Shown here piece by piece: positions 1 through 64,000 of a stretch of DNA of 64,000 bases (the stretch's first letter is position 1; each line of letters starts with the position of its first letter). The translations under genes were made by a program, and so were the position numbers. Source of the stretch: Methanococcoides sp. EBM-47. GTDB lineage: Archaea > Halobacteriota > Methanosarcinia > Methanosarcinales > Methanosarcinaceae. The stretch covers positions 248,001 through 312,000 of the forward strand of contig MPPA01000009.1 of NCBI GenBank assembly GCA_001896725.1. Direction: 5' to 3'. The notes under the pieces were generated by a model that was not told the DNA's origin, made no database searches, and was given only the letters and a program-made list of their open reading frames with translations.

Positions 1-921
1 GATGGCCTGACAGGCGGGAATGTATCCGTTGCCAATGCATATCTTGCTGATATCACTGAGGATAAGGATAGGAGTGGCGTATATGGCAAACTTTCGGTTT
101 CAACCAACTTGGGATTCATATTCGGACCGGCGCTTGCAGGCTTGCTGAGCGTTACAGTATACGGCGAGGTACTACCTGTGATCTCTGCAATCCTGATATC
201 GTTTGCAGGAATATTGATGATAGTTTTTCTTGTGCCCGAGCCAAAGACACATGACTTGCATGGTCCTCAGACACTGGTGGATGGATCACAGTACACGGAC
301 ATACAGATCGGAGCTTCAAGCAATCTAGATAAACCTGGCTTTCTGGAAGTGATAAGGATGCAAGGTATTTTCAATCTTTTACTTATATATTTCCTTATAT
401 TCCTGGGTTATAGTATTTTTTATGCAGCCTTTCCTGTACATGCTGCAAACAACCTAATGTGGAATGCAGCTACCCTTGGTCTATATTTTTCTCTGCTCAG
501 CCTGCTCCTTGTCATTGTCGAGGGACCGGTTCTAACATGGGCCAGTAAAAGATGTTCTGACACTTCATTGTTAACTTTTGGCAGCTTTGTCCTATGCATC
601 AATTTCGTACTGCTTTTTTCCAGTACTGATCTTTTCACATACTGTGCATTGTTTTTCTTTGCAGTGGGGAATGGGTTCATGTGGCCTTCACTGATATCTA
701 TACTTTCAAAAACAGCTAAAAGGGAACATCAGGGGGCTGTGCAGGGTGCATCTATCAGTTTTGTCAGCCTTGCCAGCATCATCGGTCTTATAGCAGGAGG
801 ATTCATGTTCTCTTCCCTTGGTGCAGGTGCCTTCCTCATAGCAGGCGCAATGATGCTTAGTGCTTTTCTGTTATCCATCAAAATGGGACCTTTTAGACAG
901 AGGGCACAGGAAGACCGATGA
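1..921 (+). CDS. MFS transporter, C-terminal part (start outside window)
   Basis: Frame 1 is open from the first base to the TGA at 919-921, so the gene begins upstream of the window; the visible part is about 306 residues. It is a hydrophobic polytopic membrane protein. The early segment reads VANAYLADITEDKDRSGVYG and soon after GFIFGPALAGLL, which is the loop and helix pattern of drug/metabolite antiporters of the major facilitator superfamily, close to the tetracycline-efflux branch. A soluble linker at about residues 75-110 is the usual central loop, followed by six further helices. The substrate cannot be told from sequence. A TTG at 109 is internal and not a likely start. Confidence 0.85.
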   Translation, partial: DGLTGGNVSVANAYLADITEDKDRSGVYGKLSVSTNLGFIFGPALAGLLSVTVYGEVLPVISAILISFAGILMIVFLVPEPKTHDLHGPQTLVDGSQYTDIQIGASSNLDKPGFLEVIRMQGIFNLLLIYFLIFLGYSIFYAAFPVHAANNLMWNAATLGLYFSLLSLLLVIVEGPVLTWASKRCSDTSLLTFGSFVLCINFVLLFSSTDLFTYCALFFFAVGNGFMWPSLISILSKTAKREHQGAVQGASISFVSLASIIGLIAGGFMFSSLGAGAFLIAGAMMLSAFLLSIKMGPFRQRAQEDR

Positions 922-935
922 TAAAAACATCCTGT

Positions 936-1166
936 CTAGTCCTTTTTCTCAGCAGTGCTGAACCCTATAAGCACATAAGGTGTGCAGTGCCGCGTAATAC
1001 TAGTGAACAGACCTGAGAATGCTATGAGAGCTGTGACCCATTTCCATAGTCCAGGTTCTATCAGGTCCATGGCAAGTATCACAATTGCCACAGAGCCTAG
1101 CAATGCTCTAAATAACAGATCATAGCCGCCCACATTCTCCAGGGTAAACGTATCTTTGAGTTTCAC
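936..1166 (-). CDS. Small DUF2892-type membrane protein
   Basis: The protein has 76 residues with two hydrophobic segments, LLFRALLGSVAIVILAMDLI and WVTALIAFSGLFTSITR, then a Cys and a short tail. This is the pattern of the DUF2892 (YgaP-like inner-membrane) family, in which a short N-terminal stretch with an N-V-G-x-x-D motif precedes two helices; here it reads ENVGGYD. I place the start at the GTG at 1166 because GGAGGG lies 5 bases upstream. A longer frame to 1259 exists but has no ribosome site. Its function is unknown. It converges on the MFS gene with a 14-base gap. Confidence 0.7.
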   Translation of the reverse strand: MKLKDTFTLENVGGYDLLFRALLGSVAIVILAMDLIEPGLWKWVTALIAFSGLFTSITRHCTPYVLIGFSTAEKKD

Positions 1167-1503
1167 ATGATCCCTCCATTCTAATATTGTACAGTGGTCC
1201 AATATTAAAATATGTAATGCACCACAATGACAGTGGAGGAAGAACGTACGCATGAACATGAAAAAGGTATCGTGGGCCAGATCCGTCTTATAGTGACAGC
1301 AGAACTTCCCGTCGTACTTGATACAAAACCTCTATATGTATCATTGAACCGATCATATGGGTTTTGCAGAGGCCGAACATTTGTAAATCTTCATTCAGAA
1401 GATGCAGATTAGTATATGGACCAGTGACCAATAATGCCTTTTAAGGCCAGGTACATATTAGCAATCAATAATTATATTTATCATCATATGTTCTATTAAC
1501 GTA
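1167..1503. other. Intergenic region between divergent genes
   Basis: About 340 bases separate the DUF2892 gene and the anion transporter. The stretch before 1504 is AT-rich, with TTATATTTATCATC near 1467-1480 that could serve as a TATA element for the plus-strand gene. A 61-codon plus-strand frame at 1227-1412 has no ribosome site and no recognisable protein character, so I do not call it. Confidence 0.5.
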
Positions 1504-2745
1504 ATGATGCTACCCGTCTATGTCCTGTGTCTTGTATTTCTTTTAACGATCATTCGACAGATAGGCAATATCAGGCTTGACCTATGGCAGATAATGGGTC
1601 TTGGGGCATTTGTTGTATTGCTCACTGGCCAGATATCCATTCAGGAGGCCATTGAAGCTATCGATCTGGATGTAATGCTATTCCTCTTTGGTGTGTTCGC
1701 CATTGGACAGGCTCTGGAGACCAGTGGTTATCTTTCCTTTATTTCTTATAATCTATTTAAGACTGCAAAGAACATGGATGCCATTATCCTATACTTACTT
1801 TTTGGGATGGGCTTTGCATCGGCTTTTCTTATGAACGATACTTTGGCAATAATAGGTACCCCTGTAGTGCTCTTGCTTGCAAGACAACATCAGATCGAAC
1901 CAAAGGTGCTTTTACTTGCATTGGCCTTTGCTGTGACTACGGGTAGTGTTGCAAGCCCGATAGGCAATCCTCAGAACCTTCTGATAGCATTGAACAGTGG
2001 TATAAAAGATCCTTTTGTGGTCTTTGGACGATACCTGCTGCTTCCGACCATAGTTAATCTTATATTGACGTATCTTGTGCTCAAGTTCTTTTTCAGGGAA
2101 CATTTTTCTGCAGCGGCCCTGAACCATTCAACGTCTCAGATAAGCGATCCTAAACTTGCAGAACTATCCAGGATCTCACTTGTCTTATTTGTATTGCTGG
2201 TATGTGCAAAGATCCTTGTGCAGTTGTTTGTCATTTCCTTTGACTTCAGGCTGACATACATTGCCCTGATAGCTGCTATCCCGGTACTCGTCCTTAATGG
2301 CCGCAGATCTGAACTGATTAAAAGAATGGATTGGCACACCTTGGTTTTTTTTGTGGCTATGTTCATACTCATGGAAAGCGTGTGGAACACAGGGTTTTTC
2401 CAAAATTTTCTGACCGATACGCAACATAGTGTTATCTCGGTCCCTATGGTGTTAAGTGTAAGTGTCATTCTAAGTCAATTTATTTCTAACGTACCACTTG
2501 TAGCTCTGTATCTACCTATACTGTCCCATGCTTCAGTGGACACCGGTGGCCTGCTGGCACTTGCAGCAGGCAGTACCATTGCAGGCAATCTCTCTATCTT
2601 AGGTGCAGCAAGTAATGTGATCATTATTCACAATGCTGAGAAAAAAGGCAATATTAGGCTTACTTTTATGGAGTTCTTCAGGATAGGAGTGCCACTTACA
2701 ATGATCCAAACAGGGATCTATTGGTTTTTCCTATCTTTCCGATGA
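1504..2745 (+). CDS. SLC13/ArsB-like (ion transporter superfamily) permease
   Basis: This 413-residue integral membrane protein has about 11 hydrophobic segments. It resembles the ArsB/NhaD/SLC13 branch of the ion transporter superfamily: an early helix followed by LDVMLFLFGVFAIGQALETS, a re-entrant type segment with FLMNDTLAIIGTPVVLLL, then TTGSVASPIGNPQNLL. The N-D-T and S-P-I-G-N-P-Q-N motifs are the substrate or cation-binding loops of this family, and a second-half repeat SQFISNVPLVALYLPIL plus SILGAASNVIII is visible. The substrate may be an anion such as arsenite, sulfate or a dicarboxylate, or Na+/H+; the sequence does not decide. It stands alone, with no ars genes adjacent. Confidence 0.85.
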   Translation: MMLPVYVLCLVFLLTIIRQIGNIRLDLWQIMGLGAFVVLLTGQISIQEAIEAIDLDVMLFLFGVFAIGQALETSGYLSFISYNLFKTAKNMDAIILYLLFGMGFASAFLMNDTLAIIGTPVVLLLARQHQIEPKVLLLALAFAVTTGSVASPIGNPQNLLIALNSGIKDPFVVFGRYLLLPTIVNLILTYLVLKFFFREHFSAAALNHSTSQISDPKLAELSRISLVLFVLLVCAKILVQLFVISFDFRLTYIALIAAIPVLVLNGRRSELIKRMDWHTLVFFVAMFILMESVWNTGFFQNFLTDTQHSVISVPMVLSVSVILSQFISNVPLVALYLPILSHASVDTGGLLALAAGSTIAGNLSILGAASNVIIIHNAEKKGNIRLTFMEFFRIGVPLTMIQTGIYWFFLSFR

Positions 2746-2769
2746 TCCAACATTTTAGTTCATAGTTCC

Positions 2770-3060
2770 ATGACCATAAGATTGGAAGTCAATGAATGTG
2801 ACTTCCATCAATTGGAATGGCAGTTGTCAACGCTTCAGGAAAATTATGAGGCGCTTGGAGCGCTTGGGATTCAAAGAAAGCTAGGGAGTGGAAAGGAAAG
2901 GAAAGGAAAGGATCAGTATGAAAGTTCCATTGATGCAATCCAATATACCATTTCATCTGCCAGAACAAATATCCTATACCCTTTATTTGTTTTCTCTGAG
3001 AATAAAAATAAAAAACTGTATGACTATCTAATGTTCTTCAGTGGGCCTGACCGGATTTGA
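2770..3060 (+). CDS. Doubtful small ORF containing a GGAAA tandem repeat
   Basis: A 96-codon frame begins 24 bases after the permease gene. The N-terminal half (MTIRLEVNECDFHQLEWQL) looks mildly protein-like, but the middle is translated from four GGAAA units (2890-2912) and the last codons run into the 3' end of the opposite-strand tRNA. There is no clear ribosome site. Chance, a decayed gene and a small real protein are all possible; I lean to non-coding or decayed. Confidence 0.25.
   Translation: MTIRLEVNECDFHQLEWQLSTLQENYEALGALGIQRKLGSGKERKGKDQYESSIDAIQYTISSARTNILYPLFVFSENKNKKLYDYLMFFSGPDRI
2890..2912. repeat. (GGAAA)4 pentanucleotide tandem repeat
   Basis: Four perfect copies of GGAAA are followed by GGAT. 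Because the unit is 5 bases, a change in copy number would shift the frame of the weak ORF that contains it. Confidence 0.85.
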
Positions 3061-3116
3061 ACCGGTGACCGCCCGGTTATGAGCCGGGCGCTCTAACCTG
3101 ACTAAGCTACAGGCCC
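3042..3116 (-). tRNA. tRNA with CAT anticodon (elongator Met or Ile2)
   Basis: The minus strand folds into a full cloverleaf. The acceptor starts GGGCCTG and ends CAGGCCC with discriminator A. The anticodon stem is CCCGG/CCGGG with loop CTCATAA, so the anticodon is CAT, and the T-arm carries GGTTCAAATCC. CCA is not encoded. It lacks the G-C triple of initiator tRNAs, so it is either elongator Met or the AUA-reading Ile2 whose C34 is modified to agmatidine in archaea; sequence alone does not settle this. Confidence 0.93.
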
Positions 3117-3139
3117 TCCACGAAAAAAAGATTTAAGTA

Positions 3140-3212
3140 CGCCGCCAACAGGACTCGAACCTGTGACATTCTGGTTAACAGCCAGACACTCTACCAACTG
3201 AGTTATGACGGC
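3140..3212 (-). tRNA. tRNA-Asn (GTT)
   Basis: The minus strand gives a 73-base cloverleaf. The acceptor GCCGTCA pairs with TGGCGGC with one T-G wobble, and the discriminator is G. The D-arm is AACTCAGTTGGTAGAGT, the anticodon stem is TCTGG/CCAGA with loop CTGTTAA (anticodon GTT), and the T-arm is CAGGTTCGAGTCCTG. CCA is not encoded. It lies 23 bases upstream of the CAT tRNA on the same strand, so the two are probably co-transcribed. Confidence 0.95.
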
Positions 3213-3384
3213 TTATATCAGCGCCCTAAGTGCGGAACCTCTTAATGCACTTATTGTTTTTAAACTTTGTGTTCGCAGGCCCTTATTCCTCTTTAAGGTA
3301 ATGCTAAATTGCACATTCGTTGAAAATATTTGGCATACAATATTAAAATTTTTGTTACCACTCAGACCGGTTTGCCCATACATC

Positions 3385-4401
3385 CTATACTACACCAATG
3401 ATGGGGATCGGCTCCCCGCAATGAGGGCACGTTCCCTCTGGAGTAATATCGTACCTGACCACAGAGAACATCCCTCTCTTGATCAATAACTTCCTGCATA
3501 CCGGACAATAGGTGTTCTCATGATCGTGACCAGGCACATTGCCTATGTATACGAACTTCATGCCCGCCTTTCTGGCTGTAAAATATGCTTCTTCTAATTT
3601 ATGGATCGGAGTGGAGATAATATCTGACATATGGTACTGCGGATGGAAACGTGTGAAGTGTAAAGGAGTATCAGCTCCAAGGTTCTCGTATACCCAGTTT
3701 ATCAAGTTCCGTATCTCTTCGCAAGAGTCATTGTATTGAGGAATCACAAGGTTTACAACTTCCACATGTATTCCAAGTTCACGGGCAAGCTTAGCTGATT
3801 CCAGTACAGGGCTAAGCTTTGCACTGGCAACCTTTTTGTAAAAATCTTCTGTAAAAGCCTTGATGTCTACTCTGAAAGCATCCAGATATGGAGATATGTT
3901 CTCCAACGCTTCTTTAGTGATATATCCATTTGTAATATATGCCGTTGCAAGCCCCGCTTCTTTTGCAAGCCTTGCGCAGTCATACGTATACTCATACCAT
4001 ATAGTAGGTTCATTATATGTCCATGCAATGGTCCTTGCACCTGCAGCAAGTGCTCTTTGCACAGCCTCTTCAGGTGTGATCTCCACAGTACTGACCTCAT
4101 TGATCCCTATCTGGGATATGGTCCAGTTCTGACAATGTTCACATCTGAAATTACATCCCAGAGTACCCAATGAATATGCGAGTGTACCCGGATAAAAATG
4201 GAACAATGGTTTTTTCTCGATAGGATCAATTGCCTCACTGGAAACAGTGTTGTATATCAAAGTATAATAGGTACCATTTCTGTTCTCGCGCACCCGACAA
4301 AATCCTTTTTTTCCATCAGCTACTATACATCGATGACTACAAACCCGGCAACGGACCTTGTTCCCGTCTAATTTGTCGTAAAGTACGGCTTCCTTGATCA
4401 T
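3385..4401 (-). CDS. AmmeMemoRadiSam-system-type radical SAM protein
   Basis: The protein has 338 residues. The radical SAM cluster motif CNFRCEHC is at Cys83, Cys87 and Cys90, followed by QNW, as in the pyruvate formate-lyase-activating-like group named the AmmeMemoRadiSam radical SAM enzyme. An N-terminal Cys group (residues 18, 21, 25, 35) and a C-terminal pair of CPxC motifs (CPVC and CPHC) suggest extra metal sites, also normal for this family. The family is often found with Memo and AMMECR1 proteins, but neither is adjacent here. The substrate is unknown. It starts at ATG 4401. Confidence 0.88.
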   Translation of the reverse strand: MIKEAVLYDKLDGNKVRCRVCSHRCIVADGKKGFCRVRENRNGTYYTLIYNTVSSEAIDPIEKKPLFHFYPGTLAYSLGTLGCNFRCEHCQNWTISQIGINEVSTVEITPEEAVQRALAAGARTIAWTYNEPTIWYEYTYDCARLAKEAGLATAYITNGYITKEALENISPYLDAFRVDIKAFTEDFYKKVASAKLSPVLESAKLARELGIHVEVVNLVIPQYNDSCEEIRNLINWVYENLGADTPLHFTRFHPQYHMSDIISTPIHKLEEAYFTARKAGMKFVYIGNVPGHDHENTYCPVCRKLLIKRGMFSVVRYDITPEGTCPHCGEPIPIIGVV

Positions 4402-4443
4402 AGGTATCCCCCAAGATTACATCGTGTTCAAAAGACTTAAATC

Positions 4444-4911
4444 TTATTTAATGATGGGGGCTGAGGCCATATATGTGAAATGCGCTTTTCCCATATCATT
4501 GAAACTTAAGGCACATCGGGATCCTGTCGATGTATCCATGATCACATCGATAGTATTGTGCACTGTGCTTCTCATGCTATATAAGAGACTATTTCCATCA
4601 CAGAACGATCGCTCATTTGAGAATGTGCATGGATGAATAGGTTTCACTGCACCAGTATCGTGAAATTTCTTATATTCATCAGGAACGACATATTCAATAA
4701 GTGGGTCATGCATCAGTGGACCATATGATGGGAAGGAACGAAAAGATCTTTTTCAGGATCGTAGTTTACCACCTTAAATAGCCGAATAAAGGAAATCCGT
4801 TGATCTTCTGGGGTTATTTCTCTGGACTACTTTGGCTATCCTTGTTCCATCCGGTAAGGTCCTTATAGAGGCATGAAGCCCACTTATATCGCCATCATCA
4901 TCATTATTATA
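4444..4911 (-). pseudogene. Decayed protein gene in three frames, family unknown
   Basis: Reading the minus strand from 4911 down, three consecutive open pieces lie end to end in different frames. The first is 4777-4911 (GLHASIRTLPDGTRIAKVV), the second 4716-4826 (ITPEDQRISFIRLFKVVNYD), and the third 4444-4713 (starting MHDPLIEYVVPDEYKKFHD). Each has the composition of a real protein. The pieces abut at a frameshift near 4815 and a TGA at 4713-4715, so together they look like one gene broken by at least one frameshift and one stop. I do not recognise the family. The start of the original gene is not visible. Confidence 0.45.
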
Positions 4912-5240
4912 CTAATGATAGATATTGAATTATAATTGATTTTTGCCATATATAATATTTATCTACATTCCAGTTCAAAACTATGACCTTAAAGACCAGT
5001 GGATGTAAACCTTATTAAGGTCCTAAATAAAACAGCTTTTTACTAGTGAGGTCAAACCCCAGGAATAAAGAAGAGCACACTATATTCCTTTAATTTCTTA
5101 CAATAATGGTCGATCACGGGCTTCAATTGACTTTTTTAGACATTTCGTTATATAGAAGTATATGGCCTGAAAGGCCTAATACAAAAGGCTGCTGATCTGC
5201 GTACTGAGCAGCCTGCATAGTTAGTTCATCGAACAGGTCA
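4912..5240. other. Intergenic, nothing recognised
   Basis: About 330 AT-rich bases lie between the decayed gene and the PfkB gene. I see no tRNA, no convincing frame and no strong repeat. An imperfect hairpin (AAAAGGCTGCTGATCTG to GAGCAGCCTGC) at 5182-5215 is close to the 3' end of the PfkB gene and may help end its transcript. Confidence 0.4.
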
Positions 5241-6134
5241 TTATTTAGGTAGTGGCCCAAAATGTACTTCAAACCTTTCCTGCATCATTTCCCAGGTTGG
5301 CAACTTTACCTGGCATCCGATGACCTCTACTACAAAGGATGCTACTGTTGCACCTATCCTGCCGCAGGTTTCCATATCATGGCCCCGTGTGAACGCTAAC
5401 AGGAACCCTGCCCTGTATGCATCACCTGCACCTGTAGGGTCAATTGCCTTCACCGGTACCACAGGTATACAATACTGTGCATCTTTCGTGTGTATCCTGC
5501 TACCCCGGGAATCGTATGTCACCACAATGGTATCGATCCCTGCCTTGAGTTCTTCGAAGGAAAGACCGGTCATTTCACATACTCTCTTTATCTCGTGCCG
5601 GTTAGCGAAAAGTATATCTGTGTGCTCCAGTATGGTCTCCAGGTCCTTACGATCATATGTGATAAGGTCCTGTCCGGGATCGAAGGAAACAAAATTCGCC
5701 TTTTTTGCTATTCTTGCATTGAAAGAGCATTCAGAAGTTGCAAGGTGCACAAGGTCAACTTCAGGAGGTTCCAGTTCTTTCAGGAGTGCAGAAGCACCCC
5801 AGTGGAAGTATGTGCTCTGATTATGTTCCCTGTCAGTAAAGACGAACGCCTTTGTGACCTTCTGGTCTTTGCACCTATATATTAAAGAGAGATCTACACC
5901 CAGTGATCTAAGATACTCTTCATATCCAGAACTTCCAAAGTCCTCTCCTACGGCAGATATCAGTTGACCTTTACCACCAAGGGTGGCAATACCTACTGCA
6001 ATATTGGCAGCTCCGCCTCCGAAATACTCGCGGTAATCAATAATAGGATAAGATTCATTGTGGCAGGATATGTGCTCCACATCAAAAAGCAGGTCAATGG
6101 CTGCATGTCCAACAACTGATATTGTCCGGTCCAT
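5241..6134 (-). CDS. PfkB-family sugar or nucleoside kinase
   Basis: The protein has 297 residues with the ribokinase/PfkB signatures. The N-terminal glycine region is FGGGAANIAVGIATLGG at residues 38-54, and the C-terminal IDPTGAGDAYRAGF at 231-244 has the catalytic Asp in GAGD (235-238). Kinases of this size in methanogens include the broad-specificity nucleoside kinase characterised from Methanocaldococcus, which is my best guess; ribokinase or fructokinase activity cannot be excluded. GAGGAG 6 bases before ATG 6134 supports the start. It is the last gene of a minus-strand run after UPF0212, 15 bases downstream of it. Confidence 0.87.
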   Translation of the reverse strand: MDRTISVVGHAAIDLLFDVEHISCHNESYPIIDYREYFGGGAANIAVGIATLGGKGQLISAVGEDFGSSGYEEYLRSLGVDLSLIYRCKDQKVTKAFVFTDREHNQSTYFHWGASALLKELEPPEVDLVHLATSECSFNARIAKKANFVSFDPGQDLITYDRKDLETILEHTDILFANRHEIKRVCEMTGLSFEELKAGIDTIVVTYDSRGSRIHTKDAQYCIPVVPVKAIDPTGAGDAYRAGFLLAFTRGHDMETCGRIGATVASFVVEVIGCQVKLPTWEMMQERFEVHFGPLPK

Positions 6135-6149
6135 ATTTATCTCCTCTTT

Positions 6150-6491
6150 TTATTGGAACTCTTCAACATCGACGACCTTCAGAGGAACATCCCTTAATGC
6201 CCTCCCAATTACGGATTTAGCTATCCTTGATGCATGCTCTTCGCTTTCGGCATCAAATACTTTCATTTCAAGCACAAGGCCGACAATTGCAGTGTTCGCA
6301 GTGAGGAATACACTGCTGAAGGCTTCCTCGCAGGCAGGGCAAAAGGTGGTGCCAACGTCCACTTCCACAAAATCGAGCTTAGGGTTCAGTCGTTTACCTG
6401 CCTCGGAGATTGCTACTCCAATAGCGTCATCCGGGCTATTCACATCTCTGACCAACCAGGCAGCTTCAAGTACAACATTATAATTTGACAT
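6150..6491 (-). CDS. UPF0212 (DUF555) family protein
   Basis: This is a 113-residue protein of the archaeal UPF0212/DUF555 family, recognised by the opening [15 protein letters not shown], the central [10 protein letters not shown] with a CxxC pair, and the acidic C-terminus. Its function is unknown; CxxC followed by E-E suggests a metal or redox role, but this is inference. GGAG 8 bases before ATG 6491 supports the start. It lies between the DUF357 gene (42 bases) and the PfkB kinase gene (15 bases) on the same strand, so the three are probably one transcript. Confidence 0.85.
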
Positions 6492-6533
6492 ATACTCGTC
6501 TCCGGGAAATTGAGTTCTATCACTTTTCAGGGT

Positions 6534-6815
6534 TTATATAGTGAATAGTTTATCATCATCCACCTTAAACACTCCAAGACGTGCCCCGGCATCCAGCCAT
6601 GCATGTCCGTAACTGAAACATATAAGAGCATTCACAAGGTCCCCATTGTATATAAAATGGTTCCCATCCTCATAATATGATCTTGCCATTGTATGAAAGT
6701 CATTTGCGATTGCGTACATGTGTGAATCCTTGATAGGAGCAAACTCTGCTTTTTCCAGTGCTTGCCTTAGTAGTTTCTCATATCTTTTAACCTTTTCATT
6801 CAGATCAGCAGGCAA
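6534..6815 (-). CDS. DUF357 family protein, TTG start
   Basis: This 93-residue, mostly helical protein of the archaeal DUF357 family includes LNEKVKRYEKLLRQALEKA and a conserved segment FHTMARSYYEDGNHF followed by NALICFSYGHAWLDAGARLG. Its function is unknown. The start is TTG at 6815 with AAGGAGG ending 6 bases before it. An ATG at 6820 in another frame would give only a few codons. The ribosome site overlaps the end of the HerA gene, so translation of the two is likely linked. Confidence 0.85.
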   Translation of the reverse strand: MPADLNEKVKRYEKLLRQALEKAEFAPIKDSHMYAIANDFHTMARSYYEDGNHFIYNGDLVNALICFSYGHAWLDAGARLGVFKVDDDKLFTI

Positions 6816-6826
6816 ACCATTCCTCC

Positions 6827-8512
6827 TTATTTGCTCGCACCGAATATTTTCTTGAAAAGACTTCCTCCTTCTTCTGTTTTTCCTTCTCGCGAAGGTTTTC
6901 TTTTGGGAGGAGGTGCCGTGGTGGCCTTTACAGGTATGTGCTCTTCTCCAGGATACTGCTTTTCAGCATGTCCTTGTATTAATGGCTGCATATGTACAGA
7001 CTCTATCGGTTGTTTCCTGGTCGATGTTCCCTGAGCAGGATTAAGATCAATACTTCTCATTACGTTAACAGACTCACCACCGTGTTTACTTTTCCGCACC
7101 CTGATATCCACAAGGATCGGTCGCTCAATATCTGTGCTCACCAGCATGGCAACTCCTGGTGGCAGCCGCATGAGTTCGTCCTCCACGTAGGAGCTGACAC
7201 CCTCAAGGCCTTTACTAATGGCCTTCAGGTCGTTGGGATTGGTCACTTTCATGATTATCTGGGTACCGCACTGAGAAAGAATGTTCTTGTCCACACGTGC
7301 GGGCCTCTGGGAGATCACCATCATGCCAAGACCGAACTTACGCCCTTCGGAAGCAATGGTCCTCAATACATCGGAACTTAGTGTTTTACTGAAACCTTTT
7401 TCTGGTGCGTAGTTATGAGCTTCTTCGATGACCAGCATGCCAGGAGGGATTGTATTCATCTTTCGGGCCTCGAACAATGTACTGCACAGGCGTGCAACGA
7501 CCATCGATTGGATGTCCGGAGCCACACCTTTGAAGTCTATAATAGAAGCTCTGCCCGGTTGCACCAGATCCTCGATCGATGTGGGATTTGTGGACAATAT
7601 ACCCGTCTCCCTAATTTCTTCAAGGAAACTGATTATATTCCATTTTGCCTTACTGTCATTGTTCTTGACCTCAAAGATGATATCATCAAGAGTATAGTTA
7701 TCCTTCTCAGCTTTGATCTTATCAATGGCCTCATAGAGAATTCCTATATGGGTACTGGTGAAGTTATTAGGAAAAGCTCCACTCAATTCTTTTGCCGTCA
7801 GGTTAATACCATTAAGCCTAAAAACCTCATCAGCCTTTGGGTTCAAGCTCTTGTTGGCCGGAGTGTACACAGTAACATATTGTGCATACGATCTTGGAGC
7901 GACCTTGAACCTTCCTGCAACTTCTGTACTGATGACCCCTTCCTCTTTCAATGATGCATATTCGCTATGTGGGTCAATGATCAGCAGGGGCACTTTGCGG
8001 TCCAGCATCTCTTCGAGGAGCACACCTGCAGTATAGGACTTACCGCTTCCTGTCTTTGCAAGGATGCTGCAATGCTTCTGCACAAGACTGTTCACATTGA
8101 GATGTACAGGTATGTCTGTACCTTCGAGCATACCAATGAACATTTCTTTTCCGGAGAGGCCAAGGGAATTACAGATAAGCTCGTTGTTCGCCTTGTATAT
8201 CGGGTCTCCGGGACTAAAAGGAGTAGTAGGTGATCTTAGCAGTCCAGAATCATCACGCTTTCCGATAACGTTCACATCAGCTATTATCCTGTCCCCACTT
8301 TTATCCTTGCGGCTTCCATTCCTTGCTTCTTCTATAGAATAACTCTCTCCTGAGCGGGTAACGGACAGTACCTGTGCAAGCACCCAGCCATCGACCTCAT
8401 GCCACGCTTTTATGTATCCTCCCTGATGCACACTGGTGCTGTCCGATAATAATACCTTGAAGTTGGATGTACCCGCTTCTCCGAATATCACGCCAACAGC
8501 ATCTCGAACCAT
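6827..8512 (-). CDS. HerA-like DNA-translocating ATPase (DUF87)
   Basis: The protein has 561 residues from the ATG at 8512, chosen because GAGGG lies just upstream within the codons of an alternative ATG at 8524. Its order is an N-terminal HAS-barrel-like beta domain (about 1-110), a Walker A motif KTGSGKS near residue 153-159, IIDPHSEY, a Walker B region MLVIEEAHNY, a sensor segment SEGRKFGLGMMVISQRPARV, and a basic tail. This is the HerA/FtsK-like ATPase family. HerA normally pairs with NurA in DNA-end resection beside Mre11-Rad50, but no nurA, mre11 or rad50 is visible here, so this may be a paralogue with a separate role. Confidence 0.88.
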   Translation of the reverse strand: MVRDAVGVIFGEAGTSNFKVLLSDSTSVHQGGYIKAWHEVDGWVLAQVLSVTRSGESYSIEEARNGSRKDKSGDRIIADVNVIGKRDDSGLLRSPTTPFSPGDPIYKANNELICNSLGLSGKEMFIGMLEGTDIPVHLNVNSLVQKHCSILAKTGSGKSYTAGVLLEEMLDRKVPLLIIDPHSEYASLKEEGVISTEVAGRFKVAPRSYAQYVTVYTPANKSLNPKADEVFRLNGINLTAKELSGAFPNNFTSTHIGILYEAIDKIKAEKDNYTLDDIIFEVKNNDSKAKWNIISFLEEIRETGILSTNPTSIEDLVQPGRASIIDFKGVAPDIQSMVVARLCSTLFEARKMNTIPPGMLVIEEAHNYAPEKGFSKTLSSDVLRTIASEGRKFGLGMMVISQRPARVDKNILSQCGTQIIMKVTNPNDLKAISKGLEGVSSYVEDELMRLPPGVAMLVSTDIERPILVDIRVRKSKHGGESVNVMRSIDLNPAQGTSTRKQPIESVHMQPLIQGHAEKQYPGEEHIPVKATTAPPPKRKPSREGKTEEGGSLFKKIFGASK

Positions 8513-8615
8513 TTTTTCCCTCATGTTGATCTAAATTATAATATATTTGATAATATATTATCATGTCTTATGTTGTTTTAATATATAGACCTATACTCTA
8601 TAATATACATCACTA

Positions 8616-9416
8616 TTATTTGTGAGCTTCCAGTATCGACGTAGGTGCATGGGCCAGTTGCACTAATGCCTCAGCTTCTACAAAATGCGTATCTGCCGGA
8701 ATTACTAGTATATGCAGTGGTGCACCAAGATCGAAGTCTTTCAGGCTTTGAATGTGGTCTGCTGCAACCACTGGGGAGTCGGACCCTGCTCTTGCTATAC
8801 CTACAGCAATTCTGTTCTGAAGTATTTTTATGCTTCTCTTTGCTTCCACCTGCAACAAAAGGTGCAATGCCTGGTTCATTGTCATATAACCCTTTTCTTT
8901 ATCGATATCAAGAAAGACAAGGGTGTGAAGCCCATGTTCAAGATTTTGGATAATAGTGTCATAAGGTGTTTCCGATATAACGGTCCTTCCCCGACCGCTG
9001 GTATATGGATGAGGGACAGTAACAGCTTTTCCAAACCTGTAGTTCTGCAGGCCTGTAAGGCCGCACACAGCGGACGATATGGAAGAACCGTGTACAAGCT
9101 TTGTACTGATTCCCATTTCCATTGCACGCAGGCGCAGGTCAACATGGGTTGTTGAGATCATGGTATCTCCTCCTGTAAGGAATACCACATCTTCATTTTT
9201 TGCATGGTAAAGCCAGCTGGGGCATTGTTCCACCTCTTCCCGTGAAAGCAGTTCTATTTTCTTATTATACAGATCTTCCATCTTTTCCAGGGTAGTGCCC
9301 ATAAGCCTTGATGTGTAGAACTCTGCATACACTCTGTTTGACCGGGCAATAGCTTCAAGTCCTTTCAAAGAGATGTCTTTTTCATCAAAAAGACCTAATC
9401 CTATGAAGGTCAACAT
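8616..9416 (-). CDS. dphB: Diphthine synthase (diphthamide biosynthesis methyltransferase)
   Basis: This 266-residue protein is of the tetrapyrrole-methylase fold. It opens MLTFIGLGLFDEKDISLKG and has the SAM-site sequence FLTGGDTMISTTHVDLRLRA, both diagnostic of DphB/Dph5, which methylates the histidine-derived 3-amino-3-carboxypropyl group on elongation factor 2. No Shine-Dalgarno is seen before ATG 9416, while AT-rich sequence with ATTTAAAT at 9440-9447 lies close upstream, so the mRNA may have a very short leader. It is divergent from the thermosome gene. Confidence 0.95.
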   Translation of the reverse strand: MLTFIGLGLFDEKDISLKGLEAIARSNRVYAEFYTSRLMGTTLEKMEDLYNKKIELLSREEVEQCPSWLYHAKNEDVVFLTGGDTMISTTHVDLRLRAMEMGISTKLVHGSSISSAVCGLTGLQNYRFGKAVTVPHPYTSGRGRTVISETPYDTIIQNLEHGLHTLVFLDIDKEKGYMTMNQALHLLLQVEAKRSIKILQNRIAVGIARAGSDSPVVAADHIQSLKDFDLGAPLHILVIPADTHFVEAEALVQLAHAPTSILEAHK

Positions 9417-9477
9417 GATCGAGAAATGGAATTAATGATTTAAATGTTTTGACCATGAAAGATTCCACTTTATATGT

Positions 9478-9493
9478 CGAAATGTTTTTATAG
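9478..9493 (+). promoter_or_regulatory. BRE/TATA promoter of the thermosome gene
   Basis: CGAAATGTTTTTATAG matches the archaeal BRE-TATA arrangement. It predicts a start of transcription near 9515-9520 and a leader of about 60 bases before ATG 9577, whose ribosome site GGAGG is 9 bases upstream of the ATG. The element resembles that of grpE at 30038-30053. Confidence 0.65.
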
Positions 9494-9576
9494 AACCATA
9501 TACAGTTAATTCAATCCATACATAAAAAATGATACTTCAGACAAGTTCATAATCTGGATTCAGGAGGTTCGAAATA

Positions 9577-11226
9577 ATGGCACAACAAGGCATGTCGGTA
9601 CAAATGGCAGGACAATATGGAGGTCAGCCAGTTTACATCATTAGTCCAACAACAGAACATATACAAGGAAAAGATGCCCTTTCCATGAACATTAACGCTG
9701 CTAAAGCAGTTGCGAAACTGGTGCGTTCCACCTTAGGACCAAAGGGCATGGATAAGATGCTGGTAAATATACTTGGCGATATTGTCCTCACTAACGATGG
9801 TGCCACTATACTCAGGGAAATGGAGATCGAGCATCCCACTGCAAAGATGATCGTTGAAGTTGCCAAGACACAGGAGGACATTGCAGGGGATGGTACCACC
9901 AGTGCTGTTGTTATTGCAGGCAGTCTTATGGACAAAGCAGGAGAACTTTTAGAAAAAGGTTTCCACCCGGCCGTTATCTTCAAAGGTTATAATCTTGCTG
10001 CTCAGAAGGCCATTGAGATCCTGGAGGAATTTGCCACTAATGTCGATAAGGATGATAGAAAAACACTTGAGAAGATAGCAGAGACCTCTATTACAGGAAA
10101 AGCTACTGAGACATCCTCAGACCATCTGGCAAAGATATGTGTTGATGCAGTACTGGCAATTGAAGAGAACGGTAAGTACAACATAGATGATAAAATTGTG
10201 TTCAGAAAAGAGGCTGGTGGAAAGATCTCTGATACAAAGGTGATACATGGTATTTACATCAATAAATACCGCCTTCATCCAAATACCCCTGCCAAAGTCG
10301 AAAATGCAAAGATTGCGCTTCTGGATATGCCAATAGAGATTGCCAAGACAACTACAAAATCAAAGATCCAGCTTGGCAGTATAGATGAAATGTTTGCTTA
10401 CAAGGACCAGGAAATAGCCAATTTCCATAAGATGCTGGACAAGGTCATAGCAACAGGTGCTAATGTGGTCTTTTCTTCCAAGAACATCGATGATAGTGCG
10501 GTCCATTATTTCATGAAGCACAATATCTACACCTGCAGAAGGCTGAAAGATGAGGATATGACGGTACTTTCCCTTTCCACAGGTGCCAATCTCGTAAGGA
10601 ACATGAATGATATCACTGCCAAAGATCTTGGATATGCTGAAGTTGTGGAGCAGGAATCCGAATATGAAGAGAAGACACTCATCACCGGATTCAAGAAATC
10701 CAATACTGTTACCATCTTTATTAAGGCAGGTAGTGAGCATCTTGCTGACAACATTGAACGTGCATTCGATGATGCTCTTAATGTGGTAAAATCTGTGCTG
10801 GAGGATAGGACAATAGTGCCCGGAGGGGGAGCTTCTGAAATGCAGGTGGCAAACGGATTGCGTTCTTATGCTTCTACAATAGATGGACGCGAGCAGCTTG
10901 CTATCCGTGCCTTTGCCGATGCCATGGAAGAGATACCAAAGGCAATAGCTGAGAATGCAGGTCTGGACAAGATCGATATGTTGTCACAGTTGCGTGCTGA
11001 ATCCGGAAAGAACAAGAACAGTGGGATCAATGTGTGTTCAGGCAAGATAGAGGATATGATGGAGAACAGTGTGATCGATCCCCTTCGTGTCAAGATACAG
11101 GCCATTAAATCCGCATCAGAAGTGTCTTCCATGATATTGCGTGTTGACGACATGCTCAGGGCCCAGGAAAAGGATATGCAGGACGTTGATCCTGCGCACA
11201 ACATCCATAATTACAACATGGGCTGA
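9577..11226 (+). CDS. Thermosome subunit (group II chaperonin)
   Basis: The 549-residue protein has the group II chaperonin ATPase motifs: LGPKGMDKML, TNDGATIL, GDGTTSAVV near residues 40-115 and VPGGGASEM near 408. A C-terminal DPAHNIHNYNMG takes the place of the Gly-Gly-Met tail of many thermosomes. It folds cytosolic proteins in an 8-fold double ring. Species of this order usually have several paralogous subunits; which one this is cannot be set from one sequence. It is a single gene with its own promoter. Confidence 0.97.
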   Translation: MAQQGMSVQMAGQYGGQPVYIISPTTEHIQGKDALSMNINAAKAVAKLVRSTLGPKGMDKMLVNILGDIVLTNDGATILREMEIEHPTAKMIVEVAKTQEDIAGDGTTSAVVIAGSLMDKAGELLEKGFHPAVIFKGYNLAAQKAIEILEEFATNVDKDDRKTLEKIAETSITGKATETSSDHLAKICVDAVLAIEENGKYNIDDKIVFRKEAGGKISDTKVIHGIYINKYRLHPNTPAKVENAKIALLDMPIEIAKTTTKSKIQLGSIDEMFAYKDQEIANFHKMLDKVIATGANVVFSSKNIDDSAVHYFMKHNIYTCRRLKDEDMTVLSLSTGANLVRNMNDITAKDLGYAEVVEQESEYEEKTLITGFKKSNTVTIFIKAGSEHLADNIERAFDDALNVVKSVLEDRTIVPGGGASEMQVANGLRSYASTIDGREQLAIRAFADAMEEIPKAIAENAGLDKIDMLSQLRAESGKNKNSGINVCSGKIEDMMENSVIDPLRVKIQAIKSASEVSSMILRVDDMLRAQEKDMQDVDPAHNIHNYNMG

Positions 11227-11254
11227 ACTAATAAACAACGTGTATCATAACGGA

Positions 11255-11285
11255 ATGGTTTGTAAGTTGCTTACTTACAAACCAT
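11255..11285. terminator. Perfect 12-bp hairpin between convergent genes
   Basis: ATGGTTTGTAAG (11255-11266), loop TTGCTTA, and CTTACAAACCAT (11274-11285) form a perfect 12-bp stem. It sits 28 bases past the thermosome stop codon and includes the last codons and stop of the opposite-strand DUF2119 gene. No long T run follows on either side. It could serve as a two-way terminator or as a 3'-end stabiliser. Confidence 0.7.
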
Positions 11286-11856
11286 AGAAATCCCTGTAAT
11301 CTTCTATCACTTTTTTGGCTTGTACAGGATATCTTTTTTTGAGCTTCTTAATGAAATGGTCCCTGGACAGGCATTCTTTCATTTTTCTAGCGATCTTTGA
11401 TCCATACTCCCTAGAGATAGGATTTTTTTTCTGGATCTCAAAAGAAAGACATAGAGCTTCCACAGGGAAGTAGTTCCTTCTGATGATGGGAGATACAGAA
11501 CCCAGAAGTACATCATTATCAAGCTGACTATATGCAGGAACTCCGGTCTTGTGGATACGGTCGGTACCTGTCAGCATCTTTTGGTTCTGCTTTGAATATG
11601 AATGGAATTCGATATATATACTAGGTCTGAGCTCTTCCACAGCCTGTATTATTGGCTTTCCGAGTGTCCTATAGTAACTCTCTTTCAGGGTAGACACATA
11701 TTTCTCTTTACACACGACAGGTATGACCGCCAGAGAACCCACAGTAGGAGGCTCGAGTTTCTCCAATATGTCGGAAGTGTCCATCCATTCATTACCATGT
11801 AAACCTCCAACGAAAAGTCTTATAGGATCACCATCACCCATCACCTTATATTTCAT
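11275..11856 (-). CDS. DUF2119 protein resembling M14-type metallopeptidases
   Basis: The protein has 193 residues and fits the methanogen-enriched DUF2119 family. FVGGLHGNEW (His20, Glu23) and YIEFHSYSKQ (His85) copy the H-x-x-E ... H zinc ligands of the AstE/aspartoacylase branch of M14 peptidases, with Glu140 in SFEIQKK as a possible general base. I infer a zinc-dependent amidohydrolase or peptidase; the substrate is unknown. GGTGGTG is 4 bases before ATG 11856, 17 bases downstream of the tlyA-like gene, so the two form an operon. Confidence 0.75.
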   Translation of the reverse strand: MKYKVMGDGDPIRLFVGGLHGNEWMDTSDILEKLEPPTVGSLAVIPVVCKEKYVSTLKESYYRTLGKPIIQAVEELRPSIYIEFHSYSKQNQKMLTGTDRIHKTGVPAYSQLDNDVLLGSVSPIIRRNYFPVEALCLSFEIQKKNPISREYGSKIARKMKECLSRDHFIKKLKKRYPVQAKKVIEDYRDFYGL

Positions 11857-11873
11857 CGGACACCACCCATATT

Positions 11874-12545
11874 TTATTTTATGACCTTGCGGGCGATCAC
11901 ATATATCTCCTGTTTTTGAGGTTCTATGACCTGGACAACCTTAAATCCAAGATTCTCTATTCTTGCTATTATAGATCCTCTTGCCTCACGTTTTTGTATC
12001 TTTATGACCTGCAGTAGTTTTCCATTCTCTCTGAGTAAGGGAAGTACTCTTTTAAGTGCCATAAGGGAGTCCAGAGGCTCCAGGGTCATATCATTCAGTA
12101 TGATATCCACTTTCTCGGGTGATATTTCCTGCAGAGGAAGGGTAAAAACATCTCCGAACAAGACGCTTATATTCTCATGTTCATGCATTATCCTGTCAAG
12201 TTCTGCACGAAAGTCTGTACTAAACTCTATACCTCTTACTTTTTTTGCTATCTGTGAAGCGTAAAGCAGAAATCCACCTGCACTTGAACCCAGATCAAGG
12301 ACATTATCCCCTTCACAGATAATGCCGGAAGCTTCCTGAATAAGTTGCAGTTTGAAATATCCCCTGGGCCTGTCAAGTCCATCGACCACCTCAATGGAGT
12401 GATCGATGCTGACATCTTTGGAAGATTTAGTCACAATATTTCCTCCAACCCTTACATTTCCGCGGATTATCGCATCTTTTGCACGTGCTCTTGAACTAAA
12501 ATAACCCATATCCACAAGGTAGGTATCAAGCCTCATGGGATACAT
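11874..12545 (-). CDS. TlyA-family S4/FtsJ RNA 2'-O-methyltransferase
   Basis: The 223-residue protein has an N-terminal S4 RNA-binding domain (MRLDTYLVDMGYFSSRARAK, then AIIRGNVRVGG) and a Rossmann methyltransferase domain starting near residue 85 with VLDLGSSAGGFLLYASQ. This order matches the TlyA/hemolysin-A family, whose bacterial members methylate ribose of rRNA cytidines. LNDMTLEP stands where FtsJ-like enzymes have a catalytic Asp. It may start at ATG 12545 or ATG 12536; no strong ribosome site decides. It is first in an operon with the DUF2119 gene. Confidence 0.85.
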   Translation of the reverse strand: MYPMRLDTYLVDMGYFSSRARAKDAIIRGNVRVGGNIVTKSSKDVSIDHSIEVVDGLDRPRGYFKLQLIQEASGIICEGDNVLDLGSSAGGFLLYASQIAKKVRGIEFSTDFRAELDRIMHEHENISVLFGDVFTLPLQEISPEKVDIILNDMTLEPLDSLMALKRVLPLLRENGKLLQVIKIQKREARGSIIARIENLGFKVVQVIEPQKQEIYVIARKVIK

Positions 12546-12866
12546 ATTAGCTGACCAAGGAATATAAAATCATGCAACGATGATCAATAAAGGATATTTT
12601 TTAATAGGCCAGTGTGTTAATTAATTCTATTTATGAGTCTTGATAAGATAGAGGCAAAGGCCCTTGGTATAAGGATCAGATATGCAGAGCTCTGGCCCGG
12701 GCTTTGTCCTTGTGATCAAGCGTTTCATGGCTGCAGTTGCATCTTCATATGCTTTATTTAGTATCTTGCATAATGTTTTAAGATTTTTTGCAGCTTTCTG
12801 CTGAGAGGAAAGAAACATATTGAATGATGCCATCATATGCCCAGAATCAGAAAATGGAGAATTAGA
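12546..12866. other. Intergenic between divergent genes
   Basis: About 320 bases. A 69-codon minus-strand frame (12627-12836, MMASFNMFLSSQQKAAK...) lacks a ribosome site and I do not recognise it; it could be a small helical protein but I rate that unlikely. The sequence AAAGGATATTTTTTAATAGG near 12587-12606 is AT-rich and may be promoter-like. Confidence 0.4.
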
Positions 12867-13559
12867 TTGTTAAAAACATTGATATTCGATATGGATGGAG
12901 TGCTTGTGGATTCCATGCCATACCATGTTGAGGCAATGCAACACATCTTTGATCAGATGGGTGTATACATGGACCAGCAGTTGATCTATGAAAGGGAAGG
13001 TGAAAAGACCATCGATATTGTACGTCTGCTGCTGGAAAAAGCAGGCGCTGATAACGGCAGTTTTGATCTTGAAGCAATAGTTGAGAGATATATTGAAGAG
13101 TTTAATGTTATAGCTACACTGGACCCTTTTGTAGGCATGCCCGAATGCCTCGAAGTGCTGAAACACAGATATGAACTTGCAGTGGTCTCCGGTGCTGATA
13201 AACCTATAGTGCACAATGTTCTGAATGAATTATATCCTGACCTTTTCAGCGTGATCGTCTCCGGTGATGATATCGATAAAGGCAAGCCGGCCCCTGATCC
13301 TTATCTTAAGGCAGTGGAGTTATTGTCCATACAAAAGGATGAATGCATTGTTATAGAGAACGCTCCTGTAGGTGTACAGGCCGCAAAGGCCGCTGGTCTT
13401 TGTTGCATAGCTGTTCCTACTTATCTGGAACATGATAAGCTCAGTCTGGCAGACTCTATTGTCATGAACCATGATCTGCTTATTGATTTCCTGCTCGATC
13501 TGCGATCGGATGTTCCGAAAACCTGTATTAAAAGATGTGCTCATCCTGTGAAATCATAA
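12867..13559 (+). CDS. HAD-superfamily phosphatase/phosphomutase (beta-PGM-like), TTG start
   Basis: The 230-residue HAD subfamily IA protein has nucleophile Asp8 and Asp10 in LIFDMDGVLVDS, motif II VVSGADKP, motif III lysine in KGKPAPDPYL, and motif IV near VIENAPVGVQAAKAAG. A helical cap lies between motifs I and II. It resembles beta-phosphoglucomutase and phosphoglycolate phosphatase; the substrate is unknown. The frame is open to an ATG at 12837, but TTG 12867 has GGAG 7 bases upstream and gives the normal family start, so I prefer it. The 3' end overlaps the convergent OYE gene by 19 bases. Confidence 0.85.
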   Translation: MLKTLIFDMDGVLVDSMPYHVEAMQHIFDQMGVYMDQQLIYEREGEKTIDIVRLLLEKAGADNGSFDLEAIVERYIEEFNVIATLDPFVGMPECLEVLKHRYELAVVSGADKPIVHNVLNELYPDLFSVIVSGDDIDKGKPAPDPYLKAVELLSIQKDECIVIENAPVGVQAAKAAGLCCIAVPTYLEHDKLSLADSIVMNHDLLIDFLLDLRSDVPKTCIKRCAHPVKS

Positions 13560-14635
13560 TTGCATTTGATGCCATTTTCATCAGAGCACATGTTACAAGA
13601 GACACATTTTGCGACCTCAGTTTCTCCTTTTCTTAGTTTCATCACTAGATCAGGTTCTGCTATCAATGGTCTGCACAGGGAGATCATATCAGCATACTCC
13701 TCTTTAAGTAACATTTCCATTACCTGTTTTGATCTGATCCCTTCTACAAGGATCACAGGTATATCTACTTGTTCTTTTATCATTTTAGCATATTCCCGGT
13801 AATATGCCTCCTTCTCCAGTGAATCGATCTTTGTTCTGAAAAGCTCCTCTCCCGCTTCTGTAATGCCCCCGCTGACCTCCACGGCACATATACCATTATT
13901 TGCAAGGATCTTTGCTATCTCTATGCTCTCAGGTGCGTCAAGTGTATACCTGTGCATATTATTTTTAAATCCATCAGTAACGTTCAATTTGACAAGTATG
14001 GGATAATCCTCACCTACCAGCTCTCTTGCACGTGAGATTATGTCAAGGACCACCTGCGTCCTTTTTTCAGTAGAACCACCCCATCTGTCCTTACGCCTGT
14101 TGGTGTAAGGAGATAAAAAACTGCTTAGCAGAAAACCATGTGCACAATGCAACTGTGCACCGTCGAACCCTGCTTCCTTTGCACGCCTGACCGCCTGTGA
14201 AAAATCCTCAATTATTTTCAAGACTTCTTTTTTTGTCAGCTCCTTAGGTACCATACCTTTTACAGTTTCAATGACAGCAGAAGGAGCCAGCGTGTAAGGG
14301 TTATCGTCAGTGATCATGGTCTGGCGTCCCCCATGTGCTATCTGCAGGACTATCTTACTGCCATGTTCATGTACCCTTAAGACCATCTCCTTGTAGGACC
14401 TGATGAACTTGTCATCATAGATACCCAGTTGCAGATCATCGCTTTTTCCCTTTTTGTCAACATAGGCATATCCAGTTATGATAAGCCCTACTTCATTACG
14501 TGCAAGCTCTTCATACAGATCGTTAATTCGTGAGGTAGGAGTACCGTCGGGCTCTGCCATCCATTCATGTGTGGCAGATCGGACAAAACGGTTAGGGACC
14601 CCAATACTACCTATATTTATGGGTTCGAACAACAT
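13541..14635 (-). CDS. Old Yellow Enzyme family NADH:flavin oxidoreductase
   Basis: The 364-residue TIM-barrel flavoenzyme starts MLFEPINIGSIGVPNRFVRS. It contains the FMN and active-site segments IAHGGRQT, FDGAQLHCAHGFLLSSFLSP, YTNRRKDRWGG and ISLCRPLIAEPDL, then a C-terminal cysteine cluster CVSCNMC near residue 347 followed by CNYD. That cluster occurs in 2,4-dienoyl-CoA reductase-type OYEs, where it holds a 4Fe-4S centre, but the second Rossmann half of those enzymes is missing. The electron donor could be F420H2, ferredoxin or NAD(P)H. The substrate is unknown. Confidence 0.9.
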   Translation of the reverse strand: MLFEPINIGSIGVPNRFVRSATHEWMAEPDGTPTSRINDLYEELARNEVGLIITGYAYVDKKGKSDDLQLGIYDDKFIRSYKEMVLRVHEHGSKIVLQIAHGGRQTMITDDNPYTLAPSAVIETVKGMVPKELTKKEVLKIIEDFSQAVRRAKEAGFDGAQLHCAHGFLLSSFLSPYTNRRKDRWGGSTEKRTQVVLDIISRARELVGEDYPILVKLNVTDGFKNNMHRYTLDAPESIEIAKILANNGICAVEVSGGITEAGEELFRTKIDSLEKEAYYREYAKMIKEQVDIPVILVEGIRSKQVMEMLLKEEYADMISLCRPLIAEPDLVMKLRKGETEVAKCVSCNMCSDENGIKCNYDFTG

Positions 14636-14721
14636 GATAGGTCGTTTCTTACAGTAACTTATAACTCTTTCTTTTAGGAATTGTTACAGGCCCAATAATT
14701 AGTCTGAAATCTTATTTTTCC

Positions 14722-14877
14722 TCAAAGCGTTTGTGAGCATTCAATTGAAAGCTTAGCTCTATGTATCATAGTATGACACTTAGAGCACACATGCCTTATA
14801 TTAATAGGATATATCTCATATTCTTCAGATTCTGTAGGGATCATCAACGATACCAAATACACAGTCTTGCAGACATG
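14722..14877 (-). pseudogene. Remnant of a CxxC/CxxCH zinc-finger protein
   Basis: A 51-codon minus-strand piece with no start codon reads HVCKTVYLVSLMIPTESEEY and continues to IRHVCSKCHTMIHRAKLS before a TGA. The second part is the Cys-x-x-Cys-His arrangement at the end of HNH-nuclease-like zinc fingers. Immediately upstream a TGA interrupts, and another frame reads LTCLQ where a partner Cys would be expected, which suggests a frameshift. I read it as a decayed gene fragment. It could instead be chance, but the spacing of Cys and His residues argues against that. Confidence 0.45.
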
Positions 14878-15145
14878 TCAAGATTGTATATTAATACCTT
14901 GAATTTCACTTCATTTATTTGATTTCTATACCTTCTTGCACAGATACTTTCCCCATATTTTTCAGAATTGAAAACATCGTTCCAGCAAGATCACATCGGT
15001 GATAGATTTTTCATCAGATCTAGAAATCTTTTATAAAAAGCAGTAATAACCTATATATGTAAATGCTTACTATTAGTATTTAAGTAAAGATGATTTGCTT
15101 CTTAAATATACCATGTCTTCAAATATTAGAATGATGTGTTAGATC
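14878..15145. other. Intergenic, AT-rich, promoter-like
   Basis: No gene is recognised. AAATCTTTTATAAAAAG (15026-15042) is a fair TATA candidate for the plus-strand small membrane protein at 15146. Confidence 0.45.
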
Positions 15146-15400
15146 ATGGCGCATGTTGTTGTGAAAAATGTTTTTAGAAAAGAAAGCATTGGATTTATTG
15201 GATTACTAACGATTGCTTTAGTGTCTGCTAAGGTAAAGGGTTTATTGGACATAGAATGGTTGTGGGTATTTGCACCACTATGGTGGCCTGCATTTTTTGT
15301 TATAGGTTTGGTGCTGGCCTTTCTAGTTCTTATAATAATAACACTTTTCTTAGCTATTATTGTTCTAAATGCTGTAAAGATCGTTTATCACCTTACATGA
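15146..15400 (+). CDS. Small two-helix membrane protein
   Basis: The protein has 84 residues. A first hydrophobic segment IGFIGLLTIALVSAKVKGLL is followed by a Trp-rich turn (WLWVFAPLWWPAFF) and a long hydrophobic segment to residue 78. The layout resembles small proteins annotated as transmembrane Fragile-X-F-like, in which two helices flank an S/A-P-L-W motif. Its function is unknown. The start is ATG 15146; no clear Shine-Dalgarno is seen. Confidence 0.65.
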   Translation: MAHVVVKNVFRKESIGFIGLLTIALVSAKVKGLLDIEWLWVFAPLWWPAFFVIGLVLAFLVLIIITLFLAIIVLNAVKIVYHLT

Positions 15401-15514
15401 ACAAAGAGGTTCAAACTTATAGATGTTTCTTATTGTTTCTTATAAATATGTGTGGTACAGTCTGCTATTTTTTGTAGCTTAAATGGCCACGAATAGAATG
15501 ATATAACTAGATGG

Positions 15515-16501
15515 ATGTATTACTCCTCTGAAATCATTGTAGCGGTGATCCCTGTTTTGAACCATTATGTAAATACTTTAGGTCCTGGTGATGCTTTCCG
15601 AGATTGGCTGGTAGATACACTTGGAGATAGGATAAAAAACAAATACTGCAAGGTGGAAGTTTTTAAGTACAGTCCCTCCTCACACACTGTGTGCAGATAT
15701 AAGTTCAAAGGAGAGAAGTATAGTGTTATAGTAAAGTTCTTTGCAGAGCCTACAGGGGAATTGAAAAGATACAACGCTTCTGAGGCAATGGTCAGGGAAT
15801 ACAATAATCTTATGGCAGCCCGGCCCATTATAAACGTACCCATGCCAATAGCAATACATCAGGATTTCAATTGTGCCCTTGTAACCGAGTATATTTCAGG
15901 TAGATCCCTGACATGGTATCTTTCACATGAGAATGACCTTTATGACAAACTTACATCTGTCGCCCACATGCAGCACAGGCTTCATGAACATACACGACAT
16001 GACTATTATGACAAGAAGAAAGACTTTGCTAATTTTCATAAAGTTCTGGACCATCTTAACCTTGATCGTCCTATAAGGGAGCATTTTGATCAGTTGCTTG
16101 GAAAATGGTGGTACAGTTCCCTGCTTGATCTGAAACAGGGCTGTATGATACACCGGGACGCAACACCCTCAAATTATATGTTCCGTAAAGATATTCTATA
16201 TGTTCTCGATCTTGAAAGTTCCTGGTACAATGCACACTATGCATTGGACCTGGGAATAATGTGTTCCGAACTTAAGAACCATTTTCAGCTACAACGAGGT
16301 TCTGGAGAACTTGCAGAACCATATATAGGTCATTTTTTGTGGCATTACAGTAAGAATGAAAGTGACTTTTTAAGGATCACCAAAATAGTTCCTTTTTTTA
16401 TGGGCCTGGGCTTTTTGAGATCTGCCAGACTGCACAGGCATTACACACATCACAAGTATCTGATAAAGGAGGCTGCTGCATGTTTGACATCTCTCGAATA
16501 A
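15515..16501 (+). CDS. Aminoglycoside phosphotransferase/choline kinase-like protein
   Basis: The 328-residue protein has the APH-type kinase fold. The catalytic loop HRDATPSNYM has Asp215 and Asn220, and a following LDLESSW stands in place of the D-x-D metal motif, with Glu in the second position. An N-lobe lysine candidate lies in YSVIVKFFAE. The family includes kinases for small molecules such as choline, homoserine, methylthioribose and antibiotics; the substrate here is unknown. The first codons are uncertain, as no ribosome site supports ATG 15515. It overlaps the HAD phosphatase gene by 22 bases, which suggests that the two act together. Confidence 0.75.
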   Translation: MYYSSEIIVAVIPVLNHYVNTLGPGDAFRDWLVDTLGDRIKNKYCKVEVFKYSPSSHTVCRYKFKGEKYSVIVKFFAEPTGELKRYNASEAMVREYNNLMAARPIINVPMPIAIHQDFNCALVTEYISGRSLTWYLSHENDLYDKLTSVAHMQHRLHEHTRHDYYDKKKDFANFHKVLDHLNLDRPIREHFDQLLGKWWYSSLLDLKQGCMIHRDATPSNYMFRKDILYVLDLESSWYNAHYALDLGIMCSELKNHFQLQRGSGELAEPYIGHFLWHYSKNESDFLRITKIVPFFMGLGFLRSARLHRHYTHHKYLIKEAAACLTSLE

Positions 16502-17139
16502 AAGGTATTATCTTTGATTGTTATGGGACCCTGATAGATATAGAAACAGACGAAAATGATTACTACACGTACGACACTGTGAGCAAATGGCTTAAATACA
16601 AAGGAGTGAACATCGACCCTGATGATCTAAAGCTTGAATATCACTCAAGGATCCGGTATAAAATGGAAGTTTCTCAAGAAAAACATCCAGAGGTGAGAGT
16701 GGAAGAAATATTTGCAGAGATCTGCAATGAGAACGCTATATGGAAGAGCAACATCACGTATCTGGGGATAGAAACTTCAAAAGTGTTCCGATCAGCATCT
16801 CTACGCAGACTGCGTCCATTTCAGGAAAGTCTGAAGATACTCAAAAGATACAAGGATATTTCCCTGTGTTTAGTTTCTAATGGCCAGCGTGTGTTTTCCG
16901 AAAAGGAGTTGCGTTTTCTGGGATTACATGAATTTTTTGATAATGTGATCTTTTCTTCTGATGTGAGGTACAAAAAACCAGATCAGCGCATATTCAGAAT
17001 GGCACTCGAGCGTATGAAACTCAAACCTGAGGAGGTACTTTCAGTTGGTGATACGCCAGAAAATGATATAATTGCGCCTCGTGAGATAGGAATGGAAGCC
17101 ATGCACATCTACGATGCCTGGAGGGATTTGCTCGATTAA
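16480..17139 (+). CDS. HAD-superfamily hydrolase
   Basis: The 219-residue HAD protein has the nucleophile Asp13 in IIFDCYGTLID; the second acidic position of motif I is Tyr, as in the haloacid-dehalogenase-like branch. Motif II is CLVSNGQ, motif III Lys is in RYKKPDQRIF, and motif IV is SVGDTPENDI. GGAGG lies 7 bases before ATG 16480, inside the kinase gene, so the pair is translationally coupled. A kinase and phosphatase of unknown substrates in one operon may act on the same metabolite. Confidence 0.85.
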   Translation: MFDISRIKGIIFDCYGTLIDIETDENDYYTYDTVSKWLKYKGVNIDPDDLKLEYHSRIRYKMEVSQEKHPEVRVEEIFAEICNENAIWKSNITYLGIETSKVFRSASLRRLRPFQESLKILKRYKDISLCLVSNGQRVFSEKELRFLGLHEFFDNVIFSSDVRYKKPDQRIFRMALERMKLKPEEVLSVGDTPENDIIAPREIGMEAMHIYDAWRDLLD

Positions 17140-17300
17140 GATGGCAGCGTATCTTTTTGTGCTGTAAGATACGGTAAATCACTTAAAATGAACTACTCAG
17201 AAGAACTATTGTTTGCCAGGGAGTTCTTGAAACGAAAACACATGAAAAATTAGAAAAATTAGAATAAATAAATTAAATCATTGACGTTTTTAAATTTCAT

Positions 17301-18554
17301 CTATTCTATCCTTTCAATCAGATCTAGATACTTTTTCTCAATGATTTCCCAATTATAATTCATATCCACAAATTTTCTGCCCCTATTGCCAAGCTGATCT
17401 CTCAGGTGTGCATCAGCAAGTAATAGGTCAAGGCATGCACTGAACTCTTCGTAGTTCTCATACCACAGGCCTGCATTGCTTCTGATGCACTGTCCTTTGA
17501 GCACTTCACACTGTCCATTTACAAGCACGGGTTTTTTACAGTGCCATGCTTCCAATAGCACTATGGATAAGCTCTCATATTTTGATGGCATCAGAAGTAT
17601 TTTGGATTCTTTAAGGGTGTTATATTTTTCTTCTTCAGAAACAAAACCTAGGTAGACAATATCTGGATGAGTAGGAATCTTCATGGCAGCTTTCCCCAGT
17701 ACTACAAGTTTAATGGGCGAATTGTTTTCTTCTTTATACCTCTGGAAAAAATCAAATAATTCCCCACATCCCTTTGACTCATCGATTCTACCCATATAAG
17801 TTATGAACGTTCCTTTATTGTTTATGTCAAGGGATTTAACGTTACTCAATCCATCTGGAAGGGTAACACCTGAACCGGCTATATCATAAGGTATATTTTC
17901 ATTATGGAAACGTTGTATTACAAAGTCTTTTTCTTCCTTTGTATTATACATGATAGCTCTGGGCTTATGGAACATCTCGTTAAAGATTGATAGGTAGATG
18001 GGGGGTTCATCATGTGCAGCAGGGACCAAGATCGCTTTGTTTGCTACGAGCGGAAGGCCAAAGAAGGTTGTACAATACAGATATGTGAAAAAGAAGAATA
18101 GGTTGTAATGATCTTTATTATCTTCTATGAACTTAAAAAGCTTAGTGGAGTAAGGGCCCTGCAGTTTCATCCATTCAATTTCCTCATCAATGGAATGATC
18201 TTTGCATAATACCTTTTCAGAACATTTATTAAAACGTATTATATCTCTGGGGAAATCAACAGGAAACCTCTTAACTAATACATTATTTATGCATGTTTCC
18301 CCTGCATCGTACTCATTTTCCCATGTGACATAATCAATTGCACATGTAGTGATCACGTCTACATCACAATATTTTGAAAGGTGCTCTGCCACATCCCTGC
18401 AAAGCAATTCGGCGCCTCCATTGATCTCAAGTCCGTATCTCTGGACCACAAATGCTATCCTATATTCTTTTTTCTCTAATTCTTTGTTCTTGGAGAGAGA
18501 TTCAATCTTCTTATGTGAAAAAATGTAAGAGCTTTCAATTGTTCTCTCTACCAT
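17301..18554 (-). CDS. Glycosyltransferase family 4 protein
   Basis: The 417-residue GT-B enzyme has an N-terminal domain opening at residue 32 (YRIAFVVQRYGLEINGGAE), with the Gly-Gly-Ala-Glu loop of GT4 enzymes. The C-terminal half has ITYMGRIDESKGCGELF, then VYLGFVSEEEKYNTLKESKI and the nucleotide-sugar site PSKYESLSIVLLEAWHCKKPVL with the E-x7-E motif. It is probably cytosolic and membrane-associated and adds a sugar to a surface polysaccharide. It overlaps the next upstream glycosyltransferase gene by 7 bases and is the last gene of the cluster. Confidence 0.9.
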   Translation of the reverse strand: MVERTIESSYIFSHKKIESLSKNKELEKKEYRIAFVVQRYGLEINGGAELLCRDVAEHLSKYCDVDVITTCAIDYVTWENEYDAGETCINNVLVKRFPVDFPRDIIRFNKCSEKVLCKDHSIDEEIEWMKLQGPYSTKLFKFIEDNKDHYNLFFFFTYLYCTTFFGLPLVANKAILVPAAHDEPPIYLSIFNEMFHKPRAIMYNTKEEKDFVIQRFHNENIPYDIAGSGVTLPDGLSNVKSLDINNKGTFITYMGRIDESKGCGELFDFFQRYKEENNSPIKLVVLGKAAMKIPTHPDIVYLGFVSEEEKYNTLKESKILLMPSKYESLSIVLLEAWHCKKPVLVNGQCEVLKGQCIRSNAGLWYENYEEFSACLDLLLADAHLRDQLGNRGRKFVDMNYNWEIIEKKYLDLIERIE

Positions 18555-19606
18555 TTATGAATCACCTTGTTTAGTTGTTCTTTAAACAAGGTCAATCCGT
18601 TTTGGTAATCAAAATTTTTCAATCTAAGAGTTTGTTTTTTTATAATTCTATCTCGAAGGTTTTTATCCGTGAGGACTAGATTAATCATTTCTGCTATTTC
18701 CGGATAACATTTCTTATTGACCAAAATGCTAGTACCATTCATTGTATAGGGAATTGCTGTTGAATTATAGGCAATTATAGGAACACCAAAATGCATACTT
18801 TCTATCAATGGTACACAAAATCCTTCATGTTCACTCATACATAGGAATATATCAGCAAGTTTATAATAAGAAATAAGGTCTGCAAAATCAACTTTTCCAA
18901 CTAAATGTATGTCCTTTATTTTTAAATGATCGATTAAATCCTGTAAATAGTTATAGTATACTTCAGAGCCATTGAACCCACCAACTAAAAAAAGCCTTGA
19001 ATTTGGATTTATGGCTTTATAGTAGTAAAAACATTTAATGACATCTTCCTGTTTCTTGTTTGGTGCTATTCTACCAACAAAGAGGATATTAGTCCAACCA
19101 TCATCATATTCGCTGATAATTTTTGTGTTAGGCCTATCATATTTTGAGAAATCGATTATTAAGGGAAGAACTCCTGTTTCTGGATATCCCATCTTTTCCA
19201 ATTCAAGACGGTTATATTCAGAGTCACCAAGGGCAATATCTATTTTATCGGCAAGCAATTTTAGTTCGTTTCTTCCATTTTGTAAAACCATTGCAAGATT
19301 ATCATTAATATTGTAGAAAAAGTGGGGAGGTGTAATATTGTGATATAGTAGTATTTTTCGATCAGGTACGCTCATCACATATTTTGAAATATCTGATCCT
19401 ATGGCAAGATGATAAATTAAGATATTTTTCTCCGAAGATATTTTTTTATGTTCTAAATAGTATAACGCCTTCATTGACTGATGGACATTTATTGCAAATA
19501 TTTCAGATTTATATCCCCAACTTTTCAGAACATCTCTAATAAGAACTACTTCATTTCCTATCGCATCGCCAGGCGATAATGTTGGCAGGATCTGATGAAT
19601 TTCCAT
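18548..19606 (-). CDS. Glycosyltransferase family 4 protein
   Basis: The 352-residue GT-B enzyme begins MEIHQILPTLSPGDAIGNEV. It contains NILFVGRIAPNKKQEDVIK, then HLVGKVDFADLISYYKLADI and CMSEHEGFCVPLIESMHFG, which carries the E-x7-E nucleotide-sugar motif. ATG 19606 has AGGTGTG 9 bases upstream; an alternative start 4 codons earlier lacks one. The gene is richer in A+T than most of the window, which often marks laterally acquired polysaccharide genes. The acceptor and sugar are unknown. Confidence 0.9.
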   Translation of the reverse strand: MEIHQILPTLSPGDAIGNEVVLIRDVLKSWGYKSEIFAINVHQSMKALYYLEHKKISSEKNILIYHLAIGSDISKYVMSVPDRKILLYHNITPPHFFYNINDNLAMVLQNGRNELKLLADKIDIALGDSEYNRLELEKMGYPETGVLPLIIDFSKYDRPNTKIISEYDDGWTNILFVGRIAPNKKQEDVIKCFYYYKAINPNSRLFLVGGFNGSEVYYNYLQDLIDHLKIKDIHLVGKVDFADLISYYKLADIFLCMSEHEGFCVPLIESMHFGVPIIAYNSTAIPYTMNGTSILVNKKCYPEIAEMINLVLTDKNLRDRIIKKQTLRLKNFDYQNGLTLFKEQLNKVIHKW

Positions 19607-19691
19607 TTTAGAACACACCTAGTAATTATAAAAATATTTTAAAGATGATATCCCATCAATATATCTTCATTATAACATGTTTTTTACTATT

Positions 19692-20006
19692 CTATGCTAT
19701 ACTATATTTTTTATACGATTTATCTAGAATTATTAGGATATTCTTCAATTTCATTATAATGCTAAAATCAAATTTCTCTGCATCTTTCATGTAAACATTA
19801 AATCTTCTGACAGTGATCCCATTTTCTTTATATATCCCTTCTGCGAAGTGATCTGTGTTCCAGTCACTTAAAAACTGTTTTACACACGTGGTTAGTATCT
19901 CAACATCCAGCCCACTCTTATGTAGATTCTCAGCAGTGCGCCTGCACTCGGTCTCAGCACCACCGGGAATGTCTCCATACCATGGTATAACGAAAGCTAT
20001 TTTCAT
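19692..20006 (-). pseudogene. Truncated glycosyltransferase family 4 gene (N-terminal fragment)
   Basis: The 104 residues begin MKIAFVIPWYGDIPGGAETE and align by eye with the N-terminal domain of the GT4 protein at 17301-18554, including the Gly-Gly-Ala-Glu loop and a LTTC segment. The whole nucleotide-sugar-binding half is absent. The frame stops at a TAG (19692-19694). Reading through that amber codon would add only about 11 residues before TGA, so pyrrolysine read-through would not rescue it. The gene was probably cut by deletion next to the neighbouring glycosyltransferase. Confidence 0.8.
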
Positions 20007-20058
20007 TTTATCAGTCAGTAAATTTTATGCAATTATTACATATAATATCGATTATATG

Positions 20059-21579
20059 TTATTTTTTCCCGATCATTGCATAATCCTGCTCACCGTAAAG
20101 AGTAGCATTTAGCATTTCTATGTTCCGGTTGAGAACTTCAGCCTGATATCTTTCTGCATCGGTGGAGCTTTCATTCGTTACAAGCTTCTGCAATCTTAGA
20201 ATTTCCGGCATAGGGGTGGAAAATATAGCTTTTATTTCTCTGAAACCTGTGGATTCCATAAGGAATCTTAAAGTTTCCGGATGAACGGGTTTAATATGGG
20301 TAAGATCAATGTAGAAATTTGCAAAAGATGAGAACGAAAGCGGGTTTACGGTTTCTGCAATGATATAATACCCATACTTCATTTTTTGGAAACATAGTTT
20401 TAGTAACCTGACAAGGTATGCGGGCTTCAGATGCTCTACCACCTGGCCTATAAACACTCCATCCAGGCTTGCATCCTCTAACTTCTCAAGATGATCAAAA
20501 GCATCCTTTAACTCCACTTCAAGACCTTTTGAGCGACAGTAATCCACCATAGTTTCATCTATATCTACTCCCCTGGCACCGACCCCATGTTTGCGCATAG
20601 TCTCAAGGAACTCTCCTCTTCCACAACCAATGTCCAGTACATTCTTACATCCTTCGAAATAGTGAAGAAAAGCAGTTTGCCGCTGAGCAATCTCTTCTCT
20701 GGGACCTCGGAACCTGTCCTCGAAAACAAAATAATTCACCCCTGTATCCGTGTGAGGTGGTTGCTGGAGTTTCTCGGTTTGTGAAACCCCCTGTAAGTTT
20801 CGTTTACCAAGTATCTGAGCCAGCCATGCCTTTTTCTCAATATCATCGTTCATTGATAAAATAAATGATCGTACCCTTTCTTCGTTCTCACGCGTCATCT
20901 CAGTTTTTAGCTGTGAAATATCATTGTTCACGTCATTCCTCAACTGTGAAACATCATTGTTCACGTCATTCCTCAACTGTGAAACATCATTGTTCACGTC
21001 ATTTCTCAGCTGATCGACCAGATTACAGAGCTTGTTGTTAATACTTATTTCGTCATTTATTTCTTGCTTCAGAGCTTCGAGCCTATCCTCCATATCTAAT
21101 AGTCGCTCATTAGTTTCTTTGAGATCCTGTGCAATGGTTTTTGGTTCAGGAACATGCTGGCCTTTTGTTCCAAAATCACCAATCATATTTTCTATATTTG
21201 AAATACGGTAAGTTGCATTATTGAGAACTTTAGCTGCATTTTGATTGAAAATTATCTGCTTAAAGATCATTGGGTCCACATATCTCCGGATTTCCCCATG
21301 TACCATCTCCCTGCCTTTAATGAGCGGTACCCCTACAATGGGACGATGAGAACTGATAACATAACTATTATTTTGAATATCAGAGTTAATGTTCAGATTG
21401 GTCAGTTCATCGGCAATTTCTTCCAATGTCTTTTTTGGATCTGAGATCATCTGCCGGGCTGCCGTATCCAATTCAGGTGGATAGGTACCTTTCTCTTTTC
21501 GCTTACTAATATTCTCCCTTATCTTTCTCATGATCTCTTCAACATTCACTTCTTCATCATGTATCTCAAAAGTATCCAT
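20059..21579 (-). CDS. Coiled-coil SAM methyltransferase of the polysaccharide cluster
   Basis: The 506-residue protein has an acidic N-terminus and helical region (about 1-150, with REMVHGEIRRYVDPMIFK), then a long predicted coiled coil (about 150-270). The coil includes three 11-residue tandem repeats (about 191-223). A class I methyltransferase domain follows from about 275, with NVLDIGCGRGEFLETMR, FIGQVVEHL and ETVNPLSF. Coiled-coil methyltransferases next to ABC-type polysaccharide exporters include WbdD, which caps O-antigen chains; here the coil precedes the domain and no kinase domain is seen. GGTGGGG 6 bases before ATG 21579 supports the start. Confidence 0.82.
   Translation of the reverse strand: MDTFEIHDEEVNVEEIMRKIRENISKRKEKGTYPPELDTAARQMISDPKKTLEEIADELTNLNINSDIQNNSYVISSHRPIVGVPLIKGREMVHGEIRRYVDPMIFKQIIFNQNAAKVLNNATYRISNIENMIGDFGTKGQHVPEPKTIAQDLKETNERLLDMEDRLEALKQEINDEISINNKLCNLVDQLRNDVNNDVSQLRNDVNNDVSQLRNDVNNDISQLKTEMTRENEERVRSFILSMNDDIEKKAWLAQILGKRNLQGVSQTEKLQQPPHTDTGVNYFVFEDRFRGPREEIAQRQTAFLHYFEGCKNVLDIGCGRGEFLETMRKHGVGARGVDIDETMVDYCRSKGLEVELKDAFDHLEKLEDASLDGVFIGQVVEHLKPAYLVRLLKLCFQKMKYGYYIIAETVNPLSFSSFANFYIDLTHIKPVHPETLRFLMESTGFREIKAIFSTPMPEILRLQKLVTNESSTDAERYQAEVLNRNIEMLNATLYGEQDYAMIGKK
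20911..21009 (-). repeat. Three tandem 33-bp repeats inside the coiled-coil coding region
   Basis: Copies lie at 20911-20943, 20944-20976 and 20977-21009, each starting CTGTGAAA on the plus strand, with only 1-3 differences between copies. Each unit encodes 11 residues (pattern V-S-Q-L-R-N-D-V-N-N-D), so gain or loss of a unit keeps the frame and lengthens or shortens the coil by one hendecad. Confidence 0.92.
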
Positions 21580-21595
21580 GTTATCCCCACCATTT

Positions 21596-22825
21596 TCATA
21601 TTATCCATTTACAAGGCACATCGAATAGACCAGCATCCCTGCCTGTCGGGATCACATCTAAATGATATAGTTTATCATGCCAGTCATAGGGGTCATGTGT
21701 ACGGCTATGTATGGCAACAGTTAACAGAAATCTTCCGGAGAGCATAGGGATGCTCTCTATTTTCAGATCAATATGACCTTTACCTTCAATGTGATCGATC
21801 ATTATGTCTCTCAATTCCGTATTGGTACCAAAAAGATTCTCTCCTTTTTCTGAATACAGAGCAATGCCAAAAATTGGGTCGAGTACCTTTTTGTGAGCAT
21901 TATAAAGGATCCTTATGGTCATTACATCAAAGGAATTGAACCTGTTACTCAAATTACCGAATTTATCATAGAACTCGACATTTAATATCTCAACTTTCTG
22001 GTCACCCCATCGGGAGTTATTGAGAGAGGTCTGATCTTCGGCTAGAATGGCAGGATCACTTTCAACTACATTGTGGGTCGCTTCTGAAATGTTTTTTTCC
22101 TGCTCCCCGTACACATACTTATCTATCACTTCAGCTGTATTTCCTAAAGCTATTTGTTCTCCTTTGTGCAATAACAAAGTCCTGTCGCAGAACCTTCTGA
22201 CAGAACCAAGATCATGAGACACAAACACTATTGTCACGCCTTCTTTGCGGTAGCTGTTCAGTACATCCAGACACTTTTGCTGAAAATCCATATCACCTAC
22301 TGCAAGTACTTCATCCATCAGCAGTATCTCGGGATCTGTCTGGATCGCAGTGGAGAAGGCAAGTCTCACCTGCATTCCTGAAGAAAAGTTCTTTAATTTC
22401 GTATCCCTGAACTTTTCCAACCCTGCAAATTCAAGTATATCATCTGTCCTTGATTTAATATCACTTTTTGACATCCCCATTATAGTACCATAGGTCTTTA
22501 TGTTCTCCACTGCTGTCATATCGGACTGAAAACCTACGCCAAGTTCAAGGAAAGGTGTGATTTTCCCGCGGATATGTACTTTACCTGAAGAAGGGTATAG
22601 GATCCCTGCTATTATTTTCAAAAGGGTACTTTTGCCGCTTCCATTTTCCCCTATTATACCAAAGAATTCTCCCTCCTCCACATCAAAATTGATATTGTGT
22701 AAAGCATGGAACACCTCATATGATTCCGGCTTGAATATCCCTGTAAGTGCTTCGAACAGTGTGGTCTTTTTTTCATGGGGGATACGGAAGGACTTTTCCA
22801 GATTTTCAACTTCGATCACAGGCAT
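21596..22825 (-). CDS. ABC transporter ATPase for polysaccharide export with C-terminal binding domain (Wzt/TagH-like)
   Basis: The protein has 409 residues. The nucleotide-binding domain (1-240) carries Walker A GENGSGKSTLLK, the signature FSSGMQVRLAFS, Walker B ILLMDEVLAVGD and the switch VSHD. Residues 250-409 form a beta-rich extension as in Wzt C-terminal domains, which in E. coli O9a recognise the modified end of the O-polysaccharide before export. The stop codon of the permease gene is directly followed by this ATG, with GGAGGAG just upstream. It works with the permease at 22826 to move a lipid-linked polysaccharide across the membrane. Confidence 0.92.
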   Translation of the reverse strand: MPVIEVENLEKSFRIPHEKKTTLFEALTGIFKPESYEVFHALHNINFDVEEGEFFGIIGENGSGKSTLLKIIAGILYPSSGKVHIRGKITPFLELGVGFQSDMTAVENIKTYGTIMGMSKSDIKSRTDDILEFAGLEKFRDTKLKNFSSGMQVRLAFSTAIQTDPEILLMDEVLAVGDMDFQQKCLDVLNSYRKEGVTIVFVSHDLGSVRRFCDRTLLLHKGEQIALGNTAEVIDKYVYGEQEKNISEATHNVVESDPAILAEDQTSLNNSRWGDQKVEILNVEFYDKFGNLSNRFNSFDVMTIRILYNAHKKVLDPIFGIALYSEKGENLFGTNTELRDIMIDHIEGKGHIDLKIESIPMLSGRFLLTVAIHSRTHDPYDWHDKLYHLDVIPTGRDAGLFDVPCKWII

Positions 22826-23605
22826 TCATATCTCCTCCGCAAACCGGGGTTCGATCCTGTTGAAAATAAAATATCCTGCAAATAGGAAAACTACTGCTGC
22901 AACGATCATGAAGACCAGATCATTCGTTTGCACAGGGGAAGAGTATATTATTGTATCTCTTGCTGCAATTATGACCCTGGCGATAGGGTTAAGAAGTGCG
23001 ATGCTTCTCAGATCAGCAGGAAATATTTCTATCGTATACATTATGGGAGTTGCAAAGTAGCCTGCCTGCAGCAATACAGCCCAGATGAACTGCACATCGC
23101 GATAAATTACATTAAGAGCTGCTAAGGCCAGGGACAGGCCTACGGACAGGATCAGAAGACAGATCAGTATAACAGGAGCCTGCAGCACGTATATTGACAA
23201 TGGTACCTTGAAATATATCATGAACAGCGCAAAAACAATAGATTCAAAGACACTCATGAGCAATGCTGTCAGGCAAGATGATATAACAAAAATGTCCCTG
23301 GGAAAATAGATCTTTTTAATAAGGCTTGGTTTTCCAACAATGGAATTCATTCCTATACCAGTAGCTCTGCTAAGAAAATTCCAGATGATAATGCCCAGTA
23401 AAAGAAAAAGCTGATAATTCTCAATCTGCAATCTCATAAGATGTGAAAACACATAATAAAGGACCGTTAACATTAGCAGAGGTTCTAGGAGTGACCAGAA
23501 ATATCCCAGAACAGAGTTCTTGTATCTTAGTTTGAACTCGCTCCAAGCTAACTGCCATATCAGCTGTCTGTAAGCATACAGATTTGCAATATGTTTGATC
23601 GACAT
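22826..23605 (-). CDS. ABC-2 type polysaccharide export permease (Wzm/TagG-like)
   Basis: The protein has 259 residues if started at ATG 23605 (MSIKHIANLYAYRQLIWQLA); the frame continues 10 codons upstream. It has six hydrophobic segments after the amphipathic start helix LAWSEFKLRYKNSVLGYFWSL, which together with the loop RAVFPREI-like segment (KKIYFPRDIFVISS) is typical of O-antigen/teichoic acid exporters. It pairs with the ATPase gene immediately downstream. It is first in the cluster; the AT-rich 520 bases upstream probably hold the promoter. Confidence 0.9.
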   Translation of the reverse strand: MSIKHIANLYAYRQLIWQLAWSEFKLRYKNSVLGYFWSLLEPLLMLTVLYYVFSHLMRLQIENYQLFLLLGIIIWNFLSRATGIGMNSIVGKPSLIKKIYFPRDIFVISSCLTALLMSVFESIVFALFMIYFKVPLSIYVLQAPVILICLLILSVGLSLALAALNVIYRDVQFIWAVLLQAGYFATPIMYTIEIFPADLRSIALLNPIARVIIAARDTIIYSSPVQTNDLVFMIVAAVVFLFAGYFIFNRIEPRFAEEI

Positions 23606-24128
23606 TTTCCATCCATTAGCAGCTTGTAAGAACAAATCGATATTTACTGCTTTATTTAAAAATCTGTCAATAGGTAACGTTCTCTTTATATAAAGTTTTG
23701 GTCTAGTACATTATAGTCATGCTGTCATCAAATTGCTTATCATATATTTATTTCGATAAAATATTATACTTATTGCTATCTCAATTCAACTCTGTATAAA
23801 ACTTCGTTAATTATGCAGTTTTTTGTGTTTAAAAATTTTCAAATGTACTGCCATACATTGGTCGCATTTGTAGAATTAAACTGAATGATAATGATTTCAT
23901 GAGCATTTCTACAGAGTCATAAAATTGATTATTTATACAACTGTTAATTCAGATATTTTCGATGTTTTTATATAGGGACTATGTTCTATGCTTATTTAAG
24001 CAGTCCATGTAAATATTAAAATTTTTAGGTATAGTTTTCGGTCTTTTATAGTATTATTGGCAGAAATCAGGAATAAAAGTGGTAAATAAGCAAAATCGAT
24101 ATTATTGTTTGTGCAAGGGGCGATGCAA
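23606..24128. other. AT-rich intergenic region between divergent genes
   Basis: About 520 bases, strongly AT-rich, with no frame I would call. TATA-like elements on the plus strand include TTTTTATATAGG near 23965-23976 and TTTTATAGTATTATTGG near 24045-24060, either of which could serve the secreted protein gene. On the minus strand the stretch TTATATAAAGAG-like near 23684-23695 may serve the ABC permease gene. Confidence 0.45.
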
Positions 24129-25349
24129 ATGCAAATCCGGTTAAACAAGATTATTTATTTTGGGATACTATTGTGCTTTACAATGATGACCTTCAGCATA
24201 GTTTCAGCTGACTCTATAGGCATATATAATAATGAAGGTACTTGGGCCTTATGGAATACCATAAATAGTTCGGCAGATATTGCGGGATTTGGTTGGGAAG
24301 GTACTGAACCGATCGTAGGTGACTGGGACGGTGACGGGGTCACTGATCTAGGCGTCTATAACACAGCGGGAAATAATTTCCTGCTCCAGGCAGATTCAGG
24401 TTTTACTATCATAGGTCTTGGATGGCCAGGCGTGACACCGGTTGTAGGCGACTGGGATGGGAACGGAGCTGAAGAGGTGGGTGTATACGACAATGCAGGT
24501 ACATGGGCTTTGTGGAACACAAGCACTGGTTCAGCAGATATCATTGGATTTGGCTGGGAAGGTACTGAGCCGATCGTAGGTGACTGGGACGGTGATGGAA
24601 CTACCGATCTGGGTATATACAACAGGAACGGGAATAATTTTGTGCTCTGGACAGACTCAGAATATGAGGTAATAGGTCTTGGCTGGGAAGGTGTGACACC
24701 TGTGGTCGGTGACTGGGACGGTGATGGTAAGCACGAGGTAGGTGTTTATGACAACGGTACCTGGGCACTGTGGAACACTAGCACAGGTTCAGCAGATATT
24801 GTTGGATTTGGCTGGGAAGGTACTGAACCGGTCGTAGGTGACTGGGATTTAGATGGGATTTCTGATCTGGCTATATATAATAACCAAGGTAATAATTTCC
24901 TTCTCCAGAATGGTTCTAGATTTGATGTCTTAGGACTTGGGTGGGATGGTGTGACCCAAGTTGTCGGGGTTTGGGATGCTGACCATGCATGGATTAAAAG
25001 TGTTGCTCATTATTTAAAATTACTTGACAATGATTTTGATGAGATATCCGAGGCTATGATTGAGGAGGATTATAATTCTTTATCTATGATCGGACAAAGG
25101 ATCATCGATAATGCTCTGGAAGCACAGGAAGATAACAGCAGATATTCTGTATCATATCTTCAAGAAGCACAATCTGAATGGGCGCTCTATCTTACTGATC
25201 TTAGCTCTGTGGGGCAATACACAATACTGATTTCAAGCGATCTCAAAGATGGTATTGATGATCCTCAAAACACTGAGGAGTGGTTATCTCATTTAAGTTC
25301 TGCTATCTATCATATGGCCAGAGCAGTTGAATTGGTTTACGACAGATAA
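24129..25349 (+). CDS. Secreted beta-propeller-like protein with Asp-rich repeats
   Basis: The protein has 406 residues from ATG 24129, which has AAGGGG 8 bases upstream; two earlier in-frame starts are worse. A signal peptide ends near VSA at residue 24-26. Residues about 27-290 are six repeats of about 43 residues that alternate between an A type (GTWALWNT, GFGWEGTEP, VGDWDGDG) and a B type (GNNFLL, GLGWPGVTP, VGDWDGNG). The D-x-D-G-D-G loops resemble the Ca2+ sites of FG-GAP/VCBS blades, so a six-bladed propeller is likely. The last 120 residues are helical. The function is unknown, but an extracellular binding role is plausible. Confidence 0.85.
   Translation: MQIRLNKIIYFGILLCFTMMTFSIVSADSIGIYNNEGTWALWNTINSSADIAGFGWEGTEPIVGDWDGDGVTDLGVYNTAGNNFLLQADSGFTIIGLGWPGVTPVVGDWDGNGAEEVGVYDNAGTWALWNTSTGSADIIGFGWEGTEPIVGDWDGDGTTDLGIYNRNGNNFVLWTDSEYEVIGLGWEGVTPVVGDWDGDGKHEVGVYDNGTWALWNTSTGSADIVGFGWEGTEPVVGDWDLDGISDLAIYNNQGNNFLLQNGSRFDVLGLGWDGVTQVVGVWDADHAWIKSVAHYLKLLDNDFDEISEAMIEEDYNSLSMIGQRIIDNALEAQEDNSRYSVSYLQEAQSEWALYLTDLSSVGQYTILISSDLKDGIDDPQNTEEWLSHLSSAIYHMARAVELVYDR
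24240..24990 (+). repeat. Repeats of about 260 bp encoding paired propeller blades
   Basis: Three A-B blade pairs recur about every 258-261 bases. The A-type core GGGAAGGTACTGA appears near 24295, 24556 and 24814, each followed by a near-identical GTAGGTGACTGGGA. The DNA similarity is high enough that the pairs look recently duplicated. The last B unit has diverged, with VGVWDADH instead of VGDWDGDG. Confidence 0.85.
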
Positions 25350-25357
25350 GATGGGAC

Positions 25358-25381
25358 TGGGATATTATACATTATATCCCA
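25358..25381. terminator. 8-bp hairpin between convergent genes
   Basis: TGGGATAT (25358-25365), an 8-base loop and ATATCCCA (25374-25381) form a perfect stem. It lies 8 bases after the propeller-protein stop and overlaps the final codons of the opposite-strand TPR gene, the same arrangement as at 11255-11285. Confidence 0.6.
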
Positions 25382-25913
25382 ATTCCTTAGCTTTATTATA
25401 GCATATTTGAGCTTCATTGGTCCTGTTAAGCTTTTCAAACATGGCGCCTTTGTTATACCAAGCAAAACCATCGAGGGGATTAATCTCTATTACTTTATCA
25501 TATGTTTGTATTGCTTCTTCATATCTACCAAGATCAATAAGGGCTCCAGCTTTGGTATACCATGAATTCTCATCCTGGGGATTGATTTCAGTGGTCCTGT
25601 TGTATGCTTGTAATGCTTCTTCATATCGACCCAGATAAGAATATGCAATGCCTTTGTTATACCATGCATATACGTTCTGTGGATCAATCTCTGTGGCTTT
25701 ATCATATGCTCCCAGAGCTTCTTCGGCTCTTCCTGCAACAAAAAGGTCAACACCCTTATTGTTCCATTCGGTAGAATTAAGCTTTCCTTCAGAAAAAACC
25801 TCTTCTGCTTCTGGAGTGGTATCATCATTATCCTTTTCACTGCAGCCTGCACAGAGGATCGCAATAATGATCAAAACTAAAATAATAGATCTTTTGACTT
25901 GCACAGCGTTCAT
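25365..25913 (-). CDS. TPR-repeat lipoprotein
   Basis: The 182-residue protein has a hydrophobic N-terminal segment ending ILCAGCSEK, a near-canonical lipobox with Cys24, so it is probably a lipid-anchored extracellular protein. After an acidic linker, four tetratricopeptide repeats follow (for example AWYNKGIAYSYLGRYEEALQ, AYNRTTEINP). Such repeats bind partner proteins. GGAG directly abuts the ATG at 25913, so a GTG three codons later (25904), with a 9-base spacing, may be the true start. It converges on the propeller-protein gene with a 15-base gap. Confidence 0.85.
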   Translation of the reverse strand: MNAVQVKRSIILVLIIIAILCAGCSEKDNDDTTPEAEEVFSEGKLNSTEWNNKGVDLFVAGRAEEALGAYDKATEIDPQNVYAWYNKGIAYSYLGRYEEALQAYNRTTEINPQDENSWYTKAGALIDLGRYEEAIQTYDKVIEINPLDGFAWYNKGAMFEKLNRTNEAQICYNKAKELGYNV

Positions 25914-26289
25914 CTCCTGTATTCAAAAATGTCCTCAAAAAAACAAATATCTTTTTTGCCTTGACACTCCTGCAAGTATTATTCTTACCAGCATATATAA
26001 ATTTTTGGATAATGTTTAGGCAGGTATCGACAAAAAGATACATATCAGGTATATAAGTGGCAAATTTAGCTGTTCACACATCAATTGTAGTTTTTAACTG
26101 TCTTTTAACAATTATAGTTGACATCACTATCTGTTAAATAGTAAAAAATCGGCAACATTTAAACAGTTTTCGCCTTATGTATAGCTCTATGGTACTTAGC
26201 ATCTAATCAGTTAATGATCGAAGGCAGAAAGATTATAAAAGAAGGGAATAAAAAAATATCACATCATGGAACTATCTAAACCGCCTCTA
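25914..26289. other. Intergenic region between TPR gene and tRNA-Ala
   Basis: About 375 AT-rich bases with no supported gene. TGTTAAATAGTAAAAAATC and TATATAAATTTTTGG occur here; the latter (minus strand, near 25993-26008) may be part of the TPR gene promoter. Confidence 0.4.
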
Positions 26290-26361
26290 TGGACCCGGCG
26301 GGATTTGAACCCGCGGCCTTTACGTTGCGAACGTAACGATCTCCCCCTGATCTACGAGCCC
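26290..26361 (-). tRNA. tRNA-Ala (CGC)
   Basis: The minus strand gives a 72-base cloverleaf: acceptor GGGCTCG with CGGGTCC, including the G3-U70 wobble that marks alanine tRNAs. The anticodon stem TTACG/CGTAA has loop TTCGCAA (anticodon CGC), the T-arm is CGGGTTCAAATCCCG and the discriminator is A. CCA is not encoded. It lies 25 bases downstream of the EF-1 beta gene on the same strand. Confidence 0.95.
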
Positions 26362-26386
26362 GAAATGTAATAAAAATAAAAAGGTT

Positions 26387-26656
26387 TTAGACAGGTCTGC
26401 CTACTTCTGTGACCTGTACGCTTTCGACACCAGTTACAGTGGCAAAAGCAGATTCTACCTGTTCTGTACCGCCTTCGATATCTCCTACCATTATGACCAT
26501 GATAAGAGCTTTCAGACCAAAAGCAACAGGTTCTATCCTTGAACCAAATAGCTTTGCTCCTTCCGGGATCACGGCTTCCAGTTTGTTCTTAAGCTCGTCG
26601 AGATCGGTTTCCACACTTTCGGGCATTACTCTAATAGTTGCTGCTACATCACCCAT
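26387..26656 (-). CDS. ef1b: Translation elongation factor 1 beta (aEF-1 beta)
   Basis: The 89-residue protein matches the archaeal EF-1 beta guanine nucleotide exchange domain. It starts MGDVAATIRVMPESVETDL and contains GLKALIMVIMVGDIEGGTE and the end VTGVESVQVTEVGR. It promotes GDP release from EF-1 alpha. GAGGTG lies 7 bases before ATG 26656. The zinc-finger protein gene lies 9 bases upstream, so the two are co-transcribed. Confidence 0.96.
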   Translation of the reverse strand: MGDVAATIRVMPESVETDLDELKNKLEAVIPEGAKLFGSRIEPVAFGLKALIMVIMVGDIEGGTEQVESAFATVTGVESVQVTEVGRPV

Positions 26657-26665
26657 TGTTTCACC

Positions 26666-26833
26666 TCATGGTCCTGCAAAACCGCATTTTGGACAAGTGT
26701 AAGGATTGCTCTGCTGCCTGCAGCTCATGCATCTTCCTATTTCTGCATCACAGACGGGGCATGGAAAGCGGGCAAAACCCCGTTCTTCTAAGTTAACACC
26801 ACATGAAGTACAGTTTGTGACCTTGTTTACCAT
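26666..26833 (-). CDS. Small zinc-finger protein (HVO_2753/DUF1610-like)
   Basis: The 55-residue protein, translated by hand from the minus strand, has four Cys pairs: CTSC (8-11), CPVC (25-28), CMSC (35-38) and CPKC (47-50), which would make two zinc fingers. It begins [15 protein letters not shown] and ends [11 protein letters not shown]. This matches the archaeal two-zinc-finger family next to EF-1 beta genes, for which a role in nucleic-acid binding or translation has been proposed. GGAG lies 7 bases before ATG 26833. It is co-transcribed with the EF-1 beta gene. Confidence 0.9.
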
Positions 26834-26917
26834 TCGATTTCTCCTTCAGTATTTATAATGAAGACATACAACACTAAGTTCATCAAAGATGATTTGTGTA
26901 CATAATCAGTATACAAT

Positions 26918-27571
26918 TTAAATATTCCCCTTGATAAGAGTGCCTCTTACAGCTTTTTGCTCAATAGCGGCAAGCACTCTTTCAGGATACTTTCCATTGA
27001 CGACAATACAATCTCTTCCATCTTTTATAAGTAATTCTGGTAACACACTGTCAACACAACTTTTACCTATTTTTTGCAGTTCAACTGCATTCAAAACATT
27101 TTCAGTCTTTCCGTTAATTATTACTCCGTCCACATCAGTGACTTTGATCATTCTGGCTCCTAGCATTGATGCCACCCATGCAGCAATGCAGTCAGATGTC
27201 ACATTCCAGGAATGAGGCAGAGGATCCCACTTCCGCAGCAGTCTGTAAGGCATCAGGATAGAAATCCCGGCAACCGGTTCGTACATATCTTCTGTGGTGC
27301 GGGTTCCACTTTTGTCTGCAAGGTAATATGCGTATTGCTCCATTCCAAGGATAGCCATCCAGTGAGCTGCTTCATCACTAATACCTTTATTTTCGTGGAC
27401 CTTTCTTACACCATCTGCAAAGATACCTCCTCCGGGAATTATTAGTAATCTGGGTACAGGCGGACCTTTGCTGTCCAGATGCTTCTGCAAATAAATAAGA
27501 AGTTCAGGTGCAGTTTCCATAAGACTTCCACCTACTTTGATGACAGTGCAGCTTTGTACAATAGAGCTCAT
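26918..27571 (-). CDS. mfnE: [5-(Aminomethyl)furan-3-yl]methyl phosphate kinase (methanofuran biosynthesis)
   Basis: The 217-residue amino acid kinase-fold protein has the N-terminal VIKVGGSLM, LLIIPGGGIFADGVR, SDCIAAWVASMLGA and KVTDVDGVI. Members of this size in methanogens correspond to MfnE, which phosphorylates the furan phosphate to give the diphosphate used to build methanofuran. The context supports this: mfnF lies 15 bases upstream on the same strand, and mfnD before it. Confidence 0.88.
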   Translation of the reverse strand: MSSIVQSCTVIKVGGSLMETAPELLIYLQKHLDSKGPPVPRLLIIPGGGIFADGVRKVHENKGISDEAAHWMAILGMEQYAYYLADKSGTRTTEDMYEPVAGISILMPYRLLRKWDPLPHSWNVTSDCIAAWVASMLGARMIKVTDVDGVIINGKTENVLNAVELQKIGKSCVDSVLPELLIKDGRDCIVVNGKYPERVLAAIEQKAVRGTLIKGNI

Positions 27572-27586
27572 ATTGTTCTCTTGTTA

Positions 27587-28564
27587 TCAGGGTTGTGGAT
27601 ATGTTTCTATCATCCAGGCTGCAGCATAGGCGGGAAACACATTGGATATATCTTTTCCCCACTTGTCAGCCACAGAAATACATTCCATTCCAAGTCTTCC
27701 TGCAGCTTCAAAGATCATAAATTCCCCAATGCCTGCAGCAACTATCCTGGATATACTATATTTTATAGATACTGTGGCTATTGCCTCAGCAAGCAAATTG
27801 ATCTGCTTTTCTTTGACCTGTTCTGCAATTTTCATTATATCATCCTCTGATATCTCTTCCAGGTCCGCACACACGATCCTTGCAAGCCTTCTCATGGTTT
27901 CAAGTCTGCTTTTTCCAGCTCCGTCTGCAGTTGCACAGGTATATGTTCCCGGCATGATGTTCCCAAGCAGTAGATGCACATCACCGGTTGTAGCAAAGAG
28001 TTCAGAGGAAACCCGGCATTTTCCCTGTTCCAGTTCAACTTCATCGAGCAAAGTAGCAATATTGGTACGCAAGACACCCATATAGACCAGTTCACTTGCG
28101 ATCAGTCTCTTGAAATCTGTAATCTGTGCTATATGTTTTGTATTTACTATAGGGATTATATCGCTCGTGGTACTGCCTACATCCACAAAGATACAATCAC
28201 CTACCTCCTCACCGATAAATCGTGAAGAAGCCGCCCAGTTCGCAGCAGCGAGATCTCCCAGGTCATCATGATCCTTATGGATATTTCCATTAGTGCCGAT
28301 ATAATATACATCACATGTAAATGCTTCTTCCACTGCTTTCATTATGGACATTATTCCATGTAATTTATCTTTAAAGCAATCAGCAAGTTCACCAGTTATC
28401 ACCACTCCAACCTTATCAGGTTTGAGCCTTTCTGATATATCCTTCAGTTTTTTTGAAAGCGTATTGTCTTTCCACAGTGGCAGATAGTGAAGTTCCTTTA
28501 TAGTACCATCAGATGTAGCTATTTTTGTATTTGCTCCTCCAATGTCGATACCAAGATATCTCAT
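27587..28564 (-). CDS. mfnF: MfnF-type ASKHA enzyme joining furan and tyramine-glutamate (methanofuran biosynthesis)
   Basis: The 325-residue hydantoinase/oxoprolinase-like protein of the ASKHA fold has GIDIGGANTK near the N-terminus and FVDVGSTTSDIIPI in the middle. MfnF couples gamma-glutamyltyramine to the furan diphosphate. The start at ATG 28564 overlaps the TGA of mfnD (ATGA), with AAGGAGG 8 bases upstream. A frame extension to 28591 is inside mfnD and is rejected. Confidence 0.88.
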   Translation of the reverse strand: MRYLGIDIGGANTKIATSDGTIKELHYLPLWKDNTLSKKLKDISERLKPDKVGVVITGELADCFKDKLHGIMSIMKAVEEAFTCDVYYIGTNGNIHKDHDDLGDLAAANWAASSRFIGEEVGDCIFVDVGSTTSDIIPIVNTKHIAQITDFKRLIASELVYMGVLRTNIATLLDEVELEQGKCRVSSELFATTGDVHLLLGNIMPGTYTCATADGAGKSRLETMRRLARIVCADLEEISEDDIMKIAEQVKEKQINLLAEAIATVSIKYSISRIVAAGIGEFMIFEAAGRLGMECISVADKWGKDISNVFPAYAAAWMIETYPQP

Positions 28565-29478
28565 TTGAAATCCTCCTTGGTAAAGGAGCATTCTGCAACC
28601 GTTCCCACAGAATCAGGTAATCTTCCTGATCTGTTCTTTAGCAGCAGATCAGCTATTTCAATATCAATCACCTTACATATCCCATAGATCGAAGTGGTCG
28701 GCCTGGGGTTAACATCTACTACATAAGGCGTTCCGTTATATACAATGTCCACTCCTGTGTAGCCCCTGCATCCTAATACTCTTGAAGCTGTCACAGCTGT
28801 CCTGAACAGTTCTTCTTTGTATGGAGGTGAAAAACACACAGTGTTACCTTTATATTCAACACGGATCCCGGCTGGATCATTAAGGTCCATAAATTCTATC
28901 ATTTGCTTATTAGCACATAATGGTAATGTTCTTTCTCCTGCTATGAGGCTCACGCTCAGATGCTCCCCGTTTATGAATTCGGTTGCAATGGATCCTGGAG
29001 GTATTTCTGTGTTTGTGGTAAGATATGTATTCTCCGAAGCTGATCCAAATCTGGGTTTTACAATACATTCCACGTCCTCTGGATCTTCAAGGATTCGGGG
29101 AGCAGGTATTTTGTGCCTGAGAAGAGTTTCTGTGCACTTCACTTTATCTGCACATAAGGCAACGGCTTCAGGAGTAGAACCTAGGTTAAGTGTGTTGTCC
29201 TCTATAATAGCTGTAAGTTCTGACAAGATCTCATCAGGTCCTATAATAAGTCCAGCATCTGCTTTCTTTGCTTCTTCATCTATTATATTTCTGAAATCTT
29301 TTTTATTTGAGCTAATGGCATTTCCCTTAGGTAACAGAGGACCAGATGTCAGATATGTGACCTCATGGCCAAGTCTTGCGAAACTGTTGACAAGGGTTTT
29401 GAGCATTGACCTGCCTTCAATGAGAAAAGTACCATCCATGCCAGTACCCATTGCATATTCTGCAAGCAATATCTTCAT
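28561..29478 (-). CDS. mfnD: Tyramine--L-glutamate ligase (methanofuran biosynthesis)
   Basis: The 305-residue ATP-grasp protein starts MKILLAEYAMGTGMDGTFLI. It has the ATP-grasp segments CIVKPRFGSASENT, then ATEFINGEHLSVSLIAGER and VDVNPRPTTSIYGICKV with the metal-binding Asn and Glu/Asp positions. MfnD makes gamma-glutamyltyramine. The start at 29478 gives the normal family N-terminus; a 25-codon upstream extension has no support. It is first of the mfnD-mfnF-mfnE operon and divergent from the small membrane protein gene at 29595. Confidence 0.9.
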   Translation of the reverse strand: MKILLAEYAMGTGMDGTFLIEGRSMLKTLVNSFARLGHEVTYLTSGPLLPKGNAISSNKKDFRNIIDEEAKKADAGLIIGPDEILSELTAIIEDNTLNLGSTPEAVALCADKVKCTETLLRHKIPAPRILEDPEDVECIVKPRFGSASENTYLTTNTEIPPGSIATEFINGEHLSVSLIAGERTLPLCANKQMIEFMDLNDPAGIRVEYKGNTVCFSPPYKEELFRTAVTASRVLGCRGYTGVDIVYNGTPYVVDVNPRPTTSIYGICKVIDIEIADLLLKNRSGRLPDSVGTVAECSFTKEDFK

Positions 29479-29594
29479 GATGGATGCAAATCGTTTTATT
29501 AGATATATTACTAACGAGCAAAATGAACAATAGTATAATTCTTCAATAATCAATAAATACTATCATCCACATCTTGGCTATCCAAGGGATGAAT

Positions 29595-30005
29595 ATGGGA
29601 ATATTATCTGAAAATCCATTCGCACAGGCCATAGCAATATCTACTTCCATGGCATTGTTCATGATGGGAGTTGCCATGGGAATTATGACAATGCTCAGTA
29701 CAAAGGCCATACCTCTTCCTTTTGCAGTGATGTTGCTTATATTTGCTGTTATGTTCATTGCAGCTTCTGTGTTTTTTGAGGATCGGGGTGCTGATCATGC
29801 AGGTTCGCTTATTGGTGGAGGTATAGCTGCTTTTGCTGTGACCTTCGCTGTGACGGCCTTTTTTACGGGTCTGTCTTTCGCTTTCAAGGGTGGTATGACG
29901 GACCTCGGTTGGGAAAAGATGGTATCTGCCTTAGCTATATGCATGATAGCAAGCATGCTCATAATAAAGGCAGTGAAGCATAAGGTGCATGGACCATATT
30001 TTTAA
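29595..30005 (+). CDS. Conserved four-helix membrane protein of unknown function
   Basis: The 136-residue protein has four hydrophobic segments: AISTSMALFMMGVAMGIMTM, FAVMLLIFAVMFIAASVFF, an Ala/Gly-rich third (IGGGIAAFAVTFAVTAFF) and ALAICMIASMLIIKAV. I do not recognise the family. ATG 29595 has AAGGG 6 bases upstream; in-frame starts at 29574 (TTG) and 29589 (ATG) are less well placed. It lies between the mfn operon and the chaperone genes and ends 33 bases before the grpE promoter. Confidence 0.65.
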   Translation: MGILSENPFAQAIAISTSMALFMMGVAMGIMTMLSTKAIPLPFAVMLLIFAVMFIAASVFFEDRGADHAGSLIGGGIAAFAVTFAVTAFFTGLSFAFKGGMTDLGWEKMVSALAICMIASMLIIKAVKHKVHGPYF

Positions 30006-30037
30006 ATCCTGTATTCTTTTTTATATCTATGCTTAAC

Positions 30038-30053
30038 CAAAAGTTATTTATAG
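30038..30053 (+). promoter_or_regulatory. BRE/TATA promoter of grpE
   Basis: CAAAAGTTATTTATAG has the archaeal BRE-TATA form and lies about 63-78 bases before ATG 30116, giving a predicted leader near 40 bases. It is similar to the thermosome promoter element at 9478-9493. Confidence 0.55.
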
Positions 30054-30115
30054 AACATCAAACAATCATAAATAATGCAGGTATACGATTACACTGATTG
30101 AAGAGGAATGTAAAG

Positions 30116-30685
30116 ATGGATGAAGGTTCTGGAAATACTAAAGAGATGCCATCCAAGAACATTGATAATGATGCGATGGGTGGTGTTTCAACCACAAATG
30201 ACGCTCCATCTTTGGAGGAGCAGCTTTGCATGAAGGACGAAGAGATCGCACAGGTCAAGGACAGGCTCTTACGTCTGACCGCAGAGTTCGATAACTTCAG
30301 GAAACGCACAGCAAGAGAGAAAGAAGAGTTCCGTAAATTTGCTTCAGAAGAACTTATTCTTGAGCTTATCGAAGTCTATGATAACTTCGAACGTGCCCTG
30401 GAATCTGCAAAGAACACAGATGATATCGTCTCTGTAGTGAAGGGTGTGGAAATGGTTTTCAAGCAATTCACCTCCATCCTGGAGAAGGAAGGTCTTCAAA
30501 AAATGGAGTGCATGGGTGAGGAATTCGATCCCCATGAGCATGAAGCGGTGTTGCATGTGGAACATCCTGACCACAACGATAACACAATTATAGATGTGTG
30601 TAAGTCAGGATTCTATCTTCATTCCAAAGTGATTAGACCTGCTACTGTGACCGTATCGAAACTTCCGGAAGGTAAGGACCAGTAG
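30116..30685 (+). CDS. grpE: GrpE nucleotide exchange factor
   Basis: The 189-residue protein has an acidic disordered start, a long coiled coil (about 35-85, with LTAEFDNFRKRTAREKEEF) and the C-terminal beta domain MGEEFDPHEHEAVLHVEHPD ending in GFYLHSKVIRPATVTVSK. It releases ADP from DnaK. GAGG lies 9 bases before ATG 30116; a TTG at 30098 is a poorer start. grpE-dnaK-dnaJ is a bacterial-type set that only some archaea have, believed to be acquired from bacteria. Confidence 0.96.
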   Translation: MDEGSGNTKEMPSKNIDNDAMGGVSTTNDAPSLEEQLCMKDEEIAQVKDRLLRLTAEFDNFRKRTAREKEEFRKFASEELILELIEVYDNFERALESAKNTDDIVSVVKGVEMVFKQFTSILEKEGLQKMECMGEEFDPHEHEAVLHVEHPDHNDNTIIDVCKSGFYLHSKVIRPATVTVSKLPEGKDQ

Positions 30686-30798
30686 TAAATATAGATTGCA
30701 GCTAAAACTGCATCTGGTATATGATGAATATACGCGCAAAGTCATAAAGATCTGATTACAACATAATTATCATTATAAAGACCAAAGAGGTAAATATT

Positions 30799-32652
30799 AT
30801 GGCAAAGATATTGGGCATTGACCTTGGAACTACGAACTCTTGTATGGCTATCATTGAAGGTGGGGAGCCAACCATCATCCCGAATGCAGAAGGAGGTAGA
30901 ACAACACCATCTGTAGTAGGCTTTTCTAAGAAAGGCGAGAAACTTGTTGGACAGGTTGCCAAGAGGCAGATGATCACAAATGCAGATAACACGGTCTATT
31001 CCATAAAAAGGAACATGGGAGATGCCGGGTATAAAGTTACCCTCAGTGGAAAGGACTATACTCCGCAAGAGATATCTGCTATGATCCTGCGCAAAATGAA
31101 AGAGGACGCTGAGGCATATCTGGGAGAGACCATTACCCAGGCTGTCATTACGGTTCCTGCTTATTTCAATGATGCACAGAGACAGGCTACTAAAGACGCA
31201 GGTGCCATTGCAGGTCTGGATGTAATGAGGATCATCAATGAGCCTACTGCAGCAGCCCTTGCCTATGGTCTTGATAAAGAGGCTGAAGATCACAAGATAC
31301 TTATCTATGACCTTGGAGGTGGTACATTCGATGTATCCATCCTGGAACTTGGAGGAGGGGTATTTGAGGTACTTTCAACCAGCGGGAACACTCGCCTTGG
31401 GGGTGATGACTTTGACCAAAGGATAGTAGATTATCTTGTTGAGGAGTTCAAGAAAAACGAAGGTATCGATCTATCCAAGGATAGAGCATCATTGCAGCGC
31501 CTGAGGGATGCAGCTGAGAAGGCAAAGATCGAGCTTTCCGGTATAACTTCCACCAACGTCAATCTGCCATTTATCACTGCAGATGCCAATGGGCAGCCAA
31601 AGCATATTGATATTGATCTTACAAGGGCACAGTTCGAGAAGATGACAGCTGATCTGCTTGATAAGACCATGGAGTCTGTCAATCAGGCAATGAAGGATGC
31701 AAAGCTCACTGCAAAGGACATCGATAGAGTGCTTCTTGTAGGAGGTTCCACAAGGATGCCAGCGGTCGCTGAGCTTATCAAAAAAGTGACTGGTAAGGAC
31801 CCATACAAGAACATCAATCCAGATGAGGCTGTTGCAGTGGGCGCAGCAATTCAGGGTGGCGTCCTTGGGGGAGAGGTACATGATGTACTCCTGCTCGATG
31901 TCACACCTCTGACACTTGGTATTGAAACCCTGGGCGGTGTTGCAACCCCGCTCATCGAACGTAACACTACCATTCCCGTAAGGAAGAGCCAGATATTCTC
32001 CACAGCTGCTGACAGTCAGGCATCTGTAGAGATACACGTATTGCAGGGTGAAAGGGGTATAGCCTCTGCCAACAAGACACTGGGACGTTTCATATTGGAT
32101 GGTATTCCTCCTGCTCCAAGGGGAATTCCTCAGATCGAGGTTACCTTTGACATAGATGCAAATGGTATACTCCATGTAAAGGCAAAGGACCTGGGCACCG
32201 GCAAAGAACAATCCATATCCATTCAGAAGCCAGGTGGGCTGTCTGATGAAGAGATCGATAAGATGGTGAAGGACGCTGAGCTTCATGCAGAGGAGGACCG
32301 TAAACGTAAGGAGGAAGTTGAGGTAAAGAACACTGCTGAGTCTCTTGTGAACGCAGCCGAGAAGACTCTCAAGGAAGCGGGTGACTCTGCAACTGCAGAG
32401 CAGAAGTCAAAGGTGGAAAGCGCTATCACTGACCTGAAAGATGCCATTCAGAAAGACGATATTGAGGCTATCAGATCTAAGACCGAAGCTCTCCAAACTG
32501 CCATCTATGATATTTCAGCTGCTATGTATCAGAAAGCACAACAAGAAGCTGCTTCAGGGACCGGGGCTTCTGCAGATGCATCAACTAAGTCCGATTCTGA
32601 TGAGGAAGTGGTAGATGCCGACTATGAAATAGTTGATGACGACAATAATTAA
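30799..32652 (+). CDS. dnaK: DnaK (Hsp70) chaperone
   Basis: The 617-residue protein has the phosphate-binding loop [33 protein letters not shown], the linker [13 protein letters not shown], a substrate-binding domain and a helical lid. The C-terminus ends in an acidic DDDNN rather than the exact bacterial EEVD-like tail. GAGGT lies 9 bases before ATG 30799. The 113-base gap after grpE holds an AT-rich stretch (ATAATTATCATTATAAAG at 30760-30777) and a small hairpin TGCAG/CTGCA near 30693-30708, so dnaK may have its own promoter as well. Confidence 0.97.
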
Positions 32653-32669
32653 GCAGTTTTAGGCAAAAT

Positions 32670-32705
32670 GGTGCGTTCTATCTGAACGTACCTTATTTAT
32701 TTTAT
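32670..32705 (+). terminator. 9-bp hairpin with T-rich tail between dnaK and dnaJ
   Basis: GGTGCGTTC (32670-32678), loop TATCT, and GAACGTACC (32684-32692), with one G-T pair, are followed by TTATTTATTTTAT. It may end or attenuate the dnaK transcript, or mark a processing site before dnaJ. Confidence 0.6.
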
Positions 32706-32725
32706 ACTGACATATAGGGTTTTTC

Positions 32726-33889
32726 ATGTCCACTACACGTGATTACTATGAGATCCTTGGGATTTCCAAGGAGGCTACTGAAGCCGATATAAAAAAAGCG
32801 TACAGAAAGCTTGCAATGCAATATCATCCGGATAAAAATAAGGCCAAGGATGCTGAGGAGAAGTTCAAGGAAATCTCAGAAGCTTACGCTGTGCTCTCTG
32901 ATGCTGAAAAAAGGGCTCAGTATGATCAATTTGGTCACGCTGGTATAGATGGGCGTTATTCACAGGAAGATATTTTCCGCGGTGCTGACTTCAGAGGTTT
33001 CGAGGACCTGGGTGATATCCTTTCCAGTATCTTCGGAGGGGGTTTTGGAGGATTTTCAGGCGACATCTTCGGAGGCGGAAGAGGCAGGCGTAATGCTCCG
33101 ATGAGAGGTTCTGATCTGCGTTATGATCTTTCCATAACTCTGGAGGAGGCAGCCAAAGGTGTGGAAACCACGATCAATGTTCCAAGAGCTGAGAATTGTG
33201 ATACGTGCGGAGGCACCGGCGCAAAGGCAGGTACAAGTCCGATAACATGTCAGACATGTCACGGTACTGGACAAATCACCAGTGCACGCAATACTCCATT
33301 TGGACGTTTCATGAGTACAACTGTATGTAATACCTGTCATGGGAATGGTCAGATCATACAGGACCCCTGTCCTGCGTGCAAAGGCACAGGTAAGATCAAG
33401 AAAGTAAAGAAACTTTCTGTAAAGCTACCAAAAGGAGCTGATAACGGACTACGGCTTAAGATCCGGGGAGAAGGCGAAGCCGGAAGTCCTGGAGCACCTT
33501 CAGGTGATCTTTATGTCATGGTACATGTGCAGCCTCATAAGACCTTTGAACGCCTGGGAGATGATATACTCTATGAGCTGCCAATCTCATTTGTACAAGC
33601 AGCTTTAGGTGATGAGGTACTTGTGCCCACGCTCTACGGAAATGTGAAAATGAGCATTAAACCTGGAACACAGACGCATTCTGTCCTGAGGCTCAAAGGC
33701 AAAGGTATGCCTCATTTACATGGAAATGGTGAAGGTGACCAGCTTGTAAAGGTCATCGTGCAGACACCTAAGAACCTTAATTCAGAACAAAAAGAGATGC
33801 TTAGGAAGTTCGATGAACTGAACAAAAAAAGTGGCAAAAATAAACATTCCGGCATATTTGATAAAGTGAAGGATGCTTTTAATTCATAG
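32726..33889 (+). CDS. dnaJ: DnaJ (Hsp40) co-chaperone
   Basis: The 387-residue type I DnaJ has an N-terminal J domain with YHPDKN, a Gly/Phe-rich region (about 75-115), and four zinc repeats [24 protein letters not shown] and [10 protein letters not shown]-terminal substrate-binding region with [11 protein letters not shown] and a dimerisation end complete it. It stimulates DnaK ATPase. It follows dnaK by 73 bases. Confidence 0.97.
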
Positions 33890-33915
33890 TTTAGATAATT
33901 ATTTAAGCCTATGAT

Positions 33916-33940
33916 CACTTTTTTTTCTGTTTTTCAATAA
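33916..33940 (+). terminator. T-rich termination site after dnaJ
   Basis: CACTTTTTTTTCTGTTTTTC begins about 27 bases past the dnaJ stop. Archaeal RNA polymerase terminates at oligo-T runs without needing a hairpin, so this is a likely end of the chaperone transcript. Confidence 0.6.
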
Positions 33941-33985
33941 TGGTTAAAATAATATCGGTATGAATATCTATTATCCAGGTGCATA

Positions 33986-33998
33986 TTTTATATATAAG
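33986..33998 (+). promoter_or_regulatory. TATA box of trkA
   Basis: TTTTATATATAAG lies 27 bases before ATG 34025. The expected transcription start is at or just before that ATG, so the trkA mRNA is probably leaderless or nearly so. This also rules against the longer frame starting at 34004. Confidence 0.6.
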
Positions 33999-34024
33999 CT
34001 GAGATGTTTATATGCGGATATTCC

Positions 34025-35359
34025 ATGAAAGCTATTATAATAGGTGCAGGAGAAGTAGGCTATCATATAGCAAAGTCACTGTATGCCACTAATGATGTAA
34101 TAGTTATAGAACGGGATGAGGAGGCTTGCAAACGGGTTGATGAGCTGGATGTCCAGGTCATTCAGGGCAATGGAGCAAATGTATCTATATTGTCCAAGTT
34201 TATCAAAGGAACTGATATCTTAATAGCTGTCACTGGTTCCGATGAGGTTAACATCGTAGCATGCATGGCTTCCAAGCTTCTTGTAGGCGATAAAAACAAG
34301 CTTAAAACATTGGCAAGGGTGAGCAACCCTGACTATATCGATAAGCCAATAGCTAAACGTGTTAGCATAGGGATAGATGTGATGATATGTCCCGAACTTA
34401 CTATGGCTTCTGAAGTTGCACGGATACTTGCAATACCGTTTGCTGTTGATGTTGAATCATTTGCAGAAGGTAAAGTTGAAATGATGGAGCTGGTGGTATC
34501 TAAAGGGAACTATTTTGCCAATAAGATGATAAAAGATCTTCATCTTACTGAATGTTGTATAATAAGTGCAATTTTTAGAAAGGACGATGTAATCATTCCT
34601 CATGGTGAGGATTCTATCCAAGAGAACGATCACATAGTTGTGATAGGCCAGCCTTCTGCAATGAAGGACATAAGGGACCTTTTAGGAGAGGTCGTTGGTA
34701 GACGTAGCAAGGTTATGATCATAGGAGGCGGGATAGTTGGTTTCTATCTTGCGAAGCTCATCGGTAAAAGTGAGGCGGATATTAAGATCATAGAATCACG
34801 CAAGACTCGATGTGAAGAGATCGCAGACGAGCTTTCCGGTATTCTTGTATTGAATGGTGATGGGACAGATATCAATTTGCTAAAAGATGAAGGTATCAAT
34901 GAGATGGATGTGGTCGTCTCTGTTACAGATAGTGATGAAAAGAACCTTCTTTGTTCCCTTATAGCTAAAAAGCTGGGAGTGAAGAAGGTCATTGCCAGGT
35001 CGGATAGGTCCGATTACATCTCCCTGTTTGAAATGGTTGGGGTGGACAGTGCAGTAAGTCCCAGGGAGGCAACTGTTAACGAGGTACTTAAACTGACCAT
35101 GGGAAAGGGTATTGAATCCATCACTACCATTGAAGGGCAAAAGGCTGAGATAATCGAATACACAGCTTCAAACAAATCAAAAATAGTCGGTAGACCATTG
35201 CGTGATGTGAAATTTCCAGCTGGTGCCATTGTAAGCATGATCGTGCATAATGGTAGGACAACAGTTCCCCGTGGAAGCCAGATGATCCAGGAAAACGACA
35301 GGGTAGTGGTTTTTGCCCTTCCCTCTGCTTTGGAAGAAGTGGAAAGACTTTTCAAGTAA
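34025..35359 (+). CDS. trkA: Trk potassium uptake system regulatory subunit TrkA
   Basis: The 444-residue protein has two tandem RCK units. Each has a Rossmann NAD-binding start (AIIIGAGEVGYHIAKSLY near residue 2 and VMIIGGGIVGFYLAKLIG near residue 227), and each is followed by a TrkA-C domain. It gates the TrkH channel in response to nucleotides. Promoter spacing and family length fix the start at 34025. trkH follows after 13 bases, so the two form an operon. Confidence 0.95.
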   Translation: MKAIIIGAGEVGYHIAKSLYATNDVIVIERDEEACKRVDELDVQVIQGNGANVSILSKFIKGTDILIAVTGSDEVNIVACMASKLLVGDKNKLKTLARVSNPDYIDKPIAKRVSIGIDVMICPELTMASEVARILAIPFAVDVESFAEGKVEMMELVVSKGNYFANKMIKDLHLTECCIISAIFRKDDVIIPHGEDSIQENDHIVVIGQPSAMKDIRDLLGEVVGRRSKVMIIGGGIVGFYLAKLIGKSEADIKIIESRKTRCEEIADELSGILVLNGDGTDINLLKDEGINEMDVVVSVTDSDEKNLLCSLIAKKLGVKKVIARSDRSDYISLFEMVGVDSAVSPREATVNEVLKLTMGKGIESITTIEGQKAEIIEYTASNKSKIVGRPLRDVKFPAGAIVSMIVHNGRTTVPRGSQMIQENDRVVVFALPSALEEVERLFK

Positions 35360-35372
35360 GGAAGGTAGTTCC

Positions 35373-36806
35373 ATGAACCATAAGGTCATATTTAGCGTAT
35401 TGGGGATTTTCTTGCGTTTTCTGGGGCTAATTATGATAGTTCCCTTACTTGTAGCATTATATTATAATGAATCTCCAGTTCCTTTTCTTGCAGGAATAAG
35501 CTTAACGGAGCTTGCAGGCATATATCTCTGGTCACGCTACAGATCAGATGATGACTGGAAGCTCATAGAAGCTTTTGCTATCGTAGCATTTAGCTGGCTG
35601 GCAGCTATGTTTTTTGGTGCTATCCCGTTCATTACTGAGGGTATATCTCCGCTTAACGCTTTTTTTGAAACCATGTCGGGTTTTACAACTACTGGCTCAT
35701 CTATCCTTGATGACATAGAAAGCTATTCCAAAAGTATTCTATTCTGGCGCAGCATGATCATTTGGGTAGGTGGGATGGGTATTATCGTCTTGTTTGTTGC
35801 AATTCTTCCTAAACTAGCTATTGCAGGCAGACAGCTTGTGCGGGCTGAAGCTCCCGGACCTACAGAGGAAAAGATAAAACCCAGGATAAGGGAAACAGCA
35901 AAGATCCTCTGGATGGTATACGTGGTGATATCGGCCTTGCTGGTTGCAGCTTTACACTTGGCTGGCATGTCGACCTATGATGCTGTTACACATATGTTCG
36001 CTACTATGGGCACCGGAGGTTTTTCTACTTATGGCCTGGGCATTGCAGCTTTTAACAGTCCTTTGATAGAAGCTATACTCACACTGTTCATGTTCGTAGC
36101 AGGAGCGAACTTTGCACTGCTATATAGAACGCTTTATACAGATCATAGAACAATCTTCAGAGATGAAGAATTCAAGTTCTATACTGCAATTGTTGTTGTG
36201 GCCACTGCTGTGCTGTTACTTACATTAAGGCAAGATATAGGTGCAGATCCGCTTACCTGTCTGCGCTATTCCGCGTTCCAAGTAGTATCTCTCCTTACAA
36301 CCACAGGCTTCGCTAGTACAGATTTCAATTTGTGGCCCGATTCTTCAAGGATCGTACTGTTGCTTGTAATGTTCATAGGAGGATGTGCCGGGTCAACAGC
36401 AGGTGGTCCAAAAGTAATAAGGGTTCTATTGTTACTGAAGTATGCCAGATGGGAACTTTTCAGGTCCATTCATCCAAAAGCAGTAAAACCTATCAAGTTC
36501 AATGGAAAGACAGTTCCTGGAAACACTATGCAGGAGGTCATATCCTTTGTGGTCATTTATTTCCTTGTATTCGTGGTCAGCACATTCTTTATCTCTTTAA
36601 TGGGTATAGATATTCTCACTTCTATCACCGCATCTATTACAACTCTTGGTAACATCGGTCCGGGATTCAATCTTGTAGGGCCAATGGCAAGTTTCAATGG
36701 AATGCCTGCACTAGCTAAAGTGATAATGATATTTAATATGTGGATAGGCAGACTTGAGGTATTCACCGTAATAGTTATTTTTACACTAGAGTTCTGGAAA
36801 AAGTGA
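35373..36806 (+). CDS. trkH: Trk potassium uptake system membrane subunit TrkH
   Basis: The 477-residue polytopic protein has four pore-loop selectivity segments: [34 protein letters not shown] and TLGNIGPGF, as in TrkH/KtrB channels. The conserved gating region [15 protein letters not shown] is also present. ATG 35373 has GGAAGG 7 bases upstream; the frame extends upstream into trkA, but that part is not used. It carries K+ across the cytoplasmic membrane with TrkA. Confidence 0.95.
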
Positions 36807-36897
36807 ATGAGGCAGTACTTATCTGTCTAAGTACTGGTATCTTTCAGTTAAAGATCTGCTAATCTTTTAGATGCCTGCTTCATTCATATTCTTTTTT
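36805..36897 (+). terminator. Multi-branched hairpin and T run after trkH
   Basis: GAATGAGGCAG (36805-36815) can pair with CTGCTTCATTC (36875-36885) over 11 bp with one G-T pair, enclosing two inner hairpins: TACTTA/TAAGTA (36816-36833) and AAAGAT/ATCTTT (36850-36867). CTTTTTT follows. It begins at the trkH stop codon and reaches the end of the convergent GGR gene. Termination is the simplest role. Confidence 0.6.
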
Positions 36898-38105
36898 CAC
36901 ATATCGGCTTCATTCTTCACAACATTCTTGAACAACACCCTCATATCCCAGAGGAGTTTTTTATTGGCTTTGAAAAGTGCATACAGCAAGTCTATCAGAC
37001 TCATTCTGCTGAAGTTCACGCCCTTTAGGGAATGCGCTAAGGAGTTCAGTTCTTCATCTGTGAACCTCACAAAAATGTCCTTGACTATCAGACCGTTATC
37101 TATTGCCTTGCCAATAGTTGCTCTCCATCGGTCTTCATATTCCTGGAGGGACTTTACGGAAACATCGCCTGCAATTATTGCATTATAGGCAACTTCACCC
37201 GCTATCTCACCTGCATCCATAGCATTTATGATGCCTCCACCAGTAACTGGGTCGGACTGTCTTGCTGCATCACCTACCAGCATGAGCCCATTAGCGATGG
37301 TACGTTCAATTGTGCCGCTCACAGGCACACCACCATAATCGATCTCAATGATAGAAGCATCAGGAAGCTTTTCCTTTACAAATTCATTAAGGTAGTCTAT
37401 GGCCCTTTTTTCACCGGATTCGCTTCCAAGTATGCCAATACCCACGTTGGCCATATTCCCACCTTTTGGAAATATCCATAGATAACCACATGGTGCTATT
37501 TCTTTGCCCACGTAGAACTGACAGTATTCCTGGTCGATATTAACACCGCTCATAAGATATTGCACGCATGTCTCCATATCCGAAGGTTTTAACGATGTAT
37601 CGATCCCTGCCCATCTGCCAACCTTGGATTCCATACCATCTGCGCCGATCACTATCTTTGATCTCACTTCATGTTCCTGACCAAGATGCATGGCTTTGAT
37701 GCCACATACTTGCCCATTTTCAATTATGAGGCCTGTAGCTCTGGTCTTGACCATGACCTCAGCGCCGACCTTTACACTTTCATAGGCAAGCGCCCGATCA
37801 AAGATCTTTCTTTCCAGAACATAACCAACTTCTCCTCCAGCGATCTCTTCGGCCATTTGTATGCTCGTACCATCTGGAGAGAATATTCTGGACCCTTTCA
37901 TATCAGCACATATCCATCTAGGATCAGGTTCAATGTATTTTTTAAGGGCCTTTTTGCTCACCCCCTCCGCACATCGTACTGGATCACCGATCTCTTGACG
38001 TTTTTCTATCAGCAGGACACTAAGTCCTTTTGATGCAGCTGTTTTTGCAGCTATGGAACCAGCAGGTCCGGCACCCACCACAATAACATCATAATTGTCT
38101 TTCAT
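36897..38105 (-). CDS. Digeranylgeranylglycerophospholipid reductase (geranylgeranyl reductase family)
   Basis: The 402-residue FAD protein has [19 protein letters not shown] at the N-terminus, [15 protein letters not shown], a central [10 protein letters not shown], and the [15 protein letters not shown] motif near residue 278. This family saturates the isoprenoid chains of archaeal lipids. Its ATG overlaps the TGA of the upstream ferredoxin gene (ATGA). In Methanosarcina acetivorans a reductase/ferredoxin gene pair of this kind was shown to be needed for full saturation of archaeal lipid made in E. coli, and this pair looks equivalent. Confidence 0.92.
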
Positions 38106-38284
38106 TGGAACACCTTAATAGCTCCCACGGGGCAGATCTTGGCACACAGACCACATCTGGTGCAGCTCATATCCACTTCTATCCATGTCTCCACAAGCTC
38201 CAGGGCTCCCGCCGGACACACGCCTACACATGCACCACAATATCCACATTTATACCTGTTCACTTCAATGGACACAATTATCAC
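38102..38284 (-). CDS. 2[4Fe-4S] ferredoxin paired with geranylgeranyl reductase
   Basis: The 60-residue protein has two CxxCxxCxxxC clusters (Cys13/16/19/23 and Cys41/44/47/51), each followed by Pro in the usual ferredoxin manner. The 4-base overlap with the reductase gene means the two are made together, and it is the likely electron donor to the FAD enzyme. A GTG-free ATG start at 38284 is preceded by CACAGGTGATA, giving AGGTGA 3 bases upstream. Confidence 0.93.
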
Positions 38285-38374
38285 CTGTAAATTTGAGACC
38301 GTATTACTTAACGTACCCTAATATTGTATTCAACTTTATAACTTTTATCGCTTACAGCCTCATATACATCATAT

Positions 38375-39004
38375 TCAGCGAAGGCTGGTCAGCTTAACAC
38401 GTGCTCTGCTACTTTCCAGTTCGAACTTCTTTTGCGCATATTCAAAGGAAAGCCCTCGCCCGTGCATGAGTATTTCAACAATGTCATGTGGTTCATCGAT
38501 ATCTGTGCTCAGCAAGAATGAATCGTATATTCTCAATGAATGGTTCATATCTTTAGCTATACTGCAGTGGTTACAAAAGCTCATTCCATAATAACGGACA
38601 TGGAATTCAGCTGGCTCTCTTATGAAAAGCACGTTAGTTCCACCACCTTTGCCAGGTACGATCACCACATCTTCTTCAAAGGAAATTATCTCTTTTACCT
38701 GTTCTGATCTGGCAAGAGGAAGGTCTGCCATTATTATAAGTACTGGCTGGTCCATCCTCTCAAGATATTTATTGATCGATTCGTTCAGATCAGAGGGATC
38801 GATCACAAAATTCACATCTAGGTCAGAAAGTGAGCTATATTCGGCCGTTGTAAGGATATCTATATCTTTCACACCCGCCTCTCTCAGAGAATATACCACG
38901 TCCCTTAACATCAACTCTACGAATTGCTCTCTTTCTGTTTGGGTGAGCACAGGAGCAAGTCTGGATTTTGCATTTTCTTGTTTGTATGGGATGGCAGCGC
39001 GCAC
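38375..39004 (-). CDS. cofC: 2-Phospho-L-lactate guanylyltransferase (coenzyme F420 biosynthesis)
   Basis: The 209-residue nucleotidyltransferase has IPYKQENAKSRLAPVL at the N-terminus, LIIMADLPLA in the middle, and IVPGKGGGTNVLFIR followed by HVRYYGMSFCNH. These match CofC, which activates 2-phospholactate with GTP for transfer to Fo. Most archaeal F420 clusters keep cofC apart from cofG/cofH; here it lies 86 bases downstream of cofH on the same strand, which supports the call. Confidence 0.93.
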   Translation of the reverse strand: MRAAIPYKQENAKSRLAPVLTQTEREQFVELMLRDVVYSLREAGVKDIDILTTAEYSSLSDLDVNFVIDPSDLNESINKYLERMDQPVLIIMADLPLARSEQVKEIISFEEDVVIVPGKGGGTNVLFIREPAEFHVRYYGMSFCNHCSIAKDMNHSLRIYDSFLLSTDIDEPHDIVEILMHGRGLSFEYAQKKFELESSRARVKLTSLR

Positions 39005-39090
39005 TTATACCTCTTCATCAAGATCTATTCTTTGCTTAGTTTCTTTTCTGGGGACCAGGCGGTCCATTCTATCTCAGCATCCTTGTGCCT

Positions 39091-40230
39091 TCAGGAATAA
39101 ATGACAGCATTGTCACCCTCCCTTGGGCTATTACTAAAAGATGTTTTTTCTATTTTATCGATATCGTAGAGTGTGGTCCTTTGTTTTGGGATCCTATTTG
39201 CACCCTTGATCATCCACTCAAGCTCCTGTACGGATATCGAAGTACCATTGTTTGCACCAGCAGCTGTAGAGATACTTTCTTCCATGAGAGTTCCTCCCAG
39301 GTCATTCGCTCCACAAGAGAGAGTGATCTGGGCCAGTTTTTTTCCAAGCTTTACCCAACTTGCCTGGATATTATTGATATGACTATGAAATACTATGCGG
39401 GAGAGTGCATATATTTTGAGATCGTCGATCCCCGTAGAGGTATATCGTCCTTCTCCATTCATCTTTTTACCAATAGGATTATTGTGAGGCATGAATGGCA
39501 GGGGCACAAATTCAGTGATACCTCCTGTATCTTTTTGGATATCCCTTATTATCATCATATGTTCTATTCTGTCCTGCCAGGATTCGATATGTCCATACAT
39601 CATTGTAGCAGTTGTACGTATACCTGTTCTGTGAGCCGAGGTGATCACGTCTACCCATTCTGCTGTTAGGAGCTTTCCCGGGCACAGTTCTTTTCTTATG
39701 TGGTCACAGAGTATTTCAGCGGCAGTGCCGGGCATAGTTCCGAGACCAGATTTCTTCAGTTCACGCAGCACATGCTTTATGCTCATGTCACTGGTCCTTG
39801 CAGCATGATACACTTCCATGGGAGAGAATGCATGTATATGGATCGAAGGGTATTCTTCTTTCACTGCTTCGAGGATACCGGTATATAGCTCAAGGCCGGC
39901 GTTCGGTAAAAGACCACCCTGGATACAAACCTCTGTCGCACCTGCTTTGTGCGCTTCTTCTACTTTGGCAAGTATCTCTTCATTTTTCAGGATGTATCCG
40001 TTTTTTTCTTTGAAAGCGCAAAAGCCACAGCTTCCGATACAGCGGTTGGTGAAGTTAATGTTGCGGTTAACTACGTAGGTAGCAATATCACCGACAGTTT
40101 CGTACCGCAGATTATCGGCAAACCTGAACAGTTCAAAAGGTTCAACATCAAGAAGTAAAAGCGCATCTTCACTGCTGGTCCTTCCGTTATACGCTCTTTC
40201 CGCCAGCTCTTCATCGATCTTTGACATCAT
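39091..40230 (-). CDS. cofH: FO synthase subunit 2 (tyrosine 4-hydroxyphenyl transferase)
   Basis: The 379-residue radical SAM protein has CIGSCGFC (Cys64/68/71), VCIQGGLLPNAGLELY, then HAFSPMEVYHAA and FVPLPFMPHNNP, matching CofH. CofH joins the tyrosine side chain to 5-amino-6-ribitylaminouracil on the way to Fo. I start it at ATG 40230 (paired ATGs); the frame extends 20 codons further but has no better ribosome site. It follows cofG by about 86 bases. Confidence 0.94.
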   Translation of the reverse strand: MMSKIDEELAERAYNGRTSSEDALLLLDVEPFELFRFADNLRYETVGDIATYVVNRNINFTNRCIGSCGFCAFKEKNGYILKNEEILAKVEEAHKAGATEVCIQGGLLPNAGLELYTGILEAVKEEYPSIHIHAFSPMEVYHAARTSDMSIKHVLRELKKSGLGTMPGTAAEILCDHIRKELCPGKLLTAEWVDVITSAHRTGIRTTATMMYGHIESWQDRIEHMMIIRDIQKDTGGITEFVPLPFMPHNNPIGKKMNGEGRYTSTGIDDLKIYALSRIVFHSHINNIQASWVKLGKKLAQITLSCGANDLGGTLMEESISTAAGANNGTSISVQELEWMIKGANRIPKQRTTLYDIDKIEKTSFSNSPREGDNAVIYS

Positions 40231-40316
40231 ATGTATGACCAAATTAGTGTGTTGGAATAGTATGCTCAATTGGTTCAAAATATAAATCATTATCTAAAAT
40301 GACAGAGCGTTCTTTC

Positions 40317-41336
40317 TCATCGGGGTCTTCTATAGCCATCATTATCGGCCATGGACCTGATAAGTGACTTAAGGTGCTTACTGTACCATCCTTTTTTTAT
40401 ATAATCAGGGTAAATAGGCAGGCGTTCTCTTAAGGGTATGTCTTTGAGCAGTTCCTGCAGATTGTCTACAGTAGGCCATTCCGTTTCAGGATTGATCCAG
40501 TCGATGGTTGTGGGAGAGATACCTCCCAGATCGGTCGCGCCACATTGGACAAGCAAATATGGGTCTATTAAGTTAGGAGGAACCTGAATAGCTATATCAG
40601 CAGGTAATATTTCCCTTGCGATAGAAACCATTTGGACCATCTCATCTATGGTTGGAGGAGCATGTTTTTCCATGGAAGTCCCCGGTTTTGGAATAAAGTT
40701 CTGGATTATTACTTCCTGAATGTGTCCATATTCCACATGCAGATCGGATATGCACTGCAGAGAATCTATCCGATCGTCCAAGGTTTCACCTATTCCGATC
40801 AGTATGCCGGTTGTAAAAGGTATTTGCAGCTCACCAGCATATCTGATGGTCTTGATCCTGACATCTGGCTGTTTCCCCGGACAATTTAAGTGAGCTGGCA
40901 CCATACCTGTTGTTTCCAGCATGAGCCCCATGCTTGCATTCCAAGGTTTCAGGGATTCAAGTTCCACATAGTTCAGAACACCGGCATTTGTATGTGGCAA
41001 AAGACCGATCCTAATTGCCAGTTTACATAGATCTATAACATACTCTATGTTAGAAGAATAATCCATTTCTTCAAGCCATCTCTTATATTTGGGTACCTCC
41101 TCTGCATATTCCCCGAATGTAAAAAGCACCTCACTACAGCCAGCCTTTTTACCTTCTTTGAGTATTGGGATGATATCCTCAGGTGACAAGAAACGTAGTC
41201 CAGCCTCATCAGGCTCACGTCTGAATGTACAATATCCACATCTGTTCCTGCATACATTTGTCACAGGTATGAATACATTACGGGAAAATGTAACAAAGTC
41301 TGTCATGTGCTTTCGCCGAACTATATAGTTTACCAT
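40317..41336 (-). CDS. cofG: FO synthase subunit 1 (7,8-didemethyl-8-hydroxy-5-deazariboflavin synthase)
   Basis: The 339-residue radical SAM protein has CRNRCGYCTFRR (Cys29/33/36), VLFTFGEYAEEVP, then LPHTNAGVLNYVELE and QEVIIQNFIPKPGTSM, matching CofG, which closes the deazaflavin ring with CofH. The start may be ATG 41336 or ATG 41306; neither has a clear Shine-Dalgarno. It lies 4 bases past the end of the FAD oxidoreductase gene, so all of 38375-42803 may be one transcript. Confidence 0.94.
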   Translation of the reverse strand: MVNYIVRRKHMTDFVTFSRNVFIPVTNVCRNRCGYCTFRREPDEAGLRFLSPEDIIPILKEGKKAGCSEVLFTFGEYAEEVPKYKRWLEEMDYSSNIEYVIDLCKLAIRIGLLPHTNAGVLNYVELESLKPWNASMGLMLETTGMVPAHLNCPGKQPDVRIKTIRYAGELQIPFTTGILIGIGETLDDRIDSLQCISDLHVEYGHIQEVIIQNFIPKPGTSMEKHAPPTIDEMVQMVSIAREILPADIAIQVPPNLIDPYLLVQCGATDLGGISPTTIDWINPETEWPTVDNLQELLKDIPLRERLPIYPDYIKKGWYSKHLKSLIRSMADNDGYRRPR

Positions 41337-41340
41337 AAAT

Positions 41341-42645
41341 TTAATCTATCGATTGGTTCTTCTGGTTCAGGATGTCTTTTATGGCATTTCTTACACCAAG
41401 TGCAATACCATCGACCTCTATGCCCCCCTTGCCTTTTGCACCATCTCCGACTATATATAGACCTTCAAAGGGGGTCTTGTTTGTAGGGTCCGTACCGGAA
41501 GATGCCCGATTAACTGGCCATTCTCCTGAATATGATTGTATGAGAAGTACCTCGTAGTCCTTGCCTGCAAAGATCTCGGCCAGATCACTTAGACCAAGGT
41601 CTATTTCATCCTTCAGCCTGTTCAAGTTCTCCCATTCTACACATTGATGTGCCATTGTCAGGTGTTTTCCTGGAGGTGCAAGGGATGGGTCGATATTTGT
41701 CACCTCGTTAATACCATTTATCCTTCTGGCATAAGGTGTTAATAACACACCTGCATGGCCAATGAGTGGTTCGTTCGATGAAAGACAGATCTTGACACCG
41801 GCAGAAGGCTTCAGTTCTTTAATGGAAGTCAGATATTTCTCCATATCTTCGGTCGCCATATTTGCATCGTATAGCCTGCTCGTTTCTATGTGACCTATGT
41901 CACTGATCACAATATCGCCACGATGCTCTTTACCGTCATCGGTCACTATTCCCACAGCTTTCTTATCTTCTATGATTATCCTGGAAACCTCCGAAGAGGT
42001 ATGTATCTTTCCTCCACAGGAAGTTATTACATCAATAAGGGTATCAATAACTCCTTTGCAGCCTCCAAGGGGTATCCCGGAACCACTATATCTGTACATG
42101 TTCTCAATGATCTCAAATACTTCCGCAGCAGGCACGTCTTTAGCCCTCAGGCTTAATGCCCATCCGCAGAAAGAATCAGCTATCCTTAGGGCCCAGTCAT
42201 CTTTAAGGTTCTTAGAACACCAATCAGCCATTGAACCCTTTTTTGGAGGAAATATCCTTGTTGTGGTTATAAGGACCGTCAGTTTTATCTTATTCAATAA
42301 GGAAAAGCGTTTTCCAAAATCATGGAAATCTATATCCTGAAAACCATGTGTATAATCAGTGCTATCCTTTTCTATCGGGGTACGTATGGTGGCCATAGGG
42401 TCAGCACGTACTATCTGTACGTCTGATCCTAGATACCTCAATAAGGTGCCCAAGGGGCCTGTCGGGCCATGGGGTATCATATGTAAAGCACCTGTAGATA
42501 ACTGAAATCCTTTGTATTCAATGTTAGTGAACCTTCCACCTGTAATAGGTAGTCTCTCAAAAACATCCACTTCGTGGCCTGCCCGCAAAAGGCAGGCAGC
42601 GCTAAGAAGACCCCCAAGTCCTGAACCTATCACTAAAACCCTCAT
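41341..42645 (-). CDS. Phytoene desaturase-like FAD oxidoreductase paired with a ferredoxin
   Basis: The 434-residue protein has an N-terminal FAD site VIGSGLGGLLSAACLLRAGH, then GGRFTNIEYKGFQLSTGA. The C-terminal GLYIVGDGAKGKGGIEVDGI is the closing FAD motif of the carotenoid desaturase/isomerase and amine oxidase group. GAGG lies 7 bases before ATG 42645, and that ATG overlaps the TGA of the upstream ferredoxin gene. A longer frame to 42786 simply reads over the ferredoxin. The substrate is unknown; prenylated or isoprenoid substrates are typical of the family. Its place between an F420 cluster and fpo suggests a redox-cofactor role. Confidence 0.85.
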   Translation of the reverse strand: MRVLVIGSGLGGLLSAACLLRAGHEVDVFERLPITGGRFTNIEYKGFQLSTGALHMIPHGPTGPLGTLLRYLGSDVQIVRADPMATIRTPIEKDSTDYTHGFQDIDFHDFGKRFSLLNKIKLTVLITTTRIFPPKKGSMADWCSKNLKDDWALRIADSFCGWALSLRAKDVPAAEVFEIIENMYRYSGSGIPLGGCKGVIDTLIDVITSCGGKIHTSSEVSRIIIEDKKAVGIVTDDGKEHRGDIVISDIGHIETSRLYDANMATEDMEKYLTSIKELKPSAGVKICLSSNEPLIGHAGVLLTPYARRINGINEVTNIDPSLAPPGKHLTMAHQCVEWENLNRLKDEIDLGLSDLAEIFAGKDYEVLLIQSYSGEWPVNRASSGTDPTNKTPFEGLYIVGDGAKGKGGIEVDGIALGVRNAIKDILNQKNQSID

Positions 42646-42803
42646 ACACTTTCCTCGATAGCTTTCATAGGACAGTAGGCCATGCATATTCTGCACTGGA
42701 TACAATCTGCAGTAATAAAGGCGATCCCTTTTACAATAATAGCTTCTTTCGGACAGAATGCAGCACATTGACCGCATCCGACACATCTTTTACTGATCTC
42801 CAT
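42642..42803 (-). CDS. Small 2[4Fe-4S] ferredoxin
   Basis: The 53-residue protein, found by hand translation of the minus strand, begins MEISKRCVGCGQCAAFCPKE. Its two CxxCxxCxxxC clusters are Cys7/10/13/17 and Cys34/37/40/44. It ends at a TGA that overlaps the ATG of the FAD oxidoreductase gene. The gene pair has the same layout as the ferredoxin/geranylgeranyl reductase pair at 36897-38284, so this ferredoxin is the likely electron partner of the oxidoreductase. Confidence 0.92.
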   Translation of the reverse strand: MEISKRCVGCGQCAAFCPKEAIIVKGIAFITADCIQCRICMAYCPMKAIEESV

Positions 42804-42993
42804 TGGCTATACTCCATTCATGTAGTATAGAATCGTTCAATGAACAAAAGCATTGCCATCTCTACAATTGAACAGGCTCTTGATTATTATATATCTATTA
42901 ATATGTAAAATATGTTTGCATAATGTTAAACTGATCCATTCAGGAGGGTTTAAAGAAAAATATCATATACTTTAAGTTAATTAATATATTAAT

Positions 42994-43443
42994 ATGGATG
43001 ATCTAGACTATGCTATATTGGAACACCTCATGCAAAACTCCAGGACCCACAGCACTGCAATAGCCAGCAATCTTGGGCTTGCTACATCCACTGTTCATAA
43101 GAGGATCGAAAAACTTCAACGTAGCGGGGTTGTCAGGCAATTCACCGTTTTGGTCGATCCCTTGAGCGTTGGCTTGAACATAACGACATATATTGGCCTT
43201 AGGATAGATCAGAGTAAAAGGATAAGTGTTATCAATAAACTAAAGAACATTAATGATGTACTTGAAATTTATGAGCTCCTGGAACCTTATGATCTCTTCT
43301 TAAAAGTAAGGACATATAATATCCATTCATTGAAAGAGAATGTTATCCATGTGCTCAATAACATTGATGGTGTTCTTGAATCAAATAGTCTTCTCACTAC
43401 TAAATGTCATAAAGAGAAAACTTATGGTATACTAAAAAAATAA
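42994..43443 (+). CDS. Lrp/AsnC-family transcription regulator
   Basis: The 149-residue protein has an N-terminal winged helix-turn-helix (LDYAILEHLMQNSRTHSTAI, then ATSTVHKRIEKLQRSGVVRQF) and a C-terminal ligand-binding (RAM-like) domain with TTYIGLRIDQSKR and DVLEIYELLEPYDLFLKV. ATATACTTTAAGTTAATTAA lies about 20-30 bases before the ATG, so the mRNA may be nearly leaderless. It is divergent from the ferredoxin-oxidoreductase-cofG-cofH run, so it may control that run, itself or the fpo region; this is inference. Confidence 0.87.
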   Translation: MDDLDYAILEHLMQNSRTHSTAIASNLGLATSTVHKRIEKLQRSGVVRQFTVLVDPLSVGLNITTYIGLRIDQSKRISVINKLKNINDVLEIYELLEPYDLFLKVRTYNIHSLKENVIHVLNNIDGVLESNSLLTTKCHKEKTYGILKK

Positions 43444-43564
43444 ATATCTTCTTTGTTCATCACATCATATTAAATCACATCATATTAAATTATATAACGA
43501 TTATTAATGATATTTTCTCGAAATCTTTTTGTACTATAATGGACCAATTAATGGTGGTGATGAA

Positions 43565-43984
43565 ATGAAGCAGGAAATAATTCAGGTCGTTTCCCGTGAG
43601 AACAATGATATCAAATGTAAGAAAATAAACGCTGCAACATATGAATTCACCATTGCCACAAGGGCAAAGTGGGAAATGGTGATAGCCGCCGAGGATGCAG
43701 ATATACAGGCGGGTGAGTTCAAAAAACTGCGTGTGAAGGAGATCAATATCGAACCTGACACCATCGCCATACCTTGCACCTTTACTAATCATGCGGTAGT
43801 TTCTTTGATAAAAGTGGGTACAGATGGAGGTGCCAAACCGGTGGACAGTGAACGCATCATCACGCATGCTTATGTGCTGGGGCAGGATTCTGGGAAGGTG
43901 CACAGCGGGGATCTGCTTGCGGTGCTGAACGTGTTTCCCATAATGTTTACCCGGGAAGCCATGAAGCCGATATCTATAACTTGA
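43565..43984 (+). CDS. DUF22 family protein
   Basis: The 139-residue protein has the archaeal DUF22 pattern, ending with HAYVLGQDSGKVHSGDLLAV followed by LNVFPIMFTREAM. The function is unknown. GGTGAT 4 bases before ATG 43565 supports this start rather than a GTA/ATG 12 codons earlier. It is 28 bases upstream of the zinc-ribbon protein gene on the same strand. Confidence 0.8.
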   Translation: MKQEIIQVVSRENNDIKCKKINAATYEFTIATRAKWEMVIAAEDADIQAGEFKKLRVKEINIEPDTIAIPCTFTNHAVVSLIKVGTDGGAKPVDSERIITHAYVLGQDSGKVHSGDLLAVLNVFPIMFTREAMKPISIT

Positions 43985-44012
43985 TCTATCGGGATCACTG
44001 GGATGTGGCATA

Positions 44013-44513
44013 ATGGAAACATGTGTTATCTGCGGTAATGAACAGGATTCTCGTACTTTTAAGGATTACAATATCTGTACGACATGTGCAGATGTCATGG
44101 AAGATGTAATGGGAGAATATCTCATACGGACTATCTGGAAAAATGAACCTAAGGCACATAAAGAATATCTCCAATATCTGGACCACACTACAAGGTATAT
44201 ATCGGACTACAAAAAGCTCACAAATAAATCTAAAAGCCATACAATGCAGGTATCGGACCGTGTGCAGAATGCCCTTGAGAACAAAGCTGTTCCCCTAAAG
44301 CAAAAATATTTCACGCACATGCAAATGGTACTTAAGTGGCTTGAAGCAACGCCACATTTCTACCATTATTACTTCAAGAACTATTATGTGTGTCCGAATT
44401 GTGGTTCTTCAATATTTGAGAAGTATGTTCGTACAGATGTAGGTGACTGGATGGTGATCTCCTGTTCCGAATGTGATACTGTGATCAAGAAATACTATTC
44501 CCCTCAGCTCTAA
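44013..44513 (+). CDS. Protein with two zinc ribbons, unknown function
   Basis: The 166-residue protein has an N-terminal Cys pair set C4/C7 and C22/C25, a helical middle, and a C-terminal VCPNC ... CSEC pair. Two treble-clef or ribbon zinc sites are likely. I do not recognise the family. It lies directly upstream of fpoA but is separated by about 318 bases and a T-rich terminator, so it belongs to the DUF22 transcript. The ATG has GGGATG 11 bases upstream, a weak ribosome site. Confidence 0.75.
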   Translation: METCVICGNEQDSRTFKDYNICTTCADVMEDVMGEYLIRTIWKNEPKAHKEYLQYLDHTTRYISDYKKLTNKSKSHTMQVSDRVQNALENKAVPLKQKYFTHMQMVLKWLEATPHFYHYYFKNYYVCPNCGSSIFEKYVRTDVGDWMVISCSECDTVIKKYYSPQL

Positions 44514-44702
44514 TAAGGAGCTGGGCTTTTTTGCTTTTTTTGTATCATTTATATTTTTTGTGTTATCTGTGAGTTCTTATATCCAGCTAAGATGCATTTT
44601 CTTCATGAAGCTTTTGTCTATAGATCATATCCTCAAGTGTAGTAGCGATTTCTTGATGATAAAAACATAGCTAAAAAGACATATTAGAACTTGTCACAAC
44701 AC

Positions 44703-44716
44703 AAAATTTAATAACC
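44703..44716 (+). promoter_or_regulatory. TATA candidate of the fpo operon
   Basis: AAAATTTAATAACC has TATA-box character and lies about 115-130 bases before ATG 44832, giving a predicted leader near 90 bases. A second, weaker candidate (ATATACAAATAACC near 44787-44800) would give a leader of almost no length. Confidence 0.45.
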
Positions 44717-44745
44717 TTTAACGTAGTTTGAACCTACATTCATTG

Positions 44746-44773
44746 AAAAGAGGTTACAGTATACTCTTTTTTT
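44746..44773 (+). promoter_or_regulatory. Hairpin with T run in the fpo leader
   Basis: AAAAGAG (44746-44752), an 11-base loop and CTCTTTT (44764-44770) with TTT following form an intrinsic-terminator-like element. If the TATA box at 44703 is used, it lies right at the 5' end of the fpo mRNA and could act in attenuation. If the promoter is further downstream, it is only a spacer feature. Confidence 0.45.
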
Positions 44774-44831
44774 ATTAAAAAAGAAATATACAAATAACCT
44801 GTCTGTCGTTATAATCTTCAGGTGAATCACT

Positions 44832-45224
44832 ATGTCAGGAATAATCGATGTTAGCAACATAATCTACAGTTACATTCCAGTTGCGATAATTCTTGTAGTG
44901 GCGTTTTTAATGCCTCCGGTGACCATGTTTCTTGTGAAGCAGCTAAGTCCAAGGAGCAAATCTCCTGTAAAATATGAAACATATGAGGCGGGTTCCGTTC
45001 CTACCGGAAGTGCAAGGATCCAGTTCAATGTTGAATATTACCTATATGCCATTGCATTTGTCTTGTTCGATATAGAGGTCCTTTTTCTATATCCCTGGGC
45101 TACTATTTTCAGAGAACCAAGCATAACGATTATAGCAACTATTGAAATGCTGATCTTTATTTTCGTTGTATTGTTCGGGTACTTATATCTTATCAAGAAG
45201 GAGGCGCTTAAATGGCAGAAGTAG
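44832..45224 (+). CDS. fpoA: F420H2 dehydrogenase subunit FpoA
   Basis: The 130-residue NuoA-like membrane subunit has three hydrophobic helices and the conserved loop SPVKYETYEAGSVPTGSARI, followed by FNVEYYLYAIAFVLFDIEVL. It is part of the proton-pumping F420H2:methanophenazine oxidoreductase. AGGTGA lies 6 bases before ATG 44832. It is the first gene of fpo and overlaps fpoB by 13 bases. Confidence 0.97.
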   Translation: MSGIIDVSNIIYSYIPVAIILVVAFLMPPVTMFLVKQLSPRSKSPVKYETYEAGSVPTGSARIQFNVEYYLYAIAFVLFDIEVLFLYPWATIFREPSITIIATIEMLIFIFVVLFGYLYLIKKEALKWQK

Positions 45225-45763
45225 AGCCTGTTCCCACTAATAATGAAGATGATATGCAAGAAGAGATACCAGGTGTCATGACCACAAGCATTAGTGCTAT
45301 CAGTGACTTCTTAAAGAAAACAAAGGCACAGGACATCATTAACTGGGGCAGGAAGAACTCTCTTTGGTTCACTGTGAATGCTATGGGTTGTTGTGGTGTG
45401 GAATTGCTTTCCACAGGTATGGCGCACTATGACACTGATCGTTTTGGTATCATTCCAAGGAACTCTCCAAGGCATGCTGATGTATTGATCATCAGTGGAT
45501 ACGTGACCAAGAAATATTTCCCTGCACTTAAGAGGGTATGGGATCAGATGCCTTCACCAAAATGGGTCATAGCCTTTGGGGACTGTGCGATCAGCGGTGG
45601 CCCGTTTTATGAATCATATAGCACCCGCCAGAACATAGATGAAGTGTTTCCGGTAGACATTTATGTACCAGGCTGCCCTCCAAGATGTGAGGCCCTTATC
45701 CAGGCATTTTATGAACTGCAGCAAAAGATAACCGCAAAGAAGGACAAAGGTACTGATTACTGA
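45212..45763 (+). CDS. fpoB: F420H2 dehydrogenase subunit FpoB
   Basis: The 183-residue NuoB-like peripheral subunit has GCCGVELLSTGMAHYDTDRF, WVIAFGDCAISGGPF and DIYVPGCPPRCEALIQAF. These Cys residues bind the N2 iron-sulfur cluster, the last cluster before methanophenazine. AGGAGG lies 7 bases before ATG 45212, inside fpoA. Confidence 0.97.
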   Translation: MAEVEPVPTNNEDDMQEEIPGVMTTSISAISDFLKKTKAQDIINWGRKNSLWFTVNAMGCCGVELLSTGMAHYDTDRFGIIPRNSPRHADVLIISGYVTKKYFPALKRVWDQMPSPKWVIAFGDCAISGGPFYESYSTRQNIDEVFPVDIYVPGCPPRCEALIQAFYELQQKITAKKDKGTDY

Positions 45764-45773
45764 GGTGGATCAT

Positions 45774-46250
45774 ATGGATGCTAAAGCTATGATAGATTCT
45801 CTTTCCAGTCAGTTCCCTGGTGTCATCTACGATGCACAGGTGGAATCTGATATCAGGATCCTTGCAAAGGTAAAACCTGAAAGTGTAAAGGATATATGTC
45901 AATATCTTAAGGAAAAGCTCTCATTCGGACATCTCTGTTGTGAATTCGGTGTCGATTATCCTGAAAGGAACGAGATAGAAGTGATATATGTTATTGGGTC
46001 ATATGAACATCCGGTACTCCTTACATTAAAAGCTATATTATCAAGGGATGATCCGAAGATAGGATCAGTAGTTCCTGTATATTGGAATGCCAACTGGTAT
46101 GAAAGAGAAACGTACGAACTTTTTGGCGTTAAATATCTCGATCATCCGGACCTTCGGCCCCTGGTGCTTCCTCAGGAAATGCTCGGTGAATGGCCATTAA
46201 GAAAAGATTATAAAGGTTTCCCCAACAAAACAGCTAAAAATCTGGTATGA
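45774..46250 (+). CDS. fpoC: F420H2 dehydrogenase subunit FpoC
   Basis: The 158-residue NuoC-like subunit has WYERETYELFGVKYLDHPDL and PEWPLRKDYKGFP-type ending (GEWPLRKDYKGFPNKT). AGGTGG lies 6 bases before ATG 45774; a GTG at 45765 is also in frame. It joins FpoD in the peripheral arm. The start follows the fpoB stop by 10 bases. Confidence 0.97.
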   Translation: MDAKAMIDSLSSQFPGVIYDAQVESDIRILAKVKPESVKDICQYLKEKLSFGHLCCEFGVDYPERNEIEVIYVIGSYEHPVLLTLKAILSRDDPKIGSVVPVYWNANWYERETYELFGVKYLDHPDLRPLVLPQEMLGEWPLRKDYKGFPNKTAKNLV

Positions 46251-46259
46251 GGTTTTATA

Positions 46260-47384
46260 ATGTATAATGAAGTTGGACCTTCTGAAATGATAATGCATAT
46301 GGGGCCACAACACCCTATGCTGCCTGGCCCCTTCAGGCTCAATGTAAAGCTGAGGGGTGAGACCGTTGTAGATTCTGAAGTAGAGGCAGGATGGATCCAC
46401 AAAGGTATCGAGAAAATCCTTGAGAGCAAGACATACCTGCAGGGCATAACCATCGTGGACAGGATATGCTACCTTGCTGCCCTGACCAACGAAGAAGCGT
46501 ATGTTGGTTGTGTGGAAAAACTTGCTGATATAGAAGTTCCTGAAAGAGCTCAGTACATTCGTGTGATCATGGAGGAGCTTTCCAGGATACAGAGCCATTT
46601 GCTGGGTATGGGAGAATATGCATCTTTTATTGGTTTTGTGAGCATGTTCATGTATACCATTAAGGAAAGGGAAGATCTTATGAGCGTCATAGATTCGGTT
46701 ACAGGCGCACGCATCACGCATTCTTTCTTACGTTTTGGTGGTGTAAAGGATGATCTTCCCGAAGGTTTTGCAGATGATGTAAAATATGTATTTGGAAATC
46801 TGAGAAAGGCCATTGATACATATGAGGAACTATTCAGCACCGATTATATATACAAAGCAAGGACCGTGGGTATAGGTACACTTACTGCGGATGTTGCAAA
46901 GGATATCGGAGTATCTGGTCCTCCACTGCGTGCAACTGGAGTTGCATTTGATATACGTAAGGATGAACCTTATCTTGTTTATAAGGACCTTGATTTCAAA
47001 GTATGTACCCAGACAGCAGGGGATGTGTTCGCCCGTGTGCAGGTGCGCCTTGATGAGATGCGTGAAAGTATGTATATAATCGAGCAATGTCTTGATCAGA
47101 TGCCTAAGGGTCCTATATTCCCTGAAGGAACTGCATATGGACGCAGGTCCCCTGTCATGAGGATACCTGCTGGAGAAGTGTTCCACCGCGTGGAGGACCC
47201 AAGAGGTGAAATGGGATTCTACATGGTTTCTGATGGTTCTGATAAACCTTATCGTGTAAAGATAAGAGGGCCAGTGTATCCTACTTTGCAGGCATTACCT
47301 CCGCTTTTAAAAGGTGTGCCACTTGCTGATATAGTGTCAATTGCCGGAAGCATGGATACGTGTACAAGTGAGGTTGACAGGTGA
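46260..47384 (+). CDS. fpoD: F420H2 dehydrogenase subunit FpoD
   Basis: The 374-residue NuoD/49-kDa-like subunit has MHMGPQHPMLPGPFRLNVKL near the N-terminus, EAGWIHKGIEKILESK, ERAQYIRVIMEELSRIQSHL and the terminal SIAGSMDTCTSEVDR. It shapes the quinone-type pocket where methanophenazine is reduced. GAGGT lies 7 bases before ATG 46260. The final TGA overlaps the fpoH start. Confidence 0.97.
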   Translation: MYNEVGPSEMIMHMGPQHPMLPGPFRLNVKLRGETVVDSEVEAGWIHKGIEKILESKTYLQGITIVDRICYLAALTNEEAYVGCVEKLADIEVPERAQYIRVIMEELSRIQSHLLGMGEYASFIGFVSMFMYTIKEREDLMSVIDSVTGARITHSFLRFGGVKDDLPEGFADDVKYVFGNLRKAIDTYEELFSTDYIYKARTVGIGTLTADVAKDIGVSGPPLRATGVAFDIRKDEPYLVYKDLDFKVCTQTAGDVFARVQVRLDEMRESMYIIEQCLDQMPKGPIFPEGTAYGRRSPVMRIPAGEVFHRVEDPRGEMGFYMVSDGSDKPYRVKIRGPVYPTLQALPPLLKGVPLADIVSIAGSMDTCTSEVDR

Positions 47385-48415
47385 TCATGATGGAAATACC
47401 AGAAATCCTTTTCAATCCATGGTTACGCAGCATTCTGGGACTTTGCCTTATGGGGGCTATATTCATAGGTGCTATGATAGCTGTTTGGTTCGAGCGTAAA
47501 CTGGCAGCTGACATCCAGCAGCGCCTTGGCCCTAGCAGGGCCGGTCCACACGGGATTTTTCAGCTGGTAGCAGATGCAATAAAATTATTTACAAAGGAAG
47601 ACATTATACCTGCTAATGCTGATAGGTTCTTGTTCGTTTTTGCACCGATAGTTCTCATGGGATCTGTTTTCTTGATGCTCGTGGCCATTCCCTTCGGTGC
47701 TGTTATCATAAATGGTAATACTTATCCGATAGCTGCCACAGATATGGATATAAGTATTCTTTATATTGAAGCTGTATCTGCTGTTTCCGTTATTGGTATT
47801 TTCATGGCAGCTTACAGTTCAAATAACAAGTATTCTCTATTGGGTGCATTCAGGAATTTCGCACGTATGATCGGTTATGAGGTTCCTCTTGGGATATGCA
47901 TCGTAAGTGTGGCTATAATGGCCGGGTCTTTGAACATCATCGAGATTTCAGAAGCTCAAAACCCATTATGGTTCATCATCATGCAGCCTCTCGGGTTCAT
48001 TGTGTTCTTCATAGCTATCATGGCAGATATGGGTCGCCTGCCCTTTGACCAGAACGAATCTGAAGAAGAGCTCATTGCCGGATGGATCACAGAATACACA
48101 GGTATGCGCTTTGGTCTTGGTTTCTTTGCAGAATATATTCACCTTATACTTGGGTCAATGCTTGTGGTCTTATTGTTCCTGGGTGGGTGGAACCTGCCTG
48201 AAATGCTTACTTCTAACATGGTCCTGGGGATCATCCTGCCAACAGCTTTCTTCCTGGGCAAGGTAGCCATAGTTATATTGGCGATCATTATGGTCAGATG
48301 GGCAGTTCCCAGGTTCAGGATCGACCAAGTAGTAGACCTGAGCTGGAAGAGGCTTTTGCCCCTGTCTTTATTGAATCTGGGATGGGTCATATTATTGGCC
48401 TTGCTGGGGGTGTGA
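47381..48415 (+). CDS. fpoH: F420H2 dehydrogenase subunit FpoH
   Basis: The 344-residue NuoH-like membrane subunit has eight helices and the conserved QRLGPSRAGPHGIFQLVADA and RLPFDQNESEEELIAGW, which connect the peripheral arm to the pump modules. The start is GTG 47381 (overlap GTGA with fpoD, GAGG 7 bases upstream) or the ATG at 47387/47390; sequence does not decide. Confidence 0.96.
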   Translation: MIMMEIPEILFNPWLRSILGLCLMGAIFIGAMIAVWFERKLAADIQQRLGPSRAGPHGIFQLVADAIKLFTKEDIIPANADRFLFVFAPIVLMGSVFLMLVAIPFGAVIINGNTYPIAATDMDISILYIEAVSAVSVIGIFMAAYSSNNKYSLLGAFRNFARMIGYEVPLGICIVSVAIMAGSLNIIEISEAQNPLWFIIMQPLGFIVFFIAIMADMGRLPFDQNESEEELIAGWITEYTGMRFGLGFFAEYIHLILGSMLVVLLFLGGWNLPEMLTSNMVLGIILPTAFFLGKVAIVILAIIMVRWAVPRFRIDQVVDLSWKRLLPLSLLNLGWVILLALLGV

Positions 48416-48420
48416 CACCT

Positions 48421-48864
48421 ATGGTCCTAAAGAATATCAAAAAAGCATTAAATCACATTTATTTCAAGCCTGCAGTTACCAGGATGTGTCCAGAAGAGCC
48501 CACCAGGCTCGCTGACAGGTTCAGGGGTCTTCAGAAACTGGATAAAAGCAAGTGCATAGGTTGTGGAATCTGTGCTAACACTTGCCCTAACAACGCTATC
48601 AAGATCGTTAAGGCTAGGATTGGTCCCGACAGCAACAAGAAGAGATGGTTCCCATCCATCGATATCGGACACTGCCTGTTCTGCGGGCTGTGTATAGACC
48701 AGTGCCCTAAAGAAGCTCTTTCAAACACTAAGGTATACCTGACAGGTGTCATTAGATGGGAGCACAGTGATCTTCTCTTTACGCCAGACATGCTGGCAAG
48801 AGAGGTTGACATTAACGCTGAAAAAGAAGCTGGTGAGGAGGTAAGCAGATGGACACCTCAGTAA
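48421..48864 (+). CDS. fpoI: F420H2 dehydrogenase subunit FpoI
   Basis: The 147-residue NuoI-like subunit has two 4Fe-4S clusters: Cys45/48/51/55 (KCIGCGICANTCP) and Cys85/88/91/95 (CLFCGLCIDQCP). It passes electrons to FpoB. ATG 48421 gives the normal length; the open frame continues back to 48298 inside fpoH but this is not used. It overlaps the fpoJ first gene by 16 bases. Confidence 0.95.
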   Translation: MVLKNIKKALNHIYFKPAVTRMCPEEPTRLADRFRGLQKLDKSKCIGCGICANTCPNNAIKIVKARIGPDSNKKRWFPSIDIGHCLFCGLCIDQCPKEALSNTKVYLTGVIRWEHSDLLFTPDMLAREVDINAEKEAGEEVSRWTPQ

Positions 48865-49136
48865 TTGCAGATGTTCTGGAAATAGTGGTATTTGCTATAA
48901 TGGCCGTGTTATCCATATCTTTCGCCCTGTTAGTGGTCACAGCGAAGGATATAGTCAGGTCTGCATTGTCCCTGATAGTTGTCATGTTCGTCGTAGCAGG
49001 TTTGTACATATTCTTGAATGCCCAGTTCCTTGGGGTCATACAGGTACTGGTGTACGTGGGAGCTATTGGTGTACTGATACTGTTCGCGGTCATGCTCACG
49101 AAAAAGGAGTTTGGGAGTGATAAGGATGTTGAATAA
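48849..49136 (+). CDS. fpoJ: F420H2 dehydrogenase subunit FpoJ, N-terminal protein
   Basis: The 95-residue protein corresponds to the N-terminal half of NuoJ, with three helices and ALYIFLNAQFLGVIQVLVYV-like sequence (LYIFLNAQFLGVIQVLVYVG), which holds the pi-bulge helix of complex I. NuoJ is one gene in bacteria; in Methanosarcinales it is split into two adjacent genes, as here. GAGGAGG-like AGGAGG lies 5 bases before ATG 48849. Confidence 0.93.
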   Translation: MDTSVIADVLEIVVFAIMAVLSISFALLVVTAKDIVRSALSLIVVMFVVAGLYIFLNAQFLGVIQVLVYVGAIGVLILFAVMLTKKEFGSDKDVE

Positions 49137-49425
49137 ACATTTTACTATCATGCAGGTCCTAACCGGAGTGTATAACTTCTTCAGACCACGTATAGCAGGT
49201 ATGGTAGTATCTATCCTTTTCCTTGCAATAGTTCTCATATCAATAGGCTTTACCAACTGGAACGTTGTAGACCAGATCCCGCAGGATCCTATGGATCAGA
49301 GTAACATTCAGGGAATAGGTATGTTGATATTTACTGACTTTGTTATACCGTTTGAAATACTTTCTATTGTATTACTGGCTACCCTTATGGGAGCTATCTA
49401 CATGGCAAAAGGAGATGGTACTTAA
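49126..49425 (+). CDS. fpoJ: F420H2 dehydrogenase subunit FpoJ, C-terminal protein
   Basis: The 99-residue protein corresponds to the C-terminal half of NuoJ. A short linker leads to two helices, the second with [20 protein letters not shown], the usual end of NuoJ. ATG 49126 has GGGAG 8 bases upstream and overlaps the first fpoJ gene by 11 bases; a GTG at 49117 with GGAG 7 bases upstream is equally well placed. Its TAA overlaps the fpoK ATG by one base. Confidence 0.92.
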
Positions 49426-49727
49426 TGATACCATTATTTTATTATCTTGCACTTTCAGCTATTGTATTCTCAATAGGTCTGTTTGGTTTTATGACCCAAA
49501 GAAATGGTATCAGGATGCTTATGTGTGTGGAGCTTATGCTGAACGCTGCCAACATCAATCTGGTGGCATTCTCAAGCTATAATGGAGACCTTACGGGGCA
49601 GGTATTTGCTTTGTTTTCCATTTCTCTTGCAGCAGCCGAAGCGGCAATTGGTTTTGCTATCCTGATGTCTATCTATAGGGTAAGGGATATGATCAATCTT
49701 GATAAGATCAATGTATTGAGGTGGTAA
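49425..49727 (+). CDS. fpoK: F420H2 dehydrogenase subunit FpoK
   Basis: The 100-residue NuoK-like membrane subunit has three helices and the conserved acidic residues in [20 protein letters not shown] and [15 protein letters not shown], part of the proton path. It precedes fpoL by 2 bases. Confidence 0.96.
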
Positions 49728-49729
49728 GA

Positions 49730-51745
49730 ATGGCGATAGAAGACATGGCATTTTTAATACCCGTACTACCGGCGCTCGCGTTCGTGATCACGTTCTTCTT
49801 GGGTAAGAAGTTGCCAAATGGTGGGGCCATCATCCCCATTATTGCTATCTTTACTTCATTCATTATCTCATTGATGATCACACTGAACCTATTGCAGAAT
49901 CCTGGACAGATCATATCTCAATCGTATAGCTGGTTTGCCATACTCAATGTGGGTATACTTATTGATCCCCTGGCTGCTGTGATGTTGTCCATGGTTTCCT
50001 TTGTCAGTTTGCTCATTCACATATATGCTGTTGGCTACATGTCCCACGACAAGGCCCAGCCCAGATACTTTGCAGAGACAGCCCTCTTCACTACTGCAAT
50101 GCTAGGAGTGGCCCTTTCTGACAATATTCTTCAGTTCTTCATATGCTGGGAGCTCGTAGGTCTGTGTTCCTATCTGCTCATTGGTTTCTGGTTCGAAAAG
50201 CCATCAGCTGCTTCTGCAGCAAAGAAAGCTTTCCTGACCACAAGGGTCGGTGACGTGATGTTCCTTGCAGGTATCATTCTGCTATTTGCAGATATTTTCA
50301 GAATATTCAATGGCTCCATCCCTGAAGGCATATATGTTCTCAGGTTCGATGAGATCTTCACTCATATACCAGAAATAGCAGCTCTCAATACACAGATCTT
50401 CGGATTCGAGGTAAGTCATCTGACCATTATCACTCTGCTCTTCTTTGGGGGCGCTGTGGGTAAATCTGGTCAGTTCCCTCTGCATGTGTGGCTGCCGGAT
50501 GCAATGGAAGGCCCAACTACCGTTTCTGCTCTAATACATGCTGCAACGATGGTTACAGCCGGTGTATACCTGGTTGCAAGGACATTCCCCATGTTCATTG
50601 CAGCTCCACATTCATTGATCGTAGTTACATACTTTGGAGCCTTCACTGCACTCTTTGCAGCTACTATGGGACTCGTTATGAACGATATCAAGCGTGTTCT
50701 GGCATTTTCTACCATCAGTCAGCTTGGATATATGGTGCTCGGACTTGGAATGGGTGCAGTCATTGGAATAACCGCAGTCGGAGACTCGATGTTCCATCTT
50801 ATCAACCACGCGTTCTTCAAGGCACTTCTCTTCCTGTGTGCAGGAAGTGTGATCCATGCAGTTGGAACTCAGGATATCAGACAGATGGGCGGTGTGAGAA
50901 AGGTCATGCCCATAACATTCGTAACCATGCTCATTGCATCATTGGCCCTGGCAGGCTTTGGTATCCCAGGGACTTCCATTGGTGTCAGTGGTTTCTTCAG
51001 TAAGGACCCCATAATCGAAGCAGCATATCTATTCGGAGAATCCACAGAAAACTGGTTGCCCTATCTATTCTCGATAGTTGCCGCCTTGCTCACATCTATA
51101 TATATATTCAGATTGATCTTCATGACCTTTACAGGTAAGCCAAGGACCAATTACCAGGGGCATGAGTCTCCATTTGTGATGACCATTCCCCTCATGATAT
51201 TGGGTGTTCTGGCACTTGTATTCGGTGCGCTCACAAAGACAGGTTTCGGTAGGTTCCTGGAAGAAACATTTACCAACAACTTCGTTAACCTGGACATCCA
51301 TGCGCTTTCAGAGATCGGCAAGTACCACCTGGTATCACACGGTGCTGGAAATGAGCCACTGATGATCCTCTGGATGCCTGTTATAGTTGCTATTGCAGGT
51401 CTTTTGATCTCATATCTTATTTACGGTATGAGGGTCATCGACATGTCAAGCATAGTTTCCAGGAAGAATCCTGTCTACAAGCTGCTTTACAACAGATATT
51501 ATCAGAACGCTATCTTTACACAGTTCCTTGCGGTTAAGGTTGTATATGAAGGACTTGCACTTGCAGGAAGAGCGATTGACAGAGGCTTTGACTGGATGGT
51601 CTATCTGATAGGTCATATATTCACTGAAGCCTCAAGAGGTCTGAGAATACTTCAGACAGGCGTGGTACAGAACTATGCCACTTCAGTAGTAACTGGTGTC
51701 AGTTTACTCATCATTCTCGTTAAACTGATCCTGGAGGTGTTCTAA
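49730..51745 (+). CDS. fpoL: F420H2 dehydrogenase subunit FpoL
   Basis: The 671-residue NuoL-like antiporter-type pump subunit has about 16 helices, with FICWELVGLCSYLLIGFWFE, GKSGQFPLHVWLPDAMEGPT and a C-terminal lateral helix region. Start ATG 49730 follows GAGGTGG by 6 bases; the GTG at 49721 is worse. It is one of three antiporter-like modules in the membrane arm. Confidence 0.97.
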   Translation: MAIEDMAFLIPVLPALAFVITFFLGKKLPNGGAIIPIIAIFTSFIISLMITLNLLQNPGQIISQSYSWFAILNVGILIDPLAAVMLSMVSFVSLLIHIYAVGYMSHDKAQPRYFAETALFTTAMLGVALSDNILQFFICWELVGLCSYLLIGFWFEKPSAASAAKKAFLTTRVGDVMFLAGIILLFADIFRIFNGSIPEGIYVLRFDEIFTHIPEIAALNTQIFGFEVSHLTIITLLFFGGAVGKSGQFPLHVWLPDAMEGPTTVSALIHAATMVTAGVYLVARTFPMFIAAPHSLIVVTYFGAFTALFAATMGLVMNDIKRVLAFSTISQLGYMVLGLGMGAVIGITAVGDSMFHLINHAFFKALLFLCAGSVIHAVGTQDIRQMGGVRKVMPITFVTMLIASLALAGFGIPGTSIGVSGFFSKDPIIEAAYLFGESTENWLPYLFSIVAALLTSIYIFRLIFMTFTGKPRTNYQGHESPFVMTIPLMILGVLALVFGALTKTGFGRFLEETFTNNFVNLDIHALSEIGKYHLVSHGAGNEPLMILWMPVIVAIAGLLISYLIYGMRVIDMSSIVSRKNPVYKLLYNRYYQNAIFTQFLAVKVVYEGLALAGRAIDRGFDWMVYLIGHIFTEASRGLRILQTGVVQNYATSVVTGVSLLIILVKLILEVF

Positions 51746-53236
51746 ATGGCAATACCCATTCTATCTTTAATAGTACTGATCCCAATTTTATTTGCAGTAC
51801 TGACCCTGTTCACAAAGACTAAAGAACAAGCAAGGGCTATTGCCCTTTTTGCATCAGTACTGGTACTGGCATTAAGCATGTTCATGTACTTTAATTTCGA
51901 TAGCACGACACCTCAGATGCAGTTCCAGGAATTCGCCCAATGGGTGCCAAGCCTTGGTATCAATTATCAGCTGGGTATAGATGGCATCTCCATGCCACTT
52001 GTTCTGCTGAACGCTATAGTTATACCCTTCCTCATATTGTTCTCATGGAATGATGATAAAAAGCAACCTAACAGGTTCTATGCACTGATCCTTGCAACCC
52101 AAGGAGCTGTCATAGGTGTGTTCGTAGCACTTGATTTCTTCCTGTTCTACGTGTTCTGGGAACTTACCTTGGTACCACTGTTCTTCATGGTAAGCATCTG
52201 GGGTGGGCCCGGGAAGCACAAGGCATCAATCAAGTTCTTCATTTACACACATGTAGGTTCACTTGTGATGTTGCTGGGTATATTTGGTCTTTATTTCGCT
52301 GCCTGGAAACAGACCGGCACTCCAAATATGGGTATTGAGCACCTGCTTTCACAGTTCCAGTTCATAGCCAGTGGTCTATCCCGTGACCTAATATTCATGG
52401 CATTGTTGTTCGGGTTCCTGGTGAAGATACCTGCATTCCCGTTCCATTCATGGCTACCAGATGCATACGTTGAAGCACCTACCGCAGGTAGTGTGCTCTT
52501 CGTACTGCTTAAGATAGGTGGTTATGGATTGTTCAGGGTCATGTTACCTATACTACCCTTCACACCATCCATGGACCTTATGATCAATATCATGGCAGCA
52601 CTTGGTGCAGTGAGCATCCTTTACGGGGCTTTCCTTGCGCTGGCACAGAATGATCTCAAACGCATGGTGGCATATTCCAGTGTGAGCCACATGGGTTATG
52701 TGACACTTGGAGCAGCGGGTCTTGTTTCTCTCTCAGTTTCAGGAGCAATGTTCCAGCAGTTCTCACATGGACTGATCATGAGCATAATGTTCATGGCATG
52801 CGGGATCATCAACAATGCAACAGGTACCATGATCATCAATAATCTCGGAGGGCTGGCCAGAAAGATGCCCAAGCTTGCTGTGATCATGATGTTGGCTTTC
52901 ATGGCCTCGTTGGGACTTCCGGGGCTTACAGGATTCATTGCAGAGTTCCTGGTCCTGACATTTACATATATCAACCAGCCCACTTATGTGGTCATAGCCA
53001 TAATGGCTATAATCATCACAGCGGCATATCACCTGTGGGCAATGCAGAGGGCGATGTTTGGCGTATACAATGAGAAGTTCGGGGCTTTGAAAGATATTTC
53101 TGCATCCCAGACATTCTCAATGGCTGTCATCGCGATACTGATACTTTACTTTGGACTGAACCCCAGTCCGGTGCTGGACATGATGATTACTAATTCCGAA
53201 AAACTGGTCAGCCTGATGGCTGTTGCGGGGGTGTGA
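51746..53236 (+). CDS. fpoM: F420H2 dehydrogenase subunit FpoM
   Basis: The 496-residue NuoM-like pump subunit has FYVFWELTLVPLFFMVSIWG, KIPAFPFHSWLPDAYVEAPT and AYSSVSHMGYVTLG, with key Glu and Lys residues of the proton path visible. GGAGGTG lies 7 bases before ATG 51746. It ends 3 bases before fpoN. Confidence 0.97.
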   Translation: MAIPILSLIVLIPILFAVLTLFTKTKEQARAIALFASVLVLALSMFMYFNFDSTTPQMQFQEFAQWVPSLGINYQLGIDGISMPLVLLNAIVIPFLILFSWNDDKKQPNRFYALILATQGAVIGVFVALDFFLFYVFWELTLVPLFFMVSIWGGPGKHKASIKFFIYTHVGSLVMLLGIFGLYFAAWKQTGTPNMGIEHLLSQFQFIASGLSRDLIFMALLFGFLVKIPAFPFHSWLPDAYVEAPTAGSVLFVLLKIGGYGLFRVMLPILPFTPSMDLMINIMAALGAVSILYGAFLALAQNDLKRMVAYSSVSHMGYVTLGAAGLVSLSVSGAMFQQFSHGLIMSIMFMACGIINNATGTMIINNLGGLARKMPKLAVIMMLAFMASLGLPGLTGFIAEFLVLTFTYINQPTYVVIAIMAIIITAAYHLWAMQRAMFGVYNEKFGALKDISASQTFSMAVIAILILYFGLNPSPVLDMMITNSEKLVSLMAVAGV

Positions 53237-53239
53237 TAG

Positions 53240-54682
53240 ATGATAAATCTCACATTGCTCGCACCTGAGCTCACCTTGATAGGAACTGGTCTTGCAGTCT
53301 TGTTAATAGGATTATTCCTTGGTACGAACGCAAAGAAGATATTGGGTTATCTTGCATCCCTGGGTGTACTTGTATCCCTCGTGCTTGTCTTAATGAGCCT
53401 TGGTCGTGAAGATATGCTCTTCAACGACACACTTTCATTTGATGCACTATCTCAGTTCTTCAAGCTGGTCTTCCTCTCGGTAGCTTTGCTGGTATCAATA
53501 GCATCCATTAAGTATACTGAAGGGAATTCCCATACAGAGGAGTTCTACTCCCTGATGATCTTTGCAACGGCCGGTATGATGTTCGTGGCATCGGCTAATG
53601 ATCTTATAGTACTGTTCGTTGCTTTTGAACTGGCAAGTCTTGCTACATACGCTCTGGCAGGTTTCGAGAAGAAGAATCCAATATCTCTTGAAGCTTCGAT
53701 AAAATACTTTATGATCGGATCCCTGTCTGCAGCTCTGATGCTTTTTGGTATCTCTTTCATATATGGAGCTACAGGTACCACCAGCATCCCTGGTGTGGCA
53801 GAGAACATCGATCTGTTGCTAGGCAGTCCTATGGGGCTATTGTCTGCGGTTTTGATGATAGCAGGCCTTGGCTTTAAGATCGCCCTTGTTCCATTCCACA
53901 TGTGGGCACCTGATACTTACCAAGGTTCCCCTTCGGTTGTATCCTCATTACTTGCAGCCGGCTCAAAGAAAATGGGTTTTGTTGCAGCTTTTAAGGTGTT
54001 CATGATCGCTTTGATCGCTCTGCAGGCTGAGTGGACTACAGCATTTGCAGTGCTTGCAGTGATCACTATGACACTTGGTAATGTTGTGGCCCTTTCACAA
54101 ACAAGTGTCAAAAGGATGCTTGCGTATTCTTCGGTCGCCCAGGCCGGTTATATAGCTATGGCCTTTGTGGTAATGAGCAAAACAGCTCTGGCAGGTGCAA
54201 TATTATATGCTCTGTCACATGGTTTCATGAAAGCAGGTGCATTTATAGCCACTGCAGCGGTAGTATACATGGTCCTTTCGGAGAAAAAAGATTCAGAAAC
54301 TCCTGACGACATTGATAACTTCAGGGGACTCGGCAGGCGTATGCCGGTAACTGCTCTTTGCATGACCATCTTCCTATTCGCACTTGCAGGTATACCCCTT
54401 ACAGCAGGTTATATGAGCAAGTTCGTCCTCTTTGCATCCACCATAGAGGCAGGACTGGTGTGGCTTGCAGTGATCGCAATCCTCAACAGTGCAATTTCAT
54501 TGTTCTATTATGCCAAGGTAGTAAAATACATGTATTTCCTGCCTTCTGACGGGGAAAAGATCACAGAGCCCATTCCTTACACCTTTGCAATGCTCATTGC
54601 AGTGATATTCGTACTGGTTATTGGTTTCTGGTCAGAACCGTTCCTTTACTGGGCAATGGAAGCCGCAAAGGTGTTGATCTAA
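53240..54682 (+). CDS. fpoN: F420H2 dehydrogenase subunit FpoN
   Basis: The 480-residue NuoN-like pump subunit has VAFELASLATYALAGFEKKN, KIALVPFHMWAPDTYQGSPS and YSSVAQAGYIAM. It lies next to NuoL/M-like subunits in the membrane arm. GGGGGTG lies about 7 bases before ATG 53240. Confidence 0.97.
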   Translation: MINLTLLAPELTLIGTGLAVLLIGLFLGTNAKKILGYLASLGVLVSLVLVLMSLGREDMLFNDTLSFDALSQFFKLVFLSVALLVSIASIKYTEGNSHTEEFYSLMIFATAGMMFVASANDLIVLFVAFELASLATYALAGFEKKNPISLEASIKYFMIGSLSAALMLFGISFIYGATGTTSIPGVAENIDLLLGSPMGLLSAVLMIAGLGFKIALVPFHMWAPDTYQGSPSVVSSLLAAGSKKMGFVAAFKVFMIALIALQAEWTTAFAVLAVITMTLGNVVALSQTSVKRMLAYSSVAQAGYIAMAFVVMSKTALAGAILYALSHGFMKAGAFIATAAVVYMVLSEKKDSETPDDIDNFRGLGRRMPVTALCMTIFLFALAGIPLTAGYMSKFVLFASTIEAGLVWLAVIAILNSAISLFYYAKVVKYMYFLPSDGEKITEPIPYTFAMLIAVIFVLVIGFWSEPFLYWAMEAAKVLI

Positions 54683-54695
54683 GGAGGTAAAGAAT

Positions 54696-55055
54696 ATGGC
54701 AGATTGCGATCTATGTAGTGTTTCAATACCTACTGTTGTCCCGATAAGGGTTTTTGTTCCCAGATTTAAAAACTCTTATCCAGAAGGTATCTGGAAAGGA
54801 CTGTGTGAACCATGTCTTAAAGCGGCGAAAGAGACCGCTGACAAAATGACAGCATCCTCATGTGGAACAGCTGGTAAATGTGACCTGTGTGGGGCCATTG
54901 CCCAGTTACAGCCTGTACAAATATCCAGACCTTCTTTCTCAAAAGGAGAAGAAGAGGATACTGCAATGCTCTGCAAGAATTGTCTTGTTGCTGTTCAGGA
55001 AGCAGACAAAAGCTGGCAAAAGGAGAAAGAAAAAGAACAACAAGAACACCATTAA
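54696..55055 (+). CDS. fpoO: F420H2 dehydrogenase subunit FpoO
   Basis: The 119-residue cytosolic-type protein is specific to this complex, with no complex I counterpart. It has CxxC pairs at Cys4/7, 37/40, 62/65 and 93/96, and its two halves resemble each other (CDLC ... CEPC and CDLC ... CKNC), so it looks like a duplicated metal-binding ribbon. The role is not settled; iron-sulfur or zinc binding is inferred. AAGGAGG lies 9 bases before ATG 54696. It is the last gene of the operon. Confidence 0.92.
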   Translation: MADCDLCSVSIPTVVPIRVFVPRFKNSYPEGIWKGLCEPCLKAAKETADKMTASSCGTAGKCDLCGAIAQLQPVQISRPSFSKGEEEDTAMLCKNCLVAVQEADKSWQKEKEKEQQEHH

Positions 55056-55098
55056 GGCCGGAAGGTTTTCTGGTCTTATCTTTTTTTATTTTTTACTT
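55052..55098 (+). terminator. Terminator of the fpo operon
   Basis: AAGGCCGGA, loop AGGTTT and TCTGGTCTT form a 9-bp stem with two G-T pairs that begins at the fpoO stop, followed by ATCTTTTTTTATTTTTTAC. This is a strong T-rich intrinsic-type terminator. Confidence 0.8.
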
Positions 55099-55404
55099 GC
55101 TATCTTTCATTTTAATGTTCCTTGATTTCATAGTTCAGCAGTTGTATATGTGGGCTCTACTTAGTACAACCTGAAAAATCATACATGCTGAAAGCTGATT
55201 GTATTTTGTACAATTAGGTAAAACCAACAATATGATAAAAAATTTATAAAGCGGAATGAGCATTCTTTATGTTGGTGATAGCGGGCCATATTGTCTGGTA
55301 TCACATAATATACTTTATTTTTTGATCCAGTGATCTTTATCAGATCATCTTACTATTTCAGACCTCATTATCATAAGAATGAACATGCATAATATATACA
55401 AAAT

Positions 55405-55418
55405 GTTTAAATATTTAA
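55405..55418 (+). promoter_or_regulatory. TATA candidate upstream of the small protein at 55617
   Basis: TTTAAATATTTAAT would place the transcription start near 55443 and leave a leader of about 170 bases, long for an archaeon. The region 55056-55404 before it is AT-rich and holds nothing else that I can support. Confidence 0.45.
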
Positions 55419-55442
55419 TTATCTGATCTCTTCTTATCTTAC

Positions 55443-55616
55443 AACAACTATAGATCAAGCTAGAAAGAAGACAAATGAGGTCCGTATCAATTATAGGTGA
55501 GGGAGAAAGGCACTTCAAAACGATGAAGATGTCTCTACTAACGAGACAGATATGCCAGCCTGAACCCATTAAATGGGGTAACGATCCCCACTCTTATTAA
55601 TTCAGAGGTGATCAAA
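55443..55616 (+). promoter_or_regulatory. Structured leader or small RNA candidate
   Basis: This GC-richer stretch in an AT-rich region holds a perfect hairpin TGTCTC/GAGACA (55530-55548, 7-base loop). It also holds two mutually exclusive hairpins: CCCAT/ATGGG (55565-55577) and TGGGG/CCCCA (55574-55590). The latter is followed at 25 bases by the ribosome site of the gene at 55617. CGATGAAG and CTGA are loosely like C and D boxes, but the fit is weak. Confidence 0.4.
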
Positions 55617-55898
55617 ATGGGAACTGTTGCATATACATGTGAACCTATGGAAAGTATACGTGCAGCAGATGTATTCTTTAGAGATATAGCTGTACTAGTG
55701 ATTGATCATTTTGAAGATCTTCTTGATAAGCATGGGTTCAATATACCAGACAAAATCAGGGAAGGCGATGACTACGAAGCACGATTGTATGGTTACACAT
55801 ATGACGCCCTGGTCGATGACGTAACTAGAACGATCAGAGCCCGTATAGGAGATGAGATCGGTTCACTTCTATACTACAAATCCGAACACCGAACATAA
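55617..55898 (+). CDS. Small protein of unknown function
   Basis: The 93-residue soluble protein is mostly helical by composition, with VAYTCEPMESIRAADVFF, then FEDLLDKHGFNIPDKIREGD and TYDALVDDVTRTIRARIGDE. I do not recognise the family. GAGGTGATC 3-7 bases upstream supports ATG 55617 rather than the in-frame GTG at 55608. It stands alone with a long leader and its own probable promoter. Confidence 0.65.
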   Translation: MGTVAYTCEPMESIRAADVFFRDIAVLVIDHFEDLLDKHGFNIPDKIREGDDYEARLYGYTYDALVDDVTRTIRARIGDEIGSLLYYKSEHRT

Positions 55899-56054
55899 AA
55901 GATACCATATGGACAACATCATCGCATTTGCGAAGGTGCTGTCATTTGTTACTTTTTGTATTTTTAACCTATAATCATCAGCTACATTTATAATCATATG
56001 TGATTTCAACATATCTTGTAATATCTTGTGGACAACGTCGCCAGACCAATATTT

Positions 56055-57320
56055 TTAATAAGCTGCTATATATATACATCCAAGGATCAGCAAGCCCATC
56101 GATCCCATCAGAACACCTCCAAATGTATAGTATCTGAGTGCTTCAAAGGTTTCTAGTTCTGCAAGGTCTCTGAATATCCAGAAGAAAGGATCGTTTACAT
56201 GTGATATCAGGAAAGTACCACATGCCATGGATAAAAGAACGATCTCAGCCGGAAGTCCAAGTTGTGGAAGGATGGGTATGATCAGAGAAGGTGCTACCAG
56301 CATTGTGACCACGCGGGAACCCTGTACTGTCTGTACGGTCACAGCTACCAGAAAAGGTATCAACAGGGCGGGAAGGGCAAGGTCCAGGAAGATTTTGCCT
56401 AAAGCCTCGCCTGCTCCTGTCATTGTAAATGTGGCTCCCAGTGCCCCTCCTCCGCAGAGATCAAGCAATACGATCCCACTGCGTTTGATGGACCTCTCCA
56501 CCCATTCATGCAGCTCTTTTCCATATGACCGTGACCATACCAGACATAGTAGTACACCGATCAATAAAGCCACATTGGGATCTCCTATAAATGCTATCAG
56601 TGGATGGGTGTAGAATGTATCTGCAAGTATCAACAAAATGGGAAGGCATATAGGTATGTAAGCTGATGCTCTGTTCTTTGGTCCATTATCAAGGAAGGTT
56701 GTTACAAGGGCATGATCTTGTTCCTTCATCTTTATTGACCTCGATGCGTATCTGTATCCCAGCAATGATATGGGAATGGCTATCATAAGCCCCATGAAGA
56801 ACACTTTAGCAATATCCACATGTATATCATTGATAGCACTTATTATAACAGGTGAAGGATACAGAAGACCAAAGGATGCCAAAGTACCAAGTACCAGCGA
56901 GGTTGCAGCAATTCCAGCCGGACTGTTTGTTCGACGGCTTACATCCTTAGCCAGGGGAAAAAATACCACAAAGGCAAGTATGGAGCACATAAAAGGCACT
57001 GCAAAGATAAACCCAAGCATATTAAGGGCAAGCAGTGGTCTTTTTGAGAGACTGATAAGGTCACTGACAATAACGTCCATGCCTCCGTTTTTTTCCAGCA
57101 CTCTACCTAAGATACTACCAGCAGTGATTATTATGGCAAACTGAGCGAATACCTTTCCCATACCAGAGGATATGGCACTCAAAGCTTCTTCAGGTCTGCC
57201 AGCCATCATTCCTATGCATAAGGAGGTCAGTACAAGGCTAAGGAAAGGGTGAAGCCTTACATAGGTTGTCAGTATAAGTACAAGTATCAGTGCAAACAAA
57301 AATATTAGCACAGGGTCCAT
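56055..57320 (-). CDS. GntP-family permease
   Basis: The 421-residue polytopic protein has about 12 hydrophobic segments. MDPVLIFLFALILVLILTTY at the start, then SLCIGMMAGRPEEALSAISS and GMGKVFAQFAIIITAGSILG, are typical of the gluconate:H+ symporter (GntP) family, and VSHVNDPFFWIF-like sequence (ISHVNDPFFWIFRDL) is the family's conserved C-terminal signature. The substrate is an organic acid in known members and unknown here. I start at ATG 57320; an open frame continues to 57500 through a pentanucleotide repeat. Confidence 0.85.
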   Translation of the reverse strand: MDPVLIFLFALILVLILTTYVRLHPFLSLVLTSLCIGMMAGRPEEALSAISSGMGKVFAQFAIIITAGSILGRVLEKNGGMDVIVSDLISLSKRPLLALNMLGFIFAVPFMCSILAFVVFFPLAKDVSRRTNSPAGIAATSLVLGTLASFGLLYPSPVIISAINDIHVDIAKVFFMGLMIAIPISLLGYRYASRSIKMKEQDHALVTTFLDNGPKNRASAYIPICLPILLILADTFYTHPLIAFIGDPNVALLIGVLLCLVWSRSYGKELHEWVERSIKRSGIVLLDLCGGGALGATFTMTGAGEALGKIFLDLALPALLIPFLVAVTVQTVQGSRVVTMLVAPSLIIPILPQLGLPAEIVLLSMACGTFLISHVNDPFFWIFRDLAELETFEALRYYTFGGVLMGSMGLLILGCIYIAAY

Positions 57321-57635
57321 ATGAACTACATTTGTTTCCTTGCTCTTAAACCTTAACATGCAGAACAATGTAGACCCTATGGGATGGTTCAGGATATTAA
57401 CAGGATTTTTCTGATACTTTTCGAAGATCAAATAAAATAAAATAAAATAAAATAAAATCATGCTCATTTGCTGAGGATGAAGGTGCTTGAGAGGTAACAT
57501 GGTTTGATAATTTGATTCTGTTTAAAATTTTCAAATCTTGCAGACATTCAATCAATAGATGACATTGTGTAGATAGAAAATAAAAAGAGAAACAGAGAGA
57601 ACGATCTAATCATAAAACCCTGCAGATAGGTTACA
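57321..57635. other. Region upstream of the GntP permease gene
   Basis: About 315 bases, AT-rich, with a pentanucleotide repeat listed separately. TTTGAAAATTTTAAACAGAA-type sequence on the minus strand near 57513-57532 may contain the promoter. No other gene is supported. Confidence 0.4.
57430..57458. repeat. (AATAA)n pentanucleotide tandem repeat
   Basis: Five perfect AATAA units and a partial sixth lie about 110-140 bases upstream of the GntP gene start on its strand. They lie within an open frame joined to that gene, so a change in unit number would alter the frame of any upstream-initiated product. Confidence 0.85.
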
Positions 57636-58241
57636 TCAGTCCTGAACGTAAAGTACGTACAAGCATGAGTTTTCCCGCATTTCCATAAAACCCTGTGTTT
57701 CCGAAATGCCTGCCTTTTCCAGCAATACCTTCTTCCAGGATTCAGGAGGCAATGCGATCTTACCTGTATATGCTTTTGCAGCTATTTGGGCATACTGCAA
57801 GGGTTTACCGCCTATTTTTATCCTCTTTGCCACCTCATTACGGTATGTTTGATGCATCATGCAAGCACTATGTGCGGCAGAAGGCTGTATAGTATGGTTA
57901 TAATGATCAGTAGCTTCCATATGCACTGGATTGAAATTACCGAGACGTTTGATATATTCTCTTATAGCTTTTGAAAATGGACATATGTTTGTAACAAAAC
58001 CATTGCTACTGATCTGTTTTATGTTCTCAAAGGATGAAAGTACTGATTCACCATTGACCACCGCGTTAGTGAAGTCTTCCCAGGTATCATATTCTTCTTC
58101 CGGTACAGATCTTGCAAGGGATTTTGCCTGTCCCACAATATAGTTTGTGAAGCCTTCAACACCCTGTTTATCAGATATATCCTCAAAGAAGAGGAAAACA
58201 GACACATCAACAAAAGGATTAGAGGTTATCGTTTCTGCCAT
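57636..58241 (-). CDS. Cys/His protein of unknown function, paralogue of the neighbour upstream
   Basis: The 201-residue protein shares with the gene at 58252-58878 an ordered set of residues: an ICP motif (TNICPFSKAIREYIKRLG), Y-N-x-x-I, a C-x-x-H-Q-x-Y-R motif (CMMHQTYRNEVA), K-P-L, and a late S-C (ENSCLYVLYV). Three Cys and one His in conserved positions suggest a metal or cofactor site. I cannot name the family with confidence; methanogen signalling output or sensor domains have similar Cys patterns. It starts 10 bases after the paralogue's stop. Confidence 0.75.
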   Translation of the reverse strand: MAETITSNPFVDVSVFLFFEDISDKQGVEGFTNYIVGQAKSLARSVPEEEYDTWEDFTNAVVNGESVLSSFENIKQISSNGFVTNICPFSKAIREYIKRLGNFNPVHMEATDHYNHTIQPSAAHSACMMHQTYRNEVAKRIKIGGKPLQYAQIAAKAYTGKIALPPESWKKVLLEKAGISETQGFMEMRENSCLYVLYVQD

Positions 58242-58251
58242 TCACTTCACC

Positions 58252-58878
58252 TTACTCTGTTATTTCCTCACCTGCAGTTCTCCCCTTCACGATCAATGCA
58301 AAGACACAGGAAGCACTTCTAAGGATACTTTTTATATGCCGATCGTCAACATTAATCCTTGCAAGGTTTTCCTGCAACATCTTTACTTCCCCCATCCGTC
58401 CTTTGTTTGCAAGGTGCAGGCATTCAAGAGGTTGCTTTGCAACAGTTATGTTGTTGGCTGCCACTTCTCTGAACCGCTGATGAGTTATACAATAATTAGA
58501 AACAGCTGAGTCACGGATGCGATTATTATAGCTATCGGCAACATCTTCATCAGAGTCAGGTATCGGGCCTATCTTCTGGATGAACCTGATCATAGTAGGG
58601 GCCATCGGACATGTTCTCAATGCATACACATATCCTATCACGTCTCCATCCTTATCGATGATAGCAAGATCTGTAAGTACATTTACATCACCTTCAATGG
58701 TAAGAGAAGTTCTGCCTTCTTTCATTGCTACATTAAAAGCCGGCCAGCCAACATATGCTTCTTTCCCCATTCTTTCTGCGTAACTCTCTCCGACCCGAAG
58801 CCAGTATTCCACTACACCTTCAGTGCCGGCCTTGCTAACCATATCGTCAACAAGTGAATATAATGCTATATCCATCAT
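58252..58878 (-). CDS. Cys/His protein of unknown function, paralogue of the neighbour downstream
   Basis: The 208-residue protein aligns by eye with the 201-residue protein next to it: TCPMAPTMIRFIQKIG, Y-N-N-R-I, CITHQRFREVA, K-Q-P-L and SASCVFALIV, preceded by an N-terminal segment about residues 1-80 with weaker match. The central part VLTDLAIIDKDGDVIGYVYA resembles a small ligand-binding fold. No signal peptide is seen, so it is cytosolic. The pair is probably co-transcribed and lies near the chemotaxis genes on the same strand. Confidence 0.75.
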   Translation of the reverse strand: MMDIALYSLVDDMVSKAGTEGVVEYWLRVGESYAERMGKEAYVGWPAFNVAMKEGRTSLTIEGDVNVLTDLAIIDKDGDVIGYVYALRTCPMAPTMIRFIQKIGPIPDSDEDVADSYNNRIRDSAVSNYCITHQRFREVAANNITVAKQPLECLHLANKGRMGEVKMLQENLARINVDDRHIKSILRSASCVFALIVKGRTAGEEITE

Positions 58879-59101
58879 GATCAGTGTTCTCCATTATAAG
58901 CATAATATTATTTATATGAATATATATTTTATGGGTGATATACTGATAAGATATGTTCCTATTTGAATTTGGAGTGTTTTGGTCCAGTTATAGCTCTCTT
59001 CTGTCCTGTAGGTCTTTTCCAGTAATATAGGACAGAGTTATGCTTTATATTTTCAGGATGTTGGAAATGACGGGAACACTTATTTTCCATCTCTACCCAC
59101 C

Positions 59102-59731
59102 TTATTGGTCATTCAACAACCTTTCAATCCTAATGAACAAGGAGCTCAAAGAACCTTTGTCAAGAAAAACTAACATGTCGCCATAAAGAGCAGAACTACC
59201 TTGAGGATTGGATAAAACCTGTACTTGGAACATCGTTTCAATATTTAGTACACTGGTAGACCCATTTCCTATTCTGTCTGTGATCTCAGCGAACAGCTCT
59301 TTGGCATCCCCTATTAGTATTTCTGGAGTTGATTGAAATACCCTGGTTCCCAGAAGATCATATATATTTTTCAGAAAGGATCCTGCCAGGATATTGCCCA
59401 TTTCATTGAGGGCAGACTCATACATTTCGGGATCTTCTTCCAGTGTGTTCTTGCTCAACAGAAGAGAACTAAGAGCGATCGCACTATTAGAATCAAAAAG
59501 CACCATCATGGTACCGTTCAGATCTCCTGTGAGTTCCATCATTATAGCTACCAGAGTAATAGATAAAGGCATCGTTGAAGGAATTGATATCATATCTATC
59601 ATCTGTGAGTTTGACAGGTTCAGTTGAACATTGCAATCTAAAAGATGTGAGAGAGCTGTTGCAGCATTACCCATACCAATGCTTCCTATCTCTTTCAGGG
59701 CATCTGAATGAAGATCTGTAAGCTGTTCCAT
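59102..59731 (-). CDS. cheC: CheC-family chemotaxis phosphatase (first site degenerate)
   Basis: The 209-residue CheC/FliY-fold protein has two potential D/S-x3-E-x2-N-x22-P sites. The second is intact (SALNEMGN near residue 105, with Pro after 22 residues). The first reads DALKEIGS, with Ser instead of Asn, and the expected Pro is absent. Known CheC proteins dephosphorylate CheY-P. It is the last gene of the chemotaxis run. Confidence 0.9.
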   Translation of the reverse strand: MEQLTDLHSDALKEIGSIGMGNAATALSHLLDCNVQLNLSNSQMIDMISIPSTMPLSITLVAIMMELTGDLNGTMMVLFDSNSAIALSSLLLSKNTLEEDPEMYESALNEMGNILAGSFLKNIYDLLGTRVFQSTPEILIGDAKELFAEITDRIGNGSTSVLNIETMFQVQVLSNPQGSSALYGDMLVFLDKGSLSSLFIRIERLLNDQ

Positions 59732-59759
59732 AGGACTAGATCCTGGTCAATCCTTTTTT

Positions 59760-60767
59760 CTATGTTTTGTTTTCAAGAAAAAACCGCTTGCCTGCATAAA
59801 AGCGAACGAATTCCTCTTTGCCACCTTTTACTATCTTTATACTATCCTCTGTCTCCTCTCCAATGTTCACAAATAGTCCTTCGAACTTACCGATAACTTC
59901 CTCAGGATGTGCAAGTCTATTGATCATACCAACCAGTATGACCCCTTTAGATGCAAAATCCTCTACCATTTTTGATACAAAGCTATAGGTAAAGCCTTCT
60001 CCCTTTGTCAGGAGCATATGGGAGAGCGGTTCAAATATAAGGGCACAGCCTGCAGGAAGTTTACTTGTCAGATCAAAGAAACTGTCAAGATCGGCCATCG
60101 GCAACATGATCACGCCATCTTTTTCAACCAGTTTTCTTTCAATACTGGATAGTTCAATGAACTTCATGGCTCCTATATCCACCAGTTCCCCCAGTCTGTC
60201 CTTATATATAGAAGTCCGGGGTTCTGTAGACACCAGTATCACATTCATGGTTTCCCCATAAAAGCGGAGGCACATTTCTATTACTGAATCCTCGTATCGG
60301 GTTTTGGGGGTATATTCTATCATTGTTGACCATTGCAATAGCCTGGCAATGTCTTCAGTATCGTTCGGATCATATTCAGAGGTCCTTTGTTTTGATTCTC
60401 TGAATACCATTCCCTCTATGAGGAAATCACCCAGGTTCTGGCGGGGAATGGTCTTAAAAGCTTGGAACATCAGAAAGCCAGCCGCTGCAAATATACTTGT
60501 GTATACAGCACTCCAGAAGCCAAGGAACAATAATATGGTCTCAACTACATCATGATCAGGATTTCCAACTGCCAGAGCAGGGAAAATCGCAGTAGTGATA
60601 AGGAATATTGCTGTTAGGGCAAGCAGAAGCCAAGCAACAGAACCCCTTCTTGTATCTTCGTATACCTTTATCCAGAAATAAATAGCAGACATTCCTCCCA
60701 AAAGGGAGATCGATATGAACATAATGTGCAATAACGTAAGGTTTGAACTAAGCATTCTTGCCTCCAC
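59760..60767 (-). CDS. Membrane protein with DUF835 domain in the chemotaxis operon
   Basis: The 335-residue protein has three hydrophobic segments in residues about 12-105 (LLHIMFISISLLGGMSAIYF, WLLLALTAIFLITTAIFPAL, SIFAAAGFLMFQAF), then a soluble domain from about 125. The soluble part has the DUF835 pattern (MNVILVSTEPRTSIYKDRLG, GCALIFEPLSHMLL, VSKMVEDFASKGVILVGMIN), a RecA/KaiC-like fold. A membrane-bound signalling role is likely. It lies between cheD and cheC, spaced 39 and 28 bases, so it is in the operon. Confidence 0.75.
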   Translation of the reverse strand: MEARMLSSNLTLLHIMFISISLLGGMSAIYFWIKVYEDTRRGSVAWLLLALTAIFLITTAIFPALAVGNPDHDVVETILLFLGFWSAVYTSIFAAAGFLMFQAFKTIPRQNLGDFLIEGMVFRESKQRTSEYDPNDTEDIARLLQWSTMIEYTPKTRYEDSVIEMCLRFYGETMNVILVSTEPRTSIYKDRLGELVDIGAMKFIELSSIERKLVEKDGVIMLPMADLDSFFDLTSKLPAGCALIFEPLSHMLLTKGEGFTYSFVSKMVEDFASKGVILVGMINRLAHPEEVIGKFEGLFVNIGEETEDSIKIVKGGKEEFVRFYAGKRFFLENKT

Positions 60768-60806
60768 AGGAATATGTTTTATTTAATAAATAAAATAATA
60801 TTAAGT

Positions 60807-61280
60807 TCAAATTATGTTCTCCCCCATTATTGCACTTTTAATATAGTATACTCCTGTATCTGTGTCCAACAAGACAGTGCGCCCATAATTTTTTCCCACA
60901 TCTTCTGATATTAGGGGCACCTTCATTTCAGAAAGTACCATCTTTGTAGCCTGTACATTTCGTTCACCAATGTTCAGGCTAGCATCGCTGTTAAAAGAGA
61001 ACATCTTTGCCCCTCCAGCTATTTTAGCTACCAGTCTTCTGCGCACTGCTCCTATACGTATCATTTCCTCAATGAGGCAAGGTATACCGCTGTCTGCAAA
61101 TTTGGCACAGTTATCTTTAAAGCGTGCATTTTCAATAGTTGGCAACATTATATGTATCAATCCCCCTATTTTTGCCACAGGGTCATAGAGGGCGATACCT
61201 ACGCAGGATCCTAAACCCAGAGTTGTCAATTTCTCAGGGCTGCGACTCACGGCATAATCTGCCATTCCTATCACTATCAT
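60807..61280 (-). CDS. cheD: CheD chemoreceptor glutamine deamidase
   Basis: The 157-residue protein has Cys26 in LGLGSCVGIALYD, His43 in GLIHIMLP and Thr20, the same trio as the Cys27, His44 and Thr21 active site of Thermotoga CheD. It deamidates receptors and binds CheC, which is next to it. The gene starts at ATG 61280, 19 bases after the stop of the upstream cheC. Confidence 0.95.
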   Translation of the reverse strand: MIVIGMADYAVSRSPEKLTTLGLGSCVGIALYDPVAKIGGLIHIMLPTIENARFKDNCAKFADSGIPCLIEEMIRIGAVRRRLVAKIAGGAKMFSFNSDASLNIGERNVQATKMVLSEMKVPLISEDVGKNYGRTVLLDTDTGVYYIKSAIMGENII

Positions 61281-61299
61281 AATATCAGTCGATTAAGCA

Positions 61300-61917
61300 T
61301 CAATGGAACAGTGCGTTCACTTGCTCTAAGATCAATTCAAGGGATGTCGGATCGAACAGAGTGAGTAGTTTTCCATGCATATCATTGCCTTTTAAAGTGA
61401 ACAGAGTATTCAGAATGATGGCATGTTCCACTTCTTGGCTCATTTGAATGAGTATATTGTCCATAATGGCTCCGATCATATCATATATATGAAAAGGGGC
61501 TGATGCAAAAGCATCCACTTTGAGGAGATCAGAAAATGCGGTCATATAGGCACTTCCAAGGATGTGGCCCACTTCTGATATAAGGGACTCGTTCATTGGA
61601 TCATTTATATTTGAGTTTTGTTGTTTTGTCATTATATTGCAGATAAGCTTTGCACTTTCCAGTGGCAAAAGCATGACCATATATCCATTTACTCCACCGG
61701 ATAGTTCCATAAGGACCCCTGAAACCAGTTTATCTGCACCCCCTGAGGCTTCTGTCACTTCTTCTATTTTAGCAACTTTAAGATCAGGGGTCATTATCTT
61801 TACTTCACTTCCAAGCATCATTGCCAGAGAAGTGACCGCATTACCTATTCCTATATTGCTTATCTCTTTTAAAGCGCTGTAGTGGAACTCAGTGAGCTTG
61901 GAAACATCATATATCAT
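61300..61917 (-). CDS. cheC: CheC-family chemotaxis phosphatase (second site degenerate)
   Basis: The 205-residue CheC paralogue has the first site SALKEISN intact, with Pro after 22 residues. The second site reads SLISEVGH, with His in place of Asn; its Pro is kept. It lies between cheR and cheD on the same strand. Confidence 0.9.
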   Translation of the reverse strand: MIYDVSKLTEFHYSALKEISNIGIGNAVTSLAMMLGSEVKIMTPDLKVAKIEEVTEASGGADKLVSGVLMELSGGVNGYMVMLLPLESAKLICNIMTKQQNSNINDPMNESLISEVGHILGSAYMTAFSDLLKVDAFASAPFHIYDMIGAIMDNILIQMSQEVEHAIILNTLFTLKGNDMHGKLLTLFDPTSLELILEQVNALFH

Positions 61918-61951
61918 AGGACCATCCCTTTTAGCTGAACCATCAGTACTT

Positions 61952-62773
61952 TTATTTTTGATATATTCGTTCTCTAGGATTAAAGGCTTTAAAAAGATCT
62001 TTGGAAGGGCCGATCAATGTTTCTGTTTTTCCCATTACAAAAAATCCACCATTGTTGAGCCCATTGTAAAAATCCATATATAGGCTTTCCTGGAGATGTT
62101 TTTCAAAATAGATAGTGACATTACGACAAAATATAGCATCAAAGCCTGTGAGCTTTTCTCCGGAAATAAGGTCATTGCTGCGGAATTTTGTCACCCTTTT
62201 GATCTCATTCTTTAAATGGTAGCTCTTCCCATCATGATCAAAATATTTAATGCGGATATCAGCAGGGACCTCTTTCATCTCAATTTCTGAATACACAGCT
62301 TCTTCAGCTCTTTTAAGGATATCCTTATCAATGTCAGTTCCAGTGATCTGGATGTTATATCTGGAAAAACTATTTCCAAGTATCCTATGCAGCAGTATTG
62401 CTATGGAATAGGCTTCAGCACCTATAGAGCACCCTGCACTCCATATTCGTATGTTCCGAAGCTCTGTGCTTTTAGACTTTATTATGATGGGCAGTACTTC
62501 TTTTTCCACGACTGCGTATGTTTCAGGGTTCCTGAAAAAGTTAGTAACGTTCACTGTGAGAGTATCCATCAACTGTTTATACTCATCTTTATGCGTATTG
62601 AGATATTGTATATATTCTCCAAAATTTTTCGAGCCAGTTGCCCTCATTCTCACATCAATTCTTCTTCTGAAATGTGAATCTTTGTATTGTTCACTATTGA
62701 ACTCCAAATTCTTTTTAATGAGCCCTTTTAATTTTATGTATTCCTGGTCTTCAGATGACTTAAGCTCCAACAT
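61952..62773 (-). CDS. cheR: CheR chemotaxis protein methyltransferase
   Basis: The 273-residue protein has an N-terminal helical domain with FRRRIDVRMRATGSKNFGEY and a SAM-binding domain with IRIWSAGCSIGAEAYSIAIL, the usual CheR signature, then ITGTDIDKDIL and AIFCRNVTIYF. It methylates glutamates of chemoreceptors. The genes on both sides are cheC paralogues. Confidence 0.96.
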   Translation of the reverse strand: MLELKSSEDQEYIKLKGLIKKNLEFNSEQYKDSHFRRRIDVRMRATGSKNFGEYIQYLNTHKDEYKQLMDTLTVNVTNFFRNPETYAVVEKEVLPIIIKSKSTELRNIRIWSAGCSIGAEAYSIAILLHRILGNSFSRYNIQITGTDIDKDILKRAEEAVYSEIEMKEVPADIRIKYFDHDGKSYHLKNEIKRVTKFRSNDLISGEKLTGFDAIFCRNVTIYFEKHLQESLYMDFYNGLNNGGFFVMGKTETLIGPSKDLFKAFNPRERIYQK

Positions 62774-62854
62774 TTAGCCAACTCCTTTGATATAAATCCG
62801 TTTTTTAAAAATAATCACTTGTTACGTTTTTAGGCAACCAACTATCAGGATCTG

Positions 62855-63469
62855 TTATCCCATCATTTTCTTCATGATGGCTGCAACGATCACATCTGAA
62901 GCTCCAGGTTCAAAAAGCATATTGAACTCATTACGGGAATTTGTAGATGGCACATAACCTACTCCTTTCACCACGATGAACTCATCAGCCATGGACCCCA
63001 CAGTATCTTTTATAAATTTTCCAACTCCTTCCATGTCCACGCATATCTCAGGTTCACTTATCTGCAGGTTAATTCCCAAGAACTCGTTCACTACTCTCAT
63101 ATATGCAGCGCATAGTCGCACTCCCATCTCCCGGAGCTTTTTTATCTCTTCCTCTTGAATAGTGTGGGTAGTACCAATTGGTTTTTTTCTGAGCAGGTCA
63201 ACAAAGGAGAGAGCTGAATATTTTGGTAGTAATATTAGTGTCCCTCCAACCACATCACCATTTATCTTTAAGTGTACACCTACGACACTTTTTTGAGTAC
63301 CCACTGAAGCCTCGTCTATGATCCTTTGCAGTGGATAAATATCCACCTTTGGAATGTCTATCTTTACCTCTCGATCAACCATTTTTGATAGAGATGTAGC
63401 TAAATGTCCCATTCCTATGTTCCCAGCTTCCTGAAAGGCACCCTTTGTCATTTCATCGAGTTCAGGCAT
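62855..63469 (-). CDS. cheC: CheC-family chemotaxis protein (second site lost)
   Basis: The 204-residue CheC paralogue has a first site GAFQEAGN with the E and N intact and Pro after 22 residues, though Gly replaces the leading Asp/Ser. The second reads KKLREMGV, where the Asn is Val; Pro is kept at the right spacing. It directly follows cheA (19-base gap). Confidence 0.88.
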   Translation of the reverse strand: MPELDEMTKGAFQEAGNIGMGHLATSLSKMVDREVKIDIPKVDIYPLQRIIDEASVGTQKSVVGVHLKINGDVVGGTLILLPKYSALSFVDLLRKKPIGTTHTIQEEEIKKLREMGVRLCAAYMRVVNEFLGINLQISEPEICVDMEGVGKFIKDTVGSMADEFIVVKGVGYVPSTNSRNEFNMLFEPGASDVIVAAIMKKMMG

Positions 63470-63488
63470 GATTATGTCTCCTTAATTA

Positions 63489-64000
63489 TCAGACCAATGT
63501 TCCAATGTCAAGTATCAAGCAAACGGTACCATTTCCTAGGATCGTGGCACCTGCAAATCCCTTTACACTACGTAGCACTTTACTGTCAAGAGATTTGATT
63601 ATCACTTCTTGCTGTCCTAGCAGTTCATCTACAACAAAACCGAAGTGGCTTCCCATCTTTTCTACAACTACTACGATGAGCTTCTCTTTCTTTTGCACTT
63701 CCGCAGGGCAGTCAAGCAGACTGTTAAGCCTTATAAGCGGTAAGACCTCTCCGCGTAGAAGGATAACTTCCTGCCCTTTTATTGTCTTAATATCCTGTGA
63801 TCTTATACCCAGGTCCCTTACTACATTGTTGAGAGGTATAGCGTACGTTTCACCTGCCGTTCTTATCATCAGTGACTGGATGATAGCAATAGTGAGAGGT
63901 AATTGAAGCGTGACAATACTTCCTTCACCAAGCACAGATCTTACTGATACGTTCCCTCCCAGTGATTCGATCTTTGTCTTGGCAGCATCCATTCCCACAC
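63489..64000 (-). CDS. cheA: CheA histidine kinase, C-terminal part (start outside window)
   Basis: The frame is open to the window edge. The visible 170 residues start in VGMDAAKTKIESLGGNVSVR, the G2 region of the HATPase domain, then GEGSIVTLQLPLTIAIIQSL, and go on to a CheW-like regulatory domain with AGETYAIPLNNVVRDLGIRS, VLPLIRLNSLL and VCLILDIGTLV. The rest of cheA, and probably cheW, cheY, cheB and a receptor, lie beyond 64000. Confidence 0.95.
   Translation of the reverse strand, partial: VGMDAAKTKIESLGGNVSVRSVLGEGSIVTLQLPLTIAIIQSLMIRTAGETYAIPLNNVVRDLGIRSQDIKTIKGQEVILLRGEVLPLIRLNSLLDCPAEVQKKEKLIVVVVEKMGSHFGFVVDELLGQQEVIIKSLDSKVLRSVKGFAGATILGNGTVCLILDIGTLV

Follow-up and report, generated by a model that had tools for sequence, protein, structure and literature searches.

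Three CheC paralogues in one Methanococcoides operon, each with Glu and Asn kept at a single catalytic site of two

The cheC operon and its three CheC proteins

We analysed a window of 64,000 nucleotides from Methanococcoides sp. EBM-47 (contig MPPA01000009.1, positions 248,001 to 312,000). The features at its end are as follows, in window coordinates:

57636..58241, minus strand: h57, a paralogue of h58 (about 25% identity) that always adjoins h58, from its orthologues
58252..58878, minus strand: h58, a highly conserved protein of unknown kind, tied to the cheC operon through its orthologues
59102..59731, minus strand: cheC paralogue CheC59, 209 aa, site-2-only; Pfam CheC 54.9 bits, AlphaFold2 model matched by Foldseek to 2f9z/1xkr
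59760..60767, minus strand: protein of an unplaced family with hydrophobic N-terminal segments; orthologues in the operon of three genera
60807..61280, minus strand: cheD, directly downstream of the CheC61 gene and carrying GGAKMF; Pfam CheD 117 bits
61300..61917, minus strand: cheC paralogue CheC61, 205 aa, CheD-type, adjoining cheD; Pfam CheC 49.3 bits, match to 1xkr at E = 2e-18
61952..62773, minus strand: cheR methyltransferase; Pfam CheR 173 bits
62855..63469, minus strand: cheC paralogue CheC62, 204 aa, site-1-only; Pfam CheC 25.9 bits, AlphaFold2 model matched by Foldseek to 1xkr
63489..64000, minus strand: cheA, 3' part; Pfam CheW-like domain

The remainder of cheA, followed by cheB and cheY, lies beyond the window (full genes in locus L005), and the synteny of the operon spans five genera. 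The three open reading frames predicted to be cheC are present at these coordinates, and all score above the curated Pfam CheC (PF04509) cut-off of 22 bits. The product of gene 59760 had been taken for a DUF835 partner of the CheC proteins; neither Pfam nor NCBIfam matched it to DUF835 at E values up to 10.

The best sequence and fold match is the class I CheC of Thermotoga maritima (1xkr, 2f9z), which resembles the window proteins in fold, length and two-site layout and whose adjacency to cheD is matched by CheC61. The AlphaFold models of CheC62 (pLDDT 91) and CheC59 (pLDDT 88) show the two-lobe CheC fold with 1xkr/2f9z as best Foldseek matches, and place the Glu/Asn-position pairs of the sites on two long CheC helices. 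The fold of CheC61 is assigned from its sequence match to 1xkr. Judged by sequence, all three are complete CheC proteins, CheC59 and CheC62 as predicted by model as well.

Two related identities were rejected. CheX (1xko, 3hzh) belongs to the same phosphatase family and has one active site, and Pfam CheX matches CheC59 above its cut-off; NCBIfam, however, scores this protein at 99 bits for CheC versus 29.5 for CheX, its top Foldseek matches are CheC, and CheX is shorter (155-172 aa chains among the PDB matches). FliY (4hyn) shares the CheC-type two-site domain but continues into a FliN-like C-terminal domain, whereas the window proteins, at only 204-209 aa, end after the CheC domain and have no C-terminal FliN-like (SPOA) Pfam match. 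Three classes of CheC are reportedly distinguished, and site 2 of FliY is said to be the more active.

Catalytic sites in the window and among archaea

Using the alignment to T. maritima CheC (1xkr) as reference for the catalytic Glu, Asn and Pro columns, the six sites read as follows:

59612..59704, minus strand: CheC59 site 1, D10-E14-S17-S40, lacking Asn and Pro
59324..59416, minus strand: CheC59 site 2, S106-E110-N113-P136, full consensus
61786..61878, minus strand: CheC61 site 1, S14-E18-N21-P44, full consensus
61495..61587, minus strand: CheC61 site 2, S111-E115-H118-P141, His for Asn
63350..63442, minus strand: CheC62 site 1, G10-E14-N17-P40, Glu, Asn and Pro kept, Gly for D/S
63050..63142, minus strand: CheC62 site 2, K110-E114-V117-P140, lacking Asn and D/S

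All residues that the original prediction had counted as Glu, Asn or Pro fall at 1xkr catalytic columns, and its central reading holds: within each protein one motif has both Glu and Asn and the other does not, and the lost half is not the same in all three. Each protein has at least one D/S-x3-E-x2-N-x22-P site, full in CheC59 (site 2) and CheC61 (site 1). Site 1 of CheC62, also called intact, does carry Glu, Asn and Pro but lacks the consensus D/S, with Gly at this position in 11 of 12 orthologues. T. maritima CheC has Glu, Asn and Pro at both sites, whereas the window proteins have Glu and Asn at one; the class I trait of two complete sites was not found in CheC59, CheC61 or CheC62, which have one apiece. 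In contrast to this retention of one site in two, the FliY proteins of Campylobacter, Helicobacter and Leptospira are CheC-type proteins reported to be without phosphatase sites (PMC6946799).

We sampled 140 CheC domains from the phylum. Glu and Asn stand at both sites in just 37 of them, so that the expectation of two sites in a usual CheC fails for archaea; Glu or Asn is missing at one or both sites in the other 103. Only site 2 is kept in 70 domains and only site 1 in 30, every one of the latter from Methanosarcinaceae. Single-site CheC is thus normal in archaea, where several cheC genes per genome are usual. Three cheC genes in one operon had been thought uncommon, yet some relatives have four in the same operon, and Halobacterium salinarum likewise has three paralogues (CheC1, CheC2 and CheC3), although its cheC2, unlike the three genes of the window, lies outside the cluster (PMC3579733). 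The distinctive feature is site 1 retained on its own, confined within this sample to Methanosarcinaceae: the many single-site domains sampled from other families keep site 2, whereas in the window site 1 is the one kept by two of three proteins. The CheC-like protein of Haloarcula marismortui (3qta), a sequence and fold match with the archaeal CheC fold and a single recognisable Glu/Asn site, keeps site 2 and has no site 1 in the alignment, like CheC59 and opposite to CheC61 and CheC62. A scan of genome contigs with the CheC61 protein gave matches in congeners only. The one-site split is real and inherited across five genera but, with single-site CheC and multiple cheC genes both normal in archaea, it varies a known system only modestly.

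Conservation and selection in the paralogue clades

A paralogue tree computed with the catalytic columns left out contains three supported Methanosarcinaceae clades, one per window gene (SH-aLRT 100, 99 and 96). All 12 CheC62 orthologues keep Glu, Asn and Pro at site 1 and have lost the Asn of site 2, where V, M, L, S or F is found but never Asn; the D/S position of this site holds K, R, M, N or T. The CheC59 orthologues keep the site-2 Asn in 10 of 11 cases and have all lost the site-1 Pro (S or A instead), with S, G or T, and N once, at the site-1 Asn position; one of them (L054) has neither Asn. Among CheC61-type proteins, Glu and Asn of site 1 are kept in 19/19, while the site-2 Asn position holds His in 11, Asn in seven and Gln in one, with Glu and Pro kept. 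Since L051 and L066 have Asn here and their close relative L056 has His, the residue alternates between close relatives, and this clade has no firm commitment to loss at site 2.

Of the two pseudo-symmetric sites, each paralogue clade maintains Glu and Asn at one, held by purifying selection; in the window member of each clade Asn is gone from the other site. Purifying selection acts on all three genes, with dN/dS of 0.03-0.06 for CheC62, the most conserved, 0.05-0.13 for CheC61, and 0.22-0.23 for CheC59, the fastest-evolving; some pairwise dS values exceed 1 and are rough. Pseudogene decay was rejected, given three intact reading frames and dN/dS of 0.03-0.23 overall. Chance or misalignment of the motifs was likewise rejected from the 1xkr alignment, the models and the conservation in orthologues, the one-site pattern not being due to chance because it is kept across genera.

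Unbroken sites would also suit the CheC61 clade, in which Asn and His (or Gln) replace one another while Glu and Pro stay: hydrolysis would be permitted with His, Gln, Ser or Gly in place of the Asn, giving each protein two working sites. By analogy with RapH, in which Q47E is fully active though Q47N is dead (PMC3035606), His, Gln or Ser might conceivably still position water. The same dead Q47N variant, however, implies that site geometry is strict; Val, Met, Leu and Phe at CheC62 site 2 offer no polar group for positioning water, and CheC59 site 1 is altered at both Asn and Pro. We regard two working sites per protein as very unlikely.

A stronger alternative, somewhat doubtful but a real contender, is plain redundancy, by which one site is enough and the spare decayed neutrally after duplication, the other lobe remaining because the fold needs both halves, and neither binding by that lobe nor division of labour being involved. 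Within the site-2 motif of CheC62 the Asn column varies most (entropy 2.05 versus a helix mean of 0.76), and one orthologue (L058) has lost Glu and Pro of this site too; the freed Asn position fits plain catalytic loss no worse than it fits a newly acquired role. Redundancy would further agree with the frequency of site loss in the phylum and with the absence of CheC59 in one relative (G004, locus L046). It accounts less well for a direction of loss that is fixed per clade across genera, for a replacement in the CheC61 clade that is recurrently His instead of a mixture, and for the Glu of the lost site, retained in 11/11 CheC59, 19/19 CheC61 and 10/12 CheC62 proteins.

CheD coupling and candidate roles

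The putative CheD-contact Asp, at the position taken from Thermotoga VIDM and presumably equivalent to B. subtilis CheC D149, is present in all 19 CheC61-type proteins, in five of 12 CheC62 orthologues (Asn in the other seven) and in none of the 11 CheC59 orthologues. On the CheD side, Met-Phe is part of the interface with CheC (PMC3513319), and the window CheD carries this pair within GGAKMF. CheD coupling is probably unequal among the three CheCs. In Hbt. salinarum, CheC1 partners with CheB, CheC2 with CheD and CheF, and CheC3 with CheD (PMC3579733). As the putative contact residue is kept in CheC61, mixed in CheC62 and absent in CheC59, the proposed division of labour is plausible; it draws further on the differing lost halves held by selection in each clade, but not on any departure from a two-site norm, which archaea do not have. 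The states kept clade by clade are what an old subfunctionalisation would be expected to give.

We consider it likely that the three proteins are anciently duplicated CheC-family CheY-P phosphatases of a Methanosarcinaceae chemotaxis operon, each keeping one site. The kept site would act in the usual manner, hydrolysing the phospho-aspartate of CheY (or that of the CheB receiver), its Asn orienting the attacking water and its Glu pairing with the receiver lysine, the roles described for these residues in the CheC/CheX/FliY family (PMC3035606), and the degenerate half would be retained mainly as a scaffold. CheC61 would then be the CheD-coupled adaptation CheC. Of the other two, CheC62 would act as a phosphatase through site 1, and CheC59, fast-evolving and dispensable in one species, through site 2 and independently of CheD. 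Redundancy overlaps with the scaffold part of this explanation and differs by denying distinct roles. Counting against the single-site phosphatase explanation are the CheC61 clade-mates with Asn at site 2 (L051, L066), the CheC59 orthologue that has neither Asn, and the RapH analogy by which His, Gln or Ser might position water.

The Glu retained in most degenerate sites may instead point to docking of CheY-P without turnover, by which these sites would sequester phospho-CheY or signal its abundance to a partner such as CheD. There are precedents: RapH-Q47N, though dead as a catalyst, binds Spo0F all the same and blocks phosphotransfer (PMC3035606), and in B. subtilis CheC the interaction with CheD is far more important than phosphatase activity (PMC3513319). 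Glu retention may, however, reflect needs of the fold, and the D/S position is changed at CheC62 site 2; docking seems unlikely to us. An elaborated form, a reciprocally split set, we hold to be quite improbable: the degenerate lobes would be non-hydrolysing sensors or docks for CheY-P (or CheB-P), partnered by CheD in the case of CheC61 and by the products of 59760, h57 or h58 in the others, and an Asn/His switch of the CheC61 type would tune turnover versus binding.

Natural single-site CheCs of both kinds lie side by side in this operon, where the two kinds of site lend themselves to comparison with no prior engineering, which is relevant to the question of why CheC has two sites. The very conserved, operon-linked h57 and h58 proteins may be members of the archaeal taxis pathway. 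Elsewhere in the same genome, contig C51 encodes a diverged protein that weakly resembles the N-terminal region of CheF, which speaks against calling CheF firmly absent from this genome.

Chemotaxis operon and catalytic residues of its three CheC proteins

The window lies on contig C33 of a 2.18 Mb archaeal genome (G000), and all three cheC genes belong to one minus-strand che operon, transcribed in the order cheY, cheB, cheA, cheC62 (62855), cheR, cheC61 (61300), cheD, 59760, cheC59 (59102), h58, h57. Three of these genes have no family assignment:

57636-58878, minus strand: h57 (57636-58241) and h58 (58252-58878), adjacent paralogues of about 200 aa each with about 25% mutual identity
59760-60767, minus strand: 59760, no family assigned, hydrophobic N-terminal segments

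The cheA gene extends beyond the window, and the cheY-cheB-cheA part was seen in locus L005; the identities of cheY, cheB and the beginning of cheA are as read from the sequence, and those of the window's che genes come from profile domain calls. The operon's CheY retains the phospho-acceptor Asp and Lys (L005 sequence), and CheB is available as a second receiver. FlaD/E archaellum genes occur at two places in the genome, which also encodes four MCP signalling domains; plausible inputs and a plausible output thus exist for the operon. Near the end of the contig, L005 carries transposase-like fragments (3967-4929) that lie upstream of cheY.

The six phosphatase sites (two D/S-x3-E-x2-N-x22-P motifs per protein) were compared with T. 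maritima CheC (1xkr) by pairwise and multiple alignment. At the catalytic columns of 1xkr, the D/S, E, N and P positions of sites 1 and 2 read D-E-S-S and S-E-N-P in CheC59, S-E-N-P and S-E-H-P in CheC61, and G-E-N-P and K-E-V-P in CheC62, site 1 of the latter having Gly at the consensus Asp/Ser position. The original prediction had thus read all six sites correctly. Foldseek ranked CheC first for the AlphaFold models of both CheC62 (pLDDT 91; query TM-score 0.77 to 1xkr) and CheC59 (pLDDT 88; 0.79 to 2f9z), and the E/N pairs fall on the long helices of the models, at residues 6-31 and roughly 101-131. The concern that the counted Glu and Asn might be off the catalytic positions was checked in the 1xkr alignment and these two models, where the residues are the catalytic ones.

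Inheritance and selection of the site pattern

Open reading frames were called in che loci from 60 relatives and a 296-genome phylum sample, and a CheC tree was built without the catalytic columns. CheC62 orthologues formed a single clade (13 rows, SH-aLRT 100), as did the CheC61 group (17 rows, SH-aLRT 96) and the CheC59 group (16 rows, SH-aLRT 99), which takes in a fourth cheC of genus g5. Five genera show the three-gene layout, some genes having been lost or relocated: cheC61 and cheD are at a different place in genus g6, and cheC62 is located elsewhere in G024. One congener (G004, L046 7463-7791) has no cheC59 between the 59760 orthologue and h58, the rest of the operon being intact.

Site 1 of the CheC62 clade keeps E, N and P in 12/12, and Asn is found at site 2 in none of the 12 (L5, V3, M2, S1, F1). 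CheC59 shows the reverse arrangement, with E and P in 11/11 and Asn in 10/11 at site 2, and Asn in 1/11 (S6, G3, T1 in the others) and Pro in 0/11 at site 1. In CheC61-type proteins, E and N were conserved at site 1 (19/19), and the Asn position of site 2 was occupied by His in 11, Asn in 7 and Gln in 1; among close relatives, L056 has His, and L051 and L066 have Asn. These per-clade counts indicate that the site pattern is old and kept; as judged from the residues, CheC62 holds it firmly and CheC59 nearly so, but in CheC61 it is labile. The fourth cheC of genus g5, CheC59-related and in the same operon (L051 9001-9630, L056 10402-11010, L066 12946-13560, L131 8339-8950), has E and N at both sites, with the site-1 Pro replaced by Ser.

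Nei-Gojobori dN/dS values for the window genes versus congeners were 0.03-0.06 (CheC62), 0.05-0.13 (CheC61) and 0.22-0.23 (CheC59), indicating that all three are under purifying selection. CheC59, the copy absent from one congener, evolves several-fold faster than the other two.

Single-site CheC proteins in archaea and proposed roles

Among 140 CheC domains of the phylum, a sample skewed to the window's family and to high-scoring matches so that proportions are rough, E and N were retained at both sites in 37, at site 2 only in 70, at site 1 only in 30 and at neither in 3. The haloarchaeal CheC structure 3qta likewise aligned as site 2 only. Single-site CheC is thus ordinary in archaea, and given a base rate of 100/140, three such proteins in one operon are unsurprising per se. 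Several cheC genes are ordinary as well, since Hbt. salinarum has three CheCs with differing partners (PMC3579733). Half of the original interpretation held up: each protein does keep one site, and this state is inherited and under selection. The two-site baseline and the rarity of three cheC genes did not hold for archaea. The outstanding feature is site 1 kept alone, confined in the 140-domain sample to the Methanosarcinaceae CheC61 and CheC62 clades. The three CheCs could serve as a natural experiment on both CheC sites.

With Asn orienting the attacking water and Glu pairing with the receiver Lys (PMC3035606), hydrolysis would not be expected at the CheC62 site with hydrophobic residues or at the Ser/Gly site of CheC59; its loss at the His site of CheC61 would be less certain. 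RapH Q47 exemplifies both strictness and tolerance at such a position, Q47N being dead and Q47E fully active, and the dead protein retains receiver binding and blocks the receiver (PMC3035606). That the dead lobes serve specifically in binding, as originally suggested, is no better supported than plain loss of a redundant site: within the motif, the old Asn column of CheC62 varies most freely. For CheC of B. subtilis, contact with CheD is far more important than the phosphatase activity (PMC3513319). At the putative CheD-contact position, the CheC61 clade always has Asp, CheC62 has Asp or Asn, and CheC59 has Gly or Glu; the window's CheD carries the Met-Phe of the CheC interface (PMC3513319). 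The economical reading is that CheC61 would be the CheD-coupled adaptation protein, and CheC59 and CheC62 putative phosphatases with other partners.

Further candidate components

Neither h57 nor h58 gave a convincing match in Pfam, NCBIfam or PDB. Full-length h58 was found only in genomes with this che operon (19/246 in the phylum), a single further hit being weak and partial. In every case h57 comes next, and the intergenus identity of h58 (81-95%) is far above the conservation of the CheCs. The two proteins have invariant Cys, His and Arg in common and are strong candidates for a new component of chemotaxis.

The proposed DUF835 partner, 59760, gave no DUF835 match in Pfam or NCBIfam at E up to 10, and could at most be a distant relative. 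Its longer orthologue in genus g14 (L055 14525-15787, 420 aa) has a DUF3795 match above cut-off.

No match to PF04283 (CheF) was found at E 0.001 in G000, which has archaella and che genes. Contig C51 (215405-215962; L142 1495-2157) encodes a divergent 220-aa protein that weakly resembles the N-terminal region of CheF (E 0.006) and is possibly the missing CheY-archaellum adaptor. Those che-operon genomes that were tested contain relatives of it, and the gene beside it matches V4R weakly. Outside the che operon, two g5 genomes (L138 5544-9264, L139 4801-8515) encode a protein of 402 aa whose N-terminal region is CheF-like (above the Pfam cut-off in L138); it is located between a PAS-domain-like protein and an apparent KaiC-like ATPase.
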